Of a stretch of 64,000 nucleotides of DNA, positions 1 through 64,000 are shown in pieces. Every line of letters starts with the position of its first letter. Position 1 is the first letter of the stretch. This DNA comes from Candidatus Cloacimonetes bacterium HGW-Cloacimonetes-3. Its GTDB lineage: Bacteria > Cloacimonadota > Cloacimonadia > Cloacimonadales > Cloacimonadaceae. The notes beneath the pieces were generated by a model. It was not told where the DNA came from. It searched no databases and saw only the letters and a program-made list of their open reading frames with translations. Location of the stretch: NCBI GenBank assembly GCA_002840645.1, contig PHBO01000007.1:1-64000 (forward strand), written 5' to 3'. The translations under genes and the position numbers were made by a program.

Positions 1-27
1 CCTCTTGACTACTTCTTTTGTTTGCAT
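1..27 (-). CDS. Start of an off-window gene (N-terminus only)
   Basis: An ATG read on the minus strand at 27-25 opens a frame (MQTKEVVKR) that runs off the left edge. An AGGAG at 36-40 lies 8 bases upstream, which is good Shine-Dalgarno spacing. The product cannot be identified from nine codons. A TTGACA on the same strand lies a little further upstream but is too close to the start to be confident it is the promoter. Confidence 0.45.
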
Positions 28-104
28 TTCTATATCTCCTATCAGTGTTGAGGTGTCAACTTATTTAGGATCCCACATCAGCCCTGCTTGCCATCCTTAT
101 CTAT

Positions 105-143
105 CCCGTAACCCTCCCGTATCCGATACGGGAGGGTTACGGG
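105..143. repeat. 39-bp perfect palindrome, family B copy 1
   Basis: Two 19-base arms (CCCGTAACCCTCCCGTATC and its reverse complement) are separated by one base. A near-identical copy lies at 29750-29789, and the left flanks are also alike (GCTTGC followed by CCT and an AT-rich stretch). The rest of 28-443 holds no gene that I can support. A TTGACA at 347-352 could be a -35 box for the next gene, but no good -10 follows it. Confidence 0.75.
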
Positions 144-443
144 TGGCTTACCCGGGGGATTTAAGCTAAGTCTTTGTAAGCCAACATGCTCTACTGCGAA
201 GCCGGGCTGGACGCAAAAACACCCGCTCGATTTGAAACAGAAGCACCTCTATGCATCCCTCTTAACCCCTTTATCTGGCTTACTTTTTTCCCTCATTTTC
301 TCTTTTCCTCTTTTTTAATATATTGCACCACAAATTGCGAAATTCCTTGACAGCTATAGCTTGTGCATCAGAAATGAACTTCATACAGAATATGTGTTAG
401 CTTTGAAGCAAACATCATTTACCCAAAAGGAGAGAGGTGAACA

Positions 444-893
444 ATGAAAAGGATTTTTAAACGCTTGCTGATGTTAGGCAGTGTGCTTGCCGTGGGATAT
501 CAGGGTTTTCGTTCATACCGTTTATTCAGCTATATTAAAATCGCCGAGAATGAACTTCCCGATTATCTGGACGAAGTTTATGGCGAAACCCCGAAGGTAT
601 CCGCCAGCATTACCGTAAATGTGATTATTCACACCCAGATAAAGATTGTCTTTAGCCCTGAGGTTTTTGTTAAACATCCCGATATTCAAGATGAGATCAC
701 TCTATACATTCGCGAAACTTACCCGCAACTAAGCAAATGCCGCCTGAAAGTGATGGTGGTGGATAGCACTATGAGCGCTACAGACATCATTAAAAAATAT
801 CACCCCAAACTCTATGGTAAGTTCGGAAAACTCATCGAGAAAAAACTGAAGGAAAAAGAAACCTGCCACATCCCCGAAGAACCTATAGATTAA
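444..893 (+). CDS. Hypothetical membrane-anchored protein
   Basis: A 149-residue protein that I do not recognise. Residues 1-12 are very basic, and residues 8-22 form a short hydrophobic stretch (LLMLGSVLAVGYQG) that could be a membrane anchor or uncleaved signal. The remainder is a soluble alpha/beta-looking domain ending in a lysine-rich helix. The start is supported by AAGGAGAG about 8 bases upstream. It stands alone, with 83 bases to the next gene on the same strand, so the two could be co-transcribed. No catalytic motif is visible. Confidence 0.6.
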   Translation: MKRIFKRLLMLGSVLAVGYQGFRSYRLFSYIKIAENELPDYLDEVYGETPKVSASITVNVIIHTQIKIVFSPEVFVKHPDIQDEITLYIRETYPQLSKCRLKVMVVDSTMSATDIIKKYHPKLYGKFGKLIEKKLKEKETCHIPEEPID

Positions 894-976
894 TTATCGG
901 CAACTAAGCAGTTTAGATGCCCAGGAGAGCTGATATAACTTAAACTTGCAGAGCTTTAAGCTCAGGGAGGAATACC

Positions 977-2443
977 GTGAAACAAGTATTGAAAGCGTAT
1001 GTTATTATCTTTATAGCAGTCACGATGGGCAATTTATCCGCATTGATTATAGATCACAACTGCGTTAGCCTGCCTTTGATCCCCGCATCTGCCATCCAGC
1101 AGGCAAAAAGCAGCCTGCATATCGCCTACACCCACACCTCACATGGCAGCCAGATAACCACGGGTATGGCTGATCTGGATACCTTTATGGGTGGAACGGG
1201 TTTGTATGCCTGGAACGATGGTCCTCTGGCAGGCAGCCTTGATATCGATGATTATGCTATGGGATCAACCGACCTTGGTCATGAGGGCGATTTATCCTGG
1301 TATTATCAGACTATAGACTATCTGGACAATCCTGCCAACAGCAGGATAAACGTGATGATGTGGTCATGGTGTGGAGGTTGTTCAGATAACACTTCCGCAG
1401 GTATTAACACCTATCTGAATGCGATGAACCAACTGGAAACTGCCTATCCGGCAATCAAGTTTATCTACATGACCGGACATCTGGACATCTGGAGCGATGC
1501 AAATCTGAAAGCACGCAACCAGCAAATAAGAACTTACTGCATCAATAATAACAAGATCCTGTATGATTTTGCCGATATAGAGAGCTACAATCCTGAGGGT
1601 GTTTTTTATCAATACGCCACAGATAGCTGCGAATATTATGCGGATACCTATGGAAACACCTGGCTGGGTAACTGGGGAACAGACTGGCAAACTGCGTACC
1701 CAACGGAATGGTATAATTGCGAAGCCCAGCATACAGAGCCGGTAAATGCCAATTTGAAAGCCTACGCAGCCTGGTGGATGTGGGCAAGGCTGGCAGGATG
1801 GAACGCTCAGGTTACTTCGGATCGTTTTGCTTATCATACCACTGCTGCCCGCAACTACGCTACGGTAGGTGTCGGTATGCAGTTCTCAGGCGTAGGCAAC
1901 AACACTGCTACCAAAATGACAATGGCTAAGATAAGTGGCAGCCCCGGGACCTATGGAACTCTTCCTACCGACATCACCCAAATCAGCAATACAGCATATT
2001 GGACTCTGCATTCAAGCCGGGGGAATGTAGGTAATTACTCGCTAACTCTAAACCTTAGCGGTGTGGTTTCGGCAGCAGACTTCCCCGATATATGCATCCT
2101 GAAGCGCAATACCGATAACACCGCATGGACAAATGTCAGCTCCTACATAAGCAACCGTACGTACCCGAATATCACCCTTTCCGGGCTTAGCAGCTTTGGT
2201 GATTTTGTAACCGCCACCGGAGCTACGCTTGCCAGCCCTGTAATCCAAAACATCACTTATAGCGCAAACAGGATATACGTCCAATGGCAGCCCATAAGCG
2301 GTGCTACAAGCTACCTGGTGAAATCCGCAACCAGCCCCGATGGAACCTTTACAACCGATACCGGCGGTATCTTTGCCGGCACCACCTGGTCTTGCCCTGC
2401 CACCGCCGGCAAGAAGTTCTTCCGGGTAGTTGCAAGGAATTGA
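977..2443 (+). CDS. Secreted protein, SGNH-like N-terminal region with C-terminal Fn3-like domain
   Basis: The product has 488 residues, starting at GTG with AGGGAGG directly upstream. Residues 1-22 are a signal peptide. Residues about 35-260 contain AYTHTSHGSQ and YMTGHLD segments typical of secreted proteins annotated as SGNH-hydrolase-like, but a complete Ser/Asp/His catalytic set cannot be assigned by eye. Residues about 400-488 (ASPVIQNITYSANRIYVQW onward) look like a fibronectin type III or Ig-like fold. There is no YPNPFNP-type sorting tail, unlike three other secreted proteins in the window. It is probably periplasmic or extracellular; the substrate is unknown. Confidence 0.7.
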   Translation: MKQVLKAYVIIFIAVTMGNLSALIIDHNCVSLPLIPASAIQQAKSSLHIAYTHTSHGSQITTGMADLDTFMGGTGLYAWNDGPLAGSLDIDDYAMGSTDLGHEGDLSWYYQTIDYLDNPANSRINVMMWSWCGGCSDNTSAGINTYLNAMNQLETAYPAIKFIYMTGHLDIWSDANLKARNQQIRTYCINNNKILYDFADIESYNPEGVFYQYATDSCEYYADTYGNTWLGNWGTDWQTAYPTEWYNCEAQHTEPVNANLKAYAAWWMWARLAGWNAQVTSDRFAYHTTAARNYATVGVGMQFSGVGNNTATKMTMAKISGSPGTYGTLPTDITQISNTAYWTLHSSRGNVGNYSLTLNLSGVVSAADFPDICILKRNTDNTAWTNVSSYISNRTYPNITLSGLSSFGDFVTATGATLASPVIQNITYSANRIYVQWQPISGATSYLVKSATSPDGTFTTDTGGIFAGTTWSCPATAGKKFFRVVARN

Positions 2444-2452
2444 CACATCACA

Positions 2453-2503
2453 AAGTTAGACGTTAAAAGTTAGGCGTTAGACGTTAATAGTTAGAGGTTA
2501 AGC
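2453..2503. repeat. GTTAGACGTTA tandem repeat, left copy
   Basis: Four imperfect copies of the unit GTTAGACGTTAA follow one another (GTTAGACGTTAA, GTTAGGC, GTTAGACGTTAA, GTTAGAGGTTAA). The same unit occurs in inverted orientation at 5221-5239, so the two bracket the helicase gene. The remainder of 2504-2662 shows only a TTGACA at 2627-2632. Confidence 0.7.
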
Positions 2504-2662
2504 GGGAAGTGTTAATCATAAGCTTCTCTGCTTTTCCTCTGTGTAAAATATATAGCTCAGCAGCAATATCCTTTTCTCTTTCCCCTCTTTATTAATCCCA
2601 TTTAGCACTCATCTCCATTTTTAGCGTTGACATATACTTGCCTGTCTGCACTTTTGCAATCT

Positions 2663-5164
2663 ATGAGTTCAGCTGATATATCCTCTTTCATTGCCGGTTT
2701 CCATGCGGACAAACGTTCCCGCGATACCATCGTAGCCCAAAACATCAAGGAAGCGGTTGAGGCTGTTTATGGCGTGTTCCCGTCTGCACTACTTCCGCCG
2801 GTTACCAGTCTTTTCGCCTCACAGGGTATTTTGCAGCCGTATAGCCACCAATCCGAGGCATTGCAGCATATTATTGACGGCAAGAACGTAGTGATAAGTG
2901 CTGGCGTTGCCAGCGGAAAAAGCCTTTGTTATCAGGCAGCCATCATCAACAGCTTGCTTAGTAACCCTCACAGCCGTGCCCTGTTGATGTTCCCTACCAA
3001 AGCTCTGGCGCAGGATCAGGCACAGAAGATGCAAGGTCTGCTTATCAATCTGGCAAAGCAAAACCCACGCCTGCACGGCATCAGCAGCGGTATCTACGAT
3101 GGCGATACCCCCACCGAGCTGAGAGGCAAACTGCGCAAGCAATCCCAAATCCTCTTCACCAATCCGGATATGCTGCACCTTGGCATCCTGCCCAATCACA
3201 GCCTCTGGAGTGCTTTCTTTTCGCAGCTAAACTATGTGATTATCGATGAAGTTCACATCTACCGCGGCGTGTTTGGCTCTCATTTTGCCAACGTTATCCG
3301 CCGCCTAAAACGCGTCTGCAAGGTATATGGTAAAAGTCCGCAGTTCATTTTCACTTCCGCCACGCTTGCCAATGCGCAAGAACTTGCCGAAGCCCTGTGT
3401 GAGGAGCAGGTTCAGCTTGTAGATACCGATGGCTCTCCCCATGGAGAACGCCATTTCTACATCTGCAATCCGCCTATGATAGAGCCTTCTCTTGGCATCA
3501 GACGCAGTTCCACTCTGGAAGTATCCTCCATCGCCCGCCGCTTTCTGGATACGGGCTTGCAGGCAATTCTCTTCTCCGAAACCCGCCCCAGTGTGGAAAT
3601 GCTGTTGCTATACCTGAAAACAGACAAGCGTGCAAGCGAGCTTATCCGCAGCTACCGCAGCGGTTATCTGGCGGATGAACGCCGCAAGATAGAGCGCGAA
3701 CTCCGCAACCGCGAGATAGCTATTGTGATCTCCACCAACGCGCTGGAGCTTGGCATTGATATCGGCGGACTGGATGCCGTGTTCATCAACGGCTATCCCG
3801 GCACCATCTGCGGTACACGCCAGCAGGCGGGACGTGCAGGACGCCAGGGCAACACCTCGCTGGGCATCATGGTGGCAGGAGCAAACCCGCTGGATCAATA
3901 CATCTGCCAGCACCCGGAATATCTGTTTGGCAGTAACCCCGAACAAGCTTTGATAGACCCCGATAACAGCGATATTCTGCGCATGCAGCTGCTTTGCGCA
4001 ATAAGCGAAATGGCGTTACAGGAAGGCGAAAGCTTTGGCGCACTGAAACCGGAAAACTTCTTTGGGCATCTGCACAGCCTGGTGGAGGAAAACCTTGTTA
4101 AGCGCAGCGGCAACCGCTACATTGGCGTTACCGGCAATTACCCCGCGGGCGAAGTTAGCATCCGTAACGCTGCCAATCAGTTCCAGATATTGTATCAGGA
4201 CGACCTGATCGGCTGGGTGGATTCCGCCAGTGTAAGCTGGATGGCGCACCCTAAGGCGATTTACCTGCATCAGGGCGAAACCTGGATAGTGCAAGACCTG
4301 GATTACGAGAATAAGAAGGTAATCCTGGAGCCGATTCCCGCTAATTATTACACCCAAACCCTGCAACGTACGGAGATAACATTGGACGACCTGCTGCAGA
4401 TAGAAAACGTTCCCGGCGGCAGGAAGCACTTTGGCAAGGTTACTGTTACAATCACCATAACGGGATTCAAGAAGTTGCGCTTTTACTCTCAGGAGATACT
4501 GGAGCAGGAAACCCTTGATCTGCCCCCATCCGTGATGCAGACGCAGGCATGGTGGATATCCCTGTCTGCCGAAACAGTGGAAAAAACCCGCGCTATGGGA
4601 CTCTGGAACAACGACCCTAACGACTATGGCAAAGGTTGGGCTGCTTTAGCAGAGCAGATAAAAGACCGGGATAGCAGGCATTGCCGAAACTGCGGTACAG
4701 GCGGCGAATTGCACGTGCACCACATCATTCCCTTCCGCAAGTTCCCCGGTGCGGAGGAAGCCAACCACCCGGACAATCTTGTAAGCCTGTGCCCGCGCTG
4801 CCATCATCTGGCGGAACAGCGGGTGTATATCCAGAGCGGACTTGCCGCATTGGCTTATCTGATCGGCAATCTGGCACCCTTCTTTGTGATGTGCGCTCAG
4901 AAAGATCTGGGCATCCATAGCGAGGATAAATCACCTCTGGCTATGGGTGCGCCCGTGATAGTGATCTACGACAAGGTTGCCGGCGGCATCGGATTAAGCA
5001 GAAAACTCTACCAGCTTCATAACCGGCTGATATATGCTGCTTTAGACAGAGTGAAGAGCTGTAGCTGCACCAATGGCTGCCCCGCATGTGTGGGACCAGT
5101 GGCGGAAAACGGGATGGGAGCAAAAGAGGAAGCGATTGCTATTTTACAGGAGTTGATTGAGTAG
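2663..5164 (+). CDS. DEAD/DEAH-box helicase with HNH insertion and DUF1998-type C-terminus (YprA/MrfA-like)
   Basis: An ATP-dependent superfamily 2 helicase of the YprA/MrfA type, a family linked to DNA repair. Visible motifs in order are: Walker A GVASGKS, DEVH, SAT (FTSATLAN), motif VI QQAGRAGRQG, and near the C-terminus a four-cysteine zinc site (CSCTNGCPAC) of the DUF1998 kind. Between the helicase core and that site there is an HNH-type module (CRNC, then HVHHIIPF, then N, then CPRCHH; about 4680-4815). The frame extends to a TTG at 2627, but that TTG is part of a TTGACA, so the ATG at 2663 is preferred; neither has a clear Shine-Dalgarno. The gene is monocistronic and convergent with the ppx-like gene. 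The HNH could add nuclease activity, which is untested. Confidence 0.88.
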   Translation: MSSADISSFIAGFHADKRSRDTIVAQNIKEAVEAVYGVFPSALLPPVTSLFASQGILQPYSHQSEALQHIIDGKNVVISAGVASGKSLCYQAAIINSLLSNPHSRALLMFPTKALAQDQAQKMQGLLINLAKQNPRLHGISSGIYDGDTPTELRGKLRKQSQILFTNPDMLHLGILPNHSLWSAFFSQLNYVIIDEVHIYRGVFGSHFANVIRRLKRVCKVYGKSPQFIFTSATLANAQELAEALCEEQVQLVDTDGSPHGERHFYICNPPMIEPSLGIRRSSTLEVSSIARRFLDTGLQAILFSETRPSVEMLLLYLKTDKRASELIRSYRSGYLADERRKIERELRNREIAIVISTNALELGIDIGGLDAVFINGYPGTICGTRQQAGRAGRQGNTSLGIMVAGANPLDQYICQHPEYLFGSNPEQALIDPDNSDILRMQLLCAISEMALQEGESFGALKPENFFGHLHSLVEENLVKRSGNRYIGVTGNYPAGEVSIRNAANQFQILYQDDLIGWVDSASVSWMAHPKAIYLHQGETWIVQDLDYENKKVILEPIPANYYTQTLQRTEITLDDLLQIENVPGGRKHFGKVTVTITITGFKKLRFYSQEILEQETLDLPPSVMQTQAWWISLSAETVEKTRAMGLWNNDPNDYGKGWAALAEQIKDRDSRHCRNCGTGGELHVHHIIPFRKFPGAEEANHPDNLVSLCPRCHHLAEQRVYIQSGLAALAYLIGNLAPFFVMCAQKDLGIHSEDKSPLAMGAPVIVIYDKVAGGIGLSRKLYQLHNRLIYAALDRVKSCSCTNGCPACVGPVAENGMGAKEEAIAILQELIE

Positions 5165-5220
5165 TGAACTGGATTTTAAAAAAGAGTGAAAGAAGAAACG
5201 AGTAAGGTGTATAGATTCGC

Positions 5221-5239
5221 TTAACGTCTAACGTCTAAC
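5221..5239. repeat. GTTAGACGTTA repeat, right inverted copy
   Basis: This is TTAACGTCTAACGTCTAAC, the inverse of the units at 2453-2503. It supplies the last codons and stop of the minus-strand ppx-like gene (EVRR followed by TAG), so the repeat has become part of a coding sequence. Confidence 0.7.
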
Positions 5240-6163
5240 TTCCAAGGCTATCAATCCCTGCCGGATACCGCTGGTACACACATATAAACCCGGTGCTTCT
5301 GCCGCACTTACAATAGCAAGGGCAATCATAGCAGAGGCAAGGATAATATCCGCTCGGTCAGCTTCCATGCCGGGAATTTGCCTGCGTTCTTCCGCTGTAC
5401 AACGGCGGTAAAGCTCAATTTGGCGCATAAGCTCGGCACTATCCAAATAGTAATTATGCAGCTCTGTTTGTAAAGAAGCATTGCCTGCAATAGCAACTTT
5501 TGCGCAGGCTACCACGCCGCCTCCGCTGCCCATAAGGAGTTTACCCTTCCAGGTGGCTACATTTATTATAGAATTGATATAGGTAAGCATTAGCTGATAG
5601 TCTGTTTCGGAAAAAGCTTCACCGCTCATGTATTCACGCGTGAGTGTTACTGCGCCCAACGGAAAGCTATGGATGTGAGTGATAACGGCTTCCCTGCCGT
5701 AAATAAGCTCTGTGCTGGCACCGCCGCTGTCAAAAAGCAAGATTTCTGCACGGGGGTTTTCCAGCGTTGCAAGCATCCCTCTCCAGGTTAATGCTGCTTC
5801 TTCTTCTGCGCTTATCACGCATAAGTCTAAGCCTGTTCGCTGCTTTAGCTGCTCTATCAGCTTACCACTGTTTGCCGCTTTTCGCAGGGCTTCCGTGCCA
5901 ACCGCCAGATACTTTTCCACGTTCATCTCCCGACAATGCTGCATCATTTCTGCAGCGGCTTCCACAGTAGCCCGCATGGCTGTTTCGCTAATATTGCCAT
6001 CAGCATCCATAGATGCCCCCAGACGGGTTTGTACGCGGTATTCGGCAAGGTAGTTCACCTTACCGTTTTTATTCTCCACAATCGCACATTTGGTGGCATT
6101 ACTGCCAAAATCAAAGGCAGCGATGCGAGTTACCTGCGGGGGCAAATCTTTCATCGCTGCCAT
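5228..6163 (-). CDS. Ppx/GppA-family phosphatase
   Basis: A 311-residue member of the exopolyphosphatase/guanosine pentaphosphatase family, which hydrolyses inorganic polyphosphate or pppGpp. The ASKHA fold is recognisable from AFDFGSNATKCAIVE at residues 14-28 and the phosphate-binding LLFDSGGASTEL around residues 142-153. A second glycine-rich loop (LLMGSGGGV) lies around residue 210. The length fits the short bacterial form with no C-terminal HD domain. It is the last gene of a minus-strand run, 39 bases after glyA. The start ATG is followed by another ATG at codon 4, so the exact start is uncertain. Which substrate it prefers cannot be told from sequence. Confidence 0.87.
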   Translation of the reverse strand: MAAMKDLPPQVTRIAAFDFGSNATKCAIVENKNGKVNYLAEYRVQTRLGASMDADGNISETAMRATVEAAAEMMQHCREMNVEKYLAVGTEALRKAANSGKLIEQLKQRTGLDLCVISAEEEAALTWRGMLATLENPRAEILLFDSGGASTELIYGREAVITHIHSFPLGAVTLTREYMSGEAFSETDYQLMLTYINSIINVATWKGKLLMGSGGGVVACAKVAIAGNASLQTELHNYYLDSAELMRQIELYRRCTAEERRQIPGMEADRADIILASAMIALAIVSAAEAPGLYVCTSGIRQGLIALEVRR

Positions 6164-6202
6164 AATCTTCGGATTGAACGGGTTTATTGGTTAAATTCCT
6201 TT

Positions 6203-7501
6203 CTACGCCTGTATTTCAGGATACAAAGGGAACTTATTGGTGAGAGTGCGAACCTCGTCTTTAATCGCAGCCAGAGCTGTTTCATCTTCGTGGTTATCGC
6301 GCACTTTCTTAATCAGTTTGGCGATAGTTTTCATCTCGTCCAGTCCCATATTACGGGTGGTGACCGATGGGGTACCAAGCCTGATTCCGCTGGCTACAAA
6401 AGGACTGCGGGTATCGAAGGGCACGGTGTTCTTATTGGCGGTTATCCCTGCCAGATCCAGAGCTTCTTCCATGCGTTTACCGCTGGGTCCGCCCAGTTCT
6501 TCGGGACCAAGATCAACAAGCATAAGATGCGTATCCGTACCACCTGAAACCAGCTTAAAGCCTTCTCCCATCAACGCTTCTGCCAGGGTGGAGGCATTCT
6601 TTACCACATTCTGCTGATAGGCTTTAAACTCCGGTTGTAAGGCTTCATGGAACGCAGCAGCTTTTCCGGCGATGGCATGCATCAGGGGACCACCCTGAAT
6701 ACCGGGGAACACTTTGGCATCTATATCTTTAGCAAACTCGTCTTTACAGAGGATAAGCCCTGCCCGGGGACCACGTAAAGTCTTGTGAGTAGTGGTGGTT
6801 ACTACATCAGCATAGGGAACCGGGTTGTCATGCAATCCTGCGGCAACCAGACCGGCAATATGCGCCATATCCACCATGAACTTGGCACCAACCATATCGG
6901 CAATGGCACGGAAGCGGGCGAAATCTATCTTGCGGGGATAGGCAGAAGCTCCGGTGAGGATCATCTGTGGCTTATGTTCCTTGGCAAGACGCTCTATCAC
7001 TTCGTAATCGAACTGCTCGCTTTCCTTGTTTACCTGATAGTGGATGATGTTATAGAACTGCCCGGAAAAGGAAAGAGGATGCCCATGGGTAAGGTGTCCG
7101 CCGTGGGACAACTCCAGTGAAAGTACCGTATCACCGGGCTTAACCAGGCTGAAATAGGCTGCCATATTGGCTTGGGAACCGCTGTGGGGCTGCACGTTGG
7201 CATGATCTGCACCGAAGAGCTGCTTAGCGCGTTCTATGGCAAGCTTCTCCACTTCGTCCACGTATTCGCAACCGCCATAGTAACGTCCATAAAGCTTATA
7301 GTTAATCTGTCCGGTTTTCTTACTCCAGCGGTACGGGTAACCTTCTGCGTACTTATTGGTTAGGACACTGCCCTGCGCTTCCATAACCGCCATAGATGTA
7401 AAGTTCTCACTGGCGATAAGTTCCAAGTTCTCGCGTTGGCGTTTTAGTTCGCTAACCATCGCGGCATATAGTTCGGGGTCATACATTTGGATGTGTTTCA
7501 T
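6203..7501 (-). CDS. glyA: Serine hydroxymethyltransferase
   Basis: A PLP enzyme that interconverts serine and glycine while moving a one-carbon unit to tetrahydrofolate. The 432-residue length is typical. Family signatures are [10 protein letters not shown] near residue 28, [10 protein letters not shown], and the PLP-lysine segment [15 protein letters not shown] around residues 235-249, in which the lysine after TTTH forms the Schiff base. The start is supported by AAGGAG 9 bases upstream. The start codon overlaps the rpiB stop (ATGA), indicating translational coupling. Adjacency to rpiB is common in bacteria. Confidence 0.98.
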
Positions 7502-7932
7502 GACCTTTCTCCTTGATGTATTTTATTAAGTCTTAAATGATGTCTGCCGCCCTCGAAAGTGGTATCCAGCCAAACTGTTACAATCTCAATGGCATAGGCA
7601 GTGGCGGTAAAGCGTCCTGCTAAAACCAAAACATTGGCGTCGTTATGCATGCGGGAAAGCTTTGCTATGTCCGTATTGGAACATAGAGCAGCACGTATGC
7701 CGGGGACTTTGTTTGCAGTGATGCTCATCCCGATGCCACTGCCGCAGATCAGGATGCCCATTTCACAATTGCCGTCGGCTACTGCCTTGGCAGCAGGAAA
7801 CCCGGTGTCTGGGTAGTCCATGCTAACTTCGTTGTTAGTGCCGAAATCGATGAAAGTGTGCTGTGGAAAAGCTGTTTTAAGTGCTTCTTTTAGTTCATAT
7901 CCGGCATGATCACTGGCTATGGCAAGTTTCAT
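7498..7932 (-). CDS. rpiB: Ribose-5-phosphate isomerase B
   Basis: Interconverts ribose 5-phosphate and ribulose 5-phosphate in the pentose phosphate pathway. The protein is 144 residues from the ATG at 7932, which has GGAGG six bases upstream and overlaps the preceding stop as ATGA. An upstream in-frame start would add seven residues and is less likely. RpiB/LacAB signatures are [12 protein letters not shown] at the N-terminus, the phosphate-binding [13 protein letters not shown] loop with its catalytic cysteine, and the LVLAGRF segment. It lies in a coupled minus-strand operon between the ptb paralogues and glyA. Confidence 0.97.
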
Positions 7933-8837
7933 AATTCCTCCGCCATCAGGCAACTAAGCGCAATGCAATAATACTTGGAGTTTTCGCTCTCACTGCGGCT
8001 CATTACAATTACGGGTTTAGTGGTTCCCTGAATCAAACCTGCCAATTCCGCTCCTGCAAAAAGCATCAGCCCTTTGTAAAAGCTGTTGGCAGCATCCAAA
8101 TTTGGAAAGATCAAGATATCAGCATCGCCGGCAATGGGAGTGTTAATCCCTTTTACCTGCAAGCTGCCAGGATCACAGGCAAGAAAGATATCCAGAGGAC
8201 CATCCACAATGCAGTTAGTTATCTGCCCGCGCTCTGCCATCTTGCTGATGAGGGCATAGTCCACAGTATGTTGCATATTGCCAGAAACCTTTTCTGTACA
8301 AGAGACCAGTGCTACCTTGGGACACTGAACCCCCAAATGACGAGCCATATTTACACTGTAATTAATCATAGCGATCTTTTGGCTAAGATCAGGATTGGGC
8401 AATACTGCGGTATCGGAGATAAAAAGCAGCTTCCTGTACAAGGGTATTTCAAGCGCACAGGTATAGCTCATCACCGCACCGGCAGGAAGCAAGCCTTTTT
8501 CTTTATCCAGCACAGCCTTCAGGTATTTATCCGTGCTAATCAAACCTTTCATTAGCACATCGGCTTCACCGGCTCGCACTATTCGCACAGCTTCTTTTGT
8601 GGCTTGTGTCTCGCAAGGAAGGTTAATAATCTCAAAGCCATCGGAGCTAAATCCCTGCTCTTTCAGCAGCTCTTCAATACGGGCTTGGTTACCAATCATG
8701 ATGGGATGTATAAAGCCTTCCCGCTTCGCACGAATAACTGCACCGATAGTATTGGCATCTTCCGCTACCGCCACCGCTATGCGTGTCTGTTTGCCCAGAG
8801 CTTTGGCTTTTAATACTATATCGGCAAGTTTCTTCAT
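7929..8837 (-). CDS. ptb: Phosphate butyryl/acetyltransferase family protein, paralogue 1
   Basis: A 302-residue member of the phosphate acyltransferase family, which exchanges CoA and phosphate on acyl groups such as butyryl or acetyl. Family features are VAVAEDANTIGAV near the N-terminus, the DVLMKGLISTDKYLKAVL segment around residues 93-110, and the ISDTAVLPNPDL stretch around residues 139-150. The gene overlaps its upstream paralogue by one base (TAATG) and rpiB by four, so it is translated as part of an operon. No butyrate or acetate kinase is adjacent, unlike the classic ptb-buk pair, so the acyl substrate is open. Confidence 0.85.
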   Translation of the reverse strand: MKKLADIVLKAKALGKQTRIAVAVAEDANTIGAVIRAKREGFIHPIMIGNQARIEELLKEQGFSSDGFEIINLPCETQATKEAVRIVRAGEADVLMKGLISTDKYLKAVLDKEKGLLPAGAVMSYTCALEIPLYRKLLFISDTAVLPNPDLSQKIAMINYSVNMARHLGVQCPKVALVSCTEKVSGNMQHTVDYALISKMAERGQITNCIVDGPLDIFLACDPGSLQVKGINTPIAGDADILIFPNLDAANSFYKGLMLFAGAELAGLIQGTTKPVIVMSRSESENSKYYCIALSCLMAEEL

Positions 8838-9742
8838 TATTTTACCAGCATTGCCGCCAAAGCGATAGAATATAGCTTGCTAAGTTCACTATCCCCGCGG
8901 GAGGACAGCACGCAAGGAACCCTGGCACCCATCACAATAGCACCCAGTTCGCTTTTCAACAGCTTCACAATAACCTTGTAAAAGGTGTTACCTGCTTCGA
9001 TATTGGGGAACAGGATACAATCCGCATCGCCGCATACATCGCTGGTAACGCCTTTAATTAGTGCGCTTTCTTTGTCTATAATCAGATCCATCCCCAGAGG
9101 ACCTTCCACAAGAGCACCTTTTATCTGCCCGCGTTGTGCCATCTTGGATATAATAGCACCATCCGCACAGGAGGGTATTTTGGGGAGGGTTTGCTCGGAA
9201 GCAGCCATAATCGCTACTTTAGGGGTATCGATACCAAGGAGTTTGGCAGCCTTTATCAGATAATTCGTAATCGCCACTTTCTGATTCAGATCGGGGAGGG
9301 GAATTATCGCCACATCACCAAAGATCAATAGTTTATGATAATTCAGAGGTTCAGCGACAGTAATGTGAGTCAAGATTGCACCGGGATCCATCAAACCTTT
9401 TTCTTTGTTTAAAATGGCTTTCATATAACGGTCTGTGGAAAGCAGCCCTTTCATCAGAAAGTCCCCTTCTCCGGCGTTAATCATTTCCACTGCTTTGGCA
9501 GCAGAGCCGGTATCTGAGGGACAGTGCACGATTTTCAGCTTGCTGCAATCCAGGCTATGCTCTGCGCAAACCTGCTTGATAATCTTCTCATCACCTACAA
9601 GAATTCCATCCACAATGCCCATCTGCACCGCTTCGTACACAGCTTTGATAGAGTGAGAGTCAATTGCCCAGGCGGCAACTACACGTTTTTTGGGACGCGT
9701 AGCAAGGGATTCAAACATCTGGTCCAGTTTCGTAATCTGCAT
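8837..9742 (-). CDS. ptb: Phosphate butyryl/acetyltransferase family protein, paralogue 2
   Basis: The 301-residue product is colinear with the next gene product, sharing the motifs GDFLMKGLLSTDRYMKAIL and IFGDVAIIPLPDLNQKVAI, and so it arose by tandem duplication. It is the first gene of the ptb-ptb-rpiB-glyA-ppx run. AAGGAAG lies about 8 bases before the ATG. A TTGACA on the minus strand at 9918-9913 may be the -35 box, with only a weak -10. The two copies could form a hetero-oligomer or handle different acyl groups, for example branched-chain acids from amino-acid fermentation. That is inference. Confidence 0.85.
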   Translation of the reverse strand: MQITKLDQMFESLATRPKKRVVAAWAIDSHSIKAVYEAVQMGIVDGILVGDEKIIKQVCAEHSLDCSKLKIVHCPSDTGSAAKAVEMINAGEGDFLMKGLLSTDRYMKAILNKEKGLMDPGAILTHITVAEPLNYHKLLIFGDVAIIPLPDLNQKVAITNYLIKAAKLLGIDTPKVAIMAASEQTLPKIPSCADGAIISKMAQRGQIKGALVEGPLGMDLIIDKESALIKGVTSDVCGDADCILFPNIEAGNTFYKVIVKLLKSELGAIVMGARVPCVLSSRGDSELSKLYSIALAAMLVK

Positions 9743-10020
9743 CAGTTTTCTTCCTTCTTTGTATTCCGTTTATTTTATATACATAATCTTAGAATATCAT
9801 AGCCATACCTGTAACAGAATCCTTCCATGCCGACAGGGGTAAATGGCGTACTAAGCCATGCTGTAAACACGATAATCTTCGCTTAAGCATAAACCTTAAT
9901 TATCTTGATATTTGTCAAGTCCAATGTTTTCCACAAACCCTAAGCCAATAAATTCAGATTTATCTTGCCAGAAATCAAGATTTCTTTATTAATGCATACA
10001 AAGTTTTTCAGGAGGTAGTT

Positions 10021-10962
10021 ATGCCGATATTATACGTAGTGATTGTGTTCGCAGCCCTTGTGATATCGATCATTTCCCGTGGCTTGATTGTGGTACGTCA
10101 AGCACAAGTAGTTCTCGTGGAACGCCTGGGTAAGTATTACAAGACTCTGGATTCCGGCATTCATATCATCATTCCCATATTCGATAGAATCCGCCCCATT
10201 CACTGGCGTTATAACAAGAGTGATTTTCGTGGGAACGTGATAGTGCTACAGAAGGTGGAAGACCGCATCGACCTGCGCGAAACAGTGTACGATTTCCCCC
10301 GCCAGAACGTGATTACCAGTGATAATGTATCCATAAACATCAATGCCATGCTCTATTTCCAGATCACTGACCCCTACAAAGCGGTGTACGAAATAGGCAA
10401 CCTGCCGGAAGCCATAGAAAAGCTTACTCAGACCTCACTTCGTAACGTGATAGGCGAGCTTCAGCTGGATAAGACCCTTATCTCCCGCGATACAATTAAC
10501 AACAAGCTGCGTGATATCCTGGATGATGCCACGGATAAATGGGGCGTGAAAGTAAATCGGGTGGAATTGCAGGACATCCTGCCTCCGGAAGAAATTAAGA
10601 CCGCCATGGAAAAGGAAATGCGTGCTGAGCGTGATAAACGCGCCAAAATCCTGCAAGCCGATGGTGAGCGGGAATACCAAATCCGTGTAGCTGAAGGTGA
10701 CAAACAAGCACGTATAGCCCGCGCACAGGGTGAGGCTCAGTCCAAGCTTTTAGTTGCCGATGCAGAACGCAAATCTATCGAGTTTATCGCTGAGGCAGTT
10801 AAGGGAACATCAACAGATCCAGCGCAGTACCAGATTGCCCTCAAATACGTTGCTGCTTTCTCTGAGATCATGAAACAGGGCGATAAGACAGTAGTTATCC
10901 CCTACGAATCATCCGCTCTTTTAGGCAGTGTGAAAACCCTGGCAAATATATTTAAACAATAG
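10021..10962 (+). CDS. SPFH/band 7 (stomatin-like) membrane protein
   Basis: The 313 residues begin with one N-terminal transmembrane helix (about residues 2-22). An SPFH/band 7 domain follows (RGLIVVRQAQVVLVERLGKY onward, about 20-190), then a charged alpha-helical region (EMRAERDKRAKILQADGERE) that usually drives oligomerisation. Family members form large ring assemblies in the inner membrane and scaffold or control membrane proteases. GGAGG stands just upstream of the ATG. No NfeD partner gene is adjacent. A 16-bp dyad (AGAAATC-AA-GATTTCT, 9970-9985) lies in the upstream spacer. A strong terminator follows the gene. Confidence 0.92.
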   Translation: MPILYVVIVFAALVISIISRGLIVVRQAQVVLVERLGKYYKTLDSGIHIIIPIFDRIRPIHWRYNKSDFRGNVIVLQKVEDRIDLRETVYDFPRQNVITSDNVSININAMLYFQITDPYKAVYEIGNLPEAIEKLTQTSLRNVIGELQLDKTLISRDTINNKLRDILDDATDKWGVKVNRVELQDILPPEEIKTAMEKEMRAERDKRAKILQADGEREYQIRVAEGDKQARIARAQGEAQSKLLVADAERKSIEFIAEAVKGTSTDPAQYQIALKYVAAFSEIMKQGDKTVVIPYESSALLGSVKTLANIFKQ

Positions 10963-10982
10963 CATTTAACGCTGTATAAACC

Positions 10983-11019
10983 ACAAGGGTGCAGGCATCA
11001 GCTTGCACCCTTGTTTTTA
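10983..11019 (+). terminator. Rho-independent terminator
   Basis: Eleven-base arms ACAAGGGTGCA and TGCACCCTTGT enclose a 10-base loop and are followed by TTTTT. It lies 20 bases after the SPFH stop. The same stem occurs again at 12462-12494. Confidence 0.9.
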
Positions 11020-11076
11020 TTCAAACATCCCGTTTCCGGTTTTAACCAATTACGGAATAACAACTTTCGTAATTAT

Positions 11077-11514
11077 TTAATATCTATAGCTCGGTTCGTT
11101 TATCAATAACCAGAACAAGCCCAGGTAGTTAATCGCCACGATAAATCTGTCGTTATCCACCGGCTTTCTGATGTAAGCATTTGCACCAAGATCGTAACTG
11201 TTATCTATATCATCCTCTTCGGAGGAAGTGGTTAGCACCACTATCGGGATTCTTTTGGTTCTGTCATCGGCTTTAATTTGCCTAAGCACTTCCATACCGT
11301 CCACTACCGGCAGCTTTAGATCCAGGAGTATCAAGGCGGGATAATCATCCCGATCGTCTATGCCACACTCTTCAAACAGATATTTCAAAGCCTCGGCACC
11401 ATCTTCTTTAACTACCAGGTTATTGGCTATCTTGCTTTTTGCCAAGGCTCTTGTAGTCAATTCAATATCACTGGGGTTATCTTCCACCAGTAGAATTTTT
11501 TTACTGCTTATCAT
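11077..11514 (-). CDS. CheY-like single-domain response regulator (Rcp1-type)
   Basis: A receiver domain without an output domain, 145 residues from the ATG at 11514. That start has TAAGGAGT upstream and overlaps the kinase stop as ATGA. Receiver signatures are LLVEDNPSDIEL (acidic pocket), LILLDLKLPVVDG with the phospho-acceptor aspartate, VVLTTSS, and the conserved lysine in YIRKP. This subtype commonly pairs with phytochrome-type kinases through phosphotransfer or protein contact. It is the partner of the kinase immediately upstream; the downstream target is unknown. Confidence 0.93.
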   Translation of the reverse strand: MISSKKILLVEDNPSDIELTTRALAKSKIANNLVVKEDGAEALKYLFEECGIDDRDDYPALILLDLKLPVVDGMEVLRQIKADDRTKRIPIVVLTTSSEEDDIDNSYDLGANAYIRKPVDNDRFIVAINYLGLFWLLINEPSYRY

Positions 11515-12263
11515 GTTAAACTCCTTATCGCCCAAAAGAAGGTAGCACCATTATCCACAGTGCTTTCCACCCAGATATTGCCACCATGCCTCAAAACAAT
11601 ACGCTGAACCATAGCCAGCCCAATACCAATTCCGGGATAATCGTTCGGTTTGTGCATTCGTTGAAACGCTCCAAACAGTTTTTTGGCATATGCAAGGTTA
11701 AAACCGGCACCGTTATCGCGCACAAAGTAAACTCTCTCGTTGTCTGAAATGGTACTGCCAATATCTATTTGCGCAAGCTCTTTCTTTTCTGTAAACTTCC
11801 ATGCATTGTGCAGTAGCTTAGTCATCATAATATTCATCAGGAACTTATCTGCCATAATGCTAAGGGAAGGCTCGATATTAACTCTAATCTTTCGTCCCGG
11901 TTCCTGCTCCCGAAACATACTAATAATGCTATCAGACATGCACGAAAGATCAACGCTTTCCAATTCTATCACTCGCCGGCTGATACGCGATAGCTGTAGC
12001 AGGGATTCTATCAGTTCGTGCATCCGCAAGGTTTCGTTGCGGATTCTGCTAAGGTATATTTTTGCTGTTTCGTCCAGTATTTCCGCATAATCTTCGCTTA
12101 AAGCCTGGCTCCAGCCGTCTATACCTCTAAGGGGAGAACGCAAATCGTGGGAAACCGAATAGGCAAAATCCTCCATTTCCTTATTACTTTGCTCCAGCCT
12201 GGCGGTCAGGTCTTTAATCCTTTGTTCCAGCTCTTCAATCGAACTTTTTATAACTCTGTCCAC
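11511..12263 (-). CDS. Sensor-less histidine kinase
   Basis: A 250-residue histidine kinase. An N-terminal coiled coil (residues about 8-35) leads to the H-box DFAYSVSHDLRSPLRGIDGW with the phospho-accepting histidine. The ATPase domain follows, with N-box LLHNAWKF, G1 VRDNGAGFN and G2 GIGIGLAMVQRI. There is no transmembrane segment or sensor domain, so it is probably cytoplasmic and receives its signal from a partner protein or through the coiled coil. The start is GTG with GGAG about 10 bases upstream. It is translationally coupled to the response regulator. Confidence 0.92.
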   Translation of the reverse strand: MDRVIKSSIEELEQRIKDLTARLEQSNKEMEDFAYSVSHDLRSPLRGIDGWSQALSEDYAEILDETAKIYLSRIRNETLRMHELIESLLQLSRISRRVIELESVDLSCMSDSIISMFREQEPGRKIRVNIEPSLSIMADKFLMNIMMTKLLHNAWKFTEKKELAQIDIGSTISDNERVYFVRDNGAGFNLAYAKKLFGAFQRMHKPNDYPGIGIGLAMVQRIVLRHGGNIWVESTVDNGATFFWAIRSLT

Positions 12264-12458
12264 CTTTTTTACGCTCCGTAATACCCGTTAAACAGTAATT
12301 TAAGGGTTAAAACAGATGATTTCACACTTGCGGACAAAGTAGTAATTCTTTATAAGCTGTCAAGATTTTTCTTGCGTTGGCATAGTATTTATCATTTTAA
12401 TTTGATATCCCCTCCCAAGCTGGCACCGATACTTGCAAAAGATGTTTTCTTGTGGCAT

Positions 12459-12494
12459 AAAACAAGGGTGCAGCTATCAAGCTTGCACCCTTGT
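12459..12494 (-). terminator. Rho-independent terminator for the pRiA4b-like gene
   Basis: Read on the minus strand, the stem ACAAGGGTGCA/TGCACCCTTGT is followed by a short T run. The stem sequence is identical to the terminator at 10983-11014 and the loop is similar. The spacer 12264-12458 shows no gene. Confidence 0.75.
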
Positions 12495-12521
12495 TTATAT
12501 CTCTGTTTCGCTAATCTTTAT

Positions 12522-13106
12522 CTATAATCCTGACAGCTTCTGGCGTTCATGCGGATCATCGAATTCCACATCCTCAGGTTCAAATTCCTCAGGGTCAAAA
12601 TCCTCGCCCAGCCATTCCAGAACGTCTTGATATGCTTCGCTTTCCGGGTGTGATAAAACATCCAGATAGCCGTAGTAACCGGGAAGCCCACCACAATCTT
12701 CAGGCGGACAGGCATTCTTGCCGCCGCTGCAAAATGGGTAAACCACATCTTCCTTTTCGGGCGTAACCTTTTCCAGAGTAAGCTTATGCCTCCAGTCGTC
12801 ACCAAAATCGTAAACGTAGGTGGCGGCAGGATTCTGCAAACTAAAGAAATCCCGGATAAATTCTCCGGTGCTCTTCAGATATTCATTTGCTTCCGGGATG
12901 CCGATTTGCACGCTCCGCTTGGTGCGCAGAGAGTACATTGTAAACATGTGTAAATGGCAATCTTCCCAGCCCATTGCGTCCTGAATCGCAACATGTAAAT
13001 CCCAAAAACGATAGTTGCCGGGAACAGTTATCTTTCTCCATATCGGGGGTTTGCTGCCTATCAGGGTGATTTTGAACTGGTACACTTGGTTTATTTGCTT
13101 TCTCAT
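12522..13106 (-). CDS. Plasmid pRiA4b ORF-3 family protein
   Basis: The 194 residues match the pRiA4b ORF-3-like family. The N-terminal half has YQFKITLIGSKPPIWRKITV and FWDLHVAIQDAMGWEDCHLH, and the middle has YVYDFGDDWRHKLTLE, the family's most characteristic segment. A cysteine-rich C-terminal part (CSGGKNACPPEDCGG) may bind metal. These proteins are widespread in bacteria and mobile elements; their biochemical role is not established. The gene stands alone with its own terminator. Confidence 0.88.
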   Translation of the reverse strand: MRKQINQVYQFKITLIGSKPPIWRKITVPGNYRFWDLHVAIQDAMGWEDCHLHMFTMYSLRTKRSVQIGIPEANEYLKSTGEFIRDFFSLQNPAATYVYDFGDDWRHKLTLEKVTPEKEDVVYPFCSGGKNACPPEDCGGLPGYYGYLDVLSHPESEAYQDVLEWLGEDFDPEEFEPEDVEFDDPHERQKLSGL

Positions 13107-13193
13107 ATCCTCTCTCGCTGGCGCTAATTATGGTTGATTACCATGTACGTGACATTTATCTTATATGTGCCTGTGAAGTCAAGGAGAATTATA

Positions 13194-13304
13194 TTTTCCG
13201 CTTCTTCCCTGCTGCAATTACTTATGCATTACGCATGAAATACGGATGCGATGCGTAATGCATGCGTAATTCTACCCCAATTACAGCAAGGAAGAAGCGG
13301 AAAA
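13194..13304. repeat. Nested-palindrome repeat, family A copy 1 (111 bp)
   Basis: The outer arms TTTTCCGCTTCTTCC and GGAAGAAGCGGAAAA are perfect complements. Inside them ATGCATTACGCAT (13224-13236) pairs with ATGCGTAATGCAT (13251-13263). A 58-base core (13216-13273) recurs exactly at 19135-19192 in the same orientation, together with the right arm. It resembles a REP or miniature inverted-repeat element. The rest of the 13107-13482 spacer has no gene. Confidence 0.88.
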
Positions 13305-13482
13305 AGAATAATAGTCACACGGATTTGGCGTTTTTATGTAGTGAAATCTTTGGAAGTTAAAAATGGGGGATGCCTGATAGATTTAGCATTTGACAATAAA
13401 CACAGTCTCGAATTATTGACTTGAGAGTATATGATTCGGTAACGAATACTGTCAATTAAGGCAAGAGTTTAAAGGATAAATA

Positions 13483-14727
13483 ATGCAGATCAACCGCACC
13501 CTGTTAAAAAACAAGGCTGTGCAGCAATTCATAAAATACGTGATTGTAGGCTGCATAGTTACTGGCATCGATATGATCGCTTTGCACCTAAGTTACAGGT
13601 GGTTGAGTATTCCTATCAAGCAATCGGTGATCATAGGCTTTATGTGCGGTAATATATCCAGCTTTGTCTTCAATAAATACTACACATTCCGTAACATGTC
13701 TCACGCAATCATCCGCCAATACATAAAATACTTCGCCACCAGTATGACCGGCTTGCTCTGGACGCTACTGCTGATGACATTATTCTACGAAACTCTGAAT
13801 CTGTTTGCGGGAATTACTCATAACAACTACCTGCTGTGCAAGATGGTCGTGGCAGTGATAGTGATGTTCTGGAATTTTATGATAATCAGGCATTGGACGC
13901 TGGCGGATTATGACCTCTCTCCTTTACCCCCGCTGTCCACTTTTAAAAAGCAACCCAGCTGCCACTTAAGCGTTATTATTCCCGCTTATAACGAGCATAA
14001 TCGCCTTCCCTCTACTTTAAATGCAGTGTTTGCCTGGCTGGAGAACAGGGATTTCACCTATGAAGTGCTGGTGATAAATGATGGCAGCACCGACAGCATG
14101 GTTCAAATCCTGAAAGAGCAGTTTAGAGAAAAACCATGTCTTCAGATATGGTCACTACCGCATAATATGGGCAAGGGGTCAGCTGTACGCGAGGGAATGC
14201 TTCTGGCAAACGGAGCTTTCAGACTGTTCATGGATGCTGATCATCAGATCAGAATTGATGAATTGGATGCTTTCCTGCCACTGGCAGGAACCAGGCGAGT
14301 GATTATCGGCTCTAAATATGCCGATACCGAAACGCAAACAAAAGAGATAACTGCATCGCGGCATTTTGTCTCTCGATTGGGTAATTTTATCATTAGGTTT
14401 CTGCTAAGCTTAGAGCTACAGGATACTCAGTGCGGTTTCAAGCTGTTTCCGGCTGAGGTAGCAGAAACAGTATTCCGCTTGCAGAAACTACGCGGGTTCG
14501 CCTTTGATGTGGAGATACTAAGCCTTGCGCAGCTTTTCCAAATAGAGATTATGGAACTACCAATAACTCTGTACCCTGCCTCTGAAACCAGAGTTAGAAC
14601 CGTTAAAGACAGCATCAGTGTGTTTTTTGACCTGTTACGGATCAAGATGAATATCTGGCGCCGGCAATATAAGGTGTCCTCACTCTCCAAGTTGTCCACC
14701 GGTGTAACCCTTAAGCGCGAGAAGTAA
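13483..14727 (+). CDS. GtrA-like membrane domain fused to family 2 glycosyltransferase
   Basis: Residues about 10-140 form a GtrA-type domain with four membrane helices (QFIKYVIVGCIVTGIDMIAL; FVFNKYYTFRN; NFMIIRHWTLADY), proposed to flip undecaprenyl-phosphate-linked sugars. Residues about 155-385 form a GT2 domain of the dolichyl-phosphate glucosyltransferase type: SVIIPAYNEHNRLPSTL, VINDGSTDSM, FMDADHQ (the DxD region) and DTQCGFKLFP. The fusion should both make and flip a polyprenyl-phosphate sugar in the inner membrane. It opens the polysaccharide cluster, three bases before the next gene. Confidence 0.9.
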   Translation: MQINRTLLKNKAVQQFIKYVIVGCIVTGIDMIALHLSYRWLSIPIKQSVIIGFMCGNISSFVFNKYYTFRNMSHAIIRQYIKYFATSMTGLLWTLLLMTLFYETLNLFAGITHNNYLLCKMVVAVIVMFWNFMIIRHWTLADYDLSPLPPLSTFKKQPSCHLSVIIPAYNEHNRLPSTLNAVFAWLENRDFTYEVLVINDGSTDSMVQILKEQFREKPCLQIWSLPHNMGKGSAVREGMLLANGAFRLFMDADHQIRIDELDAFLPLAGTRRVIIGSKYADTETQTKEITASRHFVSRLGNFIIRFLLSLELQDTQCGFKLFPAEVAETVFRLQKLRGFAFDVEILSLAQLFQIEIMELPITLYPASETRVRTVKDSISVFFDLLRIKMNIWRRQYKVSSLSKLSTGVTLKREK

Positions 14728-14730
14728 ACT

Positions 14731-16479
14731 ATGCACTTCTCCGCCAAGCTTTTTAATCTTATTTGCCTGTTTGCACTGCTGGTGGCAGCTGTTGGTGTTT
14801 GGCAGATAAATAGAGATGCCCGATTTTCTTCTGATGATTACCTTTACAGCTTCAAGTTTAATCCCGGCTTTGCATATGCCGATCCCGCCACGCTAACCTA
14901 CGAACCTATAAAGAGTGTTGCAGACTACTTTCAGTCACTTTCCAACTTGTATCAATCACTTACGGGCAGGATTGTTCCGCATGCCTTGTTGCAGTTGTTT
15001 CTGCTGTTTCCGGGATGGCTGTTTGATCTGCTTAACACCTTGGCATTATTTACCCTAACAGCCCTGTATGCCTCTTGGATAGCAAGGCGCAGGCATGATT
15101 TGCGGATTCCCCTTTGGTTGTTATCTACGATGCTGTTCTACTTCGGTGTTTCCTCTGCTAACCGGAATTTCTATTTGCCCGCTTTCAGTTGTAACTATAT
15201 TTGGACACAACTAATCGTTTTTGTGTTCTTAATCCCTGTACGTAGATTAATTCAGGAAGATGGAAGCATCCCTCGGGGTTTTTGGCATGCAGTACTAATG
15301 CTATTGCTGGGGCTAATCGCCGGAGACACCAATGAGCCAGTTGTTCCCGCTTTGCTTCTGGCTATGGGGGTTTTTGGGTTATGGAAACTGATAAAATCAC
15401 CCCGGACACTACCCGCATGGTACTACACGGGTATGTTGGGCTTATTGGCTGGCTTTGCTTTCATGTATTTTGCCCCGGGAAATAGCAATAGAGCTGCTTA
15501 TGAAACAGGGATAACCGGAACAAGGGGTATTGGGTTTAGTTTTGCTAATATTATGCCGATTGCCCTAACTTGCCTGGCTTCTATTCCGGTAATGCTAATA
15601 GGCTTTATTGGCGTAACACAACTAAAAAAACCAGTATTGCGGGAAGGTTGGCTTAGCTTTCTCGTTGTTTTCCTGTTCTTTGCAGGTACCATATTTGCAC
15701 TACTCTTTACACCCTTCTTTATACCCCGCATGAATATCCTCTTTGCTGGATTCCTGATGATCTTCTTTTTAGGGCTATTTGTAGCAAGCAGGGAACACAA
15801 CAATATCCTGCTGACACTTATTATCCTAATTGCCTTGCCTGCATTTGGAGCAAAGCTGAAAGCAGATAGCAACAGGATGAACAGAGTAGAGCAAGAGTAT
15901 CAACTATTCCTTAAGCAAGTGCAGAACTGTAACTCTGATTCCTGTTTGGTTAATCCCCGCGCATATCTGGACCCCCTGACCCGTCCGAATTGGGCAAAAC
16001 CGATTGCTACTTATTATGGTAAGCGTTATCTGTGGGTGAAAGATGAATATGCCCCGAACTACTTGGCACAATGGAAAACAGCAACCTACCAAGAGCTCCC
16101 CGCCAGCGATGCGGACAATGTGATGCTGGAAGGTCTGCGCTATGTGAATCACGATCCTTACAGCCGTACTCTGTATGTGCTTCTAAAACAAACGAAAACT
16201 GGTGTAAGCACTGATTCATTGAATGTGACATTGAGGACAGCCGATCTGCCGGAATGGTTGGAATCTCTAATGTTGCTGCTTCCTAAAAGCGTGTTAAATT
16301 ACCTGTTACCCGCAGTGCTTGTTTATCGTCTCCAAGAAGGTTACATGATAGGGGACATAGCAGTTTATGCTTTGCCAATGCCAATAGATAACGGACATGA
16401 AGACATTTTTCGCTTGCGCATCAGGCACGGGGAAAGAGAGGTCAGGACTATTTACTTGCAGGACGTAAGCTTCAGATAG
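14731..16479 (+). CDS. Large polytopic membrane protein (DUF6056-like)
   Basis: 582 residues with about 10 to 12 predicted membrane helices. Just after the first helix comes an SSDDYLYSF segment, the acidic periplasmic loop motif seen in GT-C-like glycosyltransferases and DUF6056 proteins. The C-terminal 150 residues are soluble and probably periplasmic. Directly after the GtrA-GT2 fusion, it is a good candidate for the enzyme that uses the polyprenyl-phosphate sugar to decorate surface polysaccharide (inference). Its 3' end overlaps the convergent ligase gene by 8 bases. Confidence 0.8.
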   Translation: MHFSAKLFNLICLFALLVAAVGVWQINRDARFSSDDYLYSFKFNPGFAYADPATLTYEPIKSVADYFQSLSNLYQSLTGRIVPHALLQLFLLFPGWLFDLLNTLALFTLTALYASWIARRRHDLRIPLWLLSTMLFYFGVSSANRNFYLPAFSCNYIWTQLIVFVFLIPVRRLIQEDGSIPRGFWHAVLMLLLGLIAGDTNEPVVPALLLAMGVFGLWKLIKSPRTLPAWYYTGMLGLLAGFAFMYFAPGNSNRAAYETGITGTRGIGFSFANIMPIALTCLASIPVMLIGFIGVTQLKKPVLREGWLSFLVVFLFFAGTIFALLFTPFFIPRMNILFAGFLMIFFLGLFVASREHNNILLTLIILIALPAFGAKLKADSNRMNRVEQEYQLFLKQVQNCNSDSCLVNPRAYLDPLTRPNWAKPIATYYGKRYLWVKDEYAPNYLAQWKTATYQELPASDADNVMLEGLRYVNHDPYSRTLYVLLKQTKTGVSTDSLNVTLRTADLPEWLESLMLLLPKSVLNYLLPAVLVYRLQEGYMIGDIAVYALPMPIDNGHEDIFRLRIRHGEREVRTIYLQDVSFR

Positions 16480-17764
16480 AAGGATTCTGTTCTGGCTCTG
16501 CCGAACTCTCTTTTACCATAAGTGCAAGTGTAATCCAAAACAACAGGCTAACCGTGTATTGTTGAATGAAGATATCGGTTAAGCAAGAAAAGAGTAACGA
16601 TAGCATCCCCACCCACACACAATAGGCAACCATGTCTTTATTCGGCTTAACAGCTTTCCTGTAGTAGGTTCTAAGGCTTTTATAGATTATCACGAAGTAA
16701 GCTAAAGCTCCAAATATCCCAATCTCCAGCAACAAGTTTAGGTAAACATTGTGGGCATGTTGAGCATATAACATCGGCAAGGGTATCATGTTGTAATACA
16801 TGTCCCGCCATGTGCTGAATCCAATACCGGTGAAGGGGTGAGAGACAATAACAATGCCAGCATTATACCAGGCGATTAAGCGGATTAGAATGGAGATATC
16901 GATAACGGAGCCCACACTTCCACGATTCATCATAGCGGATGGGATTAGCATCGGGATCAAGCCGATGCCAATTATTCCCCACAACCTAATGTTGCGATAC
17001 TTGAACATCAGCATCAGCAAGCCAAACACCACAGCAAGCATCGCCATGCGAGTATATGTGAAAAGCATTCCAAAAAAGATTATCACAGCCGTAAGCAGCC
17101 AAATCAGCCTTGATGTTGAGGTTAGGGATTTGAATGCCAAAGCGAGGCAGAAAAAGAAAGCCAGAGCATAAAAACCGTTGATAGTCATTGCATTAGACCA
17201 GGTGGATCCGATCCTGTCATGAGGATTGGTTAATGCCAGATAGATGCCTATTACCGACACTATTGCCGCCACAATGCTTATAATCCGCATCCATACTTCC
17301 AGTGCGGGTTTTTCGCTGCGGCTATTGCCAATCACGATAAAAGATATCAATGGGACTACAATCGTGGCTACGAAATATAAAACCCCGCCCTGTACGTAAG
17401 TTTTAGTGAGACCTATTATGCCAAACACTGTCAGGACAACAAAGCTTATTGGATATGAAATCAGCAGGTGCCTTTGTCCTGTATAGTAAATATCTGCTAT
17501 TAGGCTGAGACAAAGCAAGGCGAGAGAGAAATAGAAAGCAAGTTCGAATGGCAAAATATATAAGCTGCTTATGATCACTAAACTGCGAGGCAAGGTGCTT
17601 CCCTTCAACAGTATTCCCAGCAGCCATAATCCCAGAATCCCCGTAGCTCTAATTAACAAACTTAAGGAAATCATCTGCAAGGCATAGCCAACTGCCACAG
17701 AAGCAACAATAATGGCTAAAGAGGCAATTCCGGTATAGCTATTGTTTATTGTTTTGATTTTCAT
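16472..17764 (-). CDS. O-antigen ligase/polymerase-like membrane protein
   Basis: 430 residues with roughly 11 to 12 membrane helices. The Wzy_C-type region lies around residues 240-400, including GIGFSTWRDMYYN and the AHNVYLNLLLEIGIFGALAYF segment, a hallmark of O-antigen ligases and polymerases. Such enzymes join or polymerise lipid-linked glycans at the outer face of the inner membrane. The start lies inside the end of the Wzz-like gene (26-base overlap), implying coupled translation with the chain-length protein. Confidence 0.86.
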   Translation of the reverse strand: MKIKTINNSYTGIASLAIIVASVAVGYALQMISLSLLIRATGILGLWLLGILLKGSTLPRSLVIISSLYILPFELAFYFSLALLCLSLIADIYYTGQRHLLISYPISFVVLTVFGIIGLTKTYVQGGVLYFVATIVVPLISFIVIGNSRSEKPALEVWMRIISIVAAIVSVIGIYLALTNPHDRIGSTWSNAMTINGFYALAFFFCLALAFKSLTSTSRLIWLLTAVIIFFGMLFTYTRMAMLAVVFGLLMLMFKYRNIRLWGIIGIGLIPMLIPSAMMNRGSVGSVIDISILIRLIAWYNAGIVIVSHPFTGIGFSTWRDMYYNMIPLPMLYAQHAHNVYLNLLLEIGIFGALAYFVIIYKSLRTYYRKAVKPNKDMVAYCVWVGMLSLLFSCLTDIFIQQYTVSLLFWITLALMVKESSAEPEQNPSI

Positions 17765-19001
17765 AAAGAGTGTCTTTTAGCTCTCTGAGGCGTTTCGGTT
17801 GGGCTATAATAATCTCTTTCACGATAACCATTAGCACCGACATGAAACCCGCCATCAGCACCGTGATCAGACAGATCATGGCTCTGCGGGGACGAACTCT
17901 GCGTCCTGCTACCCGGGGGCTATCCAGTATCTCTAACTGGGGAAGGTTCTTTTGTTCTTCCAGTTTGGCTTTTTCATACTGAGGGCGAACATAGCCAAAC
18001 ACTTCTGTCAGGATGTTCAAATTCAGTTGTAACTGTGCTTGATTTGCGGTGAGAGAGGGAATACTGGAAAAATCAAGCTGGAACTTAGGGCGCAGTTCAT
18101 CACCGGAGTGCTCAAGTTCATTTATTTGTTTGTTTATGCCTGCCAATTGCAGTTCAAGGTCTTGAACAATCGGCGAATTGGGAGAGTAGTTTATCTTAGC
18201 TACATCCAATGAGATTTCCAGTTTCATTCTGGAAGATACCAAATTTGAGTATTGGGAGATTAACCCTGAAGATTGCTGCTGTAAATCAACTGCTTTATGC
18301 TTGCTTTTAAAATCGCTTATGACCGTCTGTAGCGAGTCTATGCTATCCCAAATCTCTTCCACTCTGTTTTCCAGATAGATTCGGTTGCGTCTTCCATTTA
18401 CCATGCGTTTATTCTGCAGATAGCTTTCCAGATTGTCAACGTAAAACTCAGCTATATCTCGGGAAAAACTCTTTGATTTAGTTTCAACTTCCACGGTTAT
18501 GAGGTTGTTTTTATCTTTATAATCTGTTGCAACCACCTTTTTGAGCAACCTGAGAGCATCGTCCATATTGGCGAGTGAGTCTGGATCGGTTAATTTGAAG
18601 TAATTAATCAATCCAAAGCGGCGGATAACCTCTTCCGAGAAATTTCTGGAATTCATTATAGTAACACAGTTAACTGCTTCATTCTGCATGTTTTGATCTA
18701 ACAAATCTTCAGCAATTTTACCCAAGGAGGCAATGGAAAGGGAAAGGCTCTTTTCTCTGCTGCTTACCGCATAAAAAGCTGCATCAGATTTCCATATCTG
18801 GGGTGTTATCAGGCTATAAACAACCGCTGCAATCCCAGCGATGCTAACGATGGCTATCACTAACCATCTGTTTTTTAAGATGATCCGAATCACCTCGATG
18901 ATATCAAGTTCAGTAACATGCTTTGCGGCGTTATTCAAATTTACTACCTGTATTTGGAAATATTCTCGCGAGCATCCTCTTACGGGGCGTTGATTTGTCA
19001 A
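17739..19001 (-). CDS. Wzz-type polysaccharide chain-length determinant
   Basis: Up to 420 residues. A Wzz N-terminal domain with its first membrane helix (VIRIILKNRWLVIAIVSIAG) is followed by a long periplasmic coiled-coil region and a C-terminal helix (AMICLITVLMAGFMSVLMVI). No tyrosine-kinase domain is attached. It sets the length of the polymer made by the co-encoded ligase/polymerase. The start is uncertain: a TTG at about codon 22, just before the conserved ELDIIEVIR, has an AGG upstream and may be the real one. Confidence 0.85.
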   Translation of the reverse strand: MTNQRPVRGCSREYFQIQVVNLNNAAKHVTELDIIEVIRIILKNRWLVIAIVSIAGIAAVVYSLITPQIWKSDAAFYAVSSREKSLSLSIASLGKIAEDLLDQNMQNEAVNCVTIMNSRNFSEEVIRRFGLINYFKLTDPDSLANMDDALRLLKKVVATDYKDKNNLITVEVETKSKSFSRDIAEFYVDNLESYLQNKRMVNGRRNRIYLENRVEEIWDSIDSLQTVISDFKSKHKAVDLQQQSSGLISQYSNLVSSRMKLEISLDVAKINYSPNSPIVQDLELQLAGINKQINELEHSGDELRPKFQLDFSSIPSLTANQAQLQLNLNILTEVFGYVRPQYEKAKLEEQKNLPQLEILDSPRVAGRRVRPRRAMICLITVLMAGFMSVLMVIVKEIIIAQPKRLRELKDTLYENQNNKQ

Positions 19002-19134
19002 CCTGAATTCTACGCTTACATCTCCACGTTTTTTTTCAACAGGGAATTTCGAGCCGCATGCAGTTGCTTTCTAAACATTGTATCATCACCCATAAGCAAA
19101 GCAAAGTGCTAACTTTGCTTGATTACCATGCTTG

Positions 19135-19223
19135 AATTACTTATGCATTACGCATGAAATACGGATGCGATGCGTAATGCATGCGTAATTCTCCTGTAAT
19201 TGCAGCAAGGAAGAAGCGGAAAA
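19135..19223. repeat. Nested-palindrome repeat, family A copy 2
   Basis: It shares a 58-base exact core with 13216-13273 and the same right arm (AGCAAGGAAGAAGCGGAAAAA), but lacks the left outer arm. TTGATTACCATG directly precedes it here, and also occurs at 13134-13145 about 70 bases before copy 1's core. The two copies are direct repeats around the polysaccharide cluster. No gene lies in 19002-19294. Confidence 0.88.
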
Positions 19224-19234
19224 AGAATAAATGC

Positions 19235-19263
19235 TTGACTTAGGCAGCTAAACCGGCTATTAT
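19235..19263 (+). promoter_or_regulatory. Sigma-70-type promoter of hydE
   Basis: TTGACT and TATTAT are spaced by 17 bases. The predicted transcript starts about 25 bases before the hydE ATG. Confidence 0.65.
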
Positions 19264-19294
19264 AGTAGTAAGACTACCAATAAGGAATAACATC

Positions 19295-20344
19295 ATGATA
19301 AAACCGGATAGAGCAGAAGTGCTCCGCCTGCTGTCTGTTACAGACAAGGCAGAGTTAACCCAGCTATTTCAGCGGGCATACGAAGTTAAAAAACAGTTCG
19401 TGGGTACCAAAGTGTATTTCAGGGGCATTGTAGAGCTTTCCAACGTGTGCAAAAAGAACTGCTATTATTGCGGGATCAGAAGCGGTAACAGCGATGTTGA
19501 ACGCTTCACGCTTAGCAAAGATGAAGCCGTAACCTCCGCCTTGTGGGCATACGACCAGCAATACGGCTCTGTGGTTATCCAATCCGGAGAGCGCGATGAT
19601 GCGCAGTTTGTGGATTTTATCGAGGATATTGTTAGCACTATCAGGGAAAAAAGCAATCACGAACTTGGCATAACCCTTTCCTTAGGCGAACAAAGCGAAG
19701 AAACATACAAAAGATGGTATGCTGCCGGTGCACACCGCTATCTGCTGCGCATAGAGACCTCCAACCGCGAGCTTTACCGCAAGCTGCACCCCGCAGATCA
19801 CGACTGGGAATACCGGGTGAACTGCATTCGTACCCTAAAGCGTATCGGCTATCAAAGCGGGACGGGCGTGATGATCGGCTTGCCATATCAGACTCTGGAG
19901 CATCTGGTGGATGATATTATGTTCTTCTACGATGAGGATATAGACATGATCGGCATGGGACCCTTTATCCCCCACGAAGATACCCCGCTGGCTAATGCAC
20001 TGCCCGAATACAACGAAGCGGAGCATCTGGATTTGGCACTTAAAATGATCGCTGTATGCCGCATAGTGCTAAAAGACGTGAATATCGCCTCTACTACCGC
20101 ACTACAAGCACTGAAATCCGATGGTAGGGAAATGGGGCTGCTGGCGGGAGCCAATATCATCATGCCCAACATAACGGACACCAAATACCGCGGCAACTAC
20201 CAGCTATACCGCGGAAAGCCATGCCTGGACGAGAACGCCAATCTGTGCCGGGGTTGCCTGGAAAAGCGTATCTCAAGCATCGGCGAAGAAATAGGCTACG
20301 CCCAGTGGGGGGATTCCCCGCATTATCACAAGCCGGATAGTTGA
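19295..20344 (+). CDS. hydE: [FeFe]-hydrogenase H-cluster maturase HydE
   Basis: A radical SAM enzyme of 349 residues required to build the [FeFe]-hydrogenase active site. The radical SAM cluster motif CKKNCYYC lies at about residues 52-59, after the HydE-like YFRGIVELSNV. The optional second cluster of HydE is present as CX7CX2C near the C-terminus (CLDENANLCRGC). QSGERDD and GTGVMIGLPYQT are further family segments. The PylB and BioB relatives lack this second motif arrangement. It stands alone here: hydF, hydG and the hydrogenase itself are not in the window. Confidence 0.95.
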   Translation: MIKPDRAEVLRLLSVTDKAELTQLFQRAYEVKKQFVGTKVYFRGIVELSNVCKKNCYYCGIRSGNSDVERFTLSKDEAVTSALWAYDQQYGSVVIQSGERDDAQFVDFIEDIVSTIREKSNHELGITLSLGEQSEETYKRWYAAGAHRYLLRIETSNRELYRKLHPADHDWEYRVNCIRTLKRIGYQSGTGVMIGLPYQTLEHLVDDIMFFYDEDIDMIGMGPFIPHEDTPLANALPEYNEAEHLDLALKMIAVCRIVLKDVNIASTTALQALKSDGREMGLLAGANIIMPNITDTKYRGNYQLYRGKPCLDENANLCRGCLEKRISSIGEEIGYAQWGDSPHYHKPDS

Positions 20345-20362
20345 TAAGGACTTAGGTTTGCT

Positions 20363-20620
20363 TTAAGTAATGTACTTTAACAGCAGCAGAATGAAAAAAA
20401 CAACCAGGAAGGGGATACGTTCCAAGGTTCGCACCGCACGGTGTTGTAAACCTATGGCAATAGCTTCGTGAACAAAGCCAAGGGCAAGAACCCCATAAGC
20501 AGCTGACATCAGCATATCTTTGGCTTGTAAACTTGCTAATGCTAATAACATAACCCCGACAAATCCTGCTATATTTGCCAGCACCGGATGTCTGGGCTTA
20601 CGTCTGTTAAAAAAACCCAT
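20363..20620 (-). CDS. Small membrane protein
   Basis: 85 residues with a basic N-terminus and three hydrophobic stretches (about 15-28, 36-55 and 68-83). Not recognised. It follows the PH-domain gene by 15 bases on the same strand, with AGGAAA before the ATG, so the two probably form one transcript and may act together at the membrane. Confidence 0.6.
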   Translation of the reverse strand: MGFFNRRKPRHPVLANIAGFVGVMLLALASLQAKDMLMSAAYGVLALGFVHEAIAIGLQHRAVRTLERIPFLVVFFILLLLKYIT

Positions 20621-20635
20621 GATTATTTCCTAAAC

Positions 20636-21199
20636 CTATTTCTCAACCGCTTTGCGAATGGCAGTAAGCTCGGCAAGGATGGCTTTCTGGAGGCTGAGAT
20701 CATCTGTTGGTTCTTTGGGAGTGCTATAGGCAGCAGGTGTCCCGATACGGCTCATGATCATGTCCTTCAGGGCTTCACTATCACGAATACCGGACATAAT
20801 CAGCTCCGCAGGTGCGCCCTGTGCCCCGCTTGCACCCGCTGTTTGAATCTTTAGATGGCTTAATCCGTACATCCTTTCTATGGGACCCTGGGTTACATCT
20901 ATGTTAGTGATCTTGCTATAGGGAACAGTGGTACGAATCCTCCAAAATACACCCTTTTTTAGCCTGACAGTATTGTTTTCAACACTGTATTCCAGGGTGT
21001 TGTAGAAAGCAGAAAGGTAAATGGCAATAATCAGGTAGAAAAATAACCAGATTGCCAGAAAGATACTCATCAACACCGGTTCTTCCGAAAACAGAACCAG
21101 TAACAGTAAAACAATTGCACCGAGTATAAACCAAAAACTGTTCATGAGATGCCACAACTTCTTAAGGTTGATCTCAGGTTTAATCACCAGGGTATCCAT
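20636..21199 (-). CDS. PH-domain (YdbS/bPH2-like) membrane protein
   Basis: 187 residues. Two adjacent membrane helices (about 18-38 and 45-67) are followed by a bacterial PH-like domain: AFYNTLEYSVENNTVRLKKG, TTVPYSKITNIDVTQGPIER and YGLSHLKIQTAG, typical of the YdbS/bPH2 family. A C-terminal helix (LQKAILAELTAIRKAVEK) may mediate oligomerisation. The function of the family is not settled; membrane-stress roles have been suggested. Confidence 0.82.
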   Translation of the reverse strand: MDTLVIKPEINLKKLWHLMNSFWFILGAIVLLLLVLFSEEPVLMSIFLAIWLFFYLIIAIYLSAFYNTLEYSVENNTVRLKKGVFWRIRTTVPYSKITNIDVTQGPIERMYGLSHLKIQTAGASGAQGAPAELIMSGIRDSEALKDMIMSRIGTPAAYSTPKEPTDDLSLQKAILAELTAIRKAVEK

Positions 21200-21349
21200 T
21201 TAAACTCCTTTATTTTGTAACTCACGTAAATATCTGGATGGCATCATTATCTGTCAACCATAAAATCCACACTCATACTCAGAACCTTATGCTAAGGCAT
21301 TCTAAAACGTTGATCTATTTCCACAGGGCAGAACTGCCGTGGAATTCTA

Positions 21350-21378
21350 TTGACAAGTTTGAAACATGTTTTTATCTT
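21350..21378 (+). promoter_or_regulatory. Sigma-70-type promoter
   Basis: TTGACA and TATCTT are separated by 17 bases, 33 bases before the start of the first acidic secreted protein. A bulged inverted repeat (CCAC-AG-GGCAG-AA-CTGCC-GTGG, 21321-21342) lies just upstream and could be an operator. Confidence 0.6.
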
Positions 21379-21410
21379 TACTAAAGTTAAATCTACCTTG
21401 AGGTTTGGTT

Positions 21411-21878
21411 ATGAAAAAAGCAGCGTTCATCCTGGTTATGAGCATATTGGTGTTCGTTCTTGGTGCGCAAACCGGTTTCTTTGATTTAAACTATGGAGAT
21501 AGTTTTGATGTTTGCGATGAGACTCTGTACTACAGCGATTTTGAGTATGTGGGATTATATAACAACACGCACATATACTATCCCTATGAAGAATCAGACT
21601 ATGAGTTCTCAGTGGACGAGATCAAGCTTTATTTCGAAAATGGCGAGGACGAACTTACCGGGTGGGCAATTCTATACTATCCTTCGTACACGGATGACAT
21701 AGGTAAATTCGTTGTTGATGGCTTGAAAAAGCTGCATGGAGAGAATTGCGTGTACCATGAAAAGGAAGATTATTACACTTGGGAGTTTGGAAACCGGCGT
21801 TTTATGGAAGCGGGCTTCACCAGCGACCACAGTAGATTTTACGTGGAATATCGTACCATGTACGAATTGGAGGAATGA
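21411..21878 (+). CDS. Acidic secreted protein, tandem paralogue 1
   Basis: 155 residues from the ATG at 21411, with GAGG upstream. A signal peptide (MKKAAFILVMSILVFVLGAQ) precedes a short acidic, tyrosine-rich domain. The next gene encodes a clear paralogue sharing QTGxFDLxxG, the acidic YYP/YVPYE region and LYFENGxDELTGWAI. No known domain is recognised. It is probably periplasmic or surface located. Confidence 0.75.
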   Translation: MKKAAFILVMSILVFVLGAQTGFFDLNYGDSFDVCDETLYYSDFEYVGLYNNTHIYYPYEESDYEFSVDEIKLYFENGEDELTGWAILYYPSYTDDIGKFVVDGLKKLHGENCVYHEKEDYYTWEFGNRRFMEAGFTSDHSRFYVEYRTMYELEE

Positions 21879-21979
21879 TTATATTGCACCTAATGGGCAA
21901 CAGTTCGTTAAGAGAATTTTATTGACAGCATGAAAACTAATCATTCTTAGGTTCTCATTATTCTTAAGGAGTTTTACCC

Positions 21980-22441
21980 ATGAAAAAAGCAGTGTTCATC
22001 TTATTATTGGTGGTGTTTACACTTTCCTTGGCGGCTCAGACCGGTTTATTTGATCTCTACTTCGGAGAAAGCTATGAAGATTGTGACTTGGATTTGTATT
22101 ACGAAGGCTTCACTTATTCTGATGAAGATTTAGATGGAGCAGAGATATACGTACCTTACGAGGATGAGTATTTAGATTATGATGTGGATCATGTAAGGCT
22201 ATATTTTGAAAATGGAAAAGATGAATTAACAGGCTGGGCAATATATTTTATCCCCTCTGAAGATTGTAACATAGAAGAAGTTATGGTAGCAATTCTGGAC
22301 AAAAAGTTCGGTGCTTCAAAGTATGGTAGTAAGGAAACATTTTATTATTGGCCATTGAAAGAGCCTCGCTTTCTGGAAGCAGACTATACGGATGATGGCA
22401 CCTTGTTTTACGTGGAGTTTGGCACTGAATTTGAAGACTAA
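21980..22441 (+). CDS. Acidic secreted protein, tandem paralogue 2
   Basis: 153 residues with a signal peptide (MKKAVFILLLVVFTLSLAAQ) and AAGGAG upstream. It is colinear with the preceding protein along its whole length and is more acidic. A TTGACA at 21922-21927 suggests its own promoter, though the -10 is weak. The pair arose by local duplication. The function is unknown. Confidence 0.75.
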   Translation: MKKAVFILLLVVFTLSLAAQTGLFDLYFGESYEDCDLDLYYEGFTYSDEDLDGAEIYVPYEDEYLDYDVDHVRLYFENGKDELTGWAIYFIPSEDCNIEEVMVAILDKKFGASKYGSKETFYYWPLKEPRFLEADYTDDGTLFYVEFGTEFED

Positions 22442-22450
22442 GGTCAGTGC

Positions 22451-23815
22451 TTAGTAAACCAGATACAACAGCAGCAGTGGGAGCACTACCGCACAGCACA
22501 GTAATGCTATCTGAGGCAGGTACCGGCTAAATGGGAGTTTGGTGCGAGCTTTGCCCGCCCCCATGGTAATTGCCAGCGAAGCGCATCCCAGTCCATACGC
22601 TATGATAGCCAGAAGGATAAAAAAGGCTATAAGTACTATGATGTTTCCGCTGGCGATAAGGGCAAAGGCAATGTAGAATTCACTGAGAAACAAAGGTGAA
22701 GGCGGCATACCGATAATAAACATAAAACTAATCAGCCATAACCAGCCGGATATAGGGTTTTTGGCAAGCAATCCGCTACATTGGTCATAATCCTTCTTGC
22801 CAAAGATGCCATACACATTCCCCGCCGTGAGGAAGAAAGCAGCCTTGATCATGGAATGCCCCATCACATGGATAAGCCCTGCTTTGCCCGCATATTCACC
22901 CAAGGCAAAGGCGATCATGACAATACCCATGTTTTCGATGGAGGAGTATGCCAGCATGCGTTTGTAGTTCTTTATCTTTAGCATAAATACTGCAGCCACA
23001 AACATCGAGATTAGCCCCATAGTGATAAACAACTGAGAAGCTAAGCCACCTAAGTGACAGGCATTCATCACTTCCTGCATGCGGATAAGAGGCAATAAAG
23101 CCGTGTTTAGCAAAGCTCCCGATAATAATGCCGATACCGCCGCCGGAGCTTCCGAATGTGCATCCGGTAGCCAGAAATGTAGGGGAGCTAAGCCCACCTT
23201 GGTGCCAAAACCAATCAGCATAAAAACAAAAGATACTTTCAGCCAAAAGGGTGTGATTGTTTCTGCAAGAGTTAGGATTGTATCTATCGCAAGGCTGGAA
23301 GCAGTTGGCATGGCTATCACCAGCAACAGGATGCCCACAAAAGCCATAGCGATACCAATGGAGCAGATAAATAAGTATTTCCAGGCAGCTTCCAGGGATT
23401 GCTTGTGATGCTCGAAGCTGATAAGTAAAGCACTGGCAAGAGTGGTGGTCTCCACAAACACCCAGATAAGCCCCAAATCACGACTGAGGTTTGCCCCGTC
23501 CATAGATGCCACGAAAGCCATCATACATATTGCGTATATGCTGCTTTGACGGTTCGATAGGCTGCCTTTTAGTTGCAAAGAATATAGCCCCACTGCAAAG
23601 TACAATATAGCTGAGATGATAAAGAACCAGATGCTTAAGCCATCTATACCGAGAAACTCAGGCAATCCGGAGGAAGGCAGGACAAAGGCAATCCCCGCAA
23701 ATAGATGCAGGATACTGTGCGCAAACACCAGTGCCGAATTGAGGCTTTTATTCTTGAATCTCCACGCCAGTATTCCCGCCAAAATGGGGAACAGCCAGAT
23801 ATACAAATATAACAT
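22451..23815 (-). CDS. Ehr-like complex: proton-pumping NuoN/HyfF-like subunit
   Basis: 454 residues, about 13 to 14 membrane helices, belonging to the antiporter-like proton-conducting subunits of complex I and group 4 hydrogenases. Signature segments are GLIWVFVETTTLASALLI (the conserved glutamate of helix 5), the lysine-bearing GFGTKVGLAPLHFWLPDAH, and YSSIENMGIVMIA. The HyfF-like form is shorter than NuoL and lacks its lateral helix. It is the last gene of a six-gene minus-strand operon and should form one proton channel of the complex. Confidence 0.9.
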   Translation of the reverse strand: MLYLYIWLFPILAGILAWRFKNKSLNSALVFAHSILHLFAGIAFVLPSSGLPEFLGIDGLSIWFFIISAILYFAVGLYSLQLKGSLSNRQSSIYAICMMAFVASMDGANLSRDLGLIWVFVETTTLASALLISFEHHKQSLEAAWKYLFICSIGIAMAFVGILLLVIAMPTASSLAIDTILTLAETITPFWLKVSFVFMLIGFGTKVGLAPLHFWLPDAHSEAPAAVSALLSGALLNTALLPLIRMQEVMNACHLGGLASQLFITMGLISMFVAAVFMLKIKNYKRMLAYSSIENMGIVMIAFALGEYAGKAGLIHVMGHSMIKAAFFLTAGNVYGIFGKKDYDQCSGLLAKNPISGWLWLISFMFIIGMPPSPLFLSEFYIAFALIASGNIIVLIAFFILLAIIAYGLGCASLAITMGAGKARTKLPFSRYLPQIALLCCAVVLPLLLLYLVY

Positions 23816-23820
23816 CGCTC

Positions 23821-24456
23821 TTAATCCCTCAAGGTGGAAAGCTCGTCGCTATCCACTTCCTCAAAAGTGCTGTTTATCTTGTTCAGGAACAGCACCAAAA
23901 TAAGAATTGAGAGCAGTATATCCAGAGACACTCCCAGGCTTACCACATGCGGCATTTGGCTGCCCAATGCCAGGGATAAGAGAAAGATGCCATTTTCCAT
24001 AATCAGATAACCCATCAGGTGGGTAATCAGTTTCTTGTTAGCAATAATAATGAACAATCCCTTCAGGATGGCGGCAAAGGCAATACCAAAATGCAGGGGA
24101 TAGAGGTTTTGGTTACTCTTACCGCTCCACAGAGCAATGAAGAAAGCAAAGGCAAAGATTGCCGTCATAGAACCCAGCGAAAAGAAGTTTGATACCGAAG
24201 GCTCAACCTCGCGCTTGATGCCGTTCTTGCGGATGGTGTCCAATATGAACCAGGGAATCAGAACCGCTTTAAATACAATTGTTTCCAGTGCTACAAAGGC
24301 GAACTCCCACATGTTGATTTCGTTTGTCTTCAGGATAGTAAGCACAAACAGGATTAAACCCTGTACAATAAGTATCCTGGCAATGCTGGATAGCATATTG
24401 GTGATGGAGGCAAACAGCAGGCTTACTCCAAATAATACCAGCAGGATGTCTGCCAT
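23821..24456 (-). CDS. Ehr-like complex: HyfE-like membrane subunit
   Basis: 211 residues from the ATG at 24456, with a G-rich Shine-Dalgarno close upstream and the stop of the preceding gene two bases away. About six or seven membrane helices. The N-terminal part resembles the HyfE/NuoK-like small subunit (ADILLVLFGVSLLFASITNM) and the C-terminal part GYLIMENGIFLLSLAL carries the conserved glutamate of this family. Its position between the NuoH-like and NuoN-like genes matches hyf-type operons. Confidence 0.85.
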   Translation of the reverse strand: MADILLVLFGVSLLFASITNMLSSIARILIVQGLILFVLTILKTNEINMWEFAFVALETIVFKAVLIPWFILDTIRKNGIKREVEPSVSNFFSLGSMTAIFAFAFFIALWSGKSNQNLYPLHFGIAFAAILKGLFIIIANKKLITHLMGYLIMENGIFLLSLALGSQMPHVVSLGVSLDILLSILILVLFLNKINSTFEEVDSDELSTLRD

Positions 24457-24457
24457 A

Positions 24458-25375
24458 TTATATCCCCCCCAAATTGTGCACAATCAAGGCAGCAAGCACC
24501 AGTAAAGCTATGGAAAGCGGAATAATTACCAGCTCCAGATTACGGCTGATGCGATAACGCGGCATCAGGCTTTCCACCAGCCCGGCAAGCACCGCAAGTG
24601 CTAAGCTGCACAGCAGGAAAACAGCAGTTATCATTGTGCCGCCCATGCCTTCGGGGATAAGGAAATAGCTGATCAGCGAGGCATATATCTGCACTTTCAA
24701 AGCTGCCGTATAGTGTACAAAAGCAAGGTTTACCCCGGAAGTATCCAGCACCATAACTTCGTGGATCATGGTTAGCTCCAGATGGGTTGCAGGGTCGTCA
24801 AAAGGAACCCGAGAGCCTTCCACCAGCAGCATGATAAAAAGTGCCAAAGCCGTGAGCACCGCTATAATTACAGACCACTCGTTGTGTATATTTACGGTGT
24901 GCCGGTAAAACAGCTGTCCCATAGTGTCGAAGCCACCTGCATAGGCAAGAGAACCAATAATTAGCAGAAAAGCAGGCTCCAGAAATGCCGTGAAGGATAT
25001 CTCGCGGGATGCACCCATGCCTTCGAAGCTGCTGCCTACATCCATTGCAGCCAGCACCATCACCGCTTTCGCCAGTGCCAGCAGCGACATGAAGAGGAAG
25101 AAATCTCCGCGAAAGCCCAAGACTGCGCTCTTAGCCCCAAAGGGTACAAGTAATGCTGCCACAAAGGTTGCCGCCAATGCCAGGGAAGGTGCCCAGCGAA
25201 AGATATGGCTGCTGCTGTGGCTGTGTACTTCGGTTTTGCCCAATAATTTGGCGCAGGTGTAGAAGGGTTGCAGGATTGTGGCACCTTTTCTGCCTGCCCA
25301 CACAGCTTTGGTCTTGGTAATAATCCCCATAAACAGCAGAGGCAACACCAGTATCAGGATCATGCTCACTATCAT
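24458..25375 (-). CDS. Ehr-like complex: NuoH/HyfC-like membrane subunit
   Basis: 305 residues with eight or so helices. It is the NADH dehydrogenase subunit 1 homologue that links the hydrophilic module to the proton-pumping arm. Visible signatures are GRKGATILQPFYTCAKLLGK near the N-terminus, EGSRVPFDDPATHLELTM (acidic loop near the quinone-like cavity) and HEVMVLDTSG. The stop of the preceding NuoL-like gene overlaps its ATG by four bases, so translation is coupled. Confidence 0.92.
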   Translation of the reverse strand: MIVSMILILVLPLLFMGIITKTKAVWAGRKGATILQPFYTCAKLLGKTEVHSHSSSHIFRWAPSLALAATFVAALLVPFGAKSAVLGFRGDFFLFMSLLALAKAVMVLAAMDVGSSFEGMGASREISFTAFLEPAFLLIIGSLAYAGGFDTMGQLFYRHTVNIHNEWSVIIAVLTALALFIMLLVEGSRVPFDDPATHLELTMIHEVMVLDTSGVNLAFVHYTAALKVQIYASLISYFLIPEGMGGTMITAVFLLCSLALAVLAGLVESLMPRYRISRNLELVIIPLSIALLVLAALIVHNLGGI

Positions 25376-27309
25376 CGGGAAACCCCCAACACCCAGATAA
25401 GCATGCTTAACAGGGCTAACAACAGATAGGTGATATAGCTGTTGGTTTTACCATTGTGAATACCGTCAAAGTACTTAAACAGGCTTCTGATAGCTTTACA
25501 GAGGTTTGTTATTATCCCCTTGTCCAGATAGTCCCGCACTTCCTCATGATACTCCATCCGCGTGGGGAAATATCCTTCCACTACCTGTTTATCCGAGGTT
25601 TTGTGCATAAATGGCTTCAGGAAATAGCCCAGCGGGTTTATATAGGCACTCCCGGTATATTGCATGCGCGGGCTTGGCTTGCCGTATCCGCAACCCCAGG
25701 TGGGTGCCTTGCTGATTATAGCTACGCGGTGCTTAAATACATAAATCACTGCAAAGCAAAATATTAAGAGAAGCAAAACAGCACTGATGATATTCAGGCT
25801 TGTGCCGAAACTGCTTAATACTGCAATATCCAGGTGGAAAGCCGCAGATAGCGGCATCAGCATCCTCAAACCCAGATTAGCAAATACTCCCAGCACCAAA
25901 CATGCAATAGCCAACAGCCCCGGACTAAGCAACATGCCCATCGGCACCTCTTTGGCTGTAGTTGCTTGCGGGGAGCGGGGTTCTCCGCTAAACACAATGC
26001 TATAAAGTTTAGAAAAGGCAATCAGCGCAAGTGCGCTTACAAAAGCCAGAACAGCAGCTGCCACCACCACAGAGAGCGTACTGCTTAGGTTACTCTCTCT
26101 GAAACCATTCATAATACCCAGAAAGATCGTGAACTCCGAGATAAAGCCATTCATTACCGGTAAAGCTGAGATTGCAGCCGTGCCAAGCAGGAAAAGCAAT
26201 GCGGTTATAGGCATTCTCTTGCTTAATCCGCCCAGACTATCCTGCTCCAGAGTATGCGTGCTTACCAGAATATTCCCGCTTAGATAAAAGAGCATCGGTT
26301 TGAACAGGGAGTGGTTAAGCAGATGCAGCATTGCTCCGGCAAAGCCAAGAGTTGCCATTACAGGGTTGCCTGTTGCTCTGCCCAGCAGCCACAGACTTAA
26401 ACCAATCCCGATGATGCCGATATTCTCTATGGATGAATACGCCAATGCACGCTTGATATTCGTTTCTGCCAGAGTGTGGATCACGCCGTTAAATGCCGTA
26501 ATCAACGCGATAAACAGCAGAATATACACTTCATAGGGTTGCCAGCTTGCCCGGTTCAGCACCATGATTATCCCGAAGATACCTGTCTTGATCATCAAGC
26601 CGGACATCATGCCAGACAGATGCGCCGGAGCAACAGGATGCGCCTTGGGCAGCCAGGAGTAAAAGGGAAAGAACCCTGCTTTGAAGGCAAAACCAACCAG
26701 CAGCAACCACTTTGCCAATCCATAGAGGGGCGCAGCTCCGAAATTCAGGCTTCCGCTTTGGCTGTATAGCAACCCGAAACCAAGCAGCAACACCGCAGCT
26801 CCCACATGCATCATCACAAAGTAGTACAGAGCATTGGCAATTGTTTCCTTGTTTCCCCGGTCTTGCAGGATGGCAAAAAAGGAAGCCAGACTCATCATTT
26901 CCCAGGCTATCATAAACAGCAGGCTGTGGCGCAGCATCAGCACAAAGTGCATGCTAAGCAACATTAGCCCGATATAGAACAGGTGAGATTTTATCCCCTT
27001 TCCGGGGTGCGCTTTCAGATAAAAATGCCCATAGACAATGCCCCAAATGGAGCCGAAGGCAAAGATCATGCCTACAAAGGCAGCCAATGGGTCTATCACC
27101 ACATCCGCCAAGCCAATAAAACCGGGCAGATTAAGGACATAAGCCTGCACTTGCCCGCTAAACAGAACTTTTGCATAGCCAAAAAGCATAGTTATGGCGG
27201 ACAGAGAACTAAGCAGCATAAACCGCAGCGATATGCATTCTGTTTTTGCCCTGTCGGTAAGCAGTATCAGCAGGGCAACTGTCATTATTACTATGCCGTA
27301 GGTGATCAT
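25372..27309 (-). CDS. Ehr-like complex: large proton-pumping NuoL/HyfB-like subunit
   Basis: 645 residues from the ATG at 27309, which overlaps the preceding stop as ATGA and has AGGAAGG upstream. A longer frame to 27408 lies inside the neighbouring gene and is rejected. About 15 to 16 helices form the antiporter-like domain, with SLLFMIAWEMMSLASFFAIL (conserved glutamate), GFAFKAGFFPFYSWLPKAHP (conserved lysine) and YSSIENIGIIGIG. The C-terminal extension carries a loop (TWGCGYGKPSPRMQYTG) typical of HyfB-like proteins, and a terminal helix. Confidence 0.92.
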   Translation of the reverse strand: MITYGIVIMTVALLILLTDRAKTECISLRFMLLSSLSAITMLFGYAKVLFSGQVQAYVLNLPGFIGLADVVIDPLAAFVGMIFAFGSIWGIVYGHFYLKAHPGKGIKSHLFYIGLMLLSMHFVLMLRHSLLFMIAWEMMSLASFFAILQDRGNKETIANALYYFVMMHVGAAVLLLGFGLLYSQSGSLNFGAAPLYGLAKWLLLVGFAFKAGFFPFYSWLPKAHPVAPAHLSGMMSGLMIKTGIFGIIMVLNRASWQPYEVYILLFIALITAFNGVIHTLAETNIKRALAYSSIENIGIIGIGLSLWLLGRATGNPVMATLGFAGAMLHLLNHSLFKPMLFYLSGNILVSTHTLEQDSLGGLSKRMPITALLFLLGTAAISALPVMNGFISEFTIFLGIMNGFRESNLSSTLSVVVAAAVLAFVSALALIAFSKLYSIVFSGEPRSPQATTAKEVPMGMLLSPGLLAIACLVLGVFANLGLRMLMPLSAAFHLDIAVLSSFGTSLNIISAVLLLLIFCFAVIYVFKHRVAIISKAPTWGCGYGKPSPRMQYTGSAYINPLGYFLKPFMHKTSDKQVVEGYFPTRMEYHEEVRDYLDKGIITNLCKAIRSLFKYFDGIHNGKTNSYITYLLLALLSMLIWVLGVSR

Positions 27310-28058
27310 TTCTGCCTTCCTAGCAGGCTCATGATGCCATGGAGGATACTTAGCGGATGCGCCGGACAGCCCGGTATAAACAATGCGGGTTGCATCGTGT
27401 TTAGCCATTCACGGTTTAACGCTTCACTCCCGGCAAACACCCCTCCGCTGATAGCGCAACTGCCACACAGGATTAGTGCCTTAGGCTCCGGAATAGCTTC
27501 CCATGTTTGCTGTAAGGCAAAAGCCATATTTGCCGAAACCGGCCCCGTAAGTATCAAAGCATCAGCATGACGCGGGGAGGCAAGCACCTCGATACCATAG
27601 CGTCCCATATCAAAATTTACATTGCTGCAGGCACCCAGTTCCAGTTCGCAGGCATTGCAGCCGGCAGCAGATACATTGCGCAGTGCAAAAGAACGCCTGA
27701 AGTGTTTGCGTAGCTTCGCATTAGCTTCCACAACCGGCTTGGTGCATGTTTGGCTTTCTTTGTCCCACTTTATTATCAAGCCTTCCCGGCTGCTGCTTGC
27801 CATGCGGTAATCCGGTTTAAACACGAAAGTATCGGGAAAACGTCGGCTGCATTCTCCGCAGAAACAGCATTTGCCCATATCCAGACTGAACTTGCCAATT
27901 GCCTTGGTGGGGCATAGCTGCTCCGCCTGGTCAAAATCCTCTTCATTTGCCCCCAATATCACTGCTAAGCCCGGAAACGAAGGATGAATAGCCACTTTCA
28001 GCGGATCAGGGATTGCCTGATAGCCATGCGTCAGCCTGGCTTTTAAGAGATCAAACAC
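27306..28058 (-). CDS. Ehr-like complex: NuoB/HyfI-like small subunit with N-terminal ferredoxin module
   Basis: 250 residues starting at GTG, with GAGG upstream. Residues about 45-80 contain CPTKAI and CCFCGEC, enough cysteines for one [4Fe-4S] cluster. Residues about 130-250 are the NuoB-like domain with all four ligands of the terminal cluster: CNAC, LCGSCAISGG and PGCPAHP. This is effectively HyfH fused to HyfI. It passes electrons toward the interface with the large subunit. It lies nine bases after the large-subunit gene. Confidence 0.92.
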   Translation of the reverse strand: MFDLLKARLTHGYQAIPDPLKVAIHPSFPGLAVILGANEEDFDQAEQLCPTKAIGKFSLDMGKCCFCGECSRRFPDTFVFKPDYRMASSSREGLIIKWDKESQTCTKPVVEANAKLRKHFRRSFALRNVSAAGCNACELELGACSNVNFDMGRYGIEVLASPRHADALILTGPVSANMAFALQQTWEAIPEPKALILCGSCAISGGVFAGSEALNREWLNTMQPALFIPGCPAHPLSILHGIMSLLGRQK

Positions 28059-28067
28059 TGCTCTGCC

Positions 28068-29534
28068 TCATAAATCCGCTCCGCAATATGAGAGATCAAA
28101 ACTCTTGTTACACAGCGGGAAATCCGATATCCCTTCGTTGCGCACCGCCAGAGCCAGCCCGAACCAGTTATGCAAGGAGGGATCATAAACCTTGTATTGT
28201 TCCGTGCTGCCGTCTGCGGCGGTCTTAATCACGTGCACTATTCTGCCCCGCCAGCCTTCCACAACCGAGACCGCCATAATATCTGCCCCGGGAGCCGATA
28301 ACACTGTGGAATCCTCAGCCTTTGTATCGGGAAGGGTACTTAGCATAAAATATATCATCTCAAGGGATTGCTTAATTTCCACGTTACGCAGCTTCGCTCT
28401 GGCATACACATCACCGCTATTTTGGATAAGGGGCTGGAAATCTGCATATTCCCGTATGGGGAAGTCCTTTCTGGCATCTACCGCATAACCACAAGCCTTG
28501 GCAGTAATCCCGCTCATATTAAGTTCCTGCACCATCTTAAGGCTTAGGCTGCCGGTGCTGTCGAAGCGGTTCAGCACTCCCGCATCGGCAAACAAGGCTT
28601 TTGTGCAGTTGTCTATCTGTTCTTCAGCTATTTTAAGAGTATTACGCAGCACCTTGTTTTGTTCTGCGGAAATGCCATAGTTCACCCCTCCCGGCTTCAG
28701 CCAGCGTTTGCCAAATCTGCTTCCGCAAATCGCCAGAGAGGAATTGATAACAGTGGTACGCAGTGCAGCAAAGAAGTTCTGACCCGATAAATATGCAATA
28801 TCCCCCGCAAGCGCAGAGAGATCAGCCAGATGCATGCCAATGCGTTCCAGTTCCAGAGCGATGCTGCGCACCGTCTGTATTGCCGGGCTTACCTGCACCC
28901 CGCATAATGCTTCCACCGCCATACAATATGCCAAACCATGCCCTATGGCAGTATCGCCTGCAATGGCTTCCGCAAGCTGCATTTTGGTTCGGATATCTCC
29001 ATCTGCCAGAAGTTTACATACGCCCCGATGCTGGTAGCCAAGCTGGATTTCCAGATGTTCCACCGTTTCACCATGGCAAATAATCCTGAAATGCCCCGGC
29101 TCGATAACTCCCGCATGCACGGGACCAACCCCAACTTCGTGCAGGGCAGAGGATTCACTGCTAAAAAAGGGGTAATCATCCATTTGCGCTTTAGCTCCCG
29201 CAGGATAGCGCAGAGGCTTAAGCCATGGATGCCCCACCGCCTCTATTCCGTGTTCTTCGTACAGCTCACGCTCAAAGATATGAAATGCAGGGATGTCTGT
29301 GCTTAGAGACGGATACTGTCGGTTATCAGGAAATGCAGTGCGTAAAAGCTCTAAGGGCAGTTCCGGTTTTGCCATCCCACATAGCAATTCACCACCACTG
29401 GTGCCAAAATAGAAGAGGGGAAAATAACCCAAAGCAGAAAGCTGCCGAATAGCTGTATAGAAATCCGCGATTTCCATTAACCCAGGCTGTTTCAAAATAA
29501 GAAAAGGGTTTTTGTTTAATACATTAGTATCCAT
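28068..29534 (-). CDS. Ehr-like complex: NuoC-NuoD fusion large subunit lacking Ni-binding cysteines
   Basis: 488 residues from the ATG at 29534, with GGGAG upstream. Residues about 1-125 are NuoC-like (HIFERELYEEHGIEAVGHP) and the rest is NuoD/hydrogenase large-subunit-like (GPVHAGVIEPGHFR, LGYQHRGVCKLL). Where true [NiFe] hydrogenases have the first CxxC (CGIC), this protein reads AIAGDTAIGH. At the C-terminus DPCxxC is replaced by DPSLHNW and FPLCNKSFDLSYCG. It therefore should not bind nickel and fits the Ehr group between complex I and group 4 hydrogenases. First gene of the six-gene operon. Confidence 0.92.
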   Translation of the reverse strand: MDTNVLNKNPFLILKQPGLMEIADFYTAIRQLSALGYFPLFYFGTSGGELLCGMAKPELPLELLRTAFPDNRQYPSLSTDIPAFHIFERELYEEHGIEAVGHPWLKPLRYPAGAKAQMDDYPFFSSESSALHEVGVGPVHAGVIEPGHFRIICHGETVEHLEIQLGYQHRGVCKLLADGDIRTKMQLAEAIAGDTAIGHGLAYCMAVEALCGVQVSPAIQTVRSIALELERIGMHLADLSALAGDIAYLSGQNFFAALRTTVINSSLAICGSRFGKRWLKPGGVNYGISAEQNKVLRNTLKIAEEQIDNCTKALFADAGVLNRFDSTGSLSLKMVQELNMSGITAKACGYAVDARKDFPIREYADFQPLIQNSGDVYARAKLRNVEIKQSLEMIYFMLSTLPDTKAEDSTVLSAPGADIMAVSVVEGWRGRIVHVIKTAADGSTEQYKVYDPSLHNWFGLALAVRNEGISDFPLCNKSFDLSYCGADL

Positions 29535-29749
29535 TGGGTACTCCCTATAATATCCCAAGCTGTTATGTCAAGTGGAAAATCATTCACTACCTGCTTTGTT
29601 ATACATTTTGAACTAAATTTATTCAACCTCTCCTCCACACAACAGAGAGGGGGATAAATAGGAATATGTGACCAATATCAGCTATTCTTGAGCGCTTTAT
29701 CTCTGCCTTGTCAGCACTACCTTCGGCCTTGCTTGCAGCCTATATTTCT

Positions 29750-29789
29750 CCCGTAACCCTCCCATATCGCGATACGGGAGGGTTACGGG
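29750..29789. repeat. 40-bp palindrome, family B copy 2
   Basis: CCCGTAACCCTCCCATATCG is followed directly by its near-perfect complement (one G:T-type mismatch). It matches the palindrome at 105-143. It lies in the divergent spacer 29535-30095 between the Ehr operon and the GLUG protein. Confidence 0.75.
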
Positions 29790-29911
29790 AGGGTTATCGC
29801 TGAATTATATGCTATATGTATGTAGGTAGTCACTTAGCTTTATTCCCTGAGACCAAGATTCTTCAAACTGAACATAACAAACCAGTGGCAAATTAGCTTG
29901 TTAGATTCGCA

Positions 29912-29949
29912 TGTCCGTTTACGAACACTTCGCTGTCCTATTGCGGACA
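29912..29949 (+). promoter_or_regulatory. Two tandem dyad operators (TGTCC-N6-GGACA type)
   Basis: TGTCCGTTTACGAACA (29912-29927) and TGTCCTATTGCGGACA (29934-29949) are 16-bp dyads starting 22 bp apart, about two helical turns, so both face the same side of DNA. They lie about 65 to 115 bp upstream of a candidate sigma-54 promoter, the usual position for NtrC-type activator sites. Confidence 0.55.
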
Positions 29950-29954
29950 AATTG

Positions 29955-29990
29955 TTCAGTATCGGACAGTGGTGCCACTCCGATACTGAA
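29955..29990 (+). other. Long hairpin upstream of the GLUG protein gene
   Basis: Twelve-base perfect arms TTCAGTATCGGA and TCCGATACTGAA enclose a second small stem (GTGG/CCAC). It lies between the dyad operators and the candidate promoter. It may be a further regulator site, since it contains CGGACA, or a DNA structural element. Confidence 0.6.
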
Positions 29991-30013
29991 GACTATACAA
30001 GCTATATGCTTTG

Positions 30014-30028
30014 TGGGCAGCCACTTGC
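30014..30028 (+). promoter_or_regulatory. Candidate sigma-54 promoter
   Basis: TGGGCAGCCACTTGC has the invariant GG and GC with 10 bases between them and the full TTGC of the -12 element. The -24 element departs from TGGCAC at three positions. It lies 68 bases before the ATG of the GLUG protein, downstream of two dyad operators. Confidence 0.45.
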
Positions 30029-30095
30029 GGATTGCACTATTTTTTGGTTTAAGTTTTGCGAATTGAAATGCAAAACACAACTAAGGGAGACAACA

Positions 30096-32996
30096 ATGAA
30101 AACAACCATTACACTCTTGCTCATGCTTATGCTTGCTGTTGGATTAGCAGCAGTAACCGAACTGGTGGATTTTAACGATACCGCCAACCTTATTAGTTTA
30201 TTTAACCCTGGTGCCACACCTGCATTTACAAACCTTAGCACCGGTGGTTTGGGAAACAGCGGTGCTGTTTCTATCCCTGACATTTCTTATGCCGTCTGGA
30301 CCCGAAAGAAGGGATTCGCTGTTCCGGCACTGGGAGAAACTGCAACCTTGAGTGCCTATTTTCAGATTAGCGGTAATTATGGCTATTCCGGATTGGGATT
30401 TGCCCAGGCTGATGCTAATGAACAATATGATGCTATGATCACTTCATCTTCCGCAATCGGGATGATTTTTCATGGCGGTGGCGGGTATTTTGCCAACAAC
30501 GATGTTTTACATGAGTTAGACTGGTACCTTTCTCCTGGAGACCTTGTAGAAGGGGAATGGTACAAGATGATATTTACCGTTACCTACCAGGGAGCGAACG
30601 CCTATGATGTTGCCATGCAAATCTGGAATTCAGATTCAGATGGCGTACTTGGCACCTTGTTCACTTCACAAAGCCAGACAGGTTTGGTAAACCCAAATTT
30701 TGCCGCACTTAGTACGATGTACCCTTATTTTACGAATTCACGCTCGCGCTCGGGCTATATGGACAATTTTGAAACTCAGGCTACAGAGTTTAACGCTACT
30801 ACTCTCTTCTCCGGTGCAGGAGAAGGCACGCCTGCCAATCCTTATGTAATCACCACACCCGCACAGCTGGACGAAACAAGAAACTTCCTGAGCAGTAGTT
30901 TCATCTTAGGCAACGATATAGACCTCAATGTAAGCCCCTACAATACCGGAAGAGGCTGGGAAGCAATTGGTACACAGCCAAACGATTATACTATTCTGGA
31001 TTTATCTGGTGCTACAGGCGGTACCTTCAGTATCACAGCATATGATACGATGGCAGAGATGAATAGAACAACCCTACCGATATCCTTTGATGCTACCGCT
31101 GAGGCTATACAATATGCTCTTACAAACGGGTACAACTTGATGGCAGAGGTTACCGAGCTTGGAGCTAATGTGTTTGGCATTGCCGATATTGAAAGCATAA
31201 ATACTGCAAGTTTGGAAGGAATAGTAGATATTCAATCAGTGGAGCAATATCCCTTTTCTGGTGTCTTTAACGGGAACGGCAAAACAATCAATAACTTATA
31301 CATCAATAGAACTTACGGCCGAAACCAGGGATTGTTTGGTTCCACAAGCCATGCCTCCATTCTTAACCTCACCTTAAGCAATGTAAATGTTACCGGTACT
31401 ATGTATGTGGGAGGATTAGCCGGATATGTTGAAAATACAACCATAAACAACTGCCATTCCAACGGAGATATACTTGGCTTTACCAATACAGGGGGATTGT
31501 TAGGCAATATTTTCAATGGTTTTGATAATGTTGTCAGCAATTGCTCCAGCAGTGGTACTGTGACCTCTGTATCCCTCTACGGAGGTTTAATTGGCGTCTG
31601 CAACGGAACCCCTATAAGCACAAGCTTTTCTACCAGCGATATGACGGGCTTGGGGAATGGTTACATTGGTGGTGGATTAGTCGGAGCTCTTGGGGGAGCA
31701 ACGGTTAACAATTGCTATGCTACGGGGTCCATTTCAACCATTTATGGTGGCTATTTGGGCGGTTTAATTGGTATGAATTTCGGCGAAGTTTATAACAGCT
31801 ATTCCATTGGTGCCATTTTAGGCAGCACTTCCTATAAAGGCGGTCTATTTGCAATGGGCGAGGATACTGCAACCGGTTGTTATTGGAATACAGAAACATC
31901 GGGTCAGGAATACGCATCAGGTGGTGTTACATATACAGGAACAATGGGTAGAACTACTTCCGAAATGACCTATCCATATGCTGCTAATACCTATGAAGGA
32001 TGGGATTTTGCCAATGTGTGGAGAGTGGATGCAACTCACACCCTGAATAATGGTTATCCTTGTTTACTACCTCCCGATTATCTAAATGCTTTAGGGGTAA
32101 CAGCCGGTGAAACTGTCATCACAGTAACCGGTGGTAATGCCAATGCCGGCACAGGTTTTATACCTGAAATCAACATCTCTGGCTTTACCCCAACCCAGAC
32201 TTTCACATTTGTGGGAACAGGAAACCTAACTATCACCATAGCAACACTGGCTCAGATGGGTGCTTATTGGCAGTCTGGTGAGTGGCATACCGTGCTTAAC
32301 AGCGGTGGTCAGGTAGTATTTGAGATAGATTTCAATATCCGTGGTACAGTGGAAATACCCGTTGTCCTGGGCGATGGCAGCCCCACACTTCCCGTTGAAT
32401 TAAGCAGTTTTAACGCAGTGCAAACAACACTAAACTATGTGCAATTGAACTGGACAACTCAATCTGAAACCGGCGTAGTTGGTTATTATGTGTACCGTAG
32501 CGCAACAGATGATCTAAGCATGGCTGCTGGTGTAAGTGCTTTAATTGACGCCGCCAATACCTCGCAAGTGCAGAGCTATAGCTTTGTGGACACTGAAGTA
32601 AGCCCGGGAACCTGGTATTACTGGCTGCAAAATCTGGATATGGATGGCAGCAGCAATTATCATGGACCGGTTAGCGTGATCTTAACTGAAGATACTATCA
32701 GCACCCCGGATATTCCTTTGATCACGTCCTTGAATAACATTTACCCCAATCCCTTCAATCCTTCCACCACGATTTCTTACGGATTGGCAAAGGCAGAGAA
32801 GGTAAACATCCAAATCTTCAATATTAAGGGACAGCTTGTGCGTAACCTGCTTTCAGAACCCAGACAGATAGGTAACTACCGCATCGTTTGGAATGGCACA
32901 GATGACAGAGGTCAATCCCTTGGCTCCGGCATGTATTTCATGAAAATGACCGCCGGTAAATACAGCAAAACATCCAAAGTAATAATGTTAAAATAA
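30096..32996 (+). CDS. Large secreted GLUG-repeat protein with C-terminal sorting tail
   Basis: 966 residues from the ATG at 30096, which has AAGGGAG upstream and opens a signal peptide (MKTTITLLLMLMLAVGLAAV). The frame is open to 29898, but that extension is not protein-like. Residues about 20-230 resemble a concanavalin-like beta sandwich. Residues about 365-620 carry repeated GGLxGxxxG units of the GLUG type, and residues about 765-870 look Fn3-like. The final 85 residues begin YPNPFNPSTTISY and contain FNIKGQLV, a FlgD-like/type IX secretion sorting domain, so the protein is probably exported to the cell surface. Confidence 0.88.
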   Translation: MKTTITLLLMLMLAVGLAAVTELVDFNDTANLISLFNPGATPAFTNLSTGGLGNSGAVSIPDISYAVWTRKKGFAVPALGETATLSAYFQISGNYGYSGLGFAQADANEQYDAMITSSSAIGMIFHGGGGYFANNDVLHELDWYLSPGDLVEGEWYKMIFTVTYQGANAYDVAMQIWNSDSDGVLGTLFTSQSQTGLVNPNFAALSTMYPYFTNSRSRSGYMDNFETQATEFNATTLFSGAGEGTPANPYVITTPAQLDETRNFLSSSFILGNDIDLNVSPYNTGRGWEAIGTQPNDYTILDLSGATGGTFSITAYDTMAEMNRTTLPISFDATAEAIQYALTNGYNLMAEVTELGANVFGIADIESINTASLEGIVDIQSVEQYPFSGVFNGNGKTINNLYINRTYGRNQGLFGSTSHASILNLTLSNVNVTGTMYVGGLAGYVENTTINNCHSNGDILGFTNTGGLLGNIFNGFDNVVSNCSSSGTVTSVSLYGGLIGVCNGTPISTSFSTSDMTGLGNGYIGGGLVGALGGATVNNCYATGSISTIYGGYLGGLIGMNFGEVYNSYSIGAILGSTSYKGGLFAMGEDTATGCYWNTETSGQEYASGGVTYTGTMGRTTSEMTYPYAANTYEGWDFANVWRVDATHTLNNGYPCLLPPDYLNALGVTAGETVITVTGGNANAGTGFIPEINISGFTPTQTFTFVGTGNLTITIATLAQMGAYWQSGEWHTVLNSGGQVVFEIDFNIRGTVEIPVVLGDGSPTLPVELSSFNAVQTTLNYVQLNWTTQSETGVVGYYVYRSATDDLSMAAGVSALIDAANTSQVQSYSFVDTEVSPGTWYYWLQNLDMDGSSNYHGPVSVILTEDTISTPDIPLITSLNNIYPNPFNPSTTISYGLAKAEKVNIQIFNIKGQLVRNLLSEPRQIGNYRIVWNGTDDRGQSLGSGMYFMKMTAGKYSKTSKVIMLK

Positions 32997-33021
32997 CTCA
33001 TAACCCTCCCTAAGTAAAGTA

Positions 33022-33053
33022 GCAGGCGGTTCCTAATCAGAGCCGCCTGTTGC
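33022..33053. terminator. Hairpin between convergent genes
   Basis: CAGGCGG pairs with CCGCCTG across a 13-base loop, midway between the GLUG protein stop and the NtrC-like stop. Only a short T stretch follows on the plus strand, so terminator function is likely but not strong. Confidence 0.5.
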
Positions 33054-33065
33054 ATTATGTGTGGA

Positions 33066-34466
33066 TTAAAGCTTGTATTTCTCTATTTTCCGGTGTAAGG
33101 CGGGTCTGCTGATGCCCAGTTCTTTTGCCGCCCTGGTGATGTTATGCTTATATTCCAGCAGTGCATATTGTATCCATTGCGCTTCAATAGTTTCCAATAC
33201 GGATAAGCGCTGGAAACCTCTTACTGCAGCGGGCATTTCCGGCATGGTTCTTCGCATCGGTTTTAGGATGGGAAAACTACTGAGGGCTAACTTGTCTGAA
33301 TCCGGATCGTTCAGGATGATTGCCTTCCTCAGAATGTTCTTCAACTCTCGTACATTTCCGGGATAATCATAGTCTTCCAGATAGCTGTACACATGCTCTT
33401 CAGGCTGGATCAGGTCTATCTTCATCAGATCTGCAAAGTAACTGCAAAAATGATGTACGAGGGGGCGGATATCTTCCTTTCTTTCCCGCAAGGGGGGGAT
33501 ATTGATTTCGAAAGTATTAATCCTGTGGTACAAATCACTTCTGAATGTTCCGTACTGTACCATATCCGCCAGATTAACATTGGACGCATAAAGCAAGCGT
33601 ACATCCACATCAATGCTTCGGTTGGAACCCACGGGGCGTACCTTTCTGCTCTCCAAAACCCTTAGAAACTTAGCCTGTAAACTCAGGGACAGGTTGCTAA
33701 TCTCATCCAGAAACAGTGTTCCTCCGCTGGACTCCTCAAAAGTACCTTTTTGGGAGCTAACCGCTCCCGTGAAAGCTTGGCGCGTATGCCCAAAAAACTG
33801 GCTCTCAAAAAGGGGTTCCGGTATCGAAGAGCAGTTTACCGCATTGAAAACCTTCTTCCCCCGTAAGCTAAACTGGTGTATAGCCTTCGCCACAAGCTCT
33901 TTGCCAACACCACTCTCTCCCGTGATCAGCACATCTGCGGTATCTATCGTAGCAACCCTTACTACATGATCTACAACTTTTTCTATTTGCGGACTTATTC
34001 CAATCAGGAAGGGGTGATACTTATCCTCAAGAGTCTGTTCCAGGGTGTTGCGGGTGTGATATATTCTCTGGATGTCTTCCGTAATTTTGTTTATGCTAAG
34101 CACATTGCTTATCTTGGTCAGAAAATCGGTAAAATCAAATGGTTTCAACAGATAGTCATTCGCCCCATACCTCAGAGCATCCACCACATTATGGATGTCC
34201 TTGGAACCGGTTATTATTATCACCTTCAATCTCGGATATATATCACGAACCTGTTTAAGCATCTCTATGCCATTGCCGTCGGGCAACACTACATCCAGTA
34301 TCATTAGCTCTATTACCTGGGTTTTTAACACTTTCATTGCCTCGGCTTTACTGCCGGCAGTAAAAATGTTTGCAGATAGCTCTTTGCTTACACAAACCAG
34401 GGTTTCTAATAAAACCTCGTCGTCATCAACTATCAGGATACAGTCGTGATTAGCGTTTTGTTGCAC
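33066..34466 (-). CDS. NtrC-type sigma-54-dependent response regulator
   Basis: 466 residues starting at GTG, with AAAGGA upstream. The receiver domain at residues about 8-125 has the acidic VDDDE, aspartate in LMILDVVLPDGNG and lysine in LLKPFD. The AAA+ domain follows, with Walker A GESGVGKE and Walker B GGTLFLDEIS; its sigma-54 contact loop reads QAFTGA instead of GAFTGA. The C-terminal Fis-type helix-turn-helix is NITRAAKELGISRPALHRKI. No sensor kinase is adjacent. The nearest candidate target is the convergent GLUG gene with its dyad sites and -24/-12 box. Confidence 0.95.
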   Translation of the reverse strand: MQQNANHDCILIVDDDEVLLETLVCVSKELSANIFTAGSKAEAMKVLKTQVIELMILDVVLPDGNGIEMLKQVRDIYPRLKVIIITGSKDIHNVVDALRYGANDYLLKPFDFTDFLTKISNVLSINKITEDIQRIYHTRNTLEQTLEDKYHPFLIGISPQIEKVVDHVVRVATIDTADVLITGESGVGKELVAKAIHQFSLRGKKVFNAVNCSSIPEPLFESQFFGHTRQAFTGAVSSQKGTFEESSGGTLFLDEISNLSLSLQAKFLRVLESRKVRPVGSNRSIDVDVRLLYASNVNLADMVQYGTFRSDLYHRINTFEINIPPLRERKEDIRPLVHHFCSYFADLMKIDLIQPEEHVYSYLEDYDYPGNVRELKNILRKAIILNDPDSDKLALSSFPILKPMRRTMPEMPAAVRGFQRLSVLETIEAQWIQYALLEYKHNITRAAKELGISRPALHRKIEKYKL

Positions 34467-34515
34467 TTTTTCCTTTACTCCTGCATGCAGTGATTATGAT
34501 CTTATATACCTCACT

Positions 34516-34531
34516 ACACATACCTATGTGT
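34516..34531. promoter_or_regulatory. 16-bp dyad upstream of the NtrC-like gene
   Basis: ACACATA-CC-TATGTGT, 50 bases upstream of the regulator's start. On the minus strand a TTGACA (34555-34550) precedes it, so the dyad would lie between a promoter and the gene. The rest of the 34467-34794 spacer holds a possible plus-strand promoter, TTGACA 34710-34715 with TATCGT 34732-34737, for the next gene. Confidence 0.4.
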
Positions 34532-34794
34532 TGATTAATTTATGCTTGCGCTTGTCAAGTTTTATTTGGGTTGCTTCGCTGTCTCAGCGATAAACACAAT
34601 ACTTCACAGAATAGCTCATATTTATCAGAATCTAACGGGAAGGCTGATGTTCCATCCACTTATGTTGATAGTTTTGCGTAGCCTTCAGGCGATCGTTATC
34701 AAATAAAGATTGACACTGCAACATACTTATCTATCGTTGGGCTCGGGAATGTTTAACACACAAGCAACGACACCCAGAACATAACAAGGACGGT

Positions 34795-36135
34795 ATGATC
34801 GGTATGAAAGCTATAAGATTATTGGTTTTTACGTTACTCGCACTGCTATTACTAATATCCTGCGACAAGGCAACCAAGCCGGAGGAAGTGTTGATCATAT
34901 ACGTAAACCCATTGGATGGTCAGTATAATTTGGATAGTGAGATCACCATTACCTGCTCCCATCCCGATGCGGTGCTGCGCTACACTACCAATGGGGCAGA
35001 ACCGGTTACGTCATCCTTGCAATACAACATTCCTTTACTGGTGCAGGATATCCTGACCCCTCTAACCAACAATGGCATCTTAAAGGTGAAGGCTTTCAAA
35101 GCGGGTTATCTACCCAGCCATACGGTTAGCAGAACCTACACTGTGACCTATCCGAACACCGTCTCCACACCGGAGATGAACCCGCCCTTAGGCACGTTTC
35201 CAGGTGGAGTTTCCGTTACACTCAGCACTGCCACGCCGGATGCACTTATCCATTACACTCTGGATGGCACTGAGCCGGGCATCATGTCCCCGCTGTATCA
35301 CCAGCCGATTGTTATCACCCAGAGTGGTACTATTTACTTAAAAGCTAAGGCTTTCCGTCAGGATTACAATCCCGGTAGTATTAGCATCGCAGAGTATTTC
35401 ATACCGCATATCCCTCCGGAAATGGTGCTGGTGGAAAGCGGAAGTTTTAACAACGGCACAGCAGACATCACGCTTAGCAGTTTTTACATCGATAAACACG
35501 AAGTTACGCAGGCAGAATACTATGACGTGATGCAGAGTATCCCTCCCCTTATCTCACAAGGAAGGGGGGAGTATCCTGTTTATTATGTATCTTTGCTGCA
35601 AGCACTTGAATATTGCAATCGACGTAGCTTGCTGGAAGGATTCGACCCCTGCTATTCCAACCCAATTGATATTTGGAAGGAAGGTAGTTTTTCTGCCCCA
35701 AACAATGTTTACTGCATTTGGGATGCTAACGGCTACAGGCTGCCTACCGAGATGGAATGGATGTTCGCTGCCAAAGGGGGAAACCAGTCGCTGGGCTATC
35801 TCTACAGCGGTTCGGATATCTATTATAACGTGGCGTGGTATGATTCTATCTCTGGCTACAGTGTGCACCCCGTAATGGAAAAAATGCCCAACGAACTGGG
35901 CTTATACGATATGAGCGGGAACCTGTGGGAATGGTGCTGGGACATCTATGCACCCTATGCTGAAGGCGCGCAAACCAATCCGCATGGTCCTGTGTTTGGG
36001 GAAGAATGTGTTATCCGGGGCGGCAGCTATTACAGTTCTTCCGCCTGGTGCAAGGTTACGGCACGTAATTCCGCCGTACCCACCAACAGTAATTATGCTA
36101 CGATCGGCTTCCGTTGCGTAAAAAGAGTTCCGTGA
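34795..36135 (+). CDS. Lipoprotein with chitobiase-type repeats and an FGE-sulfatase fold domain
   Basis: Up to 446 residues. The second ATG (34804) is an alternative start; AAGGA lies upstream of both. A lipoprotein signal ends in the lipobox LLISC. Residues about 35-110 and 120-200 are two CHB_HEX-like modules (AVLRYTTNGAEPV; ALIHYTLDGTEPG). Residues about 205-446 form the formylglycine-generating-enzyme fold (FYIDKHEVTQAEYYDVM, YRLPTEMEWMFAAKGG, GNLWEWCWD, GFRC). Of the two catalytic cysteines, the first is serine here (RGGSYYSSSAWCKV), so enzyme activity is doubtful. It is membrane-anchored, possibly a binding protein. Confidence 0.85.
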   Translation: MIGMKAIRLLVFTLLALLLLISCDKATKPEEVLIIYVNPLDGQYNLDSEITITCSHPDAVLRYTTNGAEPVTSSLQYNIPLLVQDILTPLTNNGILKVKAFKAGYLPSHTVSRTYTVTYPNTVSTPEMNPPLGTFPGGVSVTLSTATPDALIHYTLDGTEPGIMSPLYHQPIVITQSGTIYLKAKAFRQDYNPGSISIAEYFIPHIPPEMVLVESGSFNNGTADITLSSFYIDKHEVTQAEYYDVMQSIPPLISQGRGEYPVYYVSLLQALEYCNRRSLLEGFDPCYSNPIDIWKEGSFSAPNNVYCIWDANGYRLPTEMEWMFAAKGGNQSLGYLYSGSDIYYNVAWYDSISGYSVHPVMEKMPNELGLYDMSGNLWEWCWDIYAPYAEGAQTNPHGPVFGEECVIRGGSYYSSSAWCKVTARNSAVPTNSNYATIGFRCVKRVP

Positions 36136-36157
36136 TAAATTAATCAACACATTCCGC

Positions 36158-36186
36158 TTGACACATTTATTCCCGCAAGCTATAGC
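36158..36186 (+). promoter_or_regulatory. Sigma-70-type promoter of the AraC-GyrI gene
   Basis: TTGACA and TATAGC are separated by exactly 17 bases, ending 30 bases before the ATG. Confidence 0.7.
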
Positions 36187-36216
36187 AAAACTTATCAAAA
36201 GCATGAGGATGAGTAA

Positions 36217-37092
36217 ATGGATAGCACTTACCACATTCAAAAGGCATTGGACTACATCGAAGCACATCTGAAGCAAAAGCTTCAGCTGGTAGAGCTTGCC
36301 GACCTGGCAAACTTCTCTCCCTGGCATTTCCATCGGGTTTTTTTTGCCCTCACGGGAATCACGGTAGGGGAGTATGTGCGCCGGCGCAGGATGTCCGAAG
36401 CCTCACGGGAACTTGTTTTTTCCGCCAAGAGTATAAAGCTGATCGCCGCGGAGTATCAGTTTAAATCTCAGGAAGCTTTCACCCGTACCTTCAAAAGCTG
36501 TTGCGGAATTACTCCCGGAATCGTACGTAAGCATATTGCTCCCATGATGAGCTACCAGCCTATCCACCTCTGCAAAAATACCTCAACCAAAGGAGTAAAG
36601 ATGATCCAGCCCAGAATGAAAAGCAAAGCAGCCTTCACTGTACTTGGTATGACCTGTAAAACAACTATGCAAAAGAACATTATCCCTCAGCTTTGGGGCG
36701 ATTTTAACAGCAGATGCAAAGAGCTGAAGCACATTGTGCTGCCCGATACCTGCTTCGGCATCTGCATGTCCGAACCAAACGTGGAAATGACAGAAAACAC
36801 CCCCTTCATCTACCTTGCCGGCATGGAAGTTAGCAAAGTGGAAAACCTCCCGGAAGGTATGACGGTAAAGCAAATCCCTGCCGCAGACTATGCCGTGTTC
36901 GAGCATCACGGCAGCCTGGACACCCTGCACGACACATACGATGCCATCTACAGCGGATGGTTCTCCGAAAGTGAATACACCCAGCAGGGCGACTATGATT
37001 TTGAACTGTACGACGAACGCTTTGAGTTCGGGAGTGCGGATTCTATTATGGAGATATGGGTTCCGATTAAGAAGAAATCAAGAGATATCTAA
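36217..37092 (+). CDS. AraC-family regulator with GyrI-like effector-binding domain
   Basis: 291 residues. The N-terminal 105 residues form the two AraC helix-turn-helix motifs (LQLVELADLANFSPWHFHRV and KLIAAEYQFKSQEAFTRTFK, with FKSCCGITPG). Residues about 130-290 form a GyrI/Rob-type small-molecule-binding domain (AADYAVFEHHGSL; MEIWVPI). An AAAGGAG (36589-36595) sits five bases before an in-frame ATG (36601) at the domain boundary, so the effector domain could also be made alone. A homologous domain is encoded at the right edge of the window. Confidence 0.92.
   Translation: MDSTYHIQKALDYIEAHLKQKLQLVELADLANFSPWHFHRVFFALTGITVGEYVRRRRMSEASRELVFSAKSIKLIAAEYQFKSQEAFTRTFKSCCGITPGIVRKHIAPMMSYQPIHLCKNTSTKGVKMIQPRMKSKAAFTVLGMTCKTTMQKNIIPQLWGDFNSRCKELKHIVLPDTCFGICMSEPNVEMTENTPFIYLAGMEVSKVENLPEGMTVKQIPAADYAVFEHHGSLDTLHDTYDAIYSGWFSESEYTQQGDYDFELYDERFEFGSADSIMEIWVPIKKKSRDI
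36589..36603 (+). promoter_or_regulatory. Internal ribosome-binding site and start within the AraC-GyrI gene
   Basis: AAAGGAGT, a five-base spacer, then ATG in frame, exactly at the junction between the DNA-binding and effector-binding domains. The right-edge paralogue has the same arrangement (AAGGAG then ATG), which argues against chance. Confidence 0.5.
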
Positions 37093-37143
37093 TTACAATG
37101 ATCATAGATATTCCGGAAGAATCAAACATACCAGATAATCTCG

Positions 37144-37169
37144 CCCCCGGTTACCAGCCGGGGGTTTTT
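37144..37169 (+). terminator. Rho-independent terminator after the AraC-GyrI gene
   Basis: CCCCCGG pairs with CCGGGGG over a 7-base loop, followed by TTTTT. The same hairpin with nearly the same loop, followed by related sequence, occurs at 42542-42569. Confidence 0.9.
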
Positions 37170-37177
37170 GCAATTGG

Positions 37178-37360
37178 GAAAACACTTACAATTCCGAAAT
37201 GGAGCTTTCTTCTTATATTGAGTTCGATTACAGCAAAGACAACAAGCTGTCCCAAAGGCTGGATTACGATATATTCTATCCGGAACAATCTGAGTTCACA
37301 TATAAATACAGCGAAAGCGAACTGATGAAGAAACAAGAACGGACGATTACATACTACTAA
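37178..37360 (+). pseudogene. Decayed fragment of the YD-like repeat protein
   Basis: A 60-codon frame with no start translates to ENTYNSEMELSSYIEFDYS and so on, ending QERTITYY. It matches two parts of the intact protein encoded at 42650-43495 (ENIYNSDMELSEYINYVYD and the C-terminus TERTITYY), with the middle deleted. Both loci are preceded by the same terminator hairpin. The rest of 37361-37718 has a weak hairpin at 37550 and a TTGACA near 37625 that may serve the next gene. Confidence 0.75.
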
Positions 37361-37549
37361 GCTACCTGCAATCTAACACGCTAATTTACTGGAAACATGA
37401 CTGAACTTATTGAACAGTCTCCCCGGCTCAGCGAAACTTCAATTGCTTCATCGTTCACGCTTACACCAATGGAACCGTCTCATAGTTCCGCTTCTCGCGT
37501 TTATATTGCCGTGATTTTGGCTTGGGAGGAAAAATATACATGCCGTAGG

Positions 37550-37573
37550 AGGCGGCTATCTGCCTTTTTTTTC
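37550..37573 (+). terminator. Short hairpin with T run
   Basis: AGGCGG pairs with CTGCCT (one G:T) over a CTAT loop, followed by seven or more T residues. No intact gene immediately precedes it. Confidence 0.6.
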
Positions 37574-37718
37574 AAAAAAGAGCAGACACTTGAGAATGTA
37601 TAAAAAAAAGTGTTAATTTAACTTGACAGTTAATTTCATTACAGATTGAGTGTTTCCGTAAATACGACTTTAGCCAACAAGTATGGCTAATAAATGATAC
37701 AGCATAAAGGAGAACTAT

Positions 37719-40700
37719 ATGAAGAAGATGTATCTGCTCATGGTAATTATTATTCTTACCAGCGGAGGGATGTTCGCCACCGCGCTCAACGAGAGTTTTT
37801 CGAAATCAGCCTTCCCTCCCGCAGGATGGAAAGTTATCAACGGTGGCGATACAAATACCTGGACCCGCTATACCGGTGCTCTGGCGCACTCAAGTAGCTG
37901 TGCCATGATATACTATTCTACCGGTACGCATGACGACTGGCTTATCACACCCCAGCTTTCGCCCACCACCGGAGATGCAACCTTCAGCTTTTGGGCATTC
38001 AATAACTATATCCAGCTTGACCGGTGCAATGTTAAGCTATCTACTTCATCCAATAATCAGGCGGATTTCACCGTCTCACTTGCTACTAATCTTGCGCCAC
38101 CAAATGGTTGGACTCTATACACATATAGTCTTTCTGCCTATGCAGGGCAAACGGTGTATATCGCCATTCAGGCAATCTCTACCAATATTGGAAACTTGCT
38201 AATAGATGATGTGACAGGACCTTCAAAGACAGGTTTCGATGGCTTTGAGACCAATAATTTCACTTCCTATAACTGGGGCAACAGCTCTGCCAGTCCCTGG
38301 ACGATCCAGAGTACAGAACTTGTCTCAGGTAGCTATGCAGCCAAGTCAGGAGCAATTAGTAACAATTCCAGCACCAGTATTACGCTTACTCAAGCCGGTT
38401 TGTTAGCCGGATATGTAAGTTTCTATCAGAAGGTAAGCTCTGAAGCCTTTTGTGATTATCTGAGGTTCTATATAGACGATGTGCAACAGGGTGAATGGTC
38501 AGGAGCCGGTAGCTGGGCGTTGCAAAGCTATCCTGTTACTGCCGGCACTCACACTTTCAGGTGGACATACTCTAAGGACTTTATTACTGTCTCAGGCAGT
38601 GACTGCGCCTGGATAGATGAGGTATACTTACCGCCGATTATCTACGGTGCGGAAACCAACCCCTATCTGATCTACGATTTTAATCAACTAAATAGCGTCC
38701 GTAACTTTGTGGGTGCTACCTATACAGGTAAGTATTTCAAGCTGATGAGCGATATTGACGCTACCCCGACTCTAACTACTAACTGGGTTCCTATCGGCAA
38801 TAACACCAGTATGTTCTATGGTAATTTCGATGGTAACAACCATACCATATCCAATCTCAGAAGCTGGTACTATGACGTATATCATGGTCTATTCGGGATG
38901 ACAGCGGTAGGCAGCACGGTAAAAAACCTGAACCTGGCAAGCACCTGCAGTATTCTGGGTAATGGTGATAGCGGCTCAGTTGTGGGGCATAACAAAGGCT
39001 TGGTGCAAAACTGCACATCTGCTGCCACAGTAAATATCGGTAATGCCGAGGTTGGCGGCGGACTGGTTGGCAATAACCTGGGAACCATTAGTAATTGCAG
39101 TTTCTCCGGCACTATCACCAGATCCGGCAGCGGTGTTACTTGCAACAAGATAGGCGGAATAGCCGGTAATAACGATACTGGCGCAAGCATACTGGAAAGC
39201 TTTTCTACGGGCAGCGTTTCCGGTAATGCCTGGTGTGGAGGCTTGGTTGGCTGGAATAATGGCACCATCAGCCGCTGTTATAGCACCGGCACCATGATCG
39301 GAGCCGCCAATAGCATAGGCGGATTAGTAGGTCAGCACCAGGGAACCATTACCAATTCCTATTCACGTGCTACAGTTACAGGTGCCAGCTACGTAGGTGG
39401 TCTGGTTGGATATAACTCCGCCAGTACGATTACCAACTGTTACTCTACAGGTACCGTTACAGGCAGCATCAAAGGCGGACTTTGCGGTCAAACCGGTGCT
39501 ACAATCACAAGCTCTTACTGGGATACCCAAACCAGCGGCATAGCCACTTCCTTTGGCGGAACAGGTAAAACAACTGCTGAAATGAAGACGCAATCTACCT
39601 ATATCGGTTGGGACTATACCCGTGAAACAGCCAACGGCACCAACGATTACTGGACTATCTGGTCTACTGACAATAACGGTTATCCTGAATTGTATTGGAA
39701 ACATGCCACCGAGTTACGTGTTCCAGCGCTCACTTATCCTGCTGACGCGGCTTCGGCTTTGCCAATAAGTGGCTTTAACCTCACCTGGATCCCCAATTCA
39801 GCCGGGCAGGCTCCTGTTAGTTATACTCTTTATATGGTTTTGGGAGATGTGGACCATCTCTATGATCCTGCCTTTCCCGGGCAGCACACCTTTGCCGGAA
39901 TCACGGGAACCTCGTTTAACCCTGTTACAACAGGGGGTTTAACCTTCCACTATGGTGAACAATGGTACTGGGAAGTAGTTGCGTATAATGCTACGGGTAC
40001 AGCCAGCCCTCCTTCAGGATACCGCTACTTCATCACAGAGAGAGATCCTTTTGCCACCGAAAGCTTTGAAGTAGGTAATGTGAATGACAATACAAACATA
40101 TTCGAGTGGACTCAACCCCCCTCGGGATATCAGCTCACTCAATGGCGTGCCAACAACTCTCAAACGACTTACAATCGCAGCCCCAGAACCGGAAACTGGA
40201 ACCTGACCATGTATTTTAATGCCATGTCTTACACTTTTGGCTGGCTATTCCGTCCTTATCCTTTGGTAGGAGGCGTTACCTATGACGTGGAGGTTTATGC
40301 CCGCCAAGCTACAAACAATGACGGTTGGGCATTATTGGGATTATACTTCGGGACTTCCGCGGCTGAAGCAGCAATGACCAATGAACTCACACCCTCGTAC
40401 ATGGTTCACATTACCGATGGTGATTATCAAAGAGTGGCAGGGACATTTACCCCCGCTACGACAGGGACATATTACCTTGGCATCAGGAACCGCATGAGTG
40501 ATAACATATTTTATATGAGCCTAGATGACGTAACCGTCCGAGCCGCTGCCGTGCCGAATCCGGTAAGCTTGGTTTCCCCTGCCAATCTGGCAGCGGGACA
40601 AGCTGTACTTCCGACCTTGAGTTGGTCGCCTACTGCTACGGGTGGCTTAGTTACAGGTTACAAGGTATATTGCCAGGCAAGTGCCACACCTATCACCCCC

Positions 40701-42512
40701 ACTACCCTGCTTGCCACTGTTCCTGCCGGTACCTACAGCTATACCCTTACAACTCCTTTAAGTACCGATGCTACTTACTATTGGATGGTAGTGGCTACCA
40801 ACGCCCTGGGCAATGCCGTGGGCAGCCCTGTGCGTTCATTTAGCACTATAACCACTACAATACTATATGAAACATTTGATACCTATCCGCCAGTGAACTG
40901 GACTGCTTACTCAGGTGAATTGGCAAATCCATCCACCCTTTCGCCCTCTTGGGGATGGAATCAGAAACTCTGGGGGAACACCTATACTACCCCGGCAAAT
41001 AATGCTGCCTGCAAGAATATCTGGAGTAGCTTCCAGAGTTGGCTTGTTAGCCCACCCCTGCAGTTGGGCGGTGCCCCCTACCAGCTTCAGCTGGATATTG
41101 CCCTTACAGACTGGAACAATAGCAATCCTATCACTTCAGACCCCAATGGCACCACCGGAATTGACGACAGGTTTGTAATCTTGATCGGCGACGGAAGCAC
41201 ATGGACACCCGCGAATATCCTGCGCGAGTGGAACAACACCGGCTCTCCCTATGTGTATAACGACATTCCCAATACCGGGCTTCATGTCACTATTCCTTTG
41301 GATGCTTATTCAGGAGTGAAATATATCGCTTTTTATGGTGCCTCATTGGAGTCTAATGCGGATAATGACTTCTTCGTGGATAACGTGCATGTGTATATTC
41401 CGCCGATTAACGACCTTGCTGTCACCTCAATTTTCGGTACTACCGCCGGAATAGCCGGAACACCTGTCACACATACGGTTACCGTGGCAAATTATGGTAC
41501 CGGGGAACAAACATCCTACACCGTTTATCTGAAGAGCGTATCCCCTGCCTTTACCATTGCCACTTTGAATGTAACAACTCCTCTGGCTGCCGGTGCATCT
41601 GCTATTCATAATATAACCTGGACTCCCACCACTACCGGCGTTGATATGGAAATCTATGCTGAAGTGGTATTAGCTACAGATACAACCCCGACCAATAACT
41701 CCTCCGCAAGCATGTGGTTTTTCCCCCATGTTGCAGGAGTTCTGTTGGAAAGCTTCGAATCCGGCATCCCTGCCAACTGGTCTGTTTTGAATCCGGATGG
41801 CTCATACTGCTGGGAGCAGTTCTTATCGTTTGCACATTCAGGGTCTTTCTCTGCCTTAGCCATAGCTTATTTAGGCGCTCAAAGTGACGACTGGTTGATT
41901 ACCCCTCCGCTGCAGCTAAGCACAGATACAACAGACATGATAAGCTTCTGGATGAAAAGCTATGATGAATCTTATCCTGAAACTTGGGAAGTGCTGATCT
42001 CTACCACTAACACGCAACCGGCATCATTTACCCTTATCGACAGCGGGACTTTGGTTTCATCAGATTATACCAGAATGGAATACAATCTGGATGCCTATGG
42101 CAATGCGGTGATCTACTTTGCAGTGCGCTACCGGAGCCAAGACTACGCAGCGCTTGCAGTTGATGATTTCCATGGCCCGCTTATCTATATTCCTACGGCT
42201 CTGGATGCCCCATCGGTTACAATAACCCCCTCGGGTAATTTTGTGTTTCTAAACTGGAATGCAATTGTCGGAGCAACCGAATACCATGTGTATGCTTCCG
42301 ATGACCCCTATTCCTGGCCTCTGGATTTCACGGTAGTGCCGGCTTCAGAAATCAGATATGGCTTCAATGCAGACAGCGCTGCGGGCAAGTTCTTCAAGGT
42401 AACGGCATACTATGGCAGGAGCAATACAAAACCTATTGCCACCCCTCCCGCTAAAATAGACAACAGCAGACTGGAAGCCTTAAAAGCAGGGCTAAAAGAC
42501 AAACGTAAGTAA
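37719..42512 (+). CDS. Giant multidomain secreted protein (choice-of-anchor/MAM-like, GLUG, Fn3)
   Basis: 1597 residues with AAAGGAGA upstream and a signal peptide (MKKMYLLMVIIILTSGGMFA). Residues about 25-165 and again about 1345-1495 are choice-of-anchor J/MAM-like beta sandwiches (DDWLITPQL and DDWLITPPL motifs); similar modules lie around 170-305, 780-940 and 1045-1225. Residues about 310-645 carry GLUG repeats (GGLVGxN...GTI...CYSTG). Fn3-like domains lie around 660-770 and 945-1045, and one ends the protein. There is no YPNPFNP-type tail. It is probably an extracellular adhesion or carbohydrate-contacting protein, which is inference. Confidence 0.88.
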   Translation: MKKMYLLMVIIILTSGGMFATALNESFSKSAFPPAGWKVINGGDTNTWTRYTGALAHSSSCAMIYYSTGTHDDWLITPQLSPTTGDATFSFWAFNNYIQLDRCNVKLSTSSNNQADFTVSLATNLAPPNGWTLYTYSLSAYAGQTVYIAIQAISTNIGNLLIDDVTGPSKTGFDGFETNNFTSYNWGNSSASPWTIQSTELVSGSYAAKSGAISNNSSTSITLTQAGLLAGYVSFYQKVSSEAFCDYLRFYIDDVQQGEWSGAGSWALQSYPVTAGTHTFRWTYSKDFITVSGSDCAWIDEVYLPPIIYGAETNPYLIYDFNQLNSVRNFVGATYTGKYFKLMSDIDATPTLTTNWVPIGNNTSMFYGNFDGNNHTISNLRSWYYDVYHGLFGMTAVGSTVKNLNLASTCSILGNGDSGSVVGHNKGLVQNCTSAATVNIGNAEVGGGLVGNNLGTISNCSFSGTITRSGSGVTCNKIGGIAGNNDTGASILESFSTGSVSGNAWCGGLVGWNNGTISRCYSTGTMIGAANSIGGLVGQHQGTITNSYSRATVTGASYVGGLVGYNSASTITNCYSTGTVTGSIKGGLCGQTGATITSSYWDTQTSGIATSFGGTGKTTAEMKTQSTYIGWDYTRETANGTNDYWTIWSTDNNGYPELYWKHATELRVPALTYPADAASALPISGFNLTWIPNSAGQAPVSYTLYMVLGDVDHLYDPAFPGQHTFAGITGTSFNPVTTGGLTFHYGEQWYWEVVAYNATGTASPPSGYRYFITERDPFATESFEVGNVNDNTNIFEWTQPPSGYQLTQWRANNSQTTYNRSPRTGNWNLTMYFNAMSYTFGWLFRPYPLVGGVTYDVEVYARQATNNDGWALLGLYFGTSAAEAAMTNELTPSYMVHITDGDYQRVAGTFTPATTGTYYLGIRNRMSDNIFYMSLDDVTVRAAAVPNPVSLVSPANLAAGQAVLPTLSWSPTATGGLVTGYKVYCQASATPITPTTLLATVPAGTYSYTLTTPLSTDATYYWMVVATNALGNAVGSPVRSFSTITTTILYETFDTYPPVNWTAYSGELANPSTLSPSWGWNQKLWGNTYTTPANNAACKNIWSSFQSWLVSPPLQLGGAPYQLQLDIALTDWNNSNPITSDPNGTTGIDDRFVILIGDGSTWTPANILREWNNTGSPYVYNDIPNTGLHVTIPLDAYSGVKYIAFYGASLESNADNDFFVDNVHVYIPPINDLAVTSIFGTTAGIAGTPVTHTVTVANYGTGEQTSYTVYLKSVSPAFTIATLNVTTPLAAGASAIHNITWTPTTTGVDMEIYAEVVLATDTTPTNNSSASMWFFPHVAGVLLESFESGIPANWSVLNPDGSYCWEQFLSFAHSGSFSALAIAYLGAQSDDWLITPPLQLSTDTTDMISFWMKSYDESYPETWEVLISTTNTQPASFTLIDSGTLVSSDYTRMEYNLDAYGNAVIYFAVRYRSQDYAALAVDDFHGPLIYIPTALDAPSVTITPSGNFVFLNWNAIVGATEYHVYASDDPYSWPLDFTVVPASEIRYGFNADSAAGKFFKVTAYYGRSNTKPIATPPAKIDNSRLEALKAGLKDKRK

Positions 42513-42541
42513 ATAATCCTTTCAGAACATAATATCTTAAG

Positions 42542-42569
42542 CCCCCGGTTTACCAGCCGGGGGTTTTTT
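42542..42569 (+). terminator. Rho-independent terminator after the giant protein
   Basis: CCCCCGG/CCGGGGG with loop TTTACCAG, followed by six T residues. It is a near copy of the hairpin at 37144-37169. Confidence 0.92.
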
Positions 42570-42649
42570 GCATATTGGGAAACATCATGCTTGACAGCCA
42601 ACTTAACAGCATAATTGTAGTTATTATCCAAAAAAACAGTGAGGTGATT

Positions 42650-43495
42650 ATGAAACAAAGCATGTTACTATTGGGAATTCTTATGTTTGCCGGTATGCTG
42701 TTGGCTACCGCTCCCCGGACAGATTGGCAGAAAGGCGGGCTGCAGGGTAAGGTTAAAAGCCTAAGAACAATTTATGAAACCATCAAATACAATCCGCAGG
42801 GATTTCGTGTATCCATAACCTCGGGCGATGATAGCAATTATAACGGAGAAACAAACTATAGCTATGACAGCGCTAACCGGCTTCTGACCGTAATAGCCAA
42901 AAACGCTTTCCACGAAGAGATACACCGCATCACCAATACCTACGATGCTGCCGGTTTGCTGATTAAAACCGTAAACAAAGGAATTGAGGGCAATGAGTCC
43001 GATAAGTTCGAATACAACGCAAAGAAACAGCTTAGCGGGAAAAAGAACTACTACGAAGATGGCAGGCTGTTTGAAGCAACGGAATATATTTACGACGCGG
43101 CAGGCAATAAGACCCGGGAAAACATTTACAATTCCGATATGGAGCTTTCTGAATACATAAACTATGTTTATGATGCATCCAACAAGCTTGTGGAAAAGTG
43201 GGAATGGACTGTGCCGGCAACAGAAATGCCGGATACCATGTACAAATACAACGCCCAGGGACTGGTGACAGAGGAAAATGCTTACTATATGGATGAGCTG
43301 GAATCCAGAGATAAATTTAGTTATGACAACTACGGCAACGTTACCAGAAATGTAGCTGAATCGGGATACTCAGATTACACCGAAACCCATACTTATATAT
43401 ACACTTATGATAAACAAGGCAACTGGCTTACAAAAGAATGGTACAGCGAAGGCGACCTGATAGAGAAAACAGAACGGACAATTACATACTACTAA
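42650..43495 (+). CDS. Secreted YD-like repeat protein
   Basis: 281 residues from the ATG at 42650, with GAGGTGA upstream; the frame is open to 42575 but that extension is unsupported. A signal peptide (MKQSMLLLGILMFAGMLLAT) precedes about ten tyrosine-rich repeats such as YNYDSANRLL-, YDAAGLLIK- and YDNYGNVTR-like units, resembling YD/RHS-type or MORN-like beta-strand repeats. Each ends in a hydrophobic strand. A degraded paralogue lies at 37178-37360. It is probably periplasmic or surface located. The function is unknown. Confidence 0.8.
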   Translation: MKQSMLLLGILMFAGMLLATAPRTDWQKGGLQGKVKSLRTIYETIKYNPQGFRVSITSGDDSNYNGETNYSYDSANRLLTVIAKNAFHEEIHRITNTYDAAGLLIKTVNKGIEGNESDKFEYNAKKQLSGKKNYYEDGRLFEATEYIYDAAGNKTRENIYNSDMELSEYINYVYDASNKLVEKWEWTVPATEMPDTMYKYNAQGLVTEENAYYMDELESRDKFSYDNYGNVTRNVAESGYSDYTETHTYIYTYDKQGNWLTKEWYSEGDLIEKTERTITYY

Positions 43496-43608
43496 GCTAA
43501 CTGTTACCCGTAACCGTATTGAGAAAGGAAGTTTAACCCTTCTTTGTAAGTGTATCGCCAAGCATATATAGTGGCAAAGATACTGTATGAATGGCACATC
43601 GGTAACTT

Positions 43609-43783
43609 GTCTTTCCCGCGGAGGCGGGAATCCAGCCCTTATAATACCACTTAGCAGCAAAGATACCGTCTTTCCAGCGGAGGCGGGAATCCAGCCCTTA
43701 TTTATCCATTAAAGTGTTCATTCATTAACATGTCCATAGGAAGCTGTTTCCCTATCTGGATTCCAGCCTGCGCTGGAATGACA
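43609..43783. repeat. Interspersed GCGGAGGCGGGAATCCAG repeats (two direct, one inverted)
   Basis: Copies at 43609-43642 and 43668-43702 share GCGGAGGCGGGAATCCAGCC followed by CTTAT, and both follow a GCAAAGATAC. An inverted copy at 43756-43783 contains the palindrome ATTCCAGC-CTGC-GCTGGAAT. The pattern resembles small interspersed repeats found in many bacteria. They lie in the 43496-44339 spacer, which otherwise holds one doubtful small frame. Confidence 0.75.
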
Positions 43784-43857
43784 AATATATGGCAGACTTT
43801 ACTTTACTAACACTAACCTGCTTCCTCCTTACTCCAAAGCATTAATCAAGTGATCAT

Positions 43858-43902
43858 CCCCCCTTAATCAAGCGTTAATTATTAACGCTTGATTAAGGGG
43901 GG
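43858..43902. repeat. 45-bp perfect palindrome, family A-like copy 3
   Basis: The 21-base arms are CCCCCCTTAATCAAGCGTTAA and its exact complement, with the loop TTA. About 25 bases downstream follows AGCAAGGAAGAA...GGAAAAA, the right tail of the repeats at 13194 and 19135, so this is probably the same element type with a different inner stem. Confidence 0.85.
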
Positions 43903-43965
43903 ATTAAGAAGTGATTAACACTCTCAAGCAAGGAAGAAAACTGGAAAAAAAGTACGGAGAAAAAG

Positions 43966-44145
43966 ATGAAAGCAACTGTGAAAGAAGGAATAAAAGGCTT
44001 TTCCGGCAAGCTGGACGGGGTGGACGGGCAATATACGGGCAATATACTATTACCACCCCCGCCTAAAACGGACTCTGATGCGCCGCGCTCCCAAGATGCC
44101 GGTATATGGTTAGAGAGATTTAAGAGTTTAAACCACGTAACATAG
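43966..44145 (+). CDS. Doubtful small ORF (59 residues)
   Basis: An ATG with GGAGA six bases upstream opens a 59-codon frame beginning MKATVKEGIKGFSGKLDGV. I could not assign a family. The second half is low-complexity and proline-rich. It may be a truncated remnant beside repeat elements. Its 3' part contains sequence (GGTATATGG-TAGAGAGATTTAA) that recurs at 48121-48146. Confidence 0.3.
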   Translation: MKATVKEGIKGFSGKLDGVDGQYTGNILLPPPPKTDSDAPRSQDAGIWLERFKSLNHVT

Positions 44146-44163
44146 TTTTGTAAACTGTTGTAA

Positions 44164-44220
44164 GGTCAGGTTTGTAACCTGACCCCATTAGCGTAAGCCC
44201 CTGAGGTTACAAACCTCAGG
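44164..44220. repeat. Two adjacent perfect hairpins
   Basis: GGTCAGGTT-TGT-AACCTGACC (44164-44184) and CCTGAGGTT-ACA-AACCTCAGG (44200-44220) share the AGGTT/AACCT half and could also pair with each other, giving alternative structures in the spacer upstream of the propeller gene. A diverged version of the same stretch follows that gene (about 46597-46660). Confidence 0.7.
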
Positions 44221-44261
44221 TTACAACAGGATGCAATCCTATGCTACAGGACATATTCGGT

Positions 44262-44310
44262 TTTTCTTGACAGAAGAGGTGCGCATAAAAAAACTCCGCA
44301 AACGTATAAT
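44262..44310 (+). promoter_or_regulatory. Promoter-bearing repeat, copy 1
   Basis: TTTTCTTGACAGA, ATAAAAA and ACTCCGCAA elements are shared with 46683-46735 and 48330-48379. TTGACA is at 44267-44272 and a perfect TATAAT at 44305-44310, but these are 32 bases apart, so they cannot serve one ordinary sigma-70 promoter. The TATAAT is 30 bases before the propeller gene. Confidence 0.5.
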
Positions 44311-44339
44311 AAACCAAAAACTCTTTAAGGGAGAGAAAA

Positions 44340-46598
44340 ATGAAAAGCATCGCCACAGTTTTGTTCATGTTTGTTTTCTTTATTGTTGTCAGTCTATCAG
44401 CCCAAACTCAGCAATGCGTAAGCTATGCCAATGCAAGCTTCGTTAATTGTTCAGTTGTCGAAGGAAACTACCTTTGGGTTGGGAACGTAGGAGGCTTGGT
44501 TAAATACAACCGTTTAACCGGAGAAAAAACCAACTATAATTTCGGTAATTCAGGGCTTCAATCCAACTACATAACCTGCATTGCTATCGATAATCAAGGG
44601 GTTAAATGGATCGGTACAGGTTTGGGGCTTTACCGTTTTGAGGGAACAAATTGGACATGGTATAATACGGCTAATTCCGGCTTACCGGAGAACTGGATTA
44701 CTTGCCTGGATATTGACACTCAAGGACGCAAATGGATAGGAACATATAGTTTTGGTCTGGTTTGTTTCGATAACGTGAACTGGGCTATATACAATACAAA
44801 TACTTCCGGAATACCAGGGGACTACGTAAACTGTCTCGCCATAGACCACCAAGGCTATAAGTGGGTAGCTTTTCAAGGGAGCTATGAAGAAGGTAACGGA
44901 ATTGCCCGCTTCAATGGGGTTAACTGGAACGTCTATAATACTGAAAATACAAGCATGTGTAATAACGTTGTAAGCGATATAGCTATAGACAACCTCGGAA
45001 ACAAATGGTTTAGCCATTATGATGAGACGAACGAGTTAGGTGAATTGATAAGTGGTGGCATAACTGTTCAAAGCGGAACTACCTGGACGCCATATACTAC
45101 AGAGAACTCAGGTCTGCCCGTAGGCGGAGTAAACTGCATCACTTTTGATACACAGGGAGTGAAATGGTTAGGTGTGGGCAATAAACTGGTTCGCTTTGAT
45201 GGAGCTACCTGGACAGCTTTCACCAATCCCATTATCTCGGGCTTGGAATACGGTTATGTTGGTTGTGTTACAATTGATTCTCAGGGAGTTAAATGGATAG
45301 GTGGCGGCACATGGAATAATGATCTTGAAGGATTGGTTCGTTTTGATGGGGCTAACTGGGCAGAGATAAATCTATCAACCAGTGGCATGCCAAATGTTGG
45401 AATTGAATCTCTGGCAATTGATGCTGAGGGAACTAAATGGATTGGAACCTGGAATAATTTGGTAAGCTTTGACGGGACACATTGGGCAGTTTACGATTCT
45501 ACCAATACTAATCATGTATTAGACGACAGTACTATCAACTGCATTGCTATAGATGCTCAGGGTGTGATATGGATGGCTTCAGGAGATAGACTTGTTAGCT
45601 TTGATGATACAAATTGGCTATCATACGAGCCTACTCAATATCATGGCAATATTAATTGTGTTGCGATTGATTCCCAAAATACCAAATGGGTTGGGCTTGA
45701 AGTCGGGATTTATGATACCTATGGCTTAGCAAGTTTCGATGGAACTACCTGGACACCTTATAACACCATGAATTCCCCATTACCAAGTAATTACATAAGA
45801 TGTATTACCATAGACAATCAGGATGCTCTTTGGATAATTGCTTCGAATAGCTTAGTGCGTTTTGATGGAGATAATTGGACGGTTTACAACTCGTCATTAT
45901 GGGGACAAGCAGAGACTAGTGTTCACTGTATTACCATAGATGCTGGGGGGAGTATCTGGTTGGGAACCAGTGATGGAATAGTACGTTTTAATGGAACTAA
46001 CTGGACAGTGTATGATACTATGAACTCTGGTTTACCAAGTGATTATGTTCATAATATGGCGTTTGATTCTTTGGGGAATTTGTGGATTGGGATAGATGCC
46101 GGCTTAGACATGCAGTCTGTTGGTAACTTAGTTTGCTACAATGGAGTTAACTGGTTTGTTTACAATGCCTATAATTCCGATATGTGCATTAATGAGTTCA
46201 GTTGTTTAGCAATTGACAACCACAACAACAAGTGGATTGGCTCTTCATGGGGTAGCGAAGGTTTAAGTGTTTTTAATGAGAACGGTGTGGTAGCTAATGA
46301 TGACGAAGTGTGCCCACCTACAAACCTATTTTCACTAAGAAACTATCCCAATCCATTCAATCCGGAAACTAATATCAGCTTTAATCTTCCTGTTTCCGGT
46401 AAAACCACACTAACCGTTTATAATGTTAAAGGACAGAGGATTGATACCTTGATAAACAAGCCTCTTCTAAGTGGAAAACATGTGTATGTGTGGAACGGGA
46501 CAGATGAAAACGGAAGTAAAGTGGGTTCAGGATTATATTTCTGTGTTTTGAACCAAGGTGCTAAGCAAGAAATACGCAAGATTATGCTGGTAAAATAG
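44340..46598 (+). CDS. Secreted beta-propeller protein (two-component-regulator-propeller-like) with sorting tail
   Basis: 752 residues with AAGGGAGAG upstream and a signal peptide (MKSIATVLFMFVFFIVVSLSAQ). The body is about 14 repeats of roughly 45 residues with the core AIDNQGVKWIGTGxGLxRFDGxxWTxY, the propeller type found in hybrid sensor kinases. Here it is not joined to any signalling domain. The last 80 residues (YPNPFNPETNISFNLP, VYNVKGQRI, GSGLYFC) are the FlgD-like/type IX sorting domain. It is probably surface-displayed; the ligand is unknown. Confidence 0.88.
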   Translation: MKSIATVLFMFVFFIVVSLSAQTQQCVSYANASFVNCSVVEGNYLWVGNVGGLVKYNRLTGEKTNYNFGNSGLQSNYITCIAIDNQGVKWIGTGLGLYRFEGTNWTWYNTANSGLPENWITCLDIDTQGRKWIGTYSFGLVCFDNVNWAIYNTNTSGIPGDYVNCLAIDHQGYKWVAFQGSYEEGNGIARFNGVNWNVYNTENTSMCNNVVSDIAIDNLGNKWFSHYDETNELGELISGGITVQSGTTWTPYTTENSGLPVGGVNCITFDTQGVKWLGVGNKLVRFDGATWTAFTNPIISGLEYGYVGCVTIDSQGVKWIGGGTWNNDLEGLVRFDGANWAEINLSTSGMPNVGIESLAIDAEGTKWIGTWNNLVSFDGTHWAVYDSTNTNHVLDDSTINCIAIDAQGVIWMASGDRLVSFDDTNWLSYEPTQYHGNINCVAIDSQNTKWVGLEVGIYDTYGLASFDGTTWTPYNTMNSPLPSNYIRCITIDNQDALWIIASNSLVRFDGDNWTVYNSSLWGQAETSVHCITIDAGGSIWLGTSDGIVRFNGTNWTVYDTMNSGLPSDYVHNMAFDSLGNLWIGIDAGLDMQSVGNLVCYNGVNWFVYNAYNSDMCINEFSCLAIDNHNNKWIGSSWGSEGLSVFNENGVVANDDEVCPPTNLFSLRNYPNPFNPETNISFNLPVSGKTTLTVYNVKGQRIDTLINKPLLSGKHVYVWNGTDENGSKVGSGLYFCVLNQGAKQEIRKIMLVK

Positions 46599-46682
46599 TA
46601 ACATAGTTTAGAAAACTGATATAAAGCCATGTTTTTGTAACCTGAAACCTGACACATGTATCCTATACAACACCCAAAAGCG

Positions 46683-46735
46683 GTTTTGCTTGACATAAGA
46701 TGTGCAGATAAAAAACTCCACAGAAGTAGCTAATA
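46683..46735 (+). promoter_or_regulatory. Promoter-bearing repeat, copy 2
   Basis: TTGACA at 46690-46695 followed by GATGTGCAGATAAAAAACTCC, matching 44262-44310 and 48330-48379. It lies directly upstream of the fic gene. The TATAAT-like element of the other copies is not kept. Confidence 0.5.
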
Positions 46736-46752
46736 TGAAGTTAGGAGTATTG

Positions 46753-47847
46753 ATGAAGCCCTTTATCCCTGATAGTTTGCCCTTAGCCAATATCAATTGG
46801 GAAGCGCATGTAAATAGTATTGGCAAGGCACAGGCTGCCCTTGCCAGATACGATGGCATGCTGCAGAGCATCGTGAATCCCGGCTTATTGCTCGCACCCT
46901 TAACTACTCAGGAAGCGGTATTATCTTCCCGTATTGAAGGCACCCAGGCAACGCTGATGGAAGTGTTTGAATTTGAGGCACACCCCAAGGAAAAGCTTAG
47001 CCCGGAGAAAAGGGCAGATATTCAGGAGATCCTTAATTACCGCAATGCTATAAACTTCGCTGTTACAAAACTGCAAACGCACCCGCTAACCATCAATGTT
47101 ATCAAAGAGATTCATGCCATACTTATGGACAGCGTCAGGGGCAGAAACAAAGCACCGGGAGAATTCCGAAAGATTCAGAATTATATCGGAGCACAGGGTG
47201 CGGGTATTGAACAAGCCTTATACATCCCACCTTCACCCGAACAAGTGATGCCGGGTATGGGTAATTTGGAGACGTATATCCATACGGATGAAAAAGATAG
47301 CCTGGTGCAACTCGCCATCGTGAAAGCCCAGTTCGAGATCATCCATCCTTTTCTGGATGGCAACGGCAGAATAGGCAGAATACTTATACCTTTGTTTTTG
47401 TATCACAAGCAGATGCTGGCAAGTCCCATGTTCTACTTAAGCTATTATCTGGAAAACCATCGTGAGCTGTATTACGAAAAGCTGAGAGGGATAACATCCA
47501 AAGGGGACTGGAACGGCTGGATAGCCTTTTTCCTACAAGCTATTATTGAACAGGCTGAGATGAACATAAACAAAGCCAAACAAATACAGGATTTATATGA
47601 CAAGCTGAAACTACAGATACCCCACATCACGAATTCTAAATATTCAATTCAAGCTACTGATGCCCTGTTCTTAAAACCGTTATTTTCTTCTACCGACTTT
47701 ATAAATACGTCTGGAATCCCTTATAGAAGTGCATTACGCGTGCTGAGCATTTTAAAAGAAAAAAACATCCTAAAAACAGTGTCCGAAATGAAAGGCAGTA
47801 AAGCAGAATCTATTGTATTGGAAAGTTTACTGGAGATAGTTGGATAG
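46753..47847 (+). CDS. Fic-family AMP-transferase (class II)
   Basis: 364 residues from the ATG at 46753, with TAGGAG upstream; in-frame ATGs at 46702 and 46735 have no Shine-Dalgarno. The N-terminal Fic_N-like region holds the inhibitory motif SSRIEG around residue 58. The catalytic motif HPFLDGNGRIGR, with the active-site histidine, is around residue 198, and a winged-helix-like C-terminus follows (TSGIPYRSALRVLSILKEKN). Such proteins usually transfer AMP to a target and are held in check by the N-terminal glutamate. No antitoxin gene is adjacent, consistent with self-inhibition. Confidence 0.94.
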   Translation: MKPFIPDSLPLANINWEAHVNSIGKAQAALARYDGMLQSIVNPGLLLAPLTTQEAVLSSRIEGTQATLMEVFEFEAHPKEKLSPEKRADIQEILNYRNAINFAVTKLQTHPLTINVIKEIHAILMDSVRGRNKAPGEFRKIQNYIGAQGAGIEQALYIPPSPEQVMPGMGNLETYIHTDEKDSLVQLAIVKAQFEIIHPFLDGNGRIGRILIPLFLYHKQMLASPMFYLSYYLENHRELYYEKLRGITSKGDWNGWIAFFLQAIIEQAEMNINKAKQIQDLYDKLKLQIPHITNSKYSIQATDALFLKPLFSSTDFINTSGIPYRSALRVLSILKEKNILKTVSEMKGSKAESIVLESLLEIVG

Positions 47848-47864
47848 CATTTGTATGACATCTG

Positions 47865-47890
47865 TGTCACACAAATCAGCTTGTGTGACA
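47865..47890. repeat. Perfect inverted repeat after fic
   Basis: TGTCACACAA-ATCAGC-TTGTGTGACA begins 18 bases after the fic stop. There is no T run, so it is more likely an operator or a weak terminator. Confidence 0.65.
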
Positions 47891-48186
47891 TATACCGTTA
47901 ATCTTGTCAGACAAACACAGCTGCTTAGTGTATGTTTTAATGGTGCTGCTGCCATCCTGGTATAGCCTGAACATAAAGATGCTGTGGGCGATGCAGGCAA
48001 AATATCCTGCCACCGTGGACTTAAAAACTATCACCAGAGAGCAAATAGCGGAACAAAACCTTCCCTGCCGCAGTGTGAAAGCCGCGGTAGAGGATGGACT
48101 TTTACCGCTAATCCCCGGATACCGGTATATGGATAGAGAGATTTAAGGTATGTAACCATGATGCTTACCGTGAACCGGATAGTATC

Positions 48187-48319
48187 GCCCGTAAAGGGCT
48201 TCTTGGTTAATAAACTCCAAACGAGGGGTTCCGCTATCGCTGCACACCCTCGCTATGCTACTACGCCCACAAGGGGCTGTGTAAAAAAGCCCCTGCCCAC
48301 GAATGGGCTTATTAACCAA
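48187..48319. other. Nested multi-hairpin element (possible structured RNA or cruciform)
   Basis: An 11-bp stem (TTGGTTAATAA 48203-48213 with TTATTAACCAA 48309-48319) encloses AGGGGCT/AGCCCCT (48272-48294) and GCCCA-CGAA-TGGGC (48295-48308), and is preceded by GCCC-GTAAA-GGGC (48187-48199). A promoter-like repeat follows directly. No intact gene is seen in 47848-48665. A 40-codon frame at 48374-48496 has no known match. Confidence 0.5.
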
Positions 48320-48329
48320 ACCTTGCTGT

Positions 48330-48379
48330 TTTTCTTGACAGATGATGTGCAAATAAAAATACTCCGCAACGGTATGATT
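48330..48379 (+). promoter_or_regulatory. Promoter-bearing repeat, copy 3
   Basis: TTGACA at 48335-48340, then GATGTGCAAATAAAAATACTCCGCAA and TATGAT 32 bases after the TTGACA, matching the copies at 44262 and 46683. An AATACT 17 bases after TTGACA could act as the -10. Confidence 0.5.
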
Positions 48380-48665
48380 TATCTCTTAGGCAGGTCTCAG
48401 AATATCAGCATAAAGGCAGTGTATATGAAGGAAAAGCACATTTTGGCATCATCCTTAGGGGATAACCACAAAAGGGAAGTGTGGATAGTTTCTTAACAGA
48501 GCACATGACACAAAATAGTATACTGGTGTTTGGTATTTAAATGAACAAAGTTCTTGACATTAATCCAATCCAAACACATCATGTGAATCACGCGCTACAA
48601 GTACTGATTCGAGAAAATAGTTTAGAATTGAATGAACACAATAATTAGGCAAAAAAGGAGAACAC

Positions 48666-49370
48666 ATGGATAAAAACGGATTAAATGAAGACACCCTGAG
48701 CAAGTATTTATCTATCAGTTTGGGAGTTATGAGCTTGTTGGCAATTATCGGCTTGTTGGTCAATTCTAGGTTTGAAACAACAGAAGTGCTATCATCAATA
48801 ATAAACCTGACACAAGTGGCGATTCCCGTCTTTGTTTTGATTTTTACGATAAGCTTACGCAATAAGTCGAAGAGTTTTTTGGATGTTGGGACCTGTGCAT
48901 TAGAAAAAGTACAGAAAAAATACCCTGATCGCCTTCAAGGTCCTAAGTATTTTAGAGTCAATTATGATCCAGAAAAAGGCGAAGGTTTGAAATACCTATT
49001 CTTTTCGTATGACAGTAAGTCTCGAGGGGCGAAATTTGTACCAGTTCAGAACCTAGAAGAGGGCATACTGGCCATCTATGTCCAAAAAAACATGTTATCA
49101 TGGGCTTTAGGTTGGGGGGAAGGAGATAATGTACAAGATGAAGACATAAAAAAAATCCAAATAGAAGTAGAGCAAGCTGTAACTAAGTTGATTGTAGATA
49201 AGTATAAAGGGTTTTATGAAAAGCTTGATGATAACTCAAAAAATACAGCTATTATTATAGATTTTGATGAAAACAAAATGGGGTTCAACAAATACGAAAA
49301 AGCTGTTTATGAATGTGTTGAAACAGCATATCTTGCAATTATAAAACACAGACAGGATAAGAAAAAGTAG
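48666..49370 (+). CDS. Unknown protein with two N-terminal membrane helices
   Basis: 234 residues, preceded by AAAGGAG. Membrane helices lie at about residues 14-33 and 46-65; the remaining 165 residues are a soluble, lysine-rich cytoplasmic domain. I do not recognise the family. It is eight bases upstream of a second membrane protein on the same strand, in an AT-rich stretch between fic and dinD, so the pair may be a horizontally acquired two-gene module. The helix-helix-soluble layout is like that of many small membrane effectors, but no active-site motif is visible. Confidence 0.65.
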   Translation: MDKNGLNEDTLSKYLSISLGVMSLLAIIGLLVNSRFETTEVLSSIINLTQVAIPVFVLIFTISLRNKSKSFLDVGTCALEKVQKKYPDRLQGPKYFRVNYDPEKGEGLKYLFFSYDSKSRGAKFVPVQNLEEGILAIYVQKNMLSWALGWGEGDNVQDEDIKKIQIEVEQAVTKLIVDKYKGFYEKLDDNSKNTAIIIDFDENKMGFNKYEKAVYECVETAYLAIIKHRQDKKK

Positions 49371-49378
49371 GTGGTTTC

Positions 49379-49882
49379 TTGACTCTTTTCCATGACTACT
49401 GGTTTTTAGGTTATCTCGCACTTTTGCTTGTCGGCATAGTTCTAGGCTTTATGAAAAAGATAACAGTGTATCGAGATTATACTGATGTCGGGTTAGTCTT
49501 TCTGTTGGCTCTTATTCCTGCTGCAATATTGATTGTCTGCAACGTATTGTTGAAGCTACAAGATGGATCAATGACAGTTTTATATTACCTCATAGGTTTC
49601 ATTGAAATCATTGTCTTATCGTCCATCGTCTATAAAACTTACAACGATAATCACAACGTCCTCAAAACAATTCTATCCCTTGTGGTTAAAATACCTGTAA
49701 GCATATTCTTTGTTATATTTATGATCAGCTTTGTTGCACCTGGTGGCAAGAACTATTCCAACAGAAACAGCAACAAAGGTATAGCTCTGATTTTTGTAAT
49801 GATGTTTGGAATAATTATTAACGGACTGGTTGCTTCAAAGAAATGGAGTTCAAGAAGGATTGGCAGATTCGGTTACTTATAA
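49379..49882 (+). CDS. Unknown polytopic membrane protein
   Basis: 167 residues starting at TTG, with AGGTGG upstream. About five hydrophobic helices (residues about 9-25, 35-56, 62-82, 90-116 and 128-152) separated by short polar loops; the last loop is serine/asparagine/lysine-rich. Not recognised. Tight spacing to the preceding gene suggests a functional pair. Codon use is AT-rich like its neighbour, unlike the core genes on either side. Confidence 0.6.
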   Translation: MTLFHDYWFLGYLALLLVGIVLGFMKKITVYRDYTDVGLVFLLALIPAAILIVCNVLLKLQDGSMTVLYYLIGFIEIIVLSSIVYKTYNDNHNVLKTILSLVVKIPVSIFFVIFMISFVAPGGKNYSNRNSNKGIALIFVMMFGIIINGLVASKKWSSRRIGRFGYL

Positions 49883-49952
49883 GTAAGTCCAGATTTCCAC
49901 GATTATTATCTTGCGAGTTGGGTAATCGAATACAAATACAGGAGCTATAGTT

Positions 49953-50804
49953 ATGAATGAAGAAACCATCTTGTCATTGCAGATGCAACTGGATAAGATT
50001 ATTCAAGTAATGCCGGAAGTAAACGTGGAGTTTTGGTTTGCCAGAGACTTAATGATACCACTTGGTTATCTAAGATGGGAGAATTTTGTCTCCGTAATTA
50101 AAAAAGCTATTATCGCTTGCGAGACTACCGGCGGCAATCCGGACGACCATTTTCGTGACGTCACGAAAATGGTTGAGACAGGTAGTGGCGCAGCACGAGC
50201 AATTGAAGACTTCATGCTAACAAGATATGCATGTTATTTGATCGCTCAGAATGGAGACCCAAGAAAAGAACCTATTGCTTTTGCACAAAGCTATTTTGCT
50301 CTGCAAACAAGAAAACAGGAACTACTTGAAGAAAGCATAAAGCTACGGGAAAGAATTGATGCAAGACTGAAGCTAAGAGAATCTGAAAAAACACTTTCGA
50401 AAAACATCTATGAGAGGGGTGTTGATGACGAAGGTTTCGGCAGAATACGTTCCAAGGGTGACGCTGCATTGTTTGGGGGTAAAACAACTCTGGATATGAA
50501 AGTGCTATACGGAATAACACAATCAAGACCATTGGCTGATTTTTTGCCAACACTAACGATTGCAGCAAAGAATCTGGCTACAGAAATGACAAATTTAAAC
50601 GTAGAAAGGGATGACTTGAAGGGAGAGAAAGCTATAACAACTGAGCATGTTCAAAACAATCAAAGCGTTAGAGACATGCTCAATCAACGGGGCATCAAAC
50701 CAGAAGAATTACCACCTGAAGAAGATCTGCTTAAACTGGAAAGACGTGTGAAATCTGCCGTGAAGAAGATTGGAAAGCAATCAGGCAAGTTACCTAAAAA
50801 TTGA
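49953..50804 (+). CDS. dinD: DNA damage-inducible protein D (DinD)
   Basis: 283 residues, close to the E. coli DinD length. Family signatures are a BRO-N-like N-terminus with WFARDLMIPLGYLRWENF, then DDHFRDVTKMVETGSGAAR, TRYACYLIAQNGDPRKEPIA and FALQTRKQELLEESIKL. E. coli DinD is SOS-induced and inhibits RecA in vitro (known for the family). No LexA-type box is obvious upstream. Inside the conserved HFRDVTKM segment the DNA is a 28-bp perfect palindrome that is repeated just after the stop codon. Confidence 0.93.
   Translation: MNEETILSLQMQLDKIIQVMPEVNVEFWFARDLMIPLGYLRWENFVSVIKKAIIACETTGGNPDDHFRDVTKMVETGSGAARAIEDFMLTRYACYLIAQNGDPRKEPIAFAQSYFALQTRKQELLEESIKLRERIDARLKLRESEKTLSKNIYERGVDDEGFGRIRSKGDAALFGGKTTLDMKVLYGITQSRPLADFLPTLTIAAKNLATEMTNLNVERDDLKGEKAITTEHVQNNQSVRDMLNQRGIKPEELPPEEDLLKLERRVKSAVKKIGKQSGKLPKN
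50145..50172. repeat. 28-bp perfect palindrome inside dinD
   Basis: ACCATTTTCGTGAC followed by its exact complement, encoding the DHFRDVTKMV segment. The same sequence occurs at 50811-50838. Confidence 0.9.
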
Positions 50805-50808
50805 GGTT

Positions 50809-50840
50809 AGACCATTTTCGTGACGTCACGAAAATGGTCT
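50809..50840. repeat. 32-bp perfect palindrome after dinD
   Basis: AGACCATTTTCGTGAC followed by its exact complement, five bases after the dinD stop. It shares 29 identical bases with the intragenic copy. It is not followed by a T run. The remaining spacer to 51187 contains the clpB control region. Confidence 0.9.
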
Positions 50841-50991
50841 TAGATGTCAAGTGTATATGCGGGATTTCACAGTAATCTATCTATTCTGATATTGTCTATT
50901 TATCTCCAATCAAAAGATTCATTGCATTTCTGTCCCCATACTCCGGATTTATACCCATGTATTACTATAGATAGATAGTTAGAAGGGGGTA

Positions 50992-51018
50992 TTAGCACTC
51001 ACCGCTAAAGTCTGCTAA
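50992..51018 (+). promoter_or_regulatory. CIRCE-like HrcA operator upstream of clpB
   Basis: TTAGCACTC, nine bases, then GTCTGCTAA. The left half matches the CIRCE consensus exactly; the right half matches GAGTGCTAA at seven of nine bases, and the spacing is correct. It ends eight bases before TTGACA (51026-51031), which has a TAGATT 16 bases on, so HrcA binding would block the clpB promoter. Confidence 0.75.
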
Positions 51019-51187
51019 TTTTCTCTTGACATTTGGCTCGGGTGGATTAGATTGTTTCGTAGATGGGGAAGAGTGTGCCTTGAAAGTAACGCAGATTAGC
51101 AAAGGCTTTTATTTAGAACTTAGGGGCTCGCTTAACCCGCTGAAGTGGGACAAACCAACCGAATGAATTCGGTGTCCGGAGGTAGAT

Positions 51188-53764
51188 ATGAATACACAAC
51201 GCTTTACGATTAAATCTCAGGAGATGATCTCCGCCATGCAGGAGCTTGCCTCCGAGCGGGGGCATCAGGAGATATTGGGTCTGCATATGTTGTTGGCGAT
51301 GCTGGCGCAGGAGGATACCCTTATCCTGCCTATTCTGCAGAAGCTGGAAGTGCCCCTGGCAGCGCTTAAGTCCTCATTAGAGGCAGCCCTGCAGAAGCTT
51401 CCCCGGGTTAGCGGAACTTCGCAGCAGTATCTTTCGCAGGAAGTGCTGGATATATTGCATCAGGCGGAAAAGGAAGCAGACCAGCTTCAGGACGATTACA
51501 TCAGCCTGGAGCACTTGTTGCTGGCACTGCTAAGTAAAGGCAAGGAAGCTGCCAATATCCTTAAAGCCAATGGTTTGCAGGTTAAGCAGCTGTTACATGC
51601 CCTAAAGGAACTGCGGGGCAATCAGCGCGTGGACGACCAGAATCCCGAGGCTAAGTTTCAGGCTTTGGAGAAATATACCCGCAATCTCACCCGTTTGGCG
51701 CGCACCGATAAGCTGGATCCCGTGATCGGGCGTGATGAGGAAATACGGCGCAGCATCCAGATACTCTCCCGCCGTCGCAAGAACAATCCCATTCTGATAG
51801 GTGAGCCGGGGGTTGGCAAAACAGCCATAGCAGAGGGGTTGGCAATGCGGATTATAGCCCGTGATGTGCCTGAAAACCTGAAAGACAAGGAGCTGCTGGA
51901 GCTGGACATGGCTTCCCTTATCGCCGGGGCAAAGTTCCGCGGAGAATTTGAAGAACGCCTGAAAGCCGTGCTTTCCGAAGTGGAGAAATCCGCGGGGAAG
52001 GTGATACTGTTCATAGACGAATTGCACACGGTGGTAGGTGCCGGGGCGGCGGAAGGCAGCGTGGATGCCTCCAATATGCTGAAGCCCGCTTTGGCGCGCG
52101 GAAGCCTGCACTGCATCGGGGCGACCACTCTGGATGAATACCGCAAGTATATAGAGAAGGATGCAGCGCTGGAAAGGCGCTTTCAGCCTATTCTGATAGG
52201 TGAACCAAGCGTGGAGGATACTATTTCCATCCTGCGCGGAATAAGGGAAAAATACGAAGTGCATCATGGGGTGCAGATAACCGATAATGCCTTGGTGGCG
52301 GCCGCACAGATGTCAGAACGTTACATTGCAGACCGCTTTCTGCCCGATAAAGCTATTGACCTGATAGATGAAGCTTGCGCCAGGCTGCGCATGGAGATAG
52401 ATTCCCTGCCGGTGGAACTGGATGAATCCGAACGCAGGCTGCGCCAGCTGGAGATAGAACGCCTATCCCTGGAGAAAGAAAAAGACCAGCTTTCTAAAGA
52501 CAGGCTGGAAAAGATAAAAGGCGAAATTGCTCAATTAACTGAAACCGACAAATCTCTGCGTTTGCGTTGGGAACACGAAAAGCAGAATCTGGATAAGATA
52601 CGTGCCTTAAAAACAGAGATAGACAGCCTTAAGAGCGCTGCCGACATCGCTGAACGCGAAGGGAACTATGCCAAGACCGCGGAACTGCGCTATGGCAGCA
52701 TTGTGCAGAAGGAAAAAGAGCTTCAGGAGCTAACCGCTGCTTCGCCTTTGAACAAAGCAGACAGTCTGCTGAAAGAGCAGGTGGATGAAGAGATGGTGGC
52801 GGAAGTGGTGTCAAAATGGACGGGCATTCCCGTATCCAAGCTGGCGGAAAGCGAAATGCAGAAACTGCTGGGGCTGGAAAGCGTGCTGGCAACGCGGGTA
52901 GTGGGGCAGGAAGAAGGCATCACGGCACTGGCAAATGCCATCCGCCGCAGCCAAAGCGGGCTTAGCGATGAGAACCGCCCTATTGGCAGCTTCATCTTTC
53001 TTGGTCCCACCGGAGTTGGGAAGACAGAACTTGCCAAGACCCTGGCGAGCTATTTGTTTGATACTGAAAAGGCTTTGCTGCGCGTGGATATGAGCGAATT
53101 CATGGAGAAGCACAGCGTATCTCGCTTGATAGGTGCCCCGCCCGGTTATGTGGGCTACGAAGAAGGCGGTTACCTTACCGAAGCTATTCGTCGCCGTCCT
53201 TACAGTGTGCTGCTGCTGGATGAGATAGAGAAGGCACATCCTGATGTGTTTAACATTCTGCTGCAGATACTGGATGATGGCAGGCTAACCGATGGGAAGG
53301 GACGCACGGTGGATTTTAGGCACTGCGTGATTATCCTTACCAGTAACATCGGCTCGCAGGAGATATTTGAGGCTTCGGACAGCGAACTGGAGAACCTGAA
53401 GCCACAGCTGATGAATATCCTGCAGCAATACTTCCGTCCGGAGTTTCTGAACAGGTTGGATGACATCATCATCTTCCACCGCTTGCTGCCGGAGCATATC
53501 CGCAAGATTGTTAAATTGCAGCTTGCTATTCTGGCTACACGCTTGGCAAAGAGGAACATACAGATAGTCTTTACGGAGAGTTTGGTGGATTATCTTGCCA
53601 AGACAGGCTATGATCCCGCGTTTGGGGCAAGACCCTTAAAACGTTTGATACAGAAGGAACTGGAAGACGCTTTAGCCAAGCGAATATTGGGAGGAAGCTT
53701 TACTTCGGGAATAGAGGTGAAAGTGGATTATACTGATGCAGAAGGAATTGTAATAAGGCAGTAG
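51188..53764 (+). CDS. clpB: ATP-dependent disaggregase ClpB
   Basis: 858 residues, full length for ClpB. The N domain (residues 1-145) is followed by NBD1 with Walker [10 protein letters not shown] and Walker B LFIDELH. The long coiled-coil middle domain lies at about residues 410-525 ([20 protein letters not shown]), and NBD2 has Walker [10 protein letters not shown] and Walker [11 protein letters not shown]. Pore loops KFRG and GYVG are present. It unfolds aggregated proteins with DnaK. GGAGG precedes the ATG, directly after a small hairpin (ACCGAAT-GA-ATTCGGT, 51158-51173). Confidence 0.98.
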
Positions 53765-53774
53765 GGGGTTTGTT

Positions 53775-54227
53775 TTAGCCCTTAAGACCCTGCTTGTAAC
53801 TGTTATATCTGGCTCTAAGCTCGGGATCTAAACCGCTGAGGATTTGCACCGCCAGCAGGGCAGCATTTTTAGTGCCATTGATGGCTACGCAGGCAACGGG
53901 AACACCCGGAGGCATCTGGACGATGGAATACAGTGCATCCAATCCATTAAGCGCACCGGAAGCAACAGGAACGCCGATAACTGGCAGGCATGTATGTGCC
54001 GCAACCACGCCGGGCAGATGGGCAGCAAGCCCTGCTCCGGCAATTATCACTTTCACGCCTTCCGCTTCCGCCTGAGAAGCAAGCTTAGCCGTCTGCTCCG
54101 GGTTTCGGTGTGCCGATGAAATATGCAGATCATACGCCACGCCGAAACTGTTTAACACGTCCACGGCAGCATCGAACTTATCCAAGTCACTTTTGCTGCC
54201 GAGTATAATGCGGACTAATGGATTCAT
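53775..54227 (-). CDS. purE: N5-carboxyaminoimidazole ribonucleotide mutase (or AIR carboxylase)
   Basis: 150 residues, typical for PurE, which makes carboxy-AIR in purine synthesis. Signatures are ILGSKSDLDKFD at the N-terminus, the SAHRNPEQT active-site segment with its histidine, AGAGLAAHLPGVVAAHT and the GVPVASGALNGLDALYSI region. Whether it is the class I mutase (needing PurK) or the class II carboxylase cannot be decided here, and no purK is adjacent. Its ATG immediately follows the stop of the EIIA-like gene, so the two are co-translated. Confidence 0.95.
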   Translation of the reverse strand: MNPLVRIILGSKSDLDKFDAAVDVLNSFGVAYDLHISSAHRNPEQTAKLASQAEAEGVKVIIAGAGLAAHLPGVVAAHTCLPVIGVPVASGALNGLDALYSIVQMPPGVPVACVAINGTKNAALLAVQILSGLDPELRARYNSYKQGLKG

Positions 54228-54899
54228 TTACTTAAGCTGTTCGGGGATAACTGTTAAGGCTTTGTGAATCTCAGCAGCATCAATAGCAGTTGTAAAGCTG
54301 GCAAGATTATCGGTGTTCATAATCAGCTTGGAAATATAGGAAAGGGAGAAGAGATGCTGTTTATCGTTATGCAGCAGCAGCATGAAGAAGATGTTCACGG
54401 GCTTGTTATCCGGTGCATCAAAATCAACAGGTTCTGCTGATCGGCCAAACAGGATGCTGGGAGTTTTGATCTTGGAAGGATGCAAGTGCCGTGGGTGCAG
54501 CAGGGCAACACCATTGCCAATGGCAGTGGAGATCAGCTCTTCGCGGGCAACCACAACTTCATACAGCCAGCGCGCATCACGCACAAGTTTAAGATCTTTG
54601 GCTTTTTCGCTGAGGATGCGGATTGCATCGTACTTGTTTTCTGCCGAAAAATCCAGGAAGACGTTCTCGGGGCGCATGTATTCCTCAAAATGGCAGATAA
54701 CCCGCTTTAATGCAAGCATCTTTTCTTCGGTTTCGTTTAGGTTTTCCAACCATTCGTTAAGCGAATCCTCGTCTATCTTCACGTTTTTGCCCACGAGCTT
54801 ACTTTCAAATACGTTCGTAGCTATCATTTCCTGAATTACCCGGTCGGACACCTTTAACTTCTTGGCAGCGTCTGCTTTGGATAAGAATTTCTTTGCCAT
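54228..54899 (-). CDS. Helix-turn-helix protein with PTS EIIA/PtsN-like domain
   Basis: 223 residues from the ATG at 54899, with GGAGG at good spacing; a frame to 54929 is rejected. The N-terminal 55 residues are an excisionase/MerR-like DNA-binding helix-turn-helix (FLSKADAAKKLKVSDRVIQE). Residues about 75-220 are an EIIA-type fold with TAIGNGVALLHPRH, whose histidine aligns with the phospho-accepting one of PtsN. It may be a phosphorylation-responsive regulator. It is co-transcribed with purE. Confidence 0.85.
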   Translation of the reverse strand: MAKKFLSKADAAKKLKVSDRVIQEMIATNVFESKLVGKNVKIDEDSLNEWLENLNETEEKMLALKRVICHFEEYMRPENVFLDFSAENKYDAIRILSEKAKDLKLVRDARWLYEVVVAREELISTAIGNGVALLHPRHLHPSKIKTPSILFGRSAEPVDFDAPDNKPVNIFFMLLLHNDKQHLFSLSYISKLIMNTDNLASFTTAIDAAEIHKALTVIPEQLK

Positions 54900-54994
54900 G
54901 GATACCTCCATATCTATCATGTTTATCAAGGTTTATTGGGTTGGTTGCAAGGTTTAACTTGACAAGGATACGAGAATTTTTTGGGTATGGCATT

Positions 54995-55495
54995 ATGGTC
55001 AAGAGATTTATTTACCCGTGGCTGATTTTGTTAAGCCTTAGTAGCTGCTTTTACTCGGTTTATTCGAATGCTTACCCGCATTTAAAAAAAGTTCGGGTGC
55101 TGGCGTTTGAGAATCGCAGCAGTGAATTTGCGCTTGGAGATGTGCTGCTTACCGGACTGAACCGGGAGATTCGTAATGATGGTCGCCTGAAATTGGTTAC
55201 CAAAGAGCCGGATTGCGCCTTAGAAGGCTCTGTTACCTCTTTCTCGGAAAAAGTATATAGCTACGATGCTGCGAATCAGGTGCAGGATTATCAGGTGCAA
55301 ATGCTGATATCTGTCACCTTCACAGATCTGATAAATAACAAGGTGCTTTACGAAAACAAGAATTTGTCGCTTACGGAACTTTATGCCATTGCCGCAGGCG
55401 GAACCGCTAAATTTAAAACAAAAGAGGAAGCAATAGATGAGCTCATCGCCAAGCTATACCAAACCATCCTCCAAAACAGCCTCGAAAGCTGGTGA
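54995..55495 (+). CDS. lptE: LptE-like outer-membrane lipoprotein
   Basis: 166 residues from the ATG at 54995. The lipoprotein signal ends in the lipobox SLSSC (residues 14-18). The mature part has the LptE-like order: VLAFENRSSEFALGD, LLTGLNREIRNDGRLKLV, CALEGSVTSFSEKVYSYD. LptE plugs the LptD pore that delivers lipopolysaccharide to the outer leaflet. LptD is not in the window. The frame open to 54893 is unsupported. It heads a plus-strand run reaching 63454 and overlaps the next gene by 59 bases. Confidence 0.78.
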   Translation: MVKRFIYPWLILLSLSSCFYSVYSNAYPHLKKVRVLAFENRSSEFALGDVLLTGLNREIRNDGRLKLVTKEPDCALEGSVTSFSEKVYSYDAANQVQDYQVQMLISVTFTDLINNKVLYENKNLSLTELYAIAAGGTAKFKTKEEAIDELIAKLYQTILQNSLESW

Positions 55496-56252
55496 TCCAG
55501 TCCGGCTGAACCGCTTTCTGGCAGATTGCGGGTTGGGCAGCCGACGCAAAGTTGAAGAACTGATCACCGCCGGCAGAGTTAAGCTGAACGGAGAAGTGTG
55601 TACCGATCTTGCCACCCAGATTGATCCCGCTAATGACGACCTGCAGCTGGACGGCAAAGATATTTCCGCTAAGAAACAGAAGATGTATCTGATGCTGAAC
55701 AAGCCACGTGGCTATGTGGTTACCCAAAGTGACGAGATGGGACGGCAAACCGTGTATAGCCTATTGCCTGAGAATGCTCAGAATTTGGCTTATGCGGGGC
55801 GTCTGGACAAGAACTCCGAAGGTTTGTTGCTGTTTACCAATGACACAGCTCTGATAAACCTGCTTACCCACCCTAACTACAAGGTGGAGAAGGTGTATAA
55901 AGTGGATATTGACCGTCCCCTAAGAAAACGGGAACTGGATAAACTGCGTAATGGCATCGAGATCGAAGGCGGGATAACCCATAAAGCCGGCGTGTTCGTG
56001 AAAGAAGAAGACGAAAAGACTATGAGCCTGAAAATGGTGATAACGGAAGGCAGAAAACGCCAAATCCGCCAGATGATCGAAGCGGTGGGGGCAAAAGTGC
56101 GACGCTTAAGACGCATGCAGTTTGGACCCTTGAAGCTGAAAGAGCTTCCCAGCGGGCGATGGCGTCCACTTGATTCCGGTGAAGTGCGCGCACTCTTTAG
56201 CGAGAGAAGCAAAGTGAAAGCCATGGACGACAAAAAAGCAAGGGATGAATAG
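55437..56252 (+). CDS. rluB: RluB/RsuA-family pseudouridine synthase
   Basis: 271 residues. An S4 RNA-binding domain (VRLNRFLADCGLGSRRKVEE, residues about 22-80) precedes a catalytic domain containing MLNKPRGYVVT and GRLDKNSEGLL, whose aspartate is the catalytic residue. The C-terminal VITEGRKRQIRQM is also typical. It modifies uridine in 23S or 16S rRNA; RluB is favoured but RsuA/RluE cannot be excluded. The start lies inside the lptE-like gene, supported by GAGGAAG six bases before the ATG. Confidence 0.93.
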   Translation: MSSSPSYTKPSSKTASKAGDPVRLNRFLADCGLGSRRKVEELITAGRVKLNGEVCTDLATQIDPANDDLQLDGKDISAKKQKMYLMLNKPRGYVVTQSDEMGRQTVYSLLPENAQNLAYAGRLDKNSEGLLLFTNDTALINLLTHPNYKVEKVYKVDIDRPLRKRELDKLRNGIEIEGGITHKAGVFVKEEDEKTMSLKMVITEGRKRQIRQMIEAVGAKVRRLRRMQFGPLKLKELPSGRWRPLDSGEVRALFSERSKVKAMDDKKARDE

Positions 56253-57329
56253 ATGAAATTAGCGCTAATTGGCTTACCAAAAAGCGGAAAGACCACGGTG
56301 TTTAATGCGCTTACCCGCAGTGAGCACAGCACGGACAAATATGCCCAGACGGCTACGGAAGCCAATATCGGGGTGGTGCAGGTTGCAGACGAACGCATCA
56401 CGCGCCTCAGCGAATTGTATAAGCCCAAGAAGACTATTTATGCCACTATAGAATATCATGACTACCCGGGAATATTTGCCAGGGAAGGAGATACAGCAGA
56501 TAATGCCATGCTATCCGAGATTAAAAGTGCGGAAGCCTTTGCGGTAGTACTGCGCGGCTTTGCCGATGAAGAACTGGATAGCCTTTACTCTTGTGGAGAC
56601 CCTCTGGCACAACTTAAGCATCTGGAAGAAGAAATGATGTTGAATGACCTGATTGTGGCAGAAAAGCGGCTTGAAAAGATTGAATTGGGTTACAAGCGCG
56701 GAATCAGGACACCGGCAATATCGTGCGAAGATAAGGCACTGCATGAGATATGCGCCCAGCTGCAAAATAACCTTCCCCTGCGTGATTTGCAGCTTCATCC
56801 CGATGAAGAGAAAGCCGTGCGTGGCTTCCAGTTCTTCTCCGCCAAACCGTTGCTCATCCTGATAAACTGCAGTGAAGATAATCCCAAAGAATGGGATGAG
56901 GCTCTTAAAAACCTTAATGACAGGGGCTATAAAGCCTATTCAATCGCAGGTAAGTTCGAGGAAGAACTTAGCAAGCTGGATACTGAAGAAGCGGAAATGT
57001 TCATGGCGGATATGGGTATGACAGAATCTATCCGCGACCGCCTGACCCACTGGAGCTACCAGTTGATAGGTTATCTTAGCTTCTTTACCGTGGGTGCGGA
57101 TGAAGTTCGTGCCTGGACATTGGAAGGCGGAGCTAACGCTGTGGCAGCAGCAGGAAAGATACACTCCGACCTGGCACGTGGATTCATCCGGGCAGAATGC
57201 TTTAAATACGATGACATCATGGCTCATGGCAGCGAGAAAGTTCTAAAAGAAAAGGGGCTTTTCCGCCTTGAGGGCAAAGAATATATCGTGAAAGATGGAG
57301 ACATCATCTCTATCCGCTTCAACGTTTAA
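56253..57329 (+). CDS. ychF: YchF/OLA1-family ATPase, divergent
   Basis: 358 residues. The C-terminal TGS region is plainly YchF (SFFTVGADEVRAWTLEGGA, HSDLARGFIRAECFKYDD, YIVKDGDIISIRFNV). The P-loop reads GLPKSGKTT instead of the usual GLPNVGKST, and the base-specificity region is LILINCSED instead of an N(x)xE type, so nucleotide preference may differ. YchF proteins bind ribosomes and are redox sensitive (known for the family). The ATG directly follows the rluB-like stop. Confidence 0.88.
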   Translation: MKLALIGLPKSGKTTVFNALTRSEHSTDKYAQTATEANIGVVQVADERITRLSELYKPKKTIYATIEYHDYPGIFAREGDTADNAMLSEIKSAEAFAVVLRGFADEELDSLYSCGDPLAQLKHLEEEMMLNDLIVAEKRLEKIELGYKRGIRTPAISCEDKALHEICAQLQNNLPLRDLQLHPDEEKAVRGFQFFSAKPLLILINCSEDNPKEWDEALKNLNDRGYKAYSIAGKFEEELSKLDTEEAEMFMADMGMTESIRDRLTHWSYQLIGYLSFFTVGADEVRAWTLEGGANAVAAAGKIHSDLARGFIRAECFKYDDIMAHGSEKVLKEKGLFRLEGKEYIVKDGDIISIRFNV

Positions 57330-57342
57330 CGGATAATAACAG

Positions 57343-59595
57343 ATGGCAACAGCTAAGAAACGAATCACCACCAAAAAGAAAAGCAATAACAACCTCAGTT
57401 CCCTGCAGAAACGCCTCATCAGCGGCGGTATCAGCATTTTGTGTGTATTGGTTATCCTTGCGCTTGTGATGGGCTACACCTCGATAAAAAACGATCTGGA
57501 CACCTTGCGTGGTGGTGGCGGAGTATTTAGCTGGTTCAGCCAGAGCGGCAGTCAGACAAGCAACCCGGTGGGGGTATTCGGCATAGTTTTTGGCTATATA
57601 TTCATCTATCTCTTTGGCTATTGGTTCTCGCTTGCCGGTTTCGTGATAATCGCAACCGTCTCATTCCAATACTTCCTGGCTCCGGAGCTTGACCGCAGCA
57701 GGCAAAAGGGATATTTGTTACTTATTGTGCTGTTCCTGCTGCAAGCCCTGCTTTCCTCCAGGCAGAGTGTATTTGTTCACAGTGTGATCCCCTTGTTTGT
57801 TTACAGAGCTTTAGCTGCCGTGTTCTCCGGTATTGGTGCGAGAATAATCCTGATTGGAGGTATGGTGTTAAGCGGTGTCTTGATTATAGAATTCGAACGC
57901 CTTAAAGGCTGGATTCAGCTTGCCATAGAGGATTTTCAACGCAAGCAGGAAGAGAAAGCCCCCAAGCCAGCAAAACCAACCATAAACAGCGATATAGAGA
58001 CCATCCCGGATAAGACTGAGCCTGTTCAGCCTGTAATTCAGAATCATACCCAGTTAAACATGAATCCCGAGCCTGTTGTGCCGGAGAATAATAAAGCAAA
58101 GCCTGATAACCGTAAACGCCAGATTGAACCTGAAGATGATGACGATGACCGTGAATACCTTATGCCCTCTATTTCGGACTTTCTGGAAAGCCCGGTTAAG
58201 CTCTCGGAGCGTGACCGCAAGGAAATAGAAAACCAAATCCTGAGTACCAGCCAGATACTGAAGAATAAGCTGGGAGAGTTTGGAATTGAAGCCGAAGTCA
58301 GGAATGTAAACATCGGGCCTATCATTACTCAGTACGAGCTTGAGCCTGCCAAAGGCATCAAGGTTAGCAAGTTCGCGTCTCTTGCCGATGATCTTGCTCT
58401 GGCGATAAAAGCCAAAGCCATCCGCGTGCAAGCTCCTATCCCCGGACGTGGCTTAATTGGTATCGAAATCCCCAATCTTGCCCGTGATATGATTTATCTT
58501 AGGGACTTACTGCTTTCCGAGGAGATGCGTGCCATGCACTCCAAGCTTGCCTTCGGTTTGGGAAAGGATATTGCCGGCAAACCGCTTGTGGCTGATCTTA
58601 CCAAAATGCCGCATTTACTTATTGCCGGTGCCACCGGTAGTGGTAAAAGCGTGTGTATAAACACCATTATCATGAGCCTTATTATGCGCAGCAAACCGGA
58701 TGAACTGCGCCTTATCCTTATCGACCCCAAGCGTGTAGAGCTGGCAGGATACAACGATCTGCCCCACCTGATAGGACAGGTAGTCACAGACTCAGATACT
58801 GCCCTGGAGACGATGTATTGGGCGGTTAAAGAGATGGAGCGGCGGTATGAGCTGTTGCAGGAAGCTAAGGTGCGTGATATTCTGGGCTACAACGAGAAAA
58901 GCGGTGAAGGCGAGGAGCTGGAAAAGCTGCCCTACATAGTGATAATCGTGGACGAATTTGCAGACTTAATCATGACCAGCGGCAAGGATATAGAGCTTCC
59001 CATCACCCGTTTAGCACAGATGGCGCGCGCAGTTGGCATCCATCTTATCCTGGCGACGCAAAGACCTTCCATCAAGGTTATCACCGGTATTATCAAGGCA
59101 AACTTTCCTGCCCGTATAGCCTTCCAGGTATCATCACGGGTAGATTCCCGCGTGATTCTGGATATGATTGGTGCCGAGCGCTTGCTGGGTAATGGCGATA
59201 TGCTTTACCTTCCTCCCGGCAAAGCCATGCCGGAACGCATTCACGGAGCTTATGTGTCTGATCACGAAATAGCCCGCACATGTGACTTTTTAGCCATGCA
59301 ACCCAAACCTAAACAAGATTTTAACCTTAAGGTGGAAAGCCAAAGCGATCTGGGCTTCTTTGAATACGACGACGAGCTTTTTCCAGAAGCAGCCAGGGTG
59401 ATTGTTTCCTCCGGCACAGCTTCTGTTTCCATGTTACAAAGGCATTTTAAAATAGGCTATGCCCGGGCGGGGCGCATTATAGACCTGCTGGAACGGGCAA
59501 GAATTATCGGTCCGCATCTGGGCAGCAAATCCCGCGATGTTACCGCCACCAGGGAAGATTTAATCCGTATCGGAGTTATTGATGAAGACTATTAA
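57343..59595 (+). CDS. ftsK: DNA translocase FtsK/SpoIIIE
   Basis: 750 residues. Four N-terminal membrane helices (about residues 25-185) are followed by a short charged linker. The alpha/beta motor comes next, with Walker A GATGSGKSVC (about residue 428) and Walker B IIVDEFADL. The C-terminal gamma winged helix (ASVSMLQRHFKIGYARAGRI) reads KOPS-like sequences. It pumps chromosome DNA through the division septum. The last codons overlap the start of lolA, an arrangement also known in E. coli (ftsK-lolA). Confidence 0.97.
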   Translation: MATAKKRITTKKKSNNNLSSLQKRLISGGISILCVLVILALVMGYTSIKNDLDTLRGGGGVFSWFSQSGSQTSNPVGVFGIVFGYIFIYLFGYWFSLAGFVIIATVSFQYFLAPELDRSRQKGYLLLIVLFLLQALLSSRQSVFVHSVIPLFVYRALAAVFSGIGARIILIGGMVLSGVLIIEFERLKGWIQLAIEDFQRKQEEKAPKPAKPTINSDIETIPDKTEPVQPVIQNHTQLNMNPEPVVPENNKAKPDNRKRQIEPEDDDDDREYLMPSISDFLESPVKLSERDRKEIENQILSTSQILKNKLGEFGIEAEVRNVNIGPIITQYELEPAKGIKVSKFASLADDLALAIKAKAIRVQAPIPGRGLIGIEIPNLARDMIYLRDLLLSEEMRAMHSKLAFGLGKDIAGKPLVADLTKMPHLLIAGATGSGKSVCINTIIMSLIMRSKPDELRLILIDPKRVELAGYNDLPHLIGQVVTDSDTALETMYWAVKEMERRYELLQEAKVRDILGYNEKSGEGEELEKLPYIVIIVDEFADLIMTSGKDIELPITRLAQMARAVGIHLILATQRPSIKVITGIIKANFPARIAFQVSSRVDSRVILDMIGAERLLGNGDMLYLPPGKAMPERIHGAYVSDHEIARTCDFLAMQPKPKQDFNLKVESQSDLGFFEYDDELFPEAARVIVSSGTASVSMLQRHFKIGYARAGRIIDLLERARIIGPHLGSKSRDVTATREDLIRIGVIDEDY

Positions 59596-60208
59596 ACTAT
59601 TGTCAGTATTTGTTTTATTGCTGCTTTGCGTATCAGGTATTAGCGCAATAACCACTGACGCACTCTACAAGAAGATTACTGCCACTTATGGCAGTTTCAG
59701 CACTTTTCAGGCAAGCGTGAAGCAAGATAATTACTTCGCCCAGATCAAGAAAAGCATCAGCTACCAAGGTAACATATACTTCACCCGCGGACGTATGGTA
59801 ATCAAGTATGATAAGCCCAATGTGCAGAGATTGATGATTTCCGACGGCATGGTTGACCTCTACGATGCCCAGTCCAAAACCGTGCTGCGCTCGCGCATGC
59901 GCCCTGAATTCGGCAAGATGAACCCTGTGGAGATATTGCAGGTTTATTGGAAGAAATCCACCGTCCGTGTGCTTAGCAGCAAAGGGACTATCTCGGAAGT
60001 AAGCCTGAAGCCTTATGATGACCCCCTGATAGTGAGCATGACAGCAACCATAAACCACAAGACCGGTTTAGTTCAAACCCTCAGTTATACAGATGCAAGT
60101 GACAACAAGGTAACTTACAGTTTTTCTGCTGTAAAAACCAATGTCAGTATCCCGAATTCAGTGTGGAAATTTACCTATCCCAAAGATGTACAGGTGGTGG
60201 AGCGATGA
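59582..60208 (+). CDS. lolA: Outer-membrane lipoprotein carrier LolA
   Basis: 208 residues from the ATG at 59582 (a TTG immediately before is rejected), overlapping ftsK by 14 bases. A signal peptide (MKTIKLLSVFVLLLLCVSGISA) precedes the LolA fold: YGSFSTFQASVKQDNYFA, SYQGNIYFTRGRMVIKYDKP, MISDGMVDLYD. It ferries lipoproteins across the periplasm to the outer membrane, good evidence for a double-membraned cell. LolB and LolCDE are not in the window. It overlaps the next gene as ATGA. Confidence 0.94.
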   Translation: MKTIKLLSVFVLLLLCVSGISAITTDALYKKITATYGSFSTFQASVKQDNYFAQIKKSISYQGNIYFTRGRMVIKYDKPNVQRLMISDGMVDLYDAQSKTVLRSRMRPEFGKMNPVEILQVYWKKSTVRVLSSKGTISEVSLKPYDDPLIVSMTATINHKTGLVQTLSYTDASDNKVTYSFSAVKTNVSIPNSVWKFTYPKDVQVVER

Positions 60209-61260
60209 TAGCATTAATCATGGCTGGGGGCTCAGGAACCAGATTTTGGCCTGTAAGCCGACAAAATTTCCCCAAGCAATTTATAAACATCCAAGGTAGC
60301 ACATCCATGCTGCAAAAGACCGTGGAGCGATTGCTCTCCAAGATTTGCCTGCACGATATCTACATTGTAACCGCAGCAAACCAAGCTGAACTGGTTAGCA
60401 AACAGCTCCCCCGCCTACCAAAGAACAACATTATAGTAGAGCCTTTTGGAATGAATACCGCCCCCTGTATAGCCCTTAGTGTGGAATACCTTAAATCCCG
60501 CTATGCAGATGGCGAAGTAATGCTTGTGCTGCCTGCAGATCATGTAATCCGCAATGTACCCGTTTTTTTGAAAAGCCTTATCCCCGCCGAACAGGAAGCC
60601 CGCAAAGGACGCCTGATCACCTTTGGCATAGTACCGGAATACCCCGCCACAGGATATGGCTATATCGAAGCCGGGGAAGAGCTGGCACCGCAAGTACGAA
60701 GCGTGAAACGCTTCAAAGAAAAGCCGGATAAAGATACTGCCGAACAATTCCTTGCCAGCGGCGATTTCTATTGGAACAGCGGGATGTTCTGCTGGACGAT
60801 AGGTGCAATTCATGAAGCTTTCTGCCAACTGCTGCCGGAAATCCCCAAACTAACTGCTAAAATAGCTGATATCTGGGAGGTTAAAGGAAATGAAGCCGAT
60901 GTATCGGAGCATTATGCCATAATGCCCCGTATTCCCATAGACATTGGTATCATGGAAAAAGCTGAAAAGCGTGGAGTTATCCCCGTGGATTACGGCTGGA
61001 GCGACGTGGGCAGTTGGAAAGCCCTGGCGGATATATCTCTAACTGATAATAACAGCAACCATTTCTCCACAACCGGCACCGCTATTGATGCCAAAGGTAA
61101 CTTTGTACAAACATCCAAATTCACTGCCGTAATTGGCTTGGATAACATCTGCGTGATCGAAACCGCAGACGCCATCCTGGTATGTACCAAGGACAAATCT
61201 GAAGAAGTGAAGAAAGTGGTGGACTACTTAAACAACAAAGGAGACACAAACCTGATATGA
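60205..61260 (+). CDS. manC: Mannose-1-phosphate guanylyltransferase
   Basis: 351 residues from the ATG at 60205, which overlaps the lolA stop; a frame to 60163 is rejected. Makes GDP-mannose from GTP and mannose 1-phosphate. Signatures are ALIMAGGSGTRFWPVSR at the N-terminus, VLPADHVI, FKEKPD, FYWNSGMFCWT and DYGWSDVGSWKAL. The length is that of the single-domain enzyme without the isomerase part of bifunctional forms. It supplies activated sugar for the surface glycans. Confidence 0.95.
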   Translation: MIALIMAGGSGTRFWPVSRQNFPKQFINIQGSTSMLQKTVERLLSKICLHDIYIVTAANQAELVSKQLPRLPKNNIIVEPFGMNTAPCIALSVEYLKSRYADGEVMLVLPADHVIRNVPVFLKSLIPAEQEARKGRLITFGIVPEYPATGYGYIEAGEELAPQVRSVKRFKEKPDKDTAEQFLASGDFYWNSGMFCWTIGAIHEAFCQLLPEIPKLTAKIADIWEVKGNEADVSEHYAIMPRIPIDIGIMEKAEKRGVIPVDYGWSDVGSWKALADISLTDNNSNHFSTTGTAIDAKGNFVQTSKFTAVIGLDNICVIETADAILVCTKDKSEEVKKVVDYLNNKGDTNLI

Positions 61261-61793
61261 AAAAGCTTAGTATGTCCCTGATACTGATCCTTACCGTGGT
61301 AGTTTTCCTGGCAGCGGTATCTGCCTATAAAGACAATGTGAAATCGGAAACCAGCACTTATATCGGCACCTATAAACTTGATAAAGGCAAGCCCTACCTG
61401 CTGGAAGGTAAAAACCAATATCTGCTGTTACTTGCACCTCCCGAAGCCTTGGACAGCCTGGGTATTCACTTTGCTGAAGGTGATGAGCTTACCATCCGGG
61501 GAGCTATCACCCAGGGCGCAATCTTGGTTACCAATATTCAGCGTGGTGAGGAATCCTTCACCCTGCGAGCCGATGACCTTAGTATCAATAATTATGATGA
61601 ATGCTCCTCAGTGAAGGTAACACCGGCTAAATGTATCGGCTGCAGACTATGTGTGCCAAACTGCCCAGTTGGTGCCATCTCCATGGTGAAAGGCAAAGCA
61701 GTGATAGACAGTGTTAAGTGCGTTTCCTGCAACATCTGCATCGATGGTAACGGTAAGTTTCGGGGTTGCCCGGTGAGGGCTATCAGCAAATAA
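61257..61793 (+). CDS. Membrane-anchored 2[4Fe-4S] ferredoxin-like protein
   Basis: 178 residues. An N-terminal hydrophobic helix (residues 5-24) acts as anchor or signal. A beta-rich middle domain of about 90 residues resembles an OB-fold. The C-terminal ferredoxin has CIGCRLCVPNCP and then CVSCNIC with the final CP nine residues later, a longer loop than usual. It overlaps manC by four bases. The export-like N-terminus suggests work on the outer side of the membrane; the partner is unknown. Confidence 0.85.
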   Translation: MKKLSMSLILILTVVVFLAAVSAYKDNVKSETSTYIGTYKLDKGKPYLLEGKNQYLLLLAPPEALDSLGIHFAEGDELTIRGAITQGAILVTNIQRGEESFTLRADDLSINNYDECSSVKVTPAKCIGCRLCVPNCPVGAISMVKGKAVIDSVKCVSCNICIDGNGKFRGCPVRAISK

Positions 61794-61837
61794 TCCAATT
61801 TCACCATCCCGCACTTCAATCACCCCAAGGAGAAGTT

Positions 61838-63454
61838 ATGAAGCATTATCTGTGCATTTTGTTCTCAGTTGCATCTATTGGTCTATTTGGCAGTTGGGAC
61901 TGGGCTATCTCTATAGGTGGCGACAGCATGGAACGCCTTTGGGACATCAGCTGTGATGCCTCTTCCAACATCTATGTTGCTGGTGATTTCTCCGATTCAC
62001 TGTGTGTGAATGGACAAACCTATCCCGGATATGGACTTGCGGATAGCTTTGCCCTGAAATACAACCCTTCGGGCGAACTGCAGTGGGCAAAAAGCTTTGG
62101 CTCTCAGGCTGAGGATGTAGCACTTAGCATAGCCGCAGATGCAGAAGGAAACAGCTATATCACAGGTTATTTCGTGGAGACTCTCACAATTCAGAATCAA
62201 AGTGTTACCTCCAATGGTGCATGGGATGTGTTTGTGATAAAGCTTGATCCACAAGGCAACCTGATCTGGCTGAACTCATTTGGTGGAACCATGAGCGATA
62301 TTGGCTACGGTTTGGCACTTAGCTCTTCCGGTAAAGTGTTTGTAGCGGGTTGGTTTTCTGGTTCTATAAGTCTCCCTGATGGCAGCAGCATGGTAAGTGC
62401 CGGGGGTAGCGACATTTTTTGTTATGCGCTGGATACCCGGGGTAACTATATTTGGTCTCAGCGTGCTGGAACCGCTGGGGTAGAATATGCCTACGAAGTA
62501 TCCGCTGATAACGAAGGAAATGCCTATGTAACCGGAGTTGCCGGTGTAGGTACTCAATTCGGGAATTACAATCTGACAGCTAATGGTATGTTCGTATGTA
62601 AATACAGCCCTGTCGGGGCGGTACAATGGCTTGCCAGTGGTGAGGGTGGAGCTGTTGTGGATATCGCCGTTCAACCCCAGGTGAACCCCTCCCAATATGG
62701 AATGGTGTGTGGAAGATTAAGCGGTAACGGAGTTTTTGGCAGCTTTCCCTTTAACAGCATTGGCGGTGGAGACGATGCTTACTGGGCAAAGTTTGACGCC
62801 AACACAGGCACCTGGCTAAGCCTTAATGCCTCTGGCGGCAGTGCTGCAGATAAAGGAAAAGATGTTGATTGCGAGGATTATCCCGCCTTTGTGGCAAGTT
62901 TTGAAGAAACTGCTGCTTTTGGTTCTGTTAACTACCTCAGCAACGGAGAAAGCGATATTGCCCTGGGCTATGGTAATAATGTGATGCAGTTCACTACCGC
63001 AGGTGGCGAGGCCAGCGAAATCCCCACCGGAATAAAGATTCTTCCTAACGGCATGATTGCCATTTGCGGGTGGCATTTTGGTTTAGCACAAATTGGCAGT
63101 TTCAGCATTGATAGCGGAAACGTTGCCGATCAGAACGCATTTATTGCATGTTACAGCCCCCAAAGCAGCGTGAATGATGAGCACATTATACCCGTAAGCA
63201 ACATGAAATGTAATCCAAACCCCTTCACAACCGACTTACGGATAAGCGTAAGCAAGGCAATTGTCACCCCATCCCCCATCGAAATTTATAACCTTAAGGG
63301 ACAGATAGTCCACATTCTACAACCGGAATCCGAAAGCACAATTGAACTGCAATACCGATGGAACGGACAGGATACTTCCGGCAAGAACTGCAATGCCGGT
63401 GTATATCTGCTCAAAAACAGTTCTGGTACGATTAAAACCCTAAAGCTAAAGTAA
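61838..63454 (+). CDS. Secreted SBBP-repeat beta-propeller protein with sorting tail
   Basis: 538 residues from the ATG at 61838, with AAGGAGAAG upstream. A signal peptide (MKHYLCILFSVASIGLFG) precedes a series of SBBP-type repeats (ISCDASSNIYVAGDFSDSL, ADAEGNSYITGYF, SADNEGNAYVTGVAG) that should form a beta propeller. The C-terminal 85 residues (CNPNPFTTDLRISVS, IYNLKGQIV, NAGVYLLK) are the FlgD-like/type IX sorting tail. Last gene of the long plus-strand run; a terminator follows. Confidence 0.87.
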   Translation: MKHYLCILFSVASIGLFGSWDWAISIGGDSMERLWDISCDASSNIYVAGDFSDSLCVNGQTYPGYGLADSFALKYNPSGELQWAKSFGSQAEDVALSIAADAEGNSYITGYFVETLTIQNQSVTSNGAWDVFVIKLDPQGNLIWLNSFGGTMSDIGYGLALSSSGKVFVAGWFSGSISLPDGSSMVSAGGSDIFCYALDTRGNYIWSQRAGTAGVEYAYEVSADNEGNAYVTGVAGVGTQFGNYNLTANGMFVCKYSPVGAVQWLASGEGGAVVDIAVQPQVNPSQYGMVCGRLSGNGVFGSFPFNSIGGGDDAYWAKFDANTGTWLSLNASGGSAADKGKDVDCEDYPAFVASFEETAAFGSVNYLSNGESDIALGYGNNVMQFTTAGGEASEIPTGIKILPNGMIAICGWHFGLAQIGSFSIDSGNVADQNAFIACYSPQSSVNDEHIIPVSNMKCNPNPFTTDLRISVSKAIVTPSPIEIYNLKGQIVHILQPESESTIELQYRWNGQDTSGKNCNAGVYLLKNSSGTIKTLKLK

Positions 63455-63483
63455 GCACCTCCACCTAAGCAGAGGTGCTTTTT
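63453..63483 (+). terminator. Rho-independent terminator
   Basis: AAGCACCTC pairs with GAGGTGCTT over a 10-base loop and is followed by TTT. It overlaps the last base of the preceding stop codon and lies between convergent genes. Confidence 0.88.
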
Positions 63484-63489
63484 CTGTAA

Positions 63490-63957
63490 TTATCCTTTCT
63501 TTATTGGTACCCAGATCTCGAACAGGGAGTTTTCCTCCCCCACTTTGAAACGCTCATCATAAACTTCCAATGCATCCGCCTCAGCCATCATATATCCATT
63601 CTCTTGCAGCCAAACCCCGTAGATGTACTCGTAGGTCTGGTGAAGTTTATCCAGCAATCCATGGTGCTCAAACACTGCATATTCGGCAACGGGTACGGTA
63701 TGCCCCATCATGCCTTCAGGAACATCAGCAATTTGGCTTACCTGCATCCCTGCGATAAAGGTGTATTCTTCCGTATCCGGGTTTGCATCTTCAAACAAGC
63801 ACACTTGATAAGCTCTGTTGTTATCCTCTACATGCTTGATCTCCGCCACCCTTTGCATGAACTCGCCCCACAGCTTGTGCAGCGTACCGCTGGGATTTGC
63901 CCTGCATGAAACGCCCACCACGTGGAAGGCATCTTTCTTCTCGGTTCTCATGTTCAT
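63490..63957 (-). CDS. GyrI-like effector-binding domain protein, possibly part of an AraC fusion
   Basis: 155 residues from the ATG at 63957, which has AAGGAG seven or so bases upstream. The frame stays open through KKGAKK to the window edge. The domain matches the C-terminal half of the AraC-GyrI protein at 36217-37092 (KLWGEFMQR, EYAVFEHHGLLDKLH, FEIWVPIKKG). Because that protein has the same internal ribosome-binding site, this may be the 3' part of a full AraC-GyrI gene or a stand-alone GyrI protein. The missing left part would decide. Confidence 0.85.
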   Translation of the reverse strand: MNMRTEKKDAFHVVGVSCRANPSGTLHKLWGEFMQRVAEIKHVEDNNRAYQVCLFEDANPDTEEYTFIAGMQVSQIADVPEGMMGHTVPVAEYAVFEHHGLLDKLHQTYEYIYGVWLQENGYMMAEADALEVYDERFKVGEENSLFEIWVPIKKG

Positions 63958-64000
63958 CTTTTTGGCTCCTTTTTTCAAGTAATTGTGGCTGTTATCCAAA

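Follow-up and report, generated by a model that had tools for sequence, protein, structure and literature searches.

Pyrococcus MBS and MBX are nickel-free relatives of group 4 [NiFe] hydrogenases that couple ferredoxin oxidation to ion pumping. Energy-converting-hydrogenase-related (Ehr) complexes have been reported from Melainabacteria, Lentisphaerae, Spirochaetes, CPR, Nitrospira and AOA (PMC7894505, PMC6349859, PMC7304191, PMC10284858, PMC10432482). Marreiros et al. 2013 (doi 10.1016/j.bbabio.2012.09.012) is cited on Ehr in PMC12361115; PMC11540253 (Cupriavidus), considered as a further Ehr source, was set aside since its subject is ordinary hydrogenases. The Ehr of Geobacter sulfurreducens corresponds to GSU0739-0745, and the subunit names used here follow PMC7894505. 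For Cloacimonadota, group 4g is the only membrane-bound [NiFe] enzyme mentioned in PMC8542988.

The window, a stretch of 64,000 nucleotides from Candidatus Cloacimonetes bacterium HGW-Cloacimonetes-3, carries an operon (Table 1) whose predicted products almost certainly form an Ehr complex, adding another Ehr to an already known family. An earlier note had placed a six-gene hydrogenase-type operon in this interval, which was confirmed by ORFs, Pfam, NCBIfam and the tight coupling of the genes. Pfam matches comprise the 49 kDa and 30 kDa, 20 kDa, two Proton_antipo_M and NADHdh families, with Oxidored_q2 below threshold, and NCBIfam similarity points to hydrogenase-4 B, E and F. Large, small, two antiporter-like, NuoH-like and HyfE-like subunits are found in one operon, and ORFs and Pfam reveal no NuoE/F/G electron-input module among its six genes. 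By coordinates, ATGA overlaps join EhrS to HyfB (read from Met34) and HyfB to HyfC; Met34 at 27309 is the likely start of HyfB and Met10 at 24456 that of the HyfE-like subunit. A promoter and terminator scan gave no signal above chance level.

Table 1. Features of the Ehr-type operon in the window. Residues of EhrL are numbered from the ATG at 29534 and those of EhrS from the GTG at 28058.
Feature	Position	Strand	Basis or remark
Ehr-type operon, six coupled genes	22451-29534	minus	Cloacimonadota, uncultured bacterium
EhrL, large subunit, 30 kDa + 49 kDa fusion, 488 aa	28068..29534	minus	PF00346 98.5 bits, PF00329 26.2 bits
EhrS, NuoB-like small subunit, N-terminal one-cluster ferredoxin domain	27306..28058	minus	PF01058 83.3 bits; cysteine audit
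HyfB/NuoL-like antiporter subunit	25372..27408	minus	PF00361 153 bits; NCBIfam hydrogenase 4 subunit B 452 bits
HyfC/NuoH-like subunit	24458..25375	minus	PF00146 98.7 bits
HyfE-like subunit	23821..24483	minus	NCBIfam hydrogenase 4 membrane subunit 67.6 bits, below cut-off
HyfF-like antiporter subunit	22451..23815	minus	PF00361 172 bits
EhrL A192-G-D-T195, position of CGIC in [NiFe] subunits	28950..28961	minus	alignment with HycE, HyfG, MbhL
EhrL S478-F-D-L-S-Y-C-G485, DPCxxC counterpart at C-terminus	28080..28103	minus	column alignment
EhrL DPSLHNW (451-457), earlier taken for distal motif	28164..28184	minus	alignment
EhrS proximal [4Fe-4S] ligands C134, C137, C201, C231	27366..27659	minus	cysteine audit
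EhrS retained ferredoxin cluster ligands C49 + C64/C67/C70	27849..27914	minus	N6b-type by motif order

The predicted EhrL lacks all four nickel-binding cysteines. The replacement of CGIC by AGDT, read earlier from the sequence, was borne out by the alignment, and within this motif D194 is kept in 60 of 60 Ehr rows and T/S195 in 59 of 60. Loss of the distal DPCxxC likewise stands, but its site had been misplaced: DPSLHNW lies upstream, and column alignment puts DPCYSC on D480-L-S-Y-C-G485, adjoining the stop codon, with C3 replaced by Ser and C4 by Gly. A cysteine (C484) stands one position ahead of the lost C4, and the ORF stops three residues past the C4 position, an endpoint shared by the NuoD and MbsL rows. 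Altogether 33 columns are Ehr-specific, several of them where nickel would once have been bound (D194, N476, K477, S482, G485). Both by sequence and by fold, the solved chain closest to EhrL is HycE of formate hydrogenlyase (FHL; 7z0s); the predicted fold, with pLDDT below 50 in loop 137-146 and at the C-terminus, also matches NuoCD of respiratory complex I.

In a tree of 80 rows, the window protein belongs to an Ehr clade of 60 rows (support 100/100) that leaves the [NiFe] rows and the Nuo/Mbs rows outside; reference rows were called Ehr by lineage and motif, the tree being built without literature-named Ehr sequences. The placement is with the same lineages as published Ehr, Geobacter sequences not being in the tree. 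Motif, gene content and tree support the earlier assignment to a nickel-less, Ehr-like complex, and the two objections raised against it, a position inside the true group 4 hydrogenases and a sequencing error hiding the CxxC motifs, did not hold. The second fails because relatives of Ehr type occur in 20 of the 125 Cloacimonadota genomes, and the 11 full-length ones aligned also miss CxxC. The distribution is patchy, Ehr being missing in 99% complete members of the window's own genus. The six-gene cassette recurs in many phyla and also on plasmids; one scan returned at least 560 Ehr-encoding stretches.

The small subunit had been described as keeping all its cluster cysteines. The cysteine audit upheld this for the proximal cluster and one ferredoxin cluster, both complete in all Cloacimonadota orthologs checked, but not for the second ferredoxin cluster, whose positions 39, 42, 45 and 74 read E/F/A/F. 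The ligands of the retained ferredoxin cluster are invariant across 76 EhrS; the proximal ligands are not universal across the Ehr clade. One subclade of 17 genomes has D/D/N at three of them, with the pocket unchanged and the pump residues unchanged in the seven checked, and beta-proteobacterial Ehr paralogs have no ferredoxin domain. Across the relatives, the number of ferredoxin clusters falls from two through one to none, and the proximal cluster is present in some and absent from others; in this natural series, judged by sequence, the large-subunit pocket and the pump persist even in members that have lost part of the electron wiring.

Channel residues are retained in HyfB (E170, K243, K274, K370, E425) and HyfF (E122, K206, K324, E379), while HyfC keeps most acidic E-channel residues and has His at the NuoH E218 position in 45/45 Ehr. 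Such pump residues are found in the window operon and in up to 45 relatives; for the HyfE-like subunit, NuoK Glu36/Glu72 are not reliably placeable in the alignment. Together with motif, gene content and tree, they make ion pumping, inferred earlier, probable.

Published Ehr and the window operon have the subunit set and the loss of both nickel motifs in common. The window differs in gene order (L-S-B-C-E-F against B-C-E-F-L-S), in a ferredoxin domain reduced to one cluster and in an operon head without the gene for a DNA-binding PTS-IIA protein (HTH-EIIA). This gene heads 21 Ehr operons, but it was rejected as a phylum-wide Ehr-specific marker: distant homologs occur in 123/123 genomes, and only the adjacent clade is therefore informative. 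E. coli hydrogenase-3 and -4 (FHL, HycE/HyfG) share the HyfB/C/E/F homologs. Unlike the window, they retain CGIC and DPCxxC and carry a C-terminal tail; their ferredoxin subunit (HycF/HyfH) is a separate protein, and hydrogenase-4 also has HyfD. MBS/MBX belong to another clade and have a Mrp module and a RICVPEPD motif, whereas the window operon is without a Mrp module and outside the Mbx/Mbs clade. The group 4g [NiFe] hydrogenase with Mrp comes from the same phylum and the complex I superfamily (loci L034-L039, L132-L141; PMC8542988), but retains CGIC and DPCYCC, has ~28% identity to EhrL and falls outside the Ehr clade.

As a whole mechanism, we lean slightly, at little better than even chances, towards a ferredoxin-fed, ion-pumping Ehr with a small acceptor. 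Electrons would enter the one-cluster ferredoxin domain of EhrS from a donor of low potential, most likely reduced ferredoxin, and move on to the proximal cluster. In the pocket that once bound nickel, between EhrL, EhrS and HyfC, they would reduce a small polar acceptor, neither H+ nor quinone, and the resulting conformational or electrostatic change would drive H+ (or Na+) via HyfC/E, HyfF and HyfB. Ehr membership, cluster cysteines and pump residues argue for this, as does a MAG (97.5% complete) in which neither HypD nor any other [NiFe] large subunit (PF00374) was found and whose ferredoxin economy includes FeFe hydrogenase family genes, Rnf and HydE. Comparison of flanking genes returned no conserved redox partner adjoining operons of the window's type, and hardly any flanking genes are common to Cloacimonadota Ehr loci. 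The D/D/N subclade, having lost proximal ligands while keeping pocket and pumps, is hard to square with an electron path from donor to pocket that every Ehr would use.

That same subclade, the paralogs without ferredoxin domain and the HTH-EIIA regulator point instead to a redox-independent or ligand-gated ion translocator, in which the hydrogenase core would have turned into a binding and gating module and electron transfer would be of secondary importance or gone. We regard this as unlikely, given that the window and all checked Cloacimonadota orthologs retain the proximal and one ferredoxin cluster. Its stronger wording, a shade less probable, would make Ehr a ligand- or regulator-gated translocator and not a terminal reductase, with optional electron wiring and the window member as an intermediate with reduced wiring. 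With the same reserve, the conserved core would then be the polar pocket (GD[ST], NKSF[DN]LSYxG) plus the pumps, D/D/N cutting the wiring in at least one subclade.

Similarly doubtful is a role proposed for archaeal MBS, in which the proximal cluster reduces sulfane sulfur or polysulfide. Among the relatives, MBS is nickel-free and has such a function, and the proximal cluster is intact in the window, but Ehr is far from Mbs in the tree, RICVPEPD and the Mrp module are absent, and the genome already has its own Mbs-type complex at a separate locus (on C22).

A complex I-like reductase passing ferredoxin electrons to quinone at the EhrL/EhrS interface appears quite improbable. D245, aligned to Nqo4 Asp139, is invariant in Ehr, the genome encodes a Nqr-like cluster and the EhrL fold match to NuoCD would suit such a role. 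However, all 60 Ehr rows have Ile and Gly where Nqo4 has His38 and Tyr87, and the sole UbiA-family protein of the genome resembles geranylgeranylglycerol-phosphate transferases (archaeal-lipid prenyltransferases); for both reasons quinone is unlikely, and the earlier hint of a quinone-like acceptor found no support. The histidine of GHGLAYCMAVE that had suggested it is present (H199) but says nothing for quinone, because GH also occurs in [NiFe] subunits (CGICxxxH). Counting against quinone as well, no quinone pathway was found in Ehr-bearing Riflemargulisbacteria (PMC6349859).

A formate dehydrogenase (FDH) docked on Ehr as a formate-driven ion pump, suggested for Riflemargulisbacteria and Saganbacteria (PMC6349859) and in line with the increase of Ehr in formate-grown Geobacter (PMC7894505), is very improbable here: no FDH-type molybdoenzyme was found in the MAG, its sole PF00384 match (profile positions 2-84) lying in a GltD-NuoG-like fusion, none is annotated next to four plasmid-borne Ehr operons, and no FDH gene family recurs in clustered Ehr flanks. 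There is hardly any chance of a cryptic hydrogenase with other ligands, for which Cys484 and the also conserved C475 might speak, since all four nickel ligands are lost, HypD is missing and 7 of the 60 Ehr rows have Ser or Ala in place of Cys484. A functionless, decaying hydrogenase operon would agree with the patchy presence but is just as implausible, with six frames open here and in like Cloacimonadota loci, as far as contigs extend, and conservation of the cluster, pocket and pump residues in different phyla.

For one organism, the Cloacimonadota operon narrows the acceptor of Ehr, with no NiFe maturation, no FDH and probably no quinone. It also adds to the Ehr family a phylum for which only group 4g had been mentioned among membrane-bound [NiFe] enzymes (PMC8542988). 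The Ehr series, graded in ferredoxin clusters and in the proximal cluster, makes the question of whether these complexes are redox-driven directly testable.

The operon belongs, close to certainly, to the energy-converting-hydrogenase-related (Ehr) complexes. In an alignment with E. coli HycE and HyfG and Pyrococcus MbhL, the CGIC motif is replaced in the large subunit EhrL by AGDT (A192-T195), bearing out the loss that the earlier note had read within AIAGDTAIGH. DPCYSC corresponds to D480-L-S-Y-C-G485, three residues from the protein end, and DPSLHNW (451-457), previously proposed as the distal motif, lies upstream of this true counterpart. EhrL stops at the same point as NuoD and MbsL; the [NiFe] rows extend further as the C-terminal tail that is cleaved on nickel insertion. 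Of the 60 Ehr rows, all have D194, S482, G485 and L488, and 59 have T or S at position 195. Among scan matches the conservation of the C-terminal CNKSF carries a bias, since this motif was itself searched for; the proximal motif was not.

In an 80-row tree, the 60 Ehr rows form a single clade (100/100), Nuo and Mbs form another (100/100) and the [NiFe] rows fall between them with weak joint support (36/76); branches between groups are long and the bootstrap is not fully settled. Membership of the true group 4 hydrogenases is contradicted by the position of the window EhrL inside the Ehr clade, within a 17-row Cloacimonadota subclade (100/100), with the [NiFe] rows outside. Neither is the motif loss a sequencing error or a lone case, given Ehr-type matches in 20 of 125 Cloacimonadota genomes, all of one family (eleven full-length EhrL were taken into the alignment); within the window's genus the distribution is patchy (4/9 genomes). 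Other Cloacimonadota have a group 4 [NiFe] enzyme, about 28% identical to EhrL and classed as group 4g (PMC8542988), whose nickel motifs CGIC and DPCYCC are intact, in contrast to AGDT and DLSYCG of the window EhrL. Ehr is also carried by soil-bacterial plasmids, annotated as NADH-quinone oxidoreductase or hydrogenase 4.

The six products match NuoC-D, NuoB, NuoL/HyfB, NuoH, HyfE-like and HyfF-like families (Pfam and NCBIfam), and ATGA stop/start overlaps at EhrS/HyfB (HyfB counted from Met34) and HyfB/HyfC fit translational coupling. Gene order is L-S-B-C-E-F in the window's subclade and B-C-E-F-L-S in nearly all other loci with sufficient flank. Ehr of G012, another Cloacimonadota genome, has the usual order and is a lineage apart from that subclade, which means either two or more acquisitions of Ehr by the phylum or ancient paralogs. 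No conserved neighbour of the window-type Ehr was found among the flanks compared. In 21 Ehr loci from many phyla, including one from Cloacimonadota (G012), the first operon gene encodes an HTH-EIIA protein with an IPH motif (HTH_17 and PTS_EIIA_2 in the one protein scanned), which suggests regulation of these operons through PTS phosphorylation. A paralogous HTH-EIIA gene in the window has homologs in 123/123 Cloacimonadota genomes searched. Upstream of EhrL lies the near-perfect palindrome CTCCCGTAACCCTCCCATATCG, which looks like a repetitive element.

Coordinates of the operon and other features (C, contig; L, locus; G000, source genome)
Feature	Location	Strand	Remark
Ehr operon, 6 genes	window 29534-22451	-	
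Palindrome	window 29748-29791		
Palindrome, second copy	window 105-143		window start
HydE, [FeFe] hydrogenase maturase	window 19295-20344	+	about 2 kb from Ehr operon
HTH-EIIA paralog	window 54228-54929	-	26% identity with Ehr-adjacent protein
HTH-EIIA gene	L032:2941-3597		one of 21 loci
D/D/N subclade	L066, L069, L092, L103, L106, L108, L113; L172-L181		
UbiA protein	L130, G000:C2		
GltD/NuoG-like fusion	L131, G000:C13		
Mbs/Mbx-type complex	L040, G000:C22		
Nqr-like cluster	L183, G000:C25		

The AlphaFold2 model of EhrL (mean pLDDT 84, pTM 0.88) matches FHL HycE best in the PDB, followed by complex I NuoCD. Two of the best-conserved segments of EhrL, loop 137-146 and the C-terminus, did not resolve when it was modelled alone, consistent with a pocket that would be completed by partner subunits. 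Among the pump subunits, HyfB keeps E170, K243, K274, K370 and E425, and HyfF keeps E122, K206, K324 and E379 and, like E. coli HyfF, lacks the TM8 lysine. Most E-channel acids are kept in HyfC; the NuoH E218 position is His in 45/45 Ehr, whereas E. coli HyfC has Glu.

The MAG holding the window (contig C4:1-64000; 2.68 Mb, 97.5% complete), whose nearest named genomes are Candidatus Cloacimonadota MAGs, yielded no HypD and no PF00374 protein and contains FeFe hydrogenase-family genes. Its single UbiA protein matches a prenyltransferase model best, just below cut-off, then geranylgeranylglycerol-phosphate transferases, and resembles the archaeal-type enzyme, in a bacterium. In the search for FDH-like molybdoenzymes the MAG gave only a partial match, to a protein in which GltD-like, NuoG-like ferredoxin and degenerate molybdopterin-enzyme domains are fused. 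Rnf and an Nqr-like cluster are present, the latter with B, C, D and F (NqrB short) and no NqrA among the proteins scanned there; this cluster and the incompleteness of the MAG are caveats to calling the organism quinone-free. Mrp-like genes and one for a GltD-like NAD(P)-binding protein accompany a separate Mbs/Mbx-type complex, whose NuoD-like subunit matches MBS 6u8y (E 1e-95) and keeps one Cys of CGIC (RICVPEPD).

That the small subunit EhrS keeps all cluster cysteines, as first read, holds for two clusters, the proximal one and a ferredoxin-type one ligated by C49 and C64/C67/C70; the ligands of the N6a-like cluster are lost. Judged by the order of motifs in NuoI, the retained ferredoxin-type cluster is the N6b-like one, nearest to the proximal cluster. 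Both ferredoxin clusters occur in roughly half of the Ehr relatives, and some beta-proteobacterial paralogs have no ferredoxin domain. In a subclade of 17 Bacteroidota and Spirochaetota genomes, three of the four proximal [4Fe-4S] ligand positions are substituted (C134, C201 and C231 to D, D and N, in the contexts GDNSxE, GTDAISGG and PGNP), with no change in the retained ferredoxin cluster, in the GD[ST] and C-terminal motifs of the large subunit or, at the seven loci for which membrane genes were available, in the pump residues. All four ligands are replaced (N/E/E/W) in EhrS of L121, a Planctomycetales locus, a loss independent of the D/D/N subclade. A second Ehr-type EhrS was not found in eight genomes searched whole (seven D/D/N and L121), which returned only NuoB-like proteins of 29-39% identity. 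It is mainly the D/D/N subclade, with its lost proximal-cluster ligands, that casts doubt on the proposed electron transfer from ferredoxin to the pocket, the most likely mechanism for the window's Ehr.
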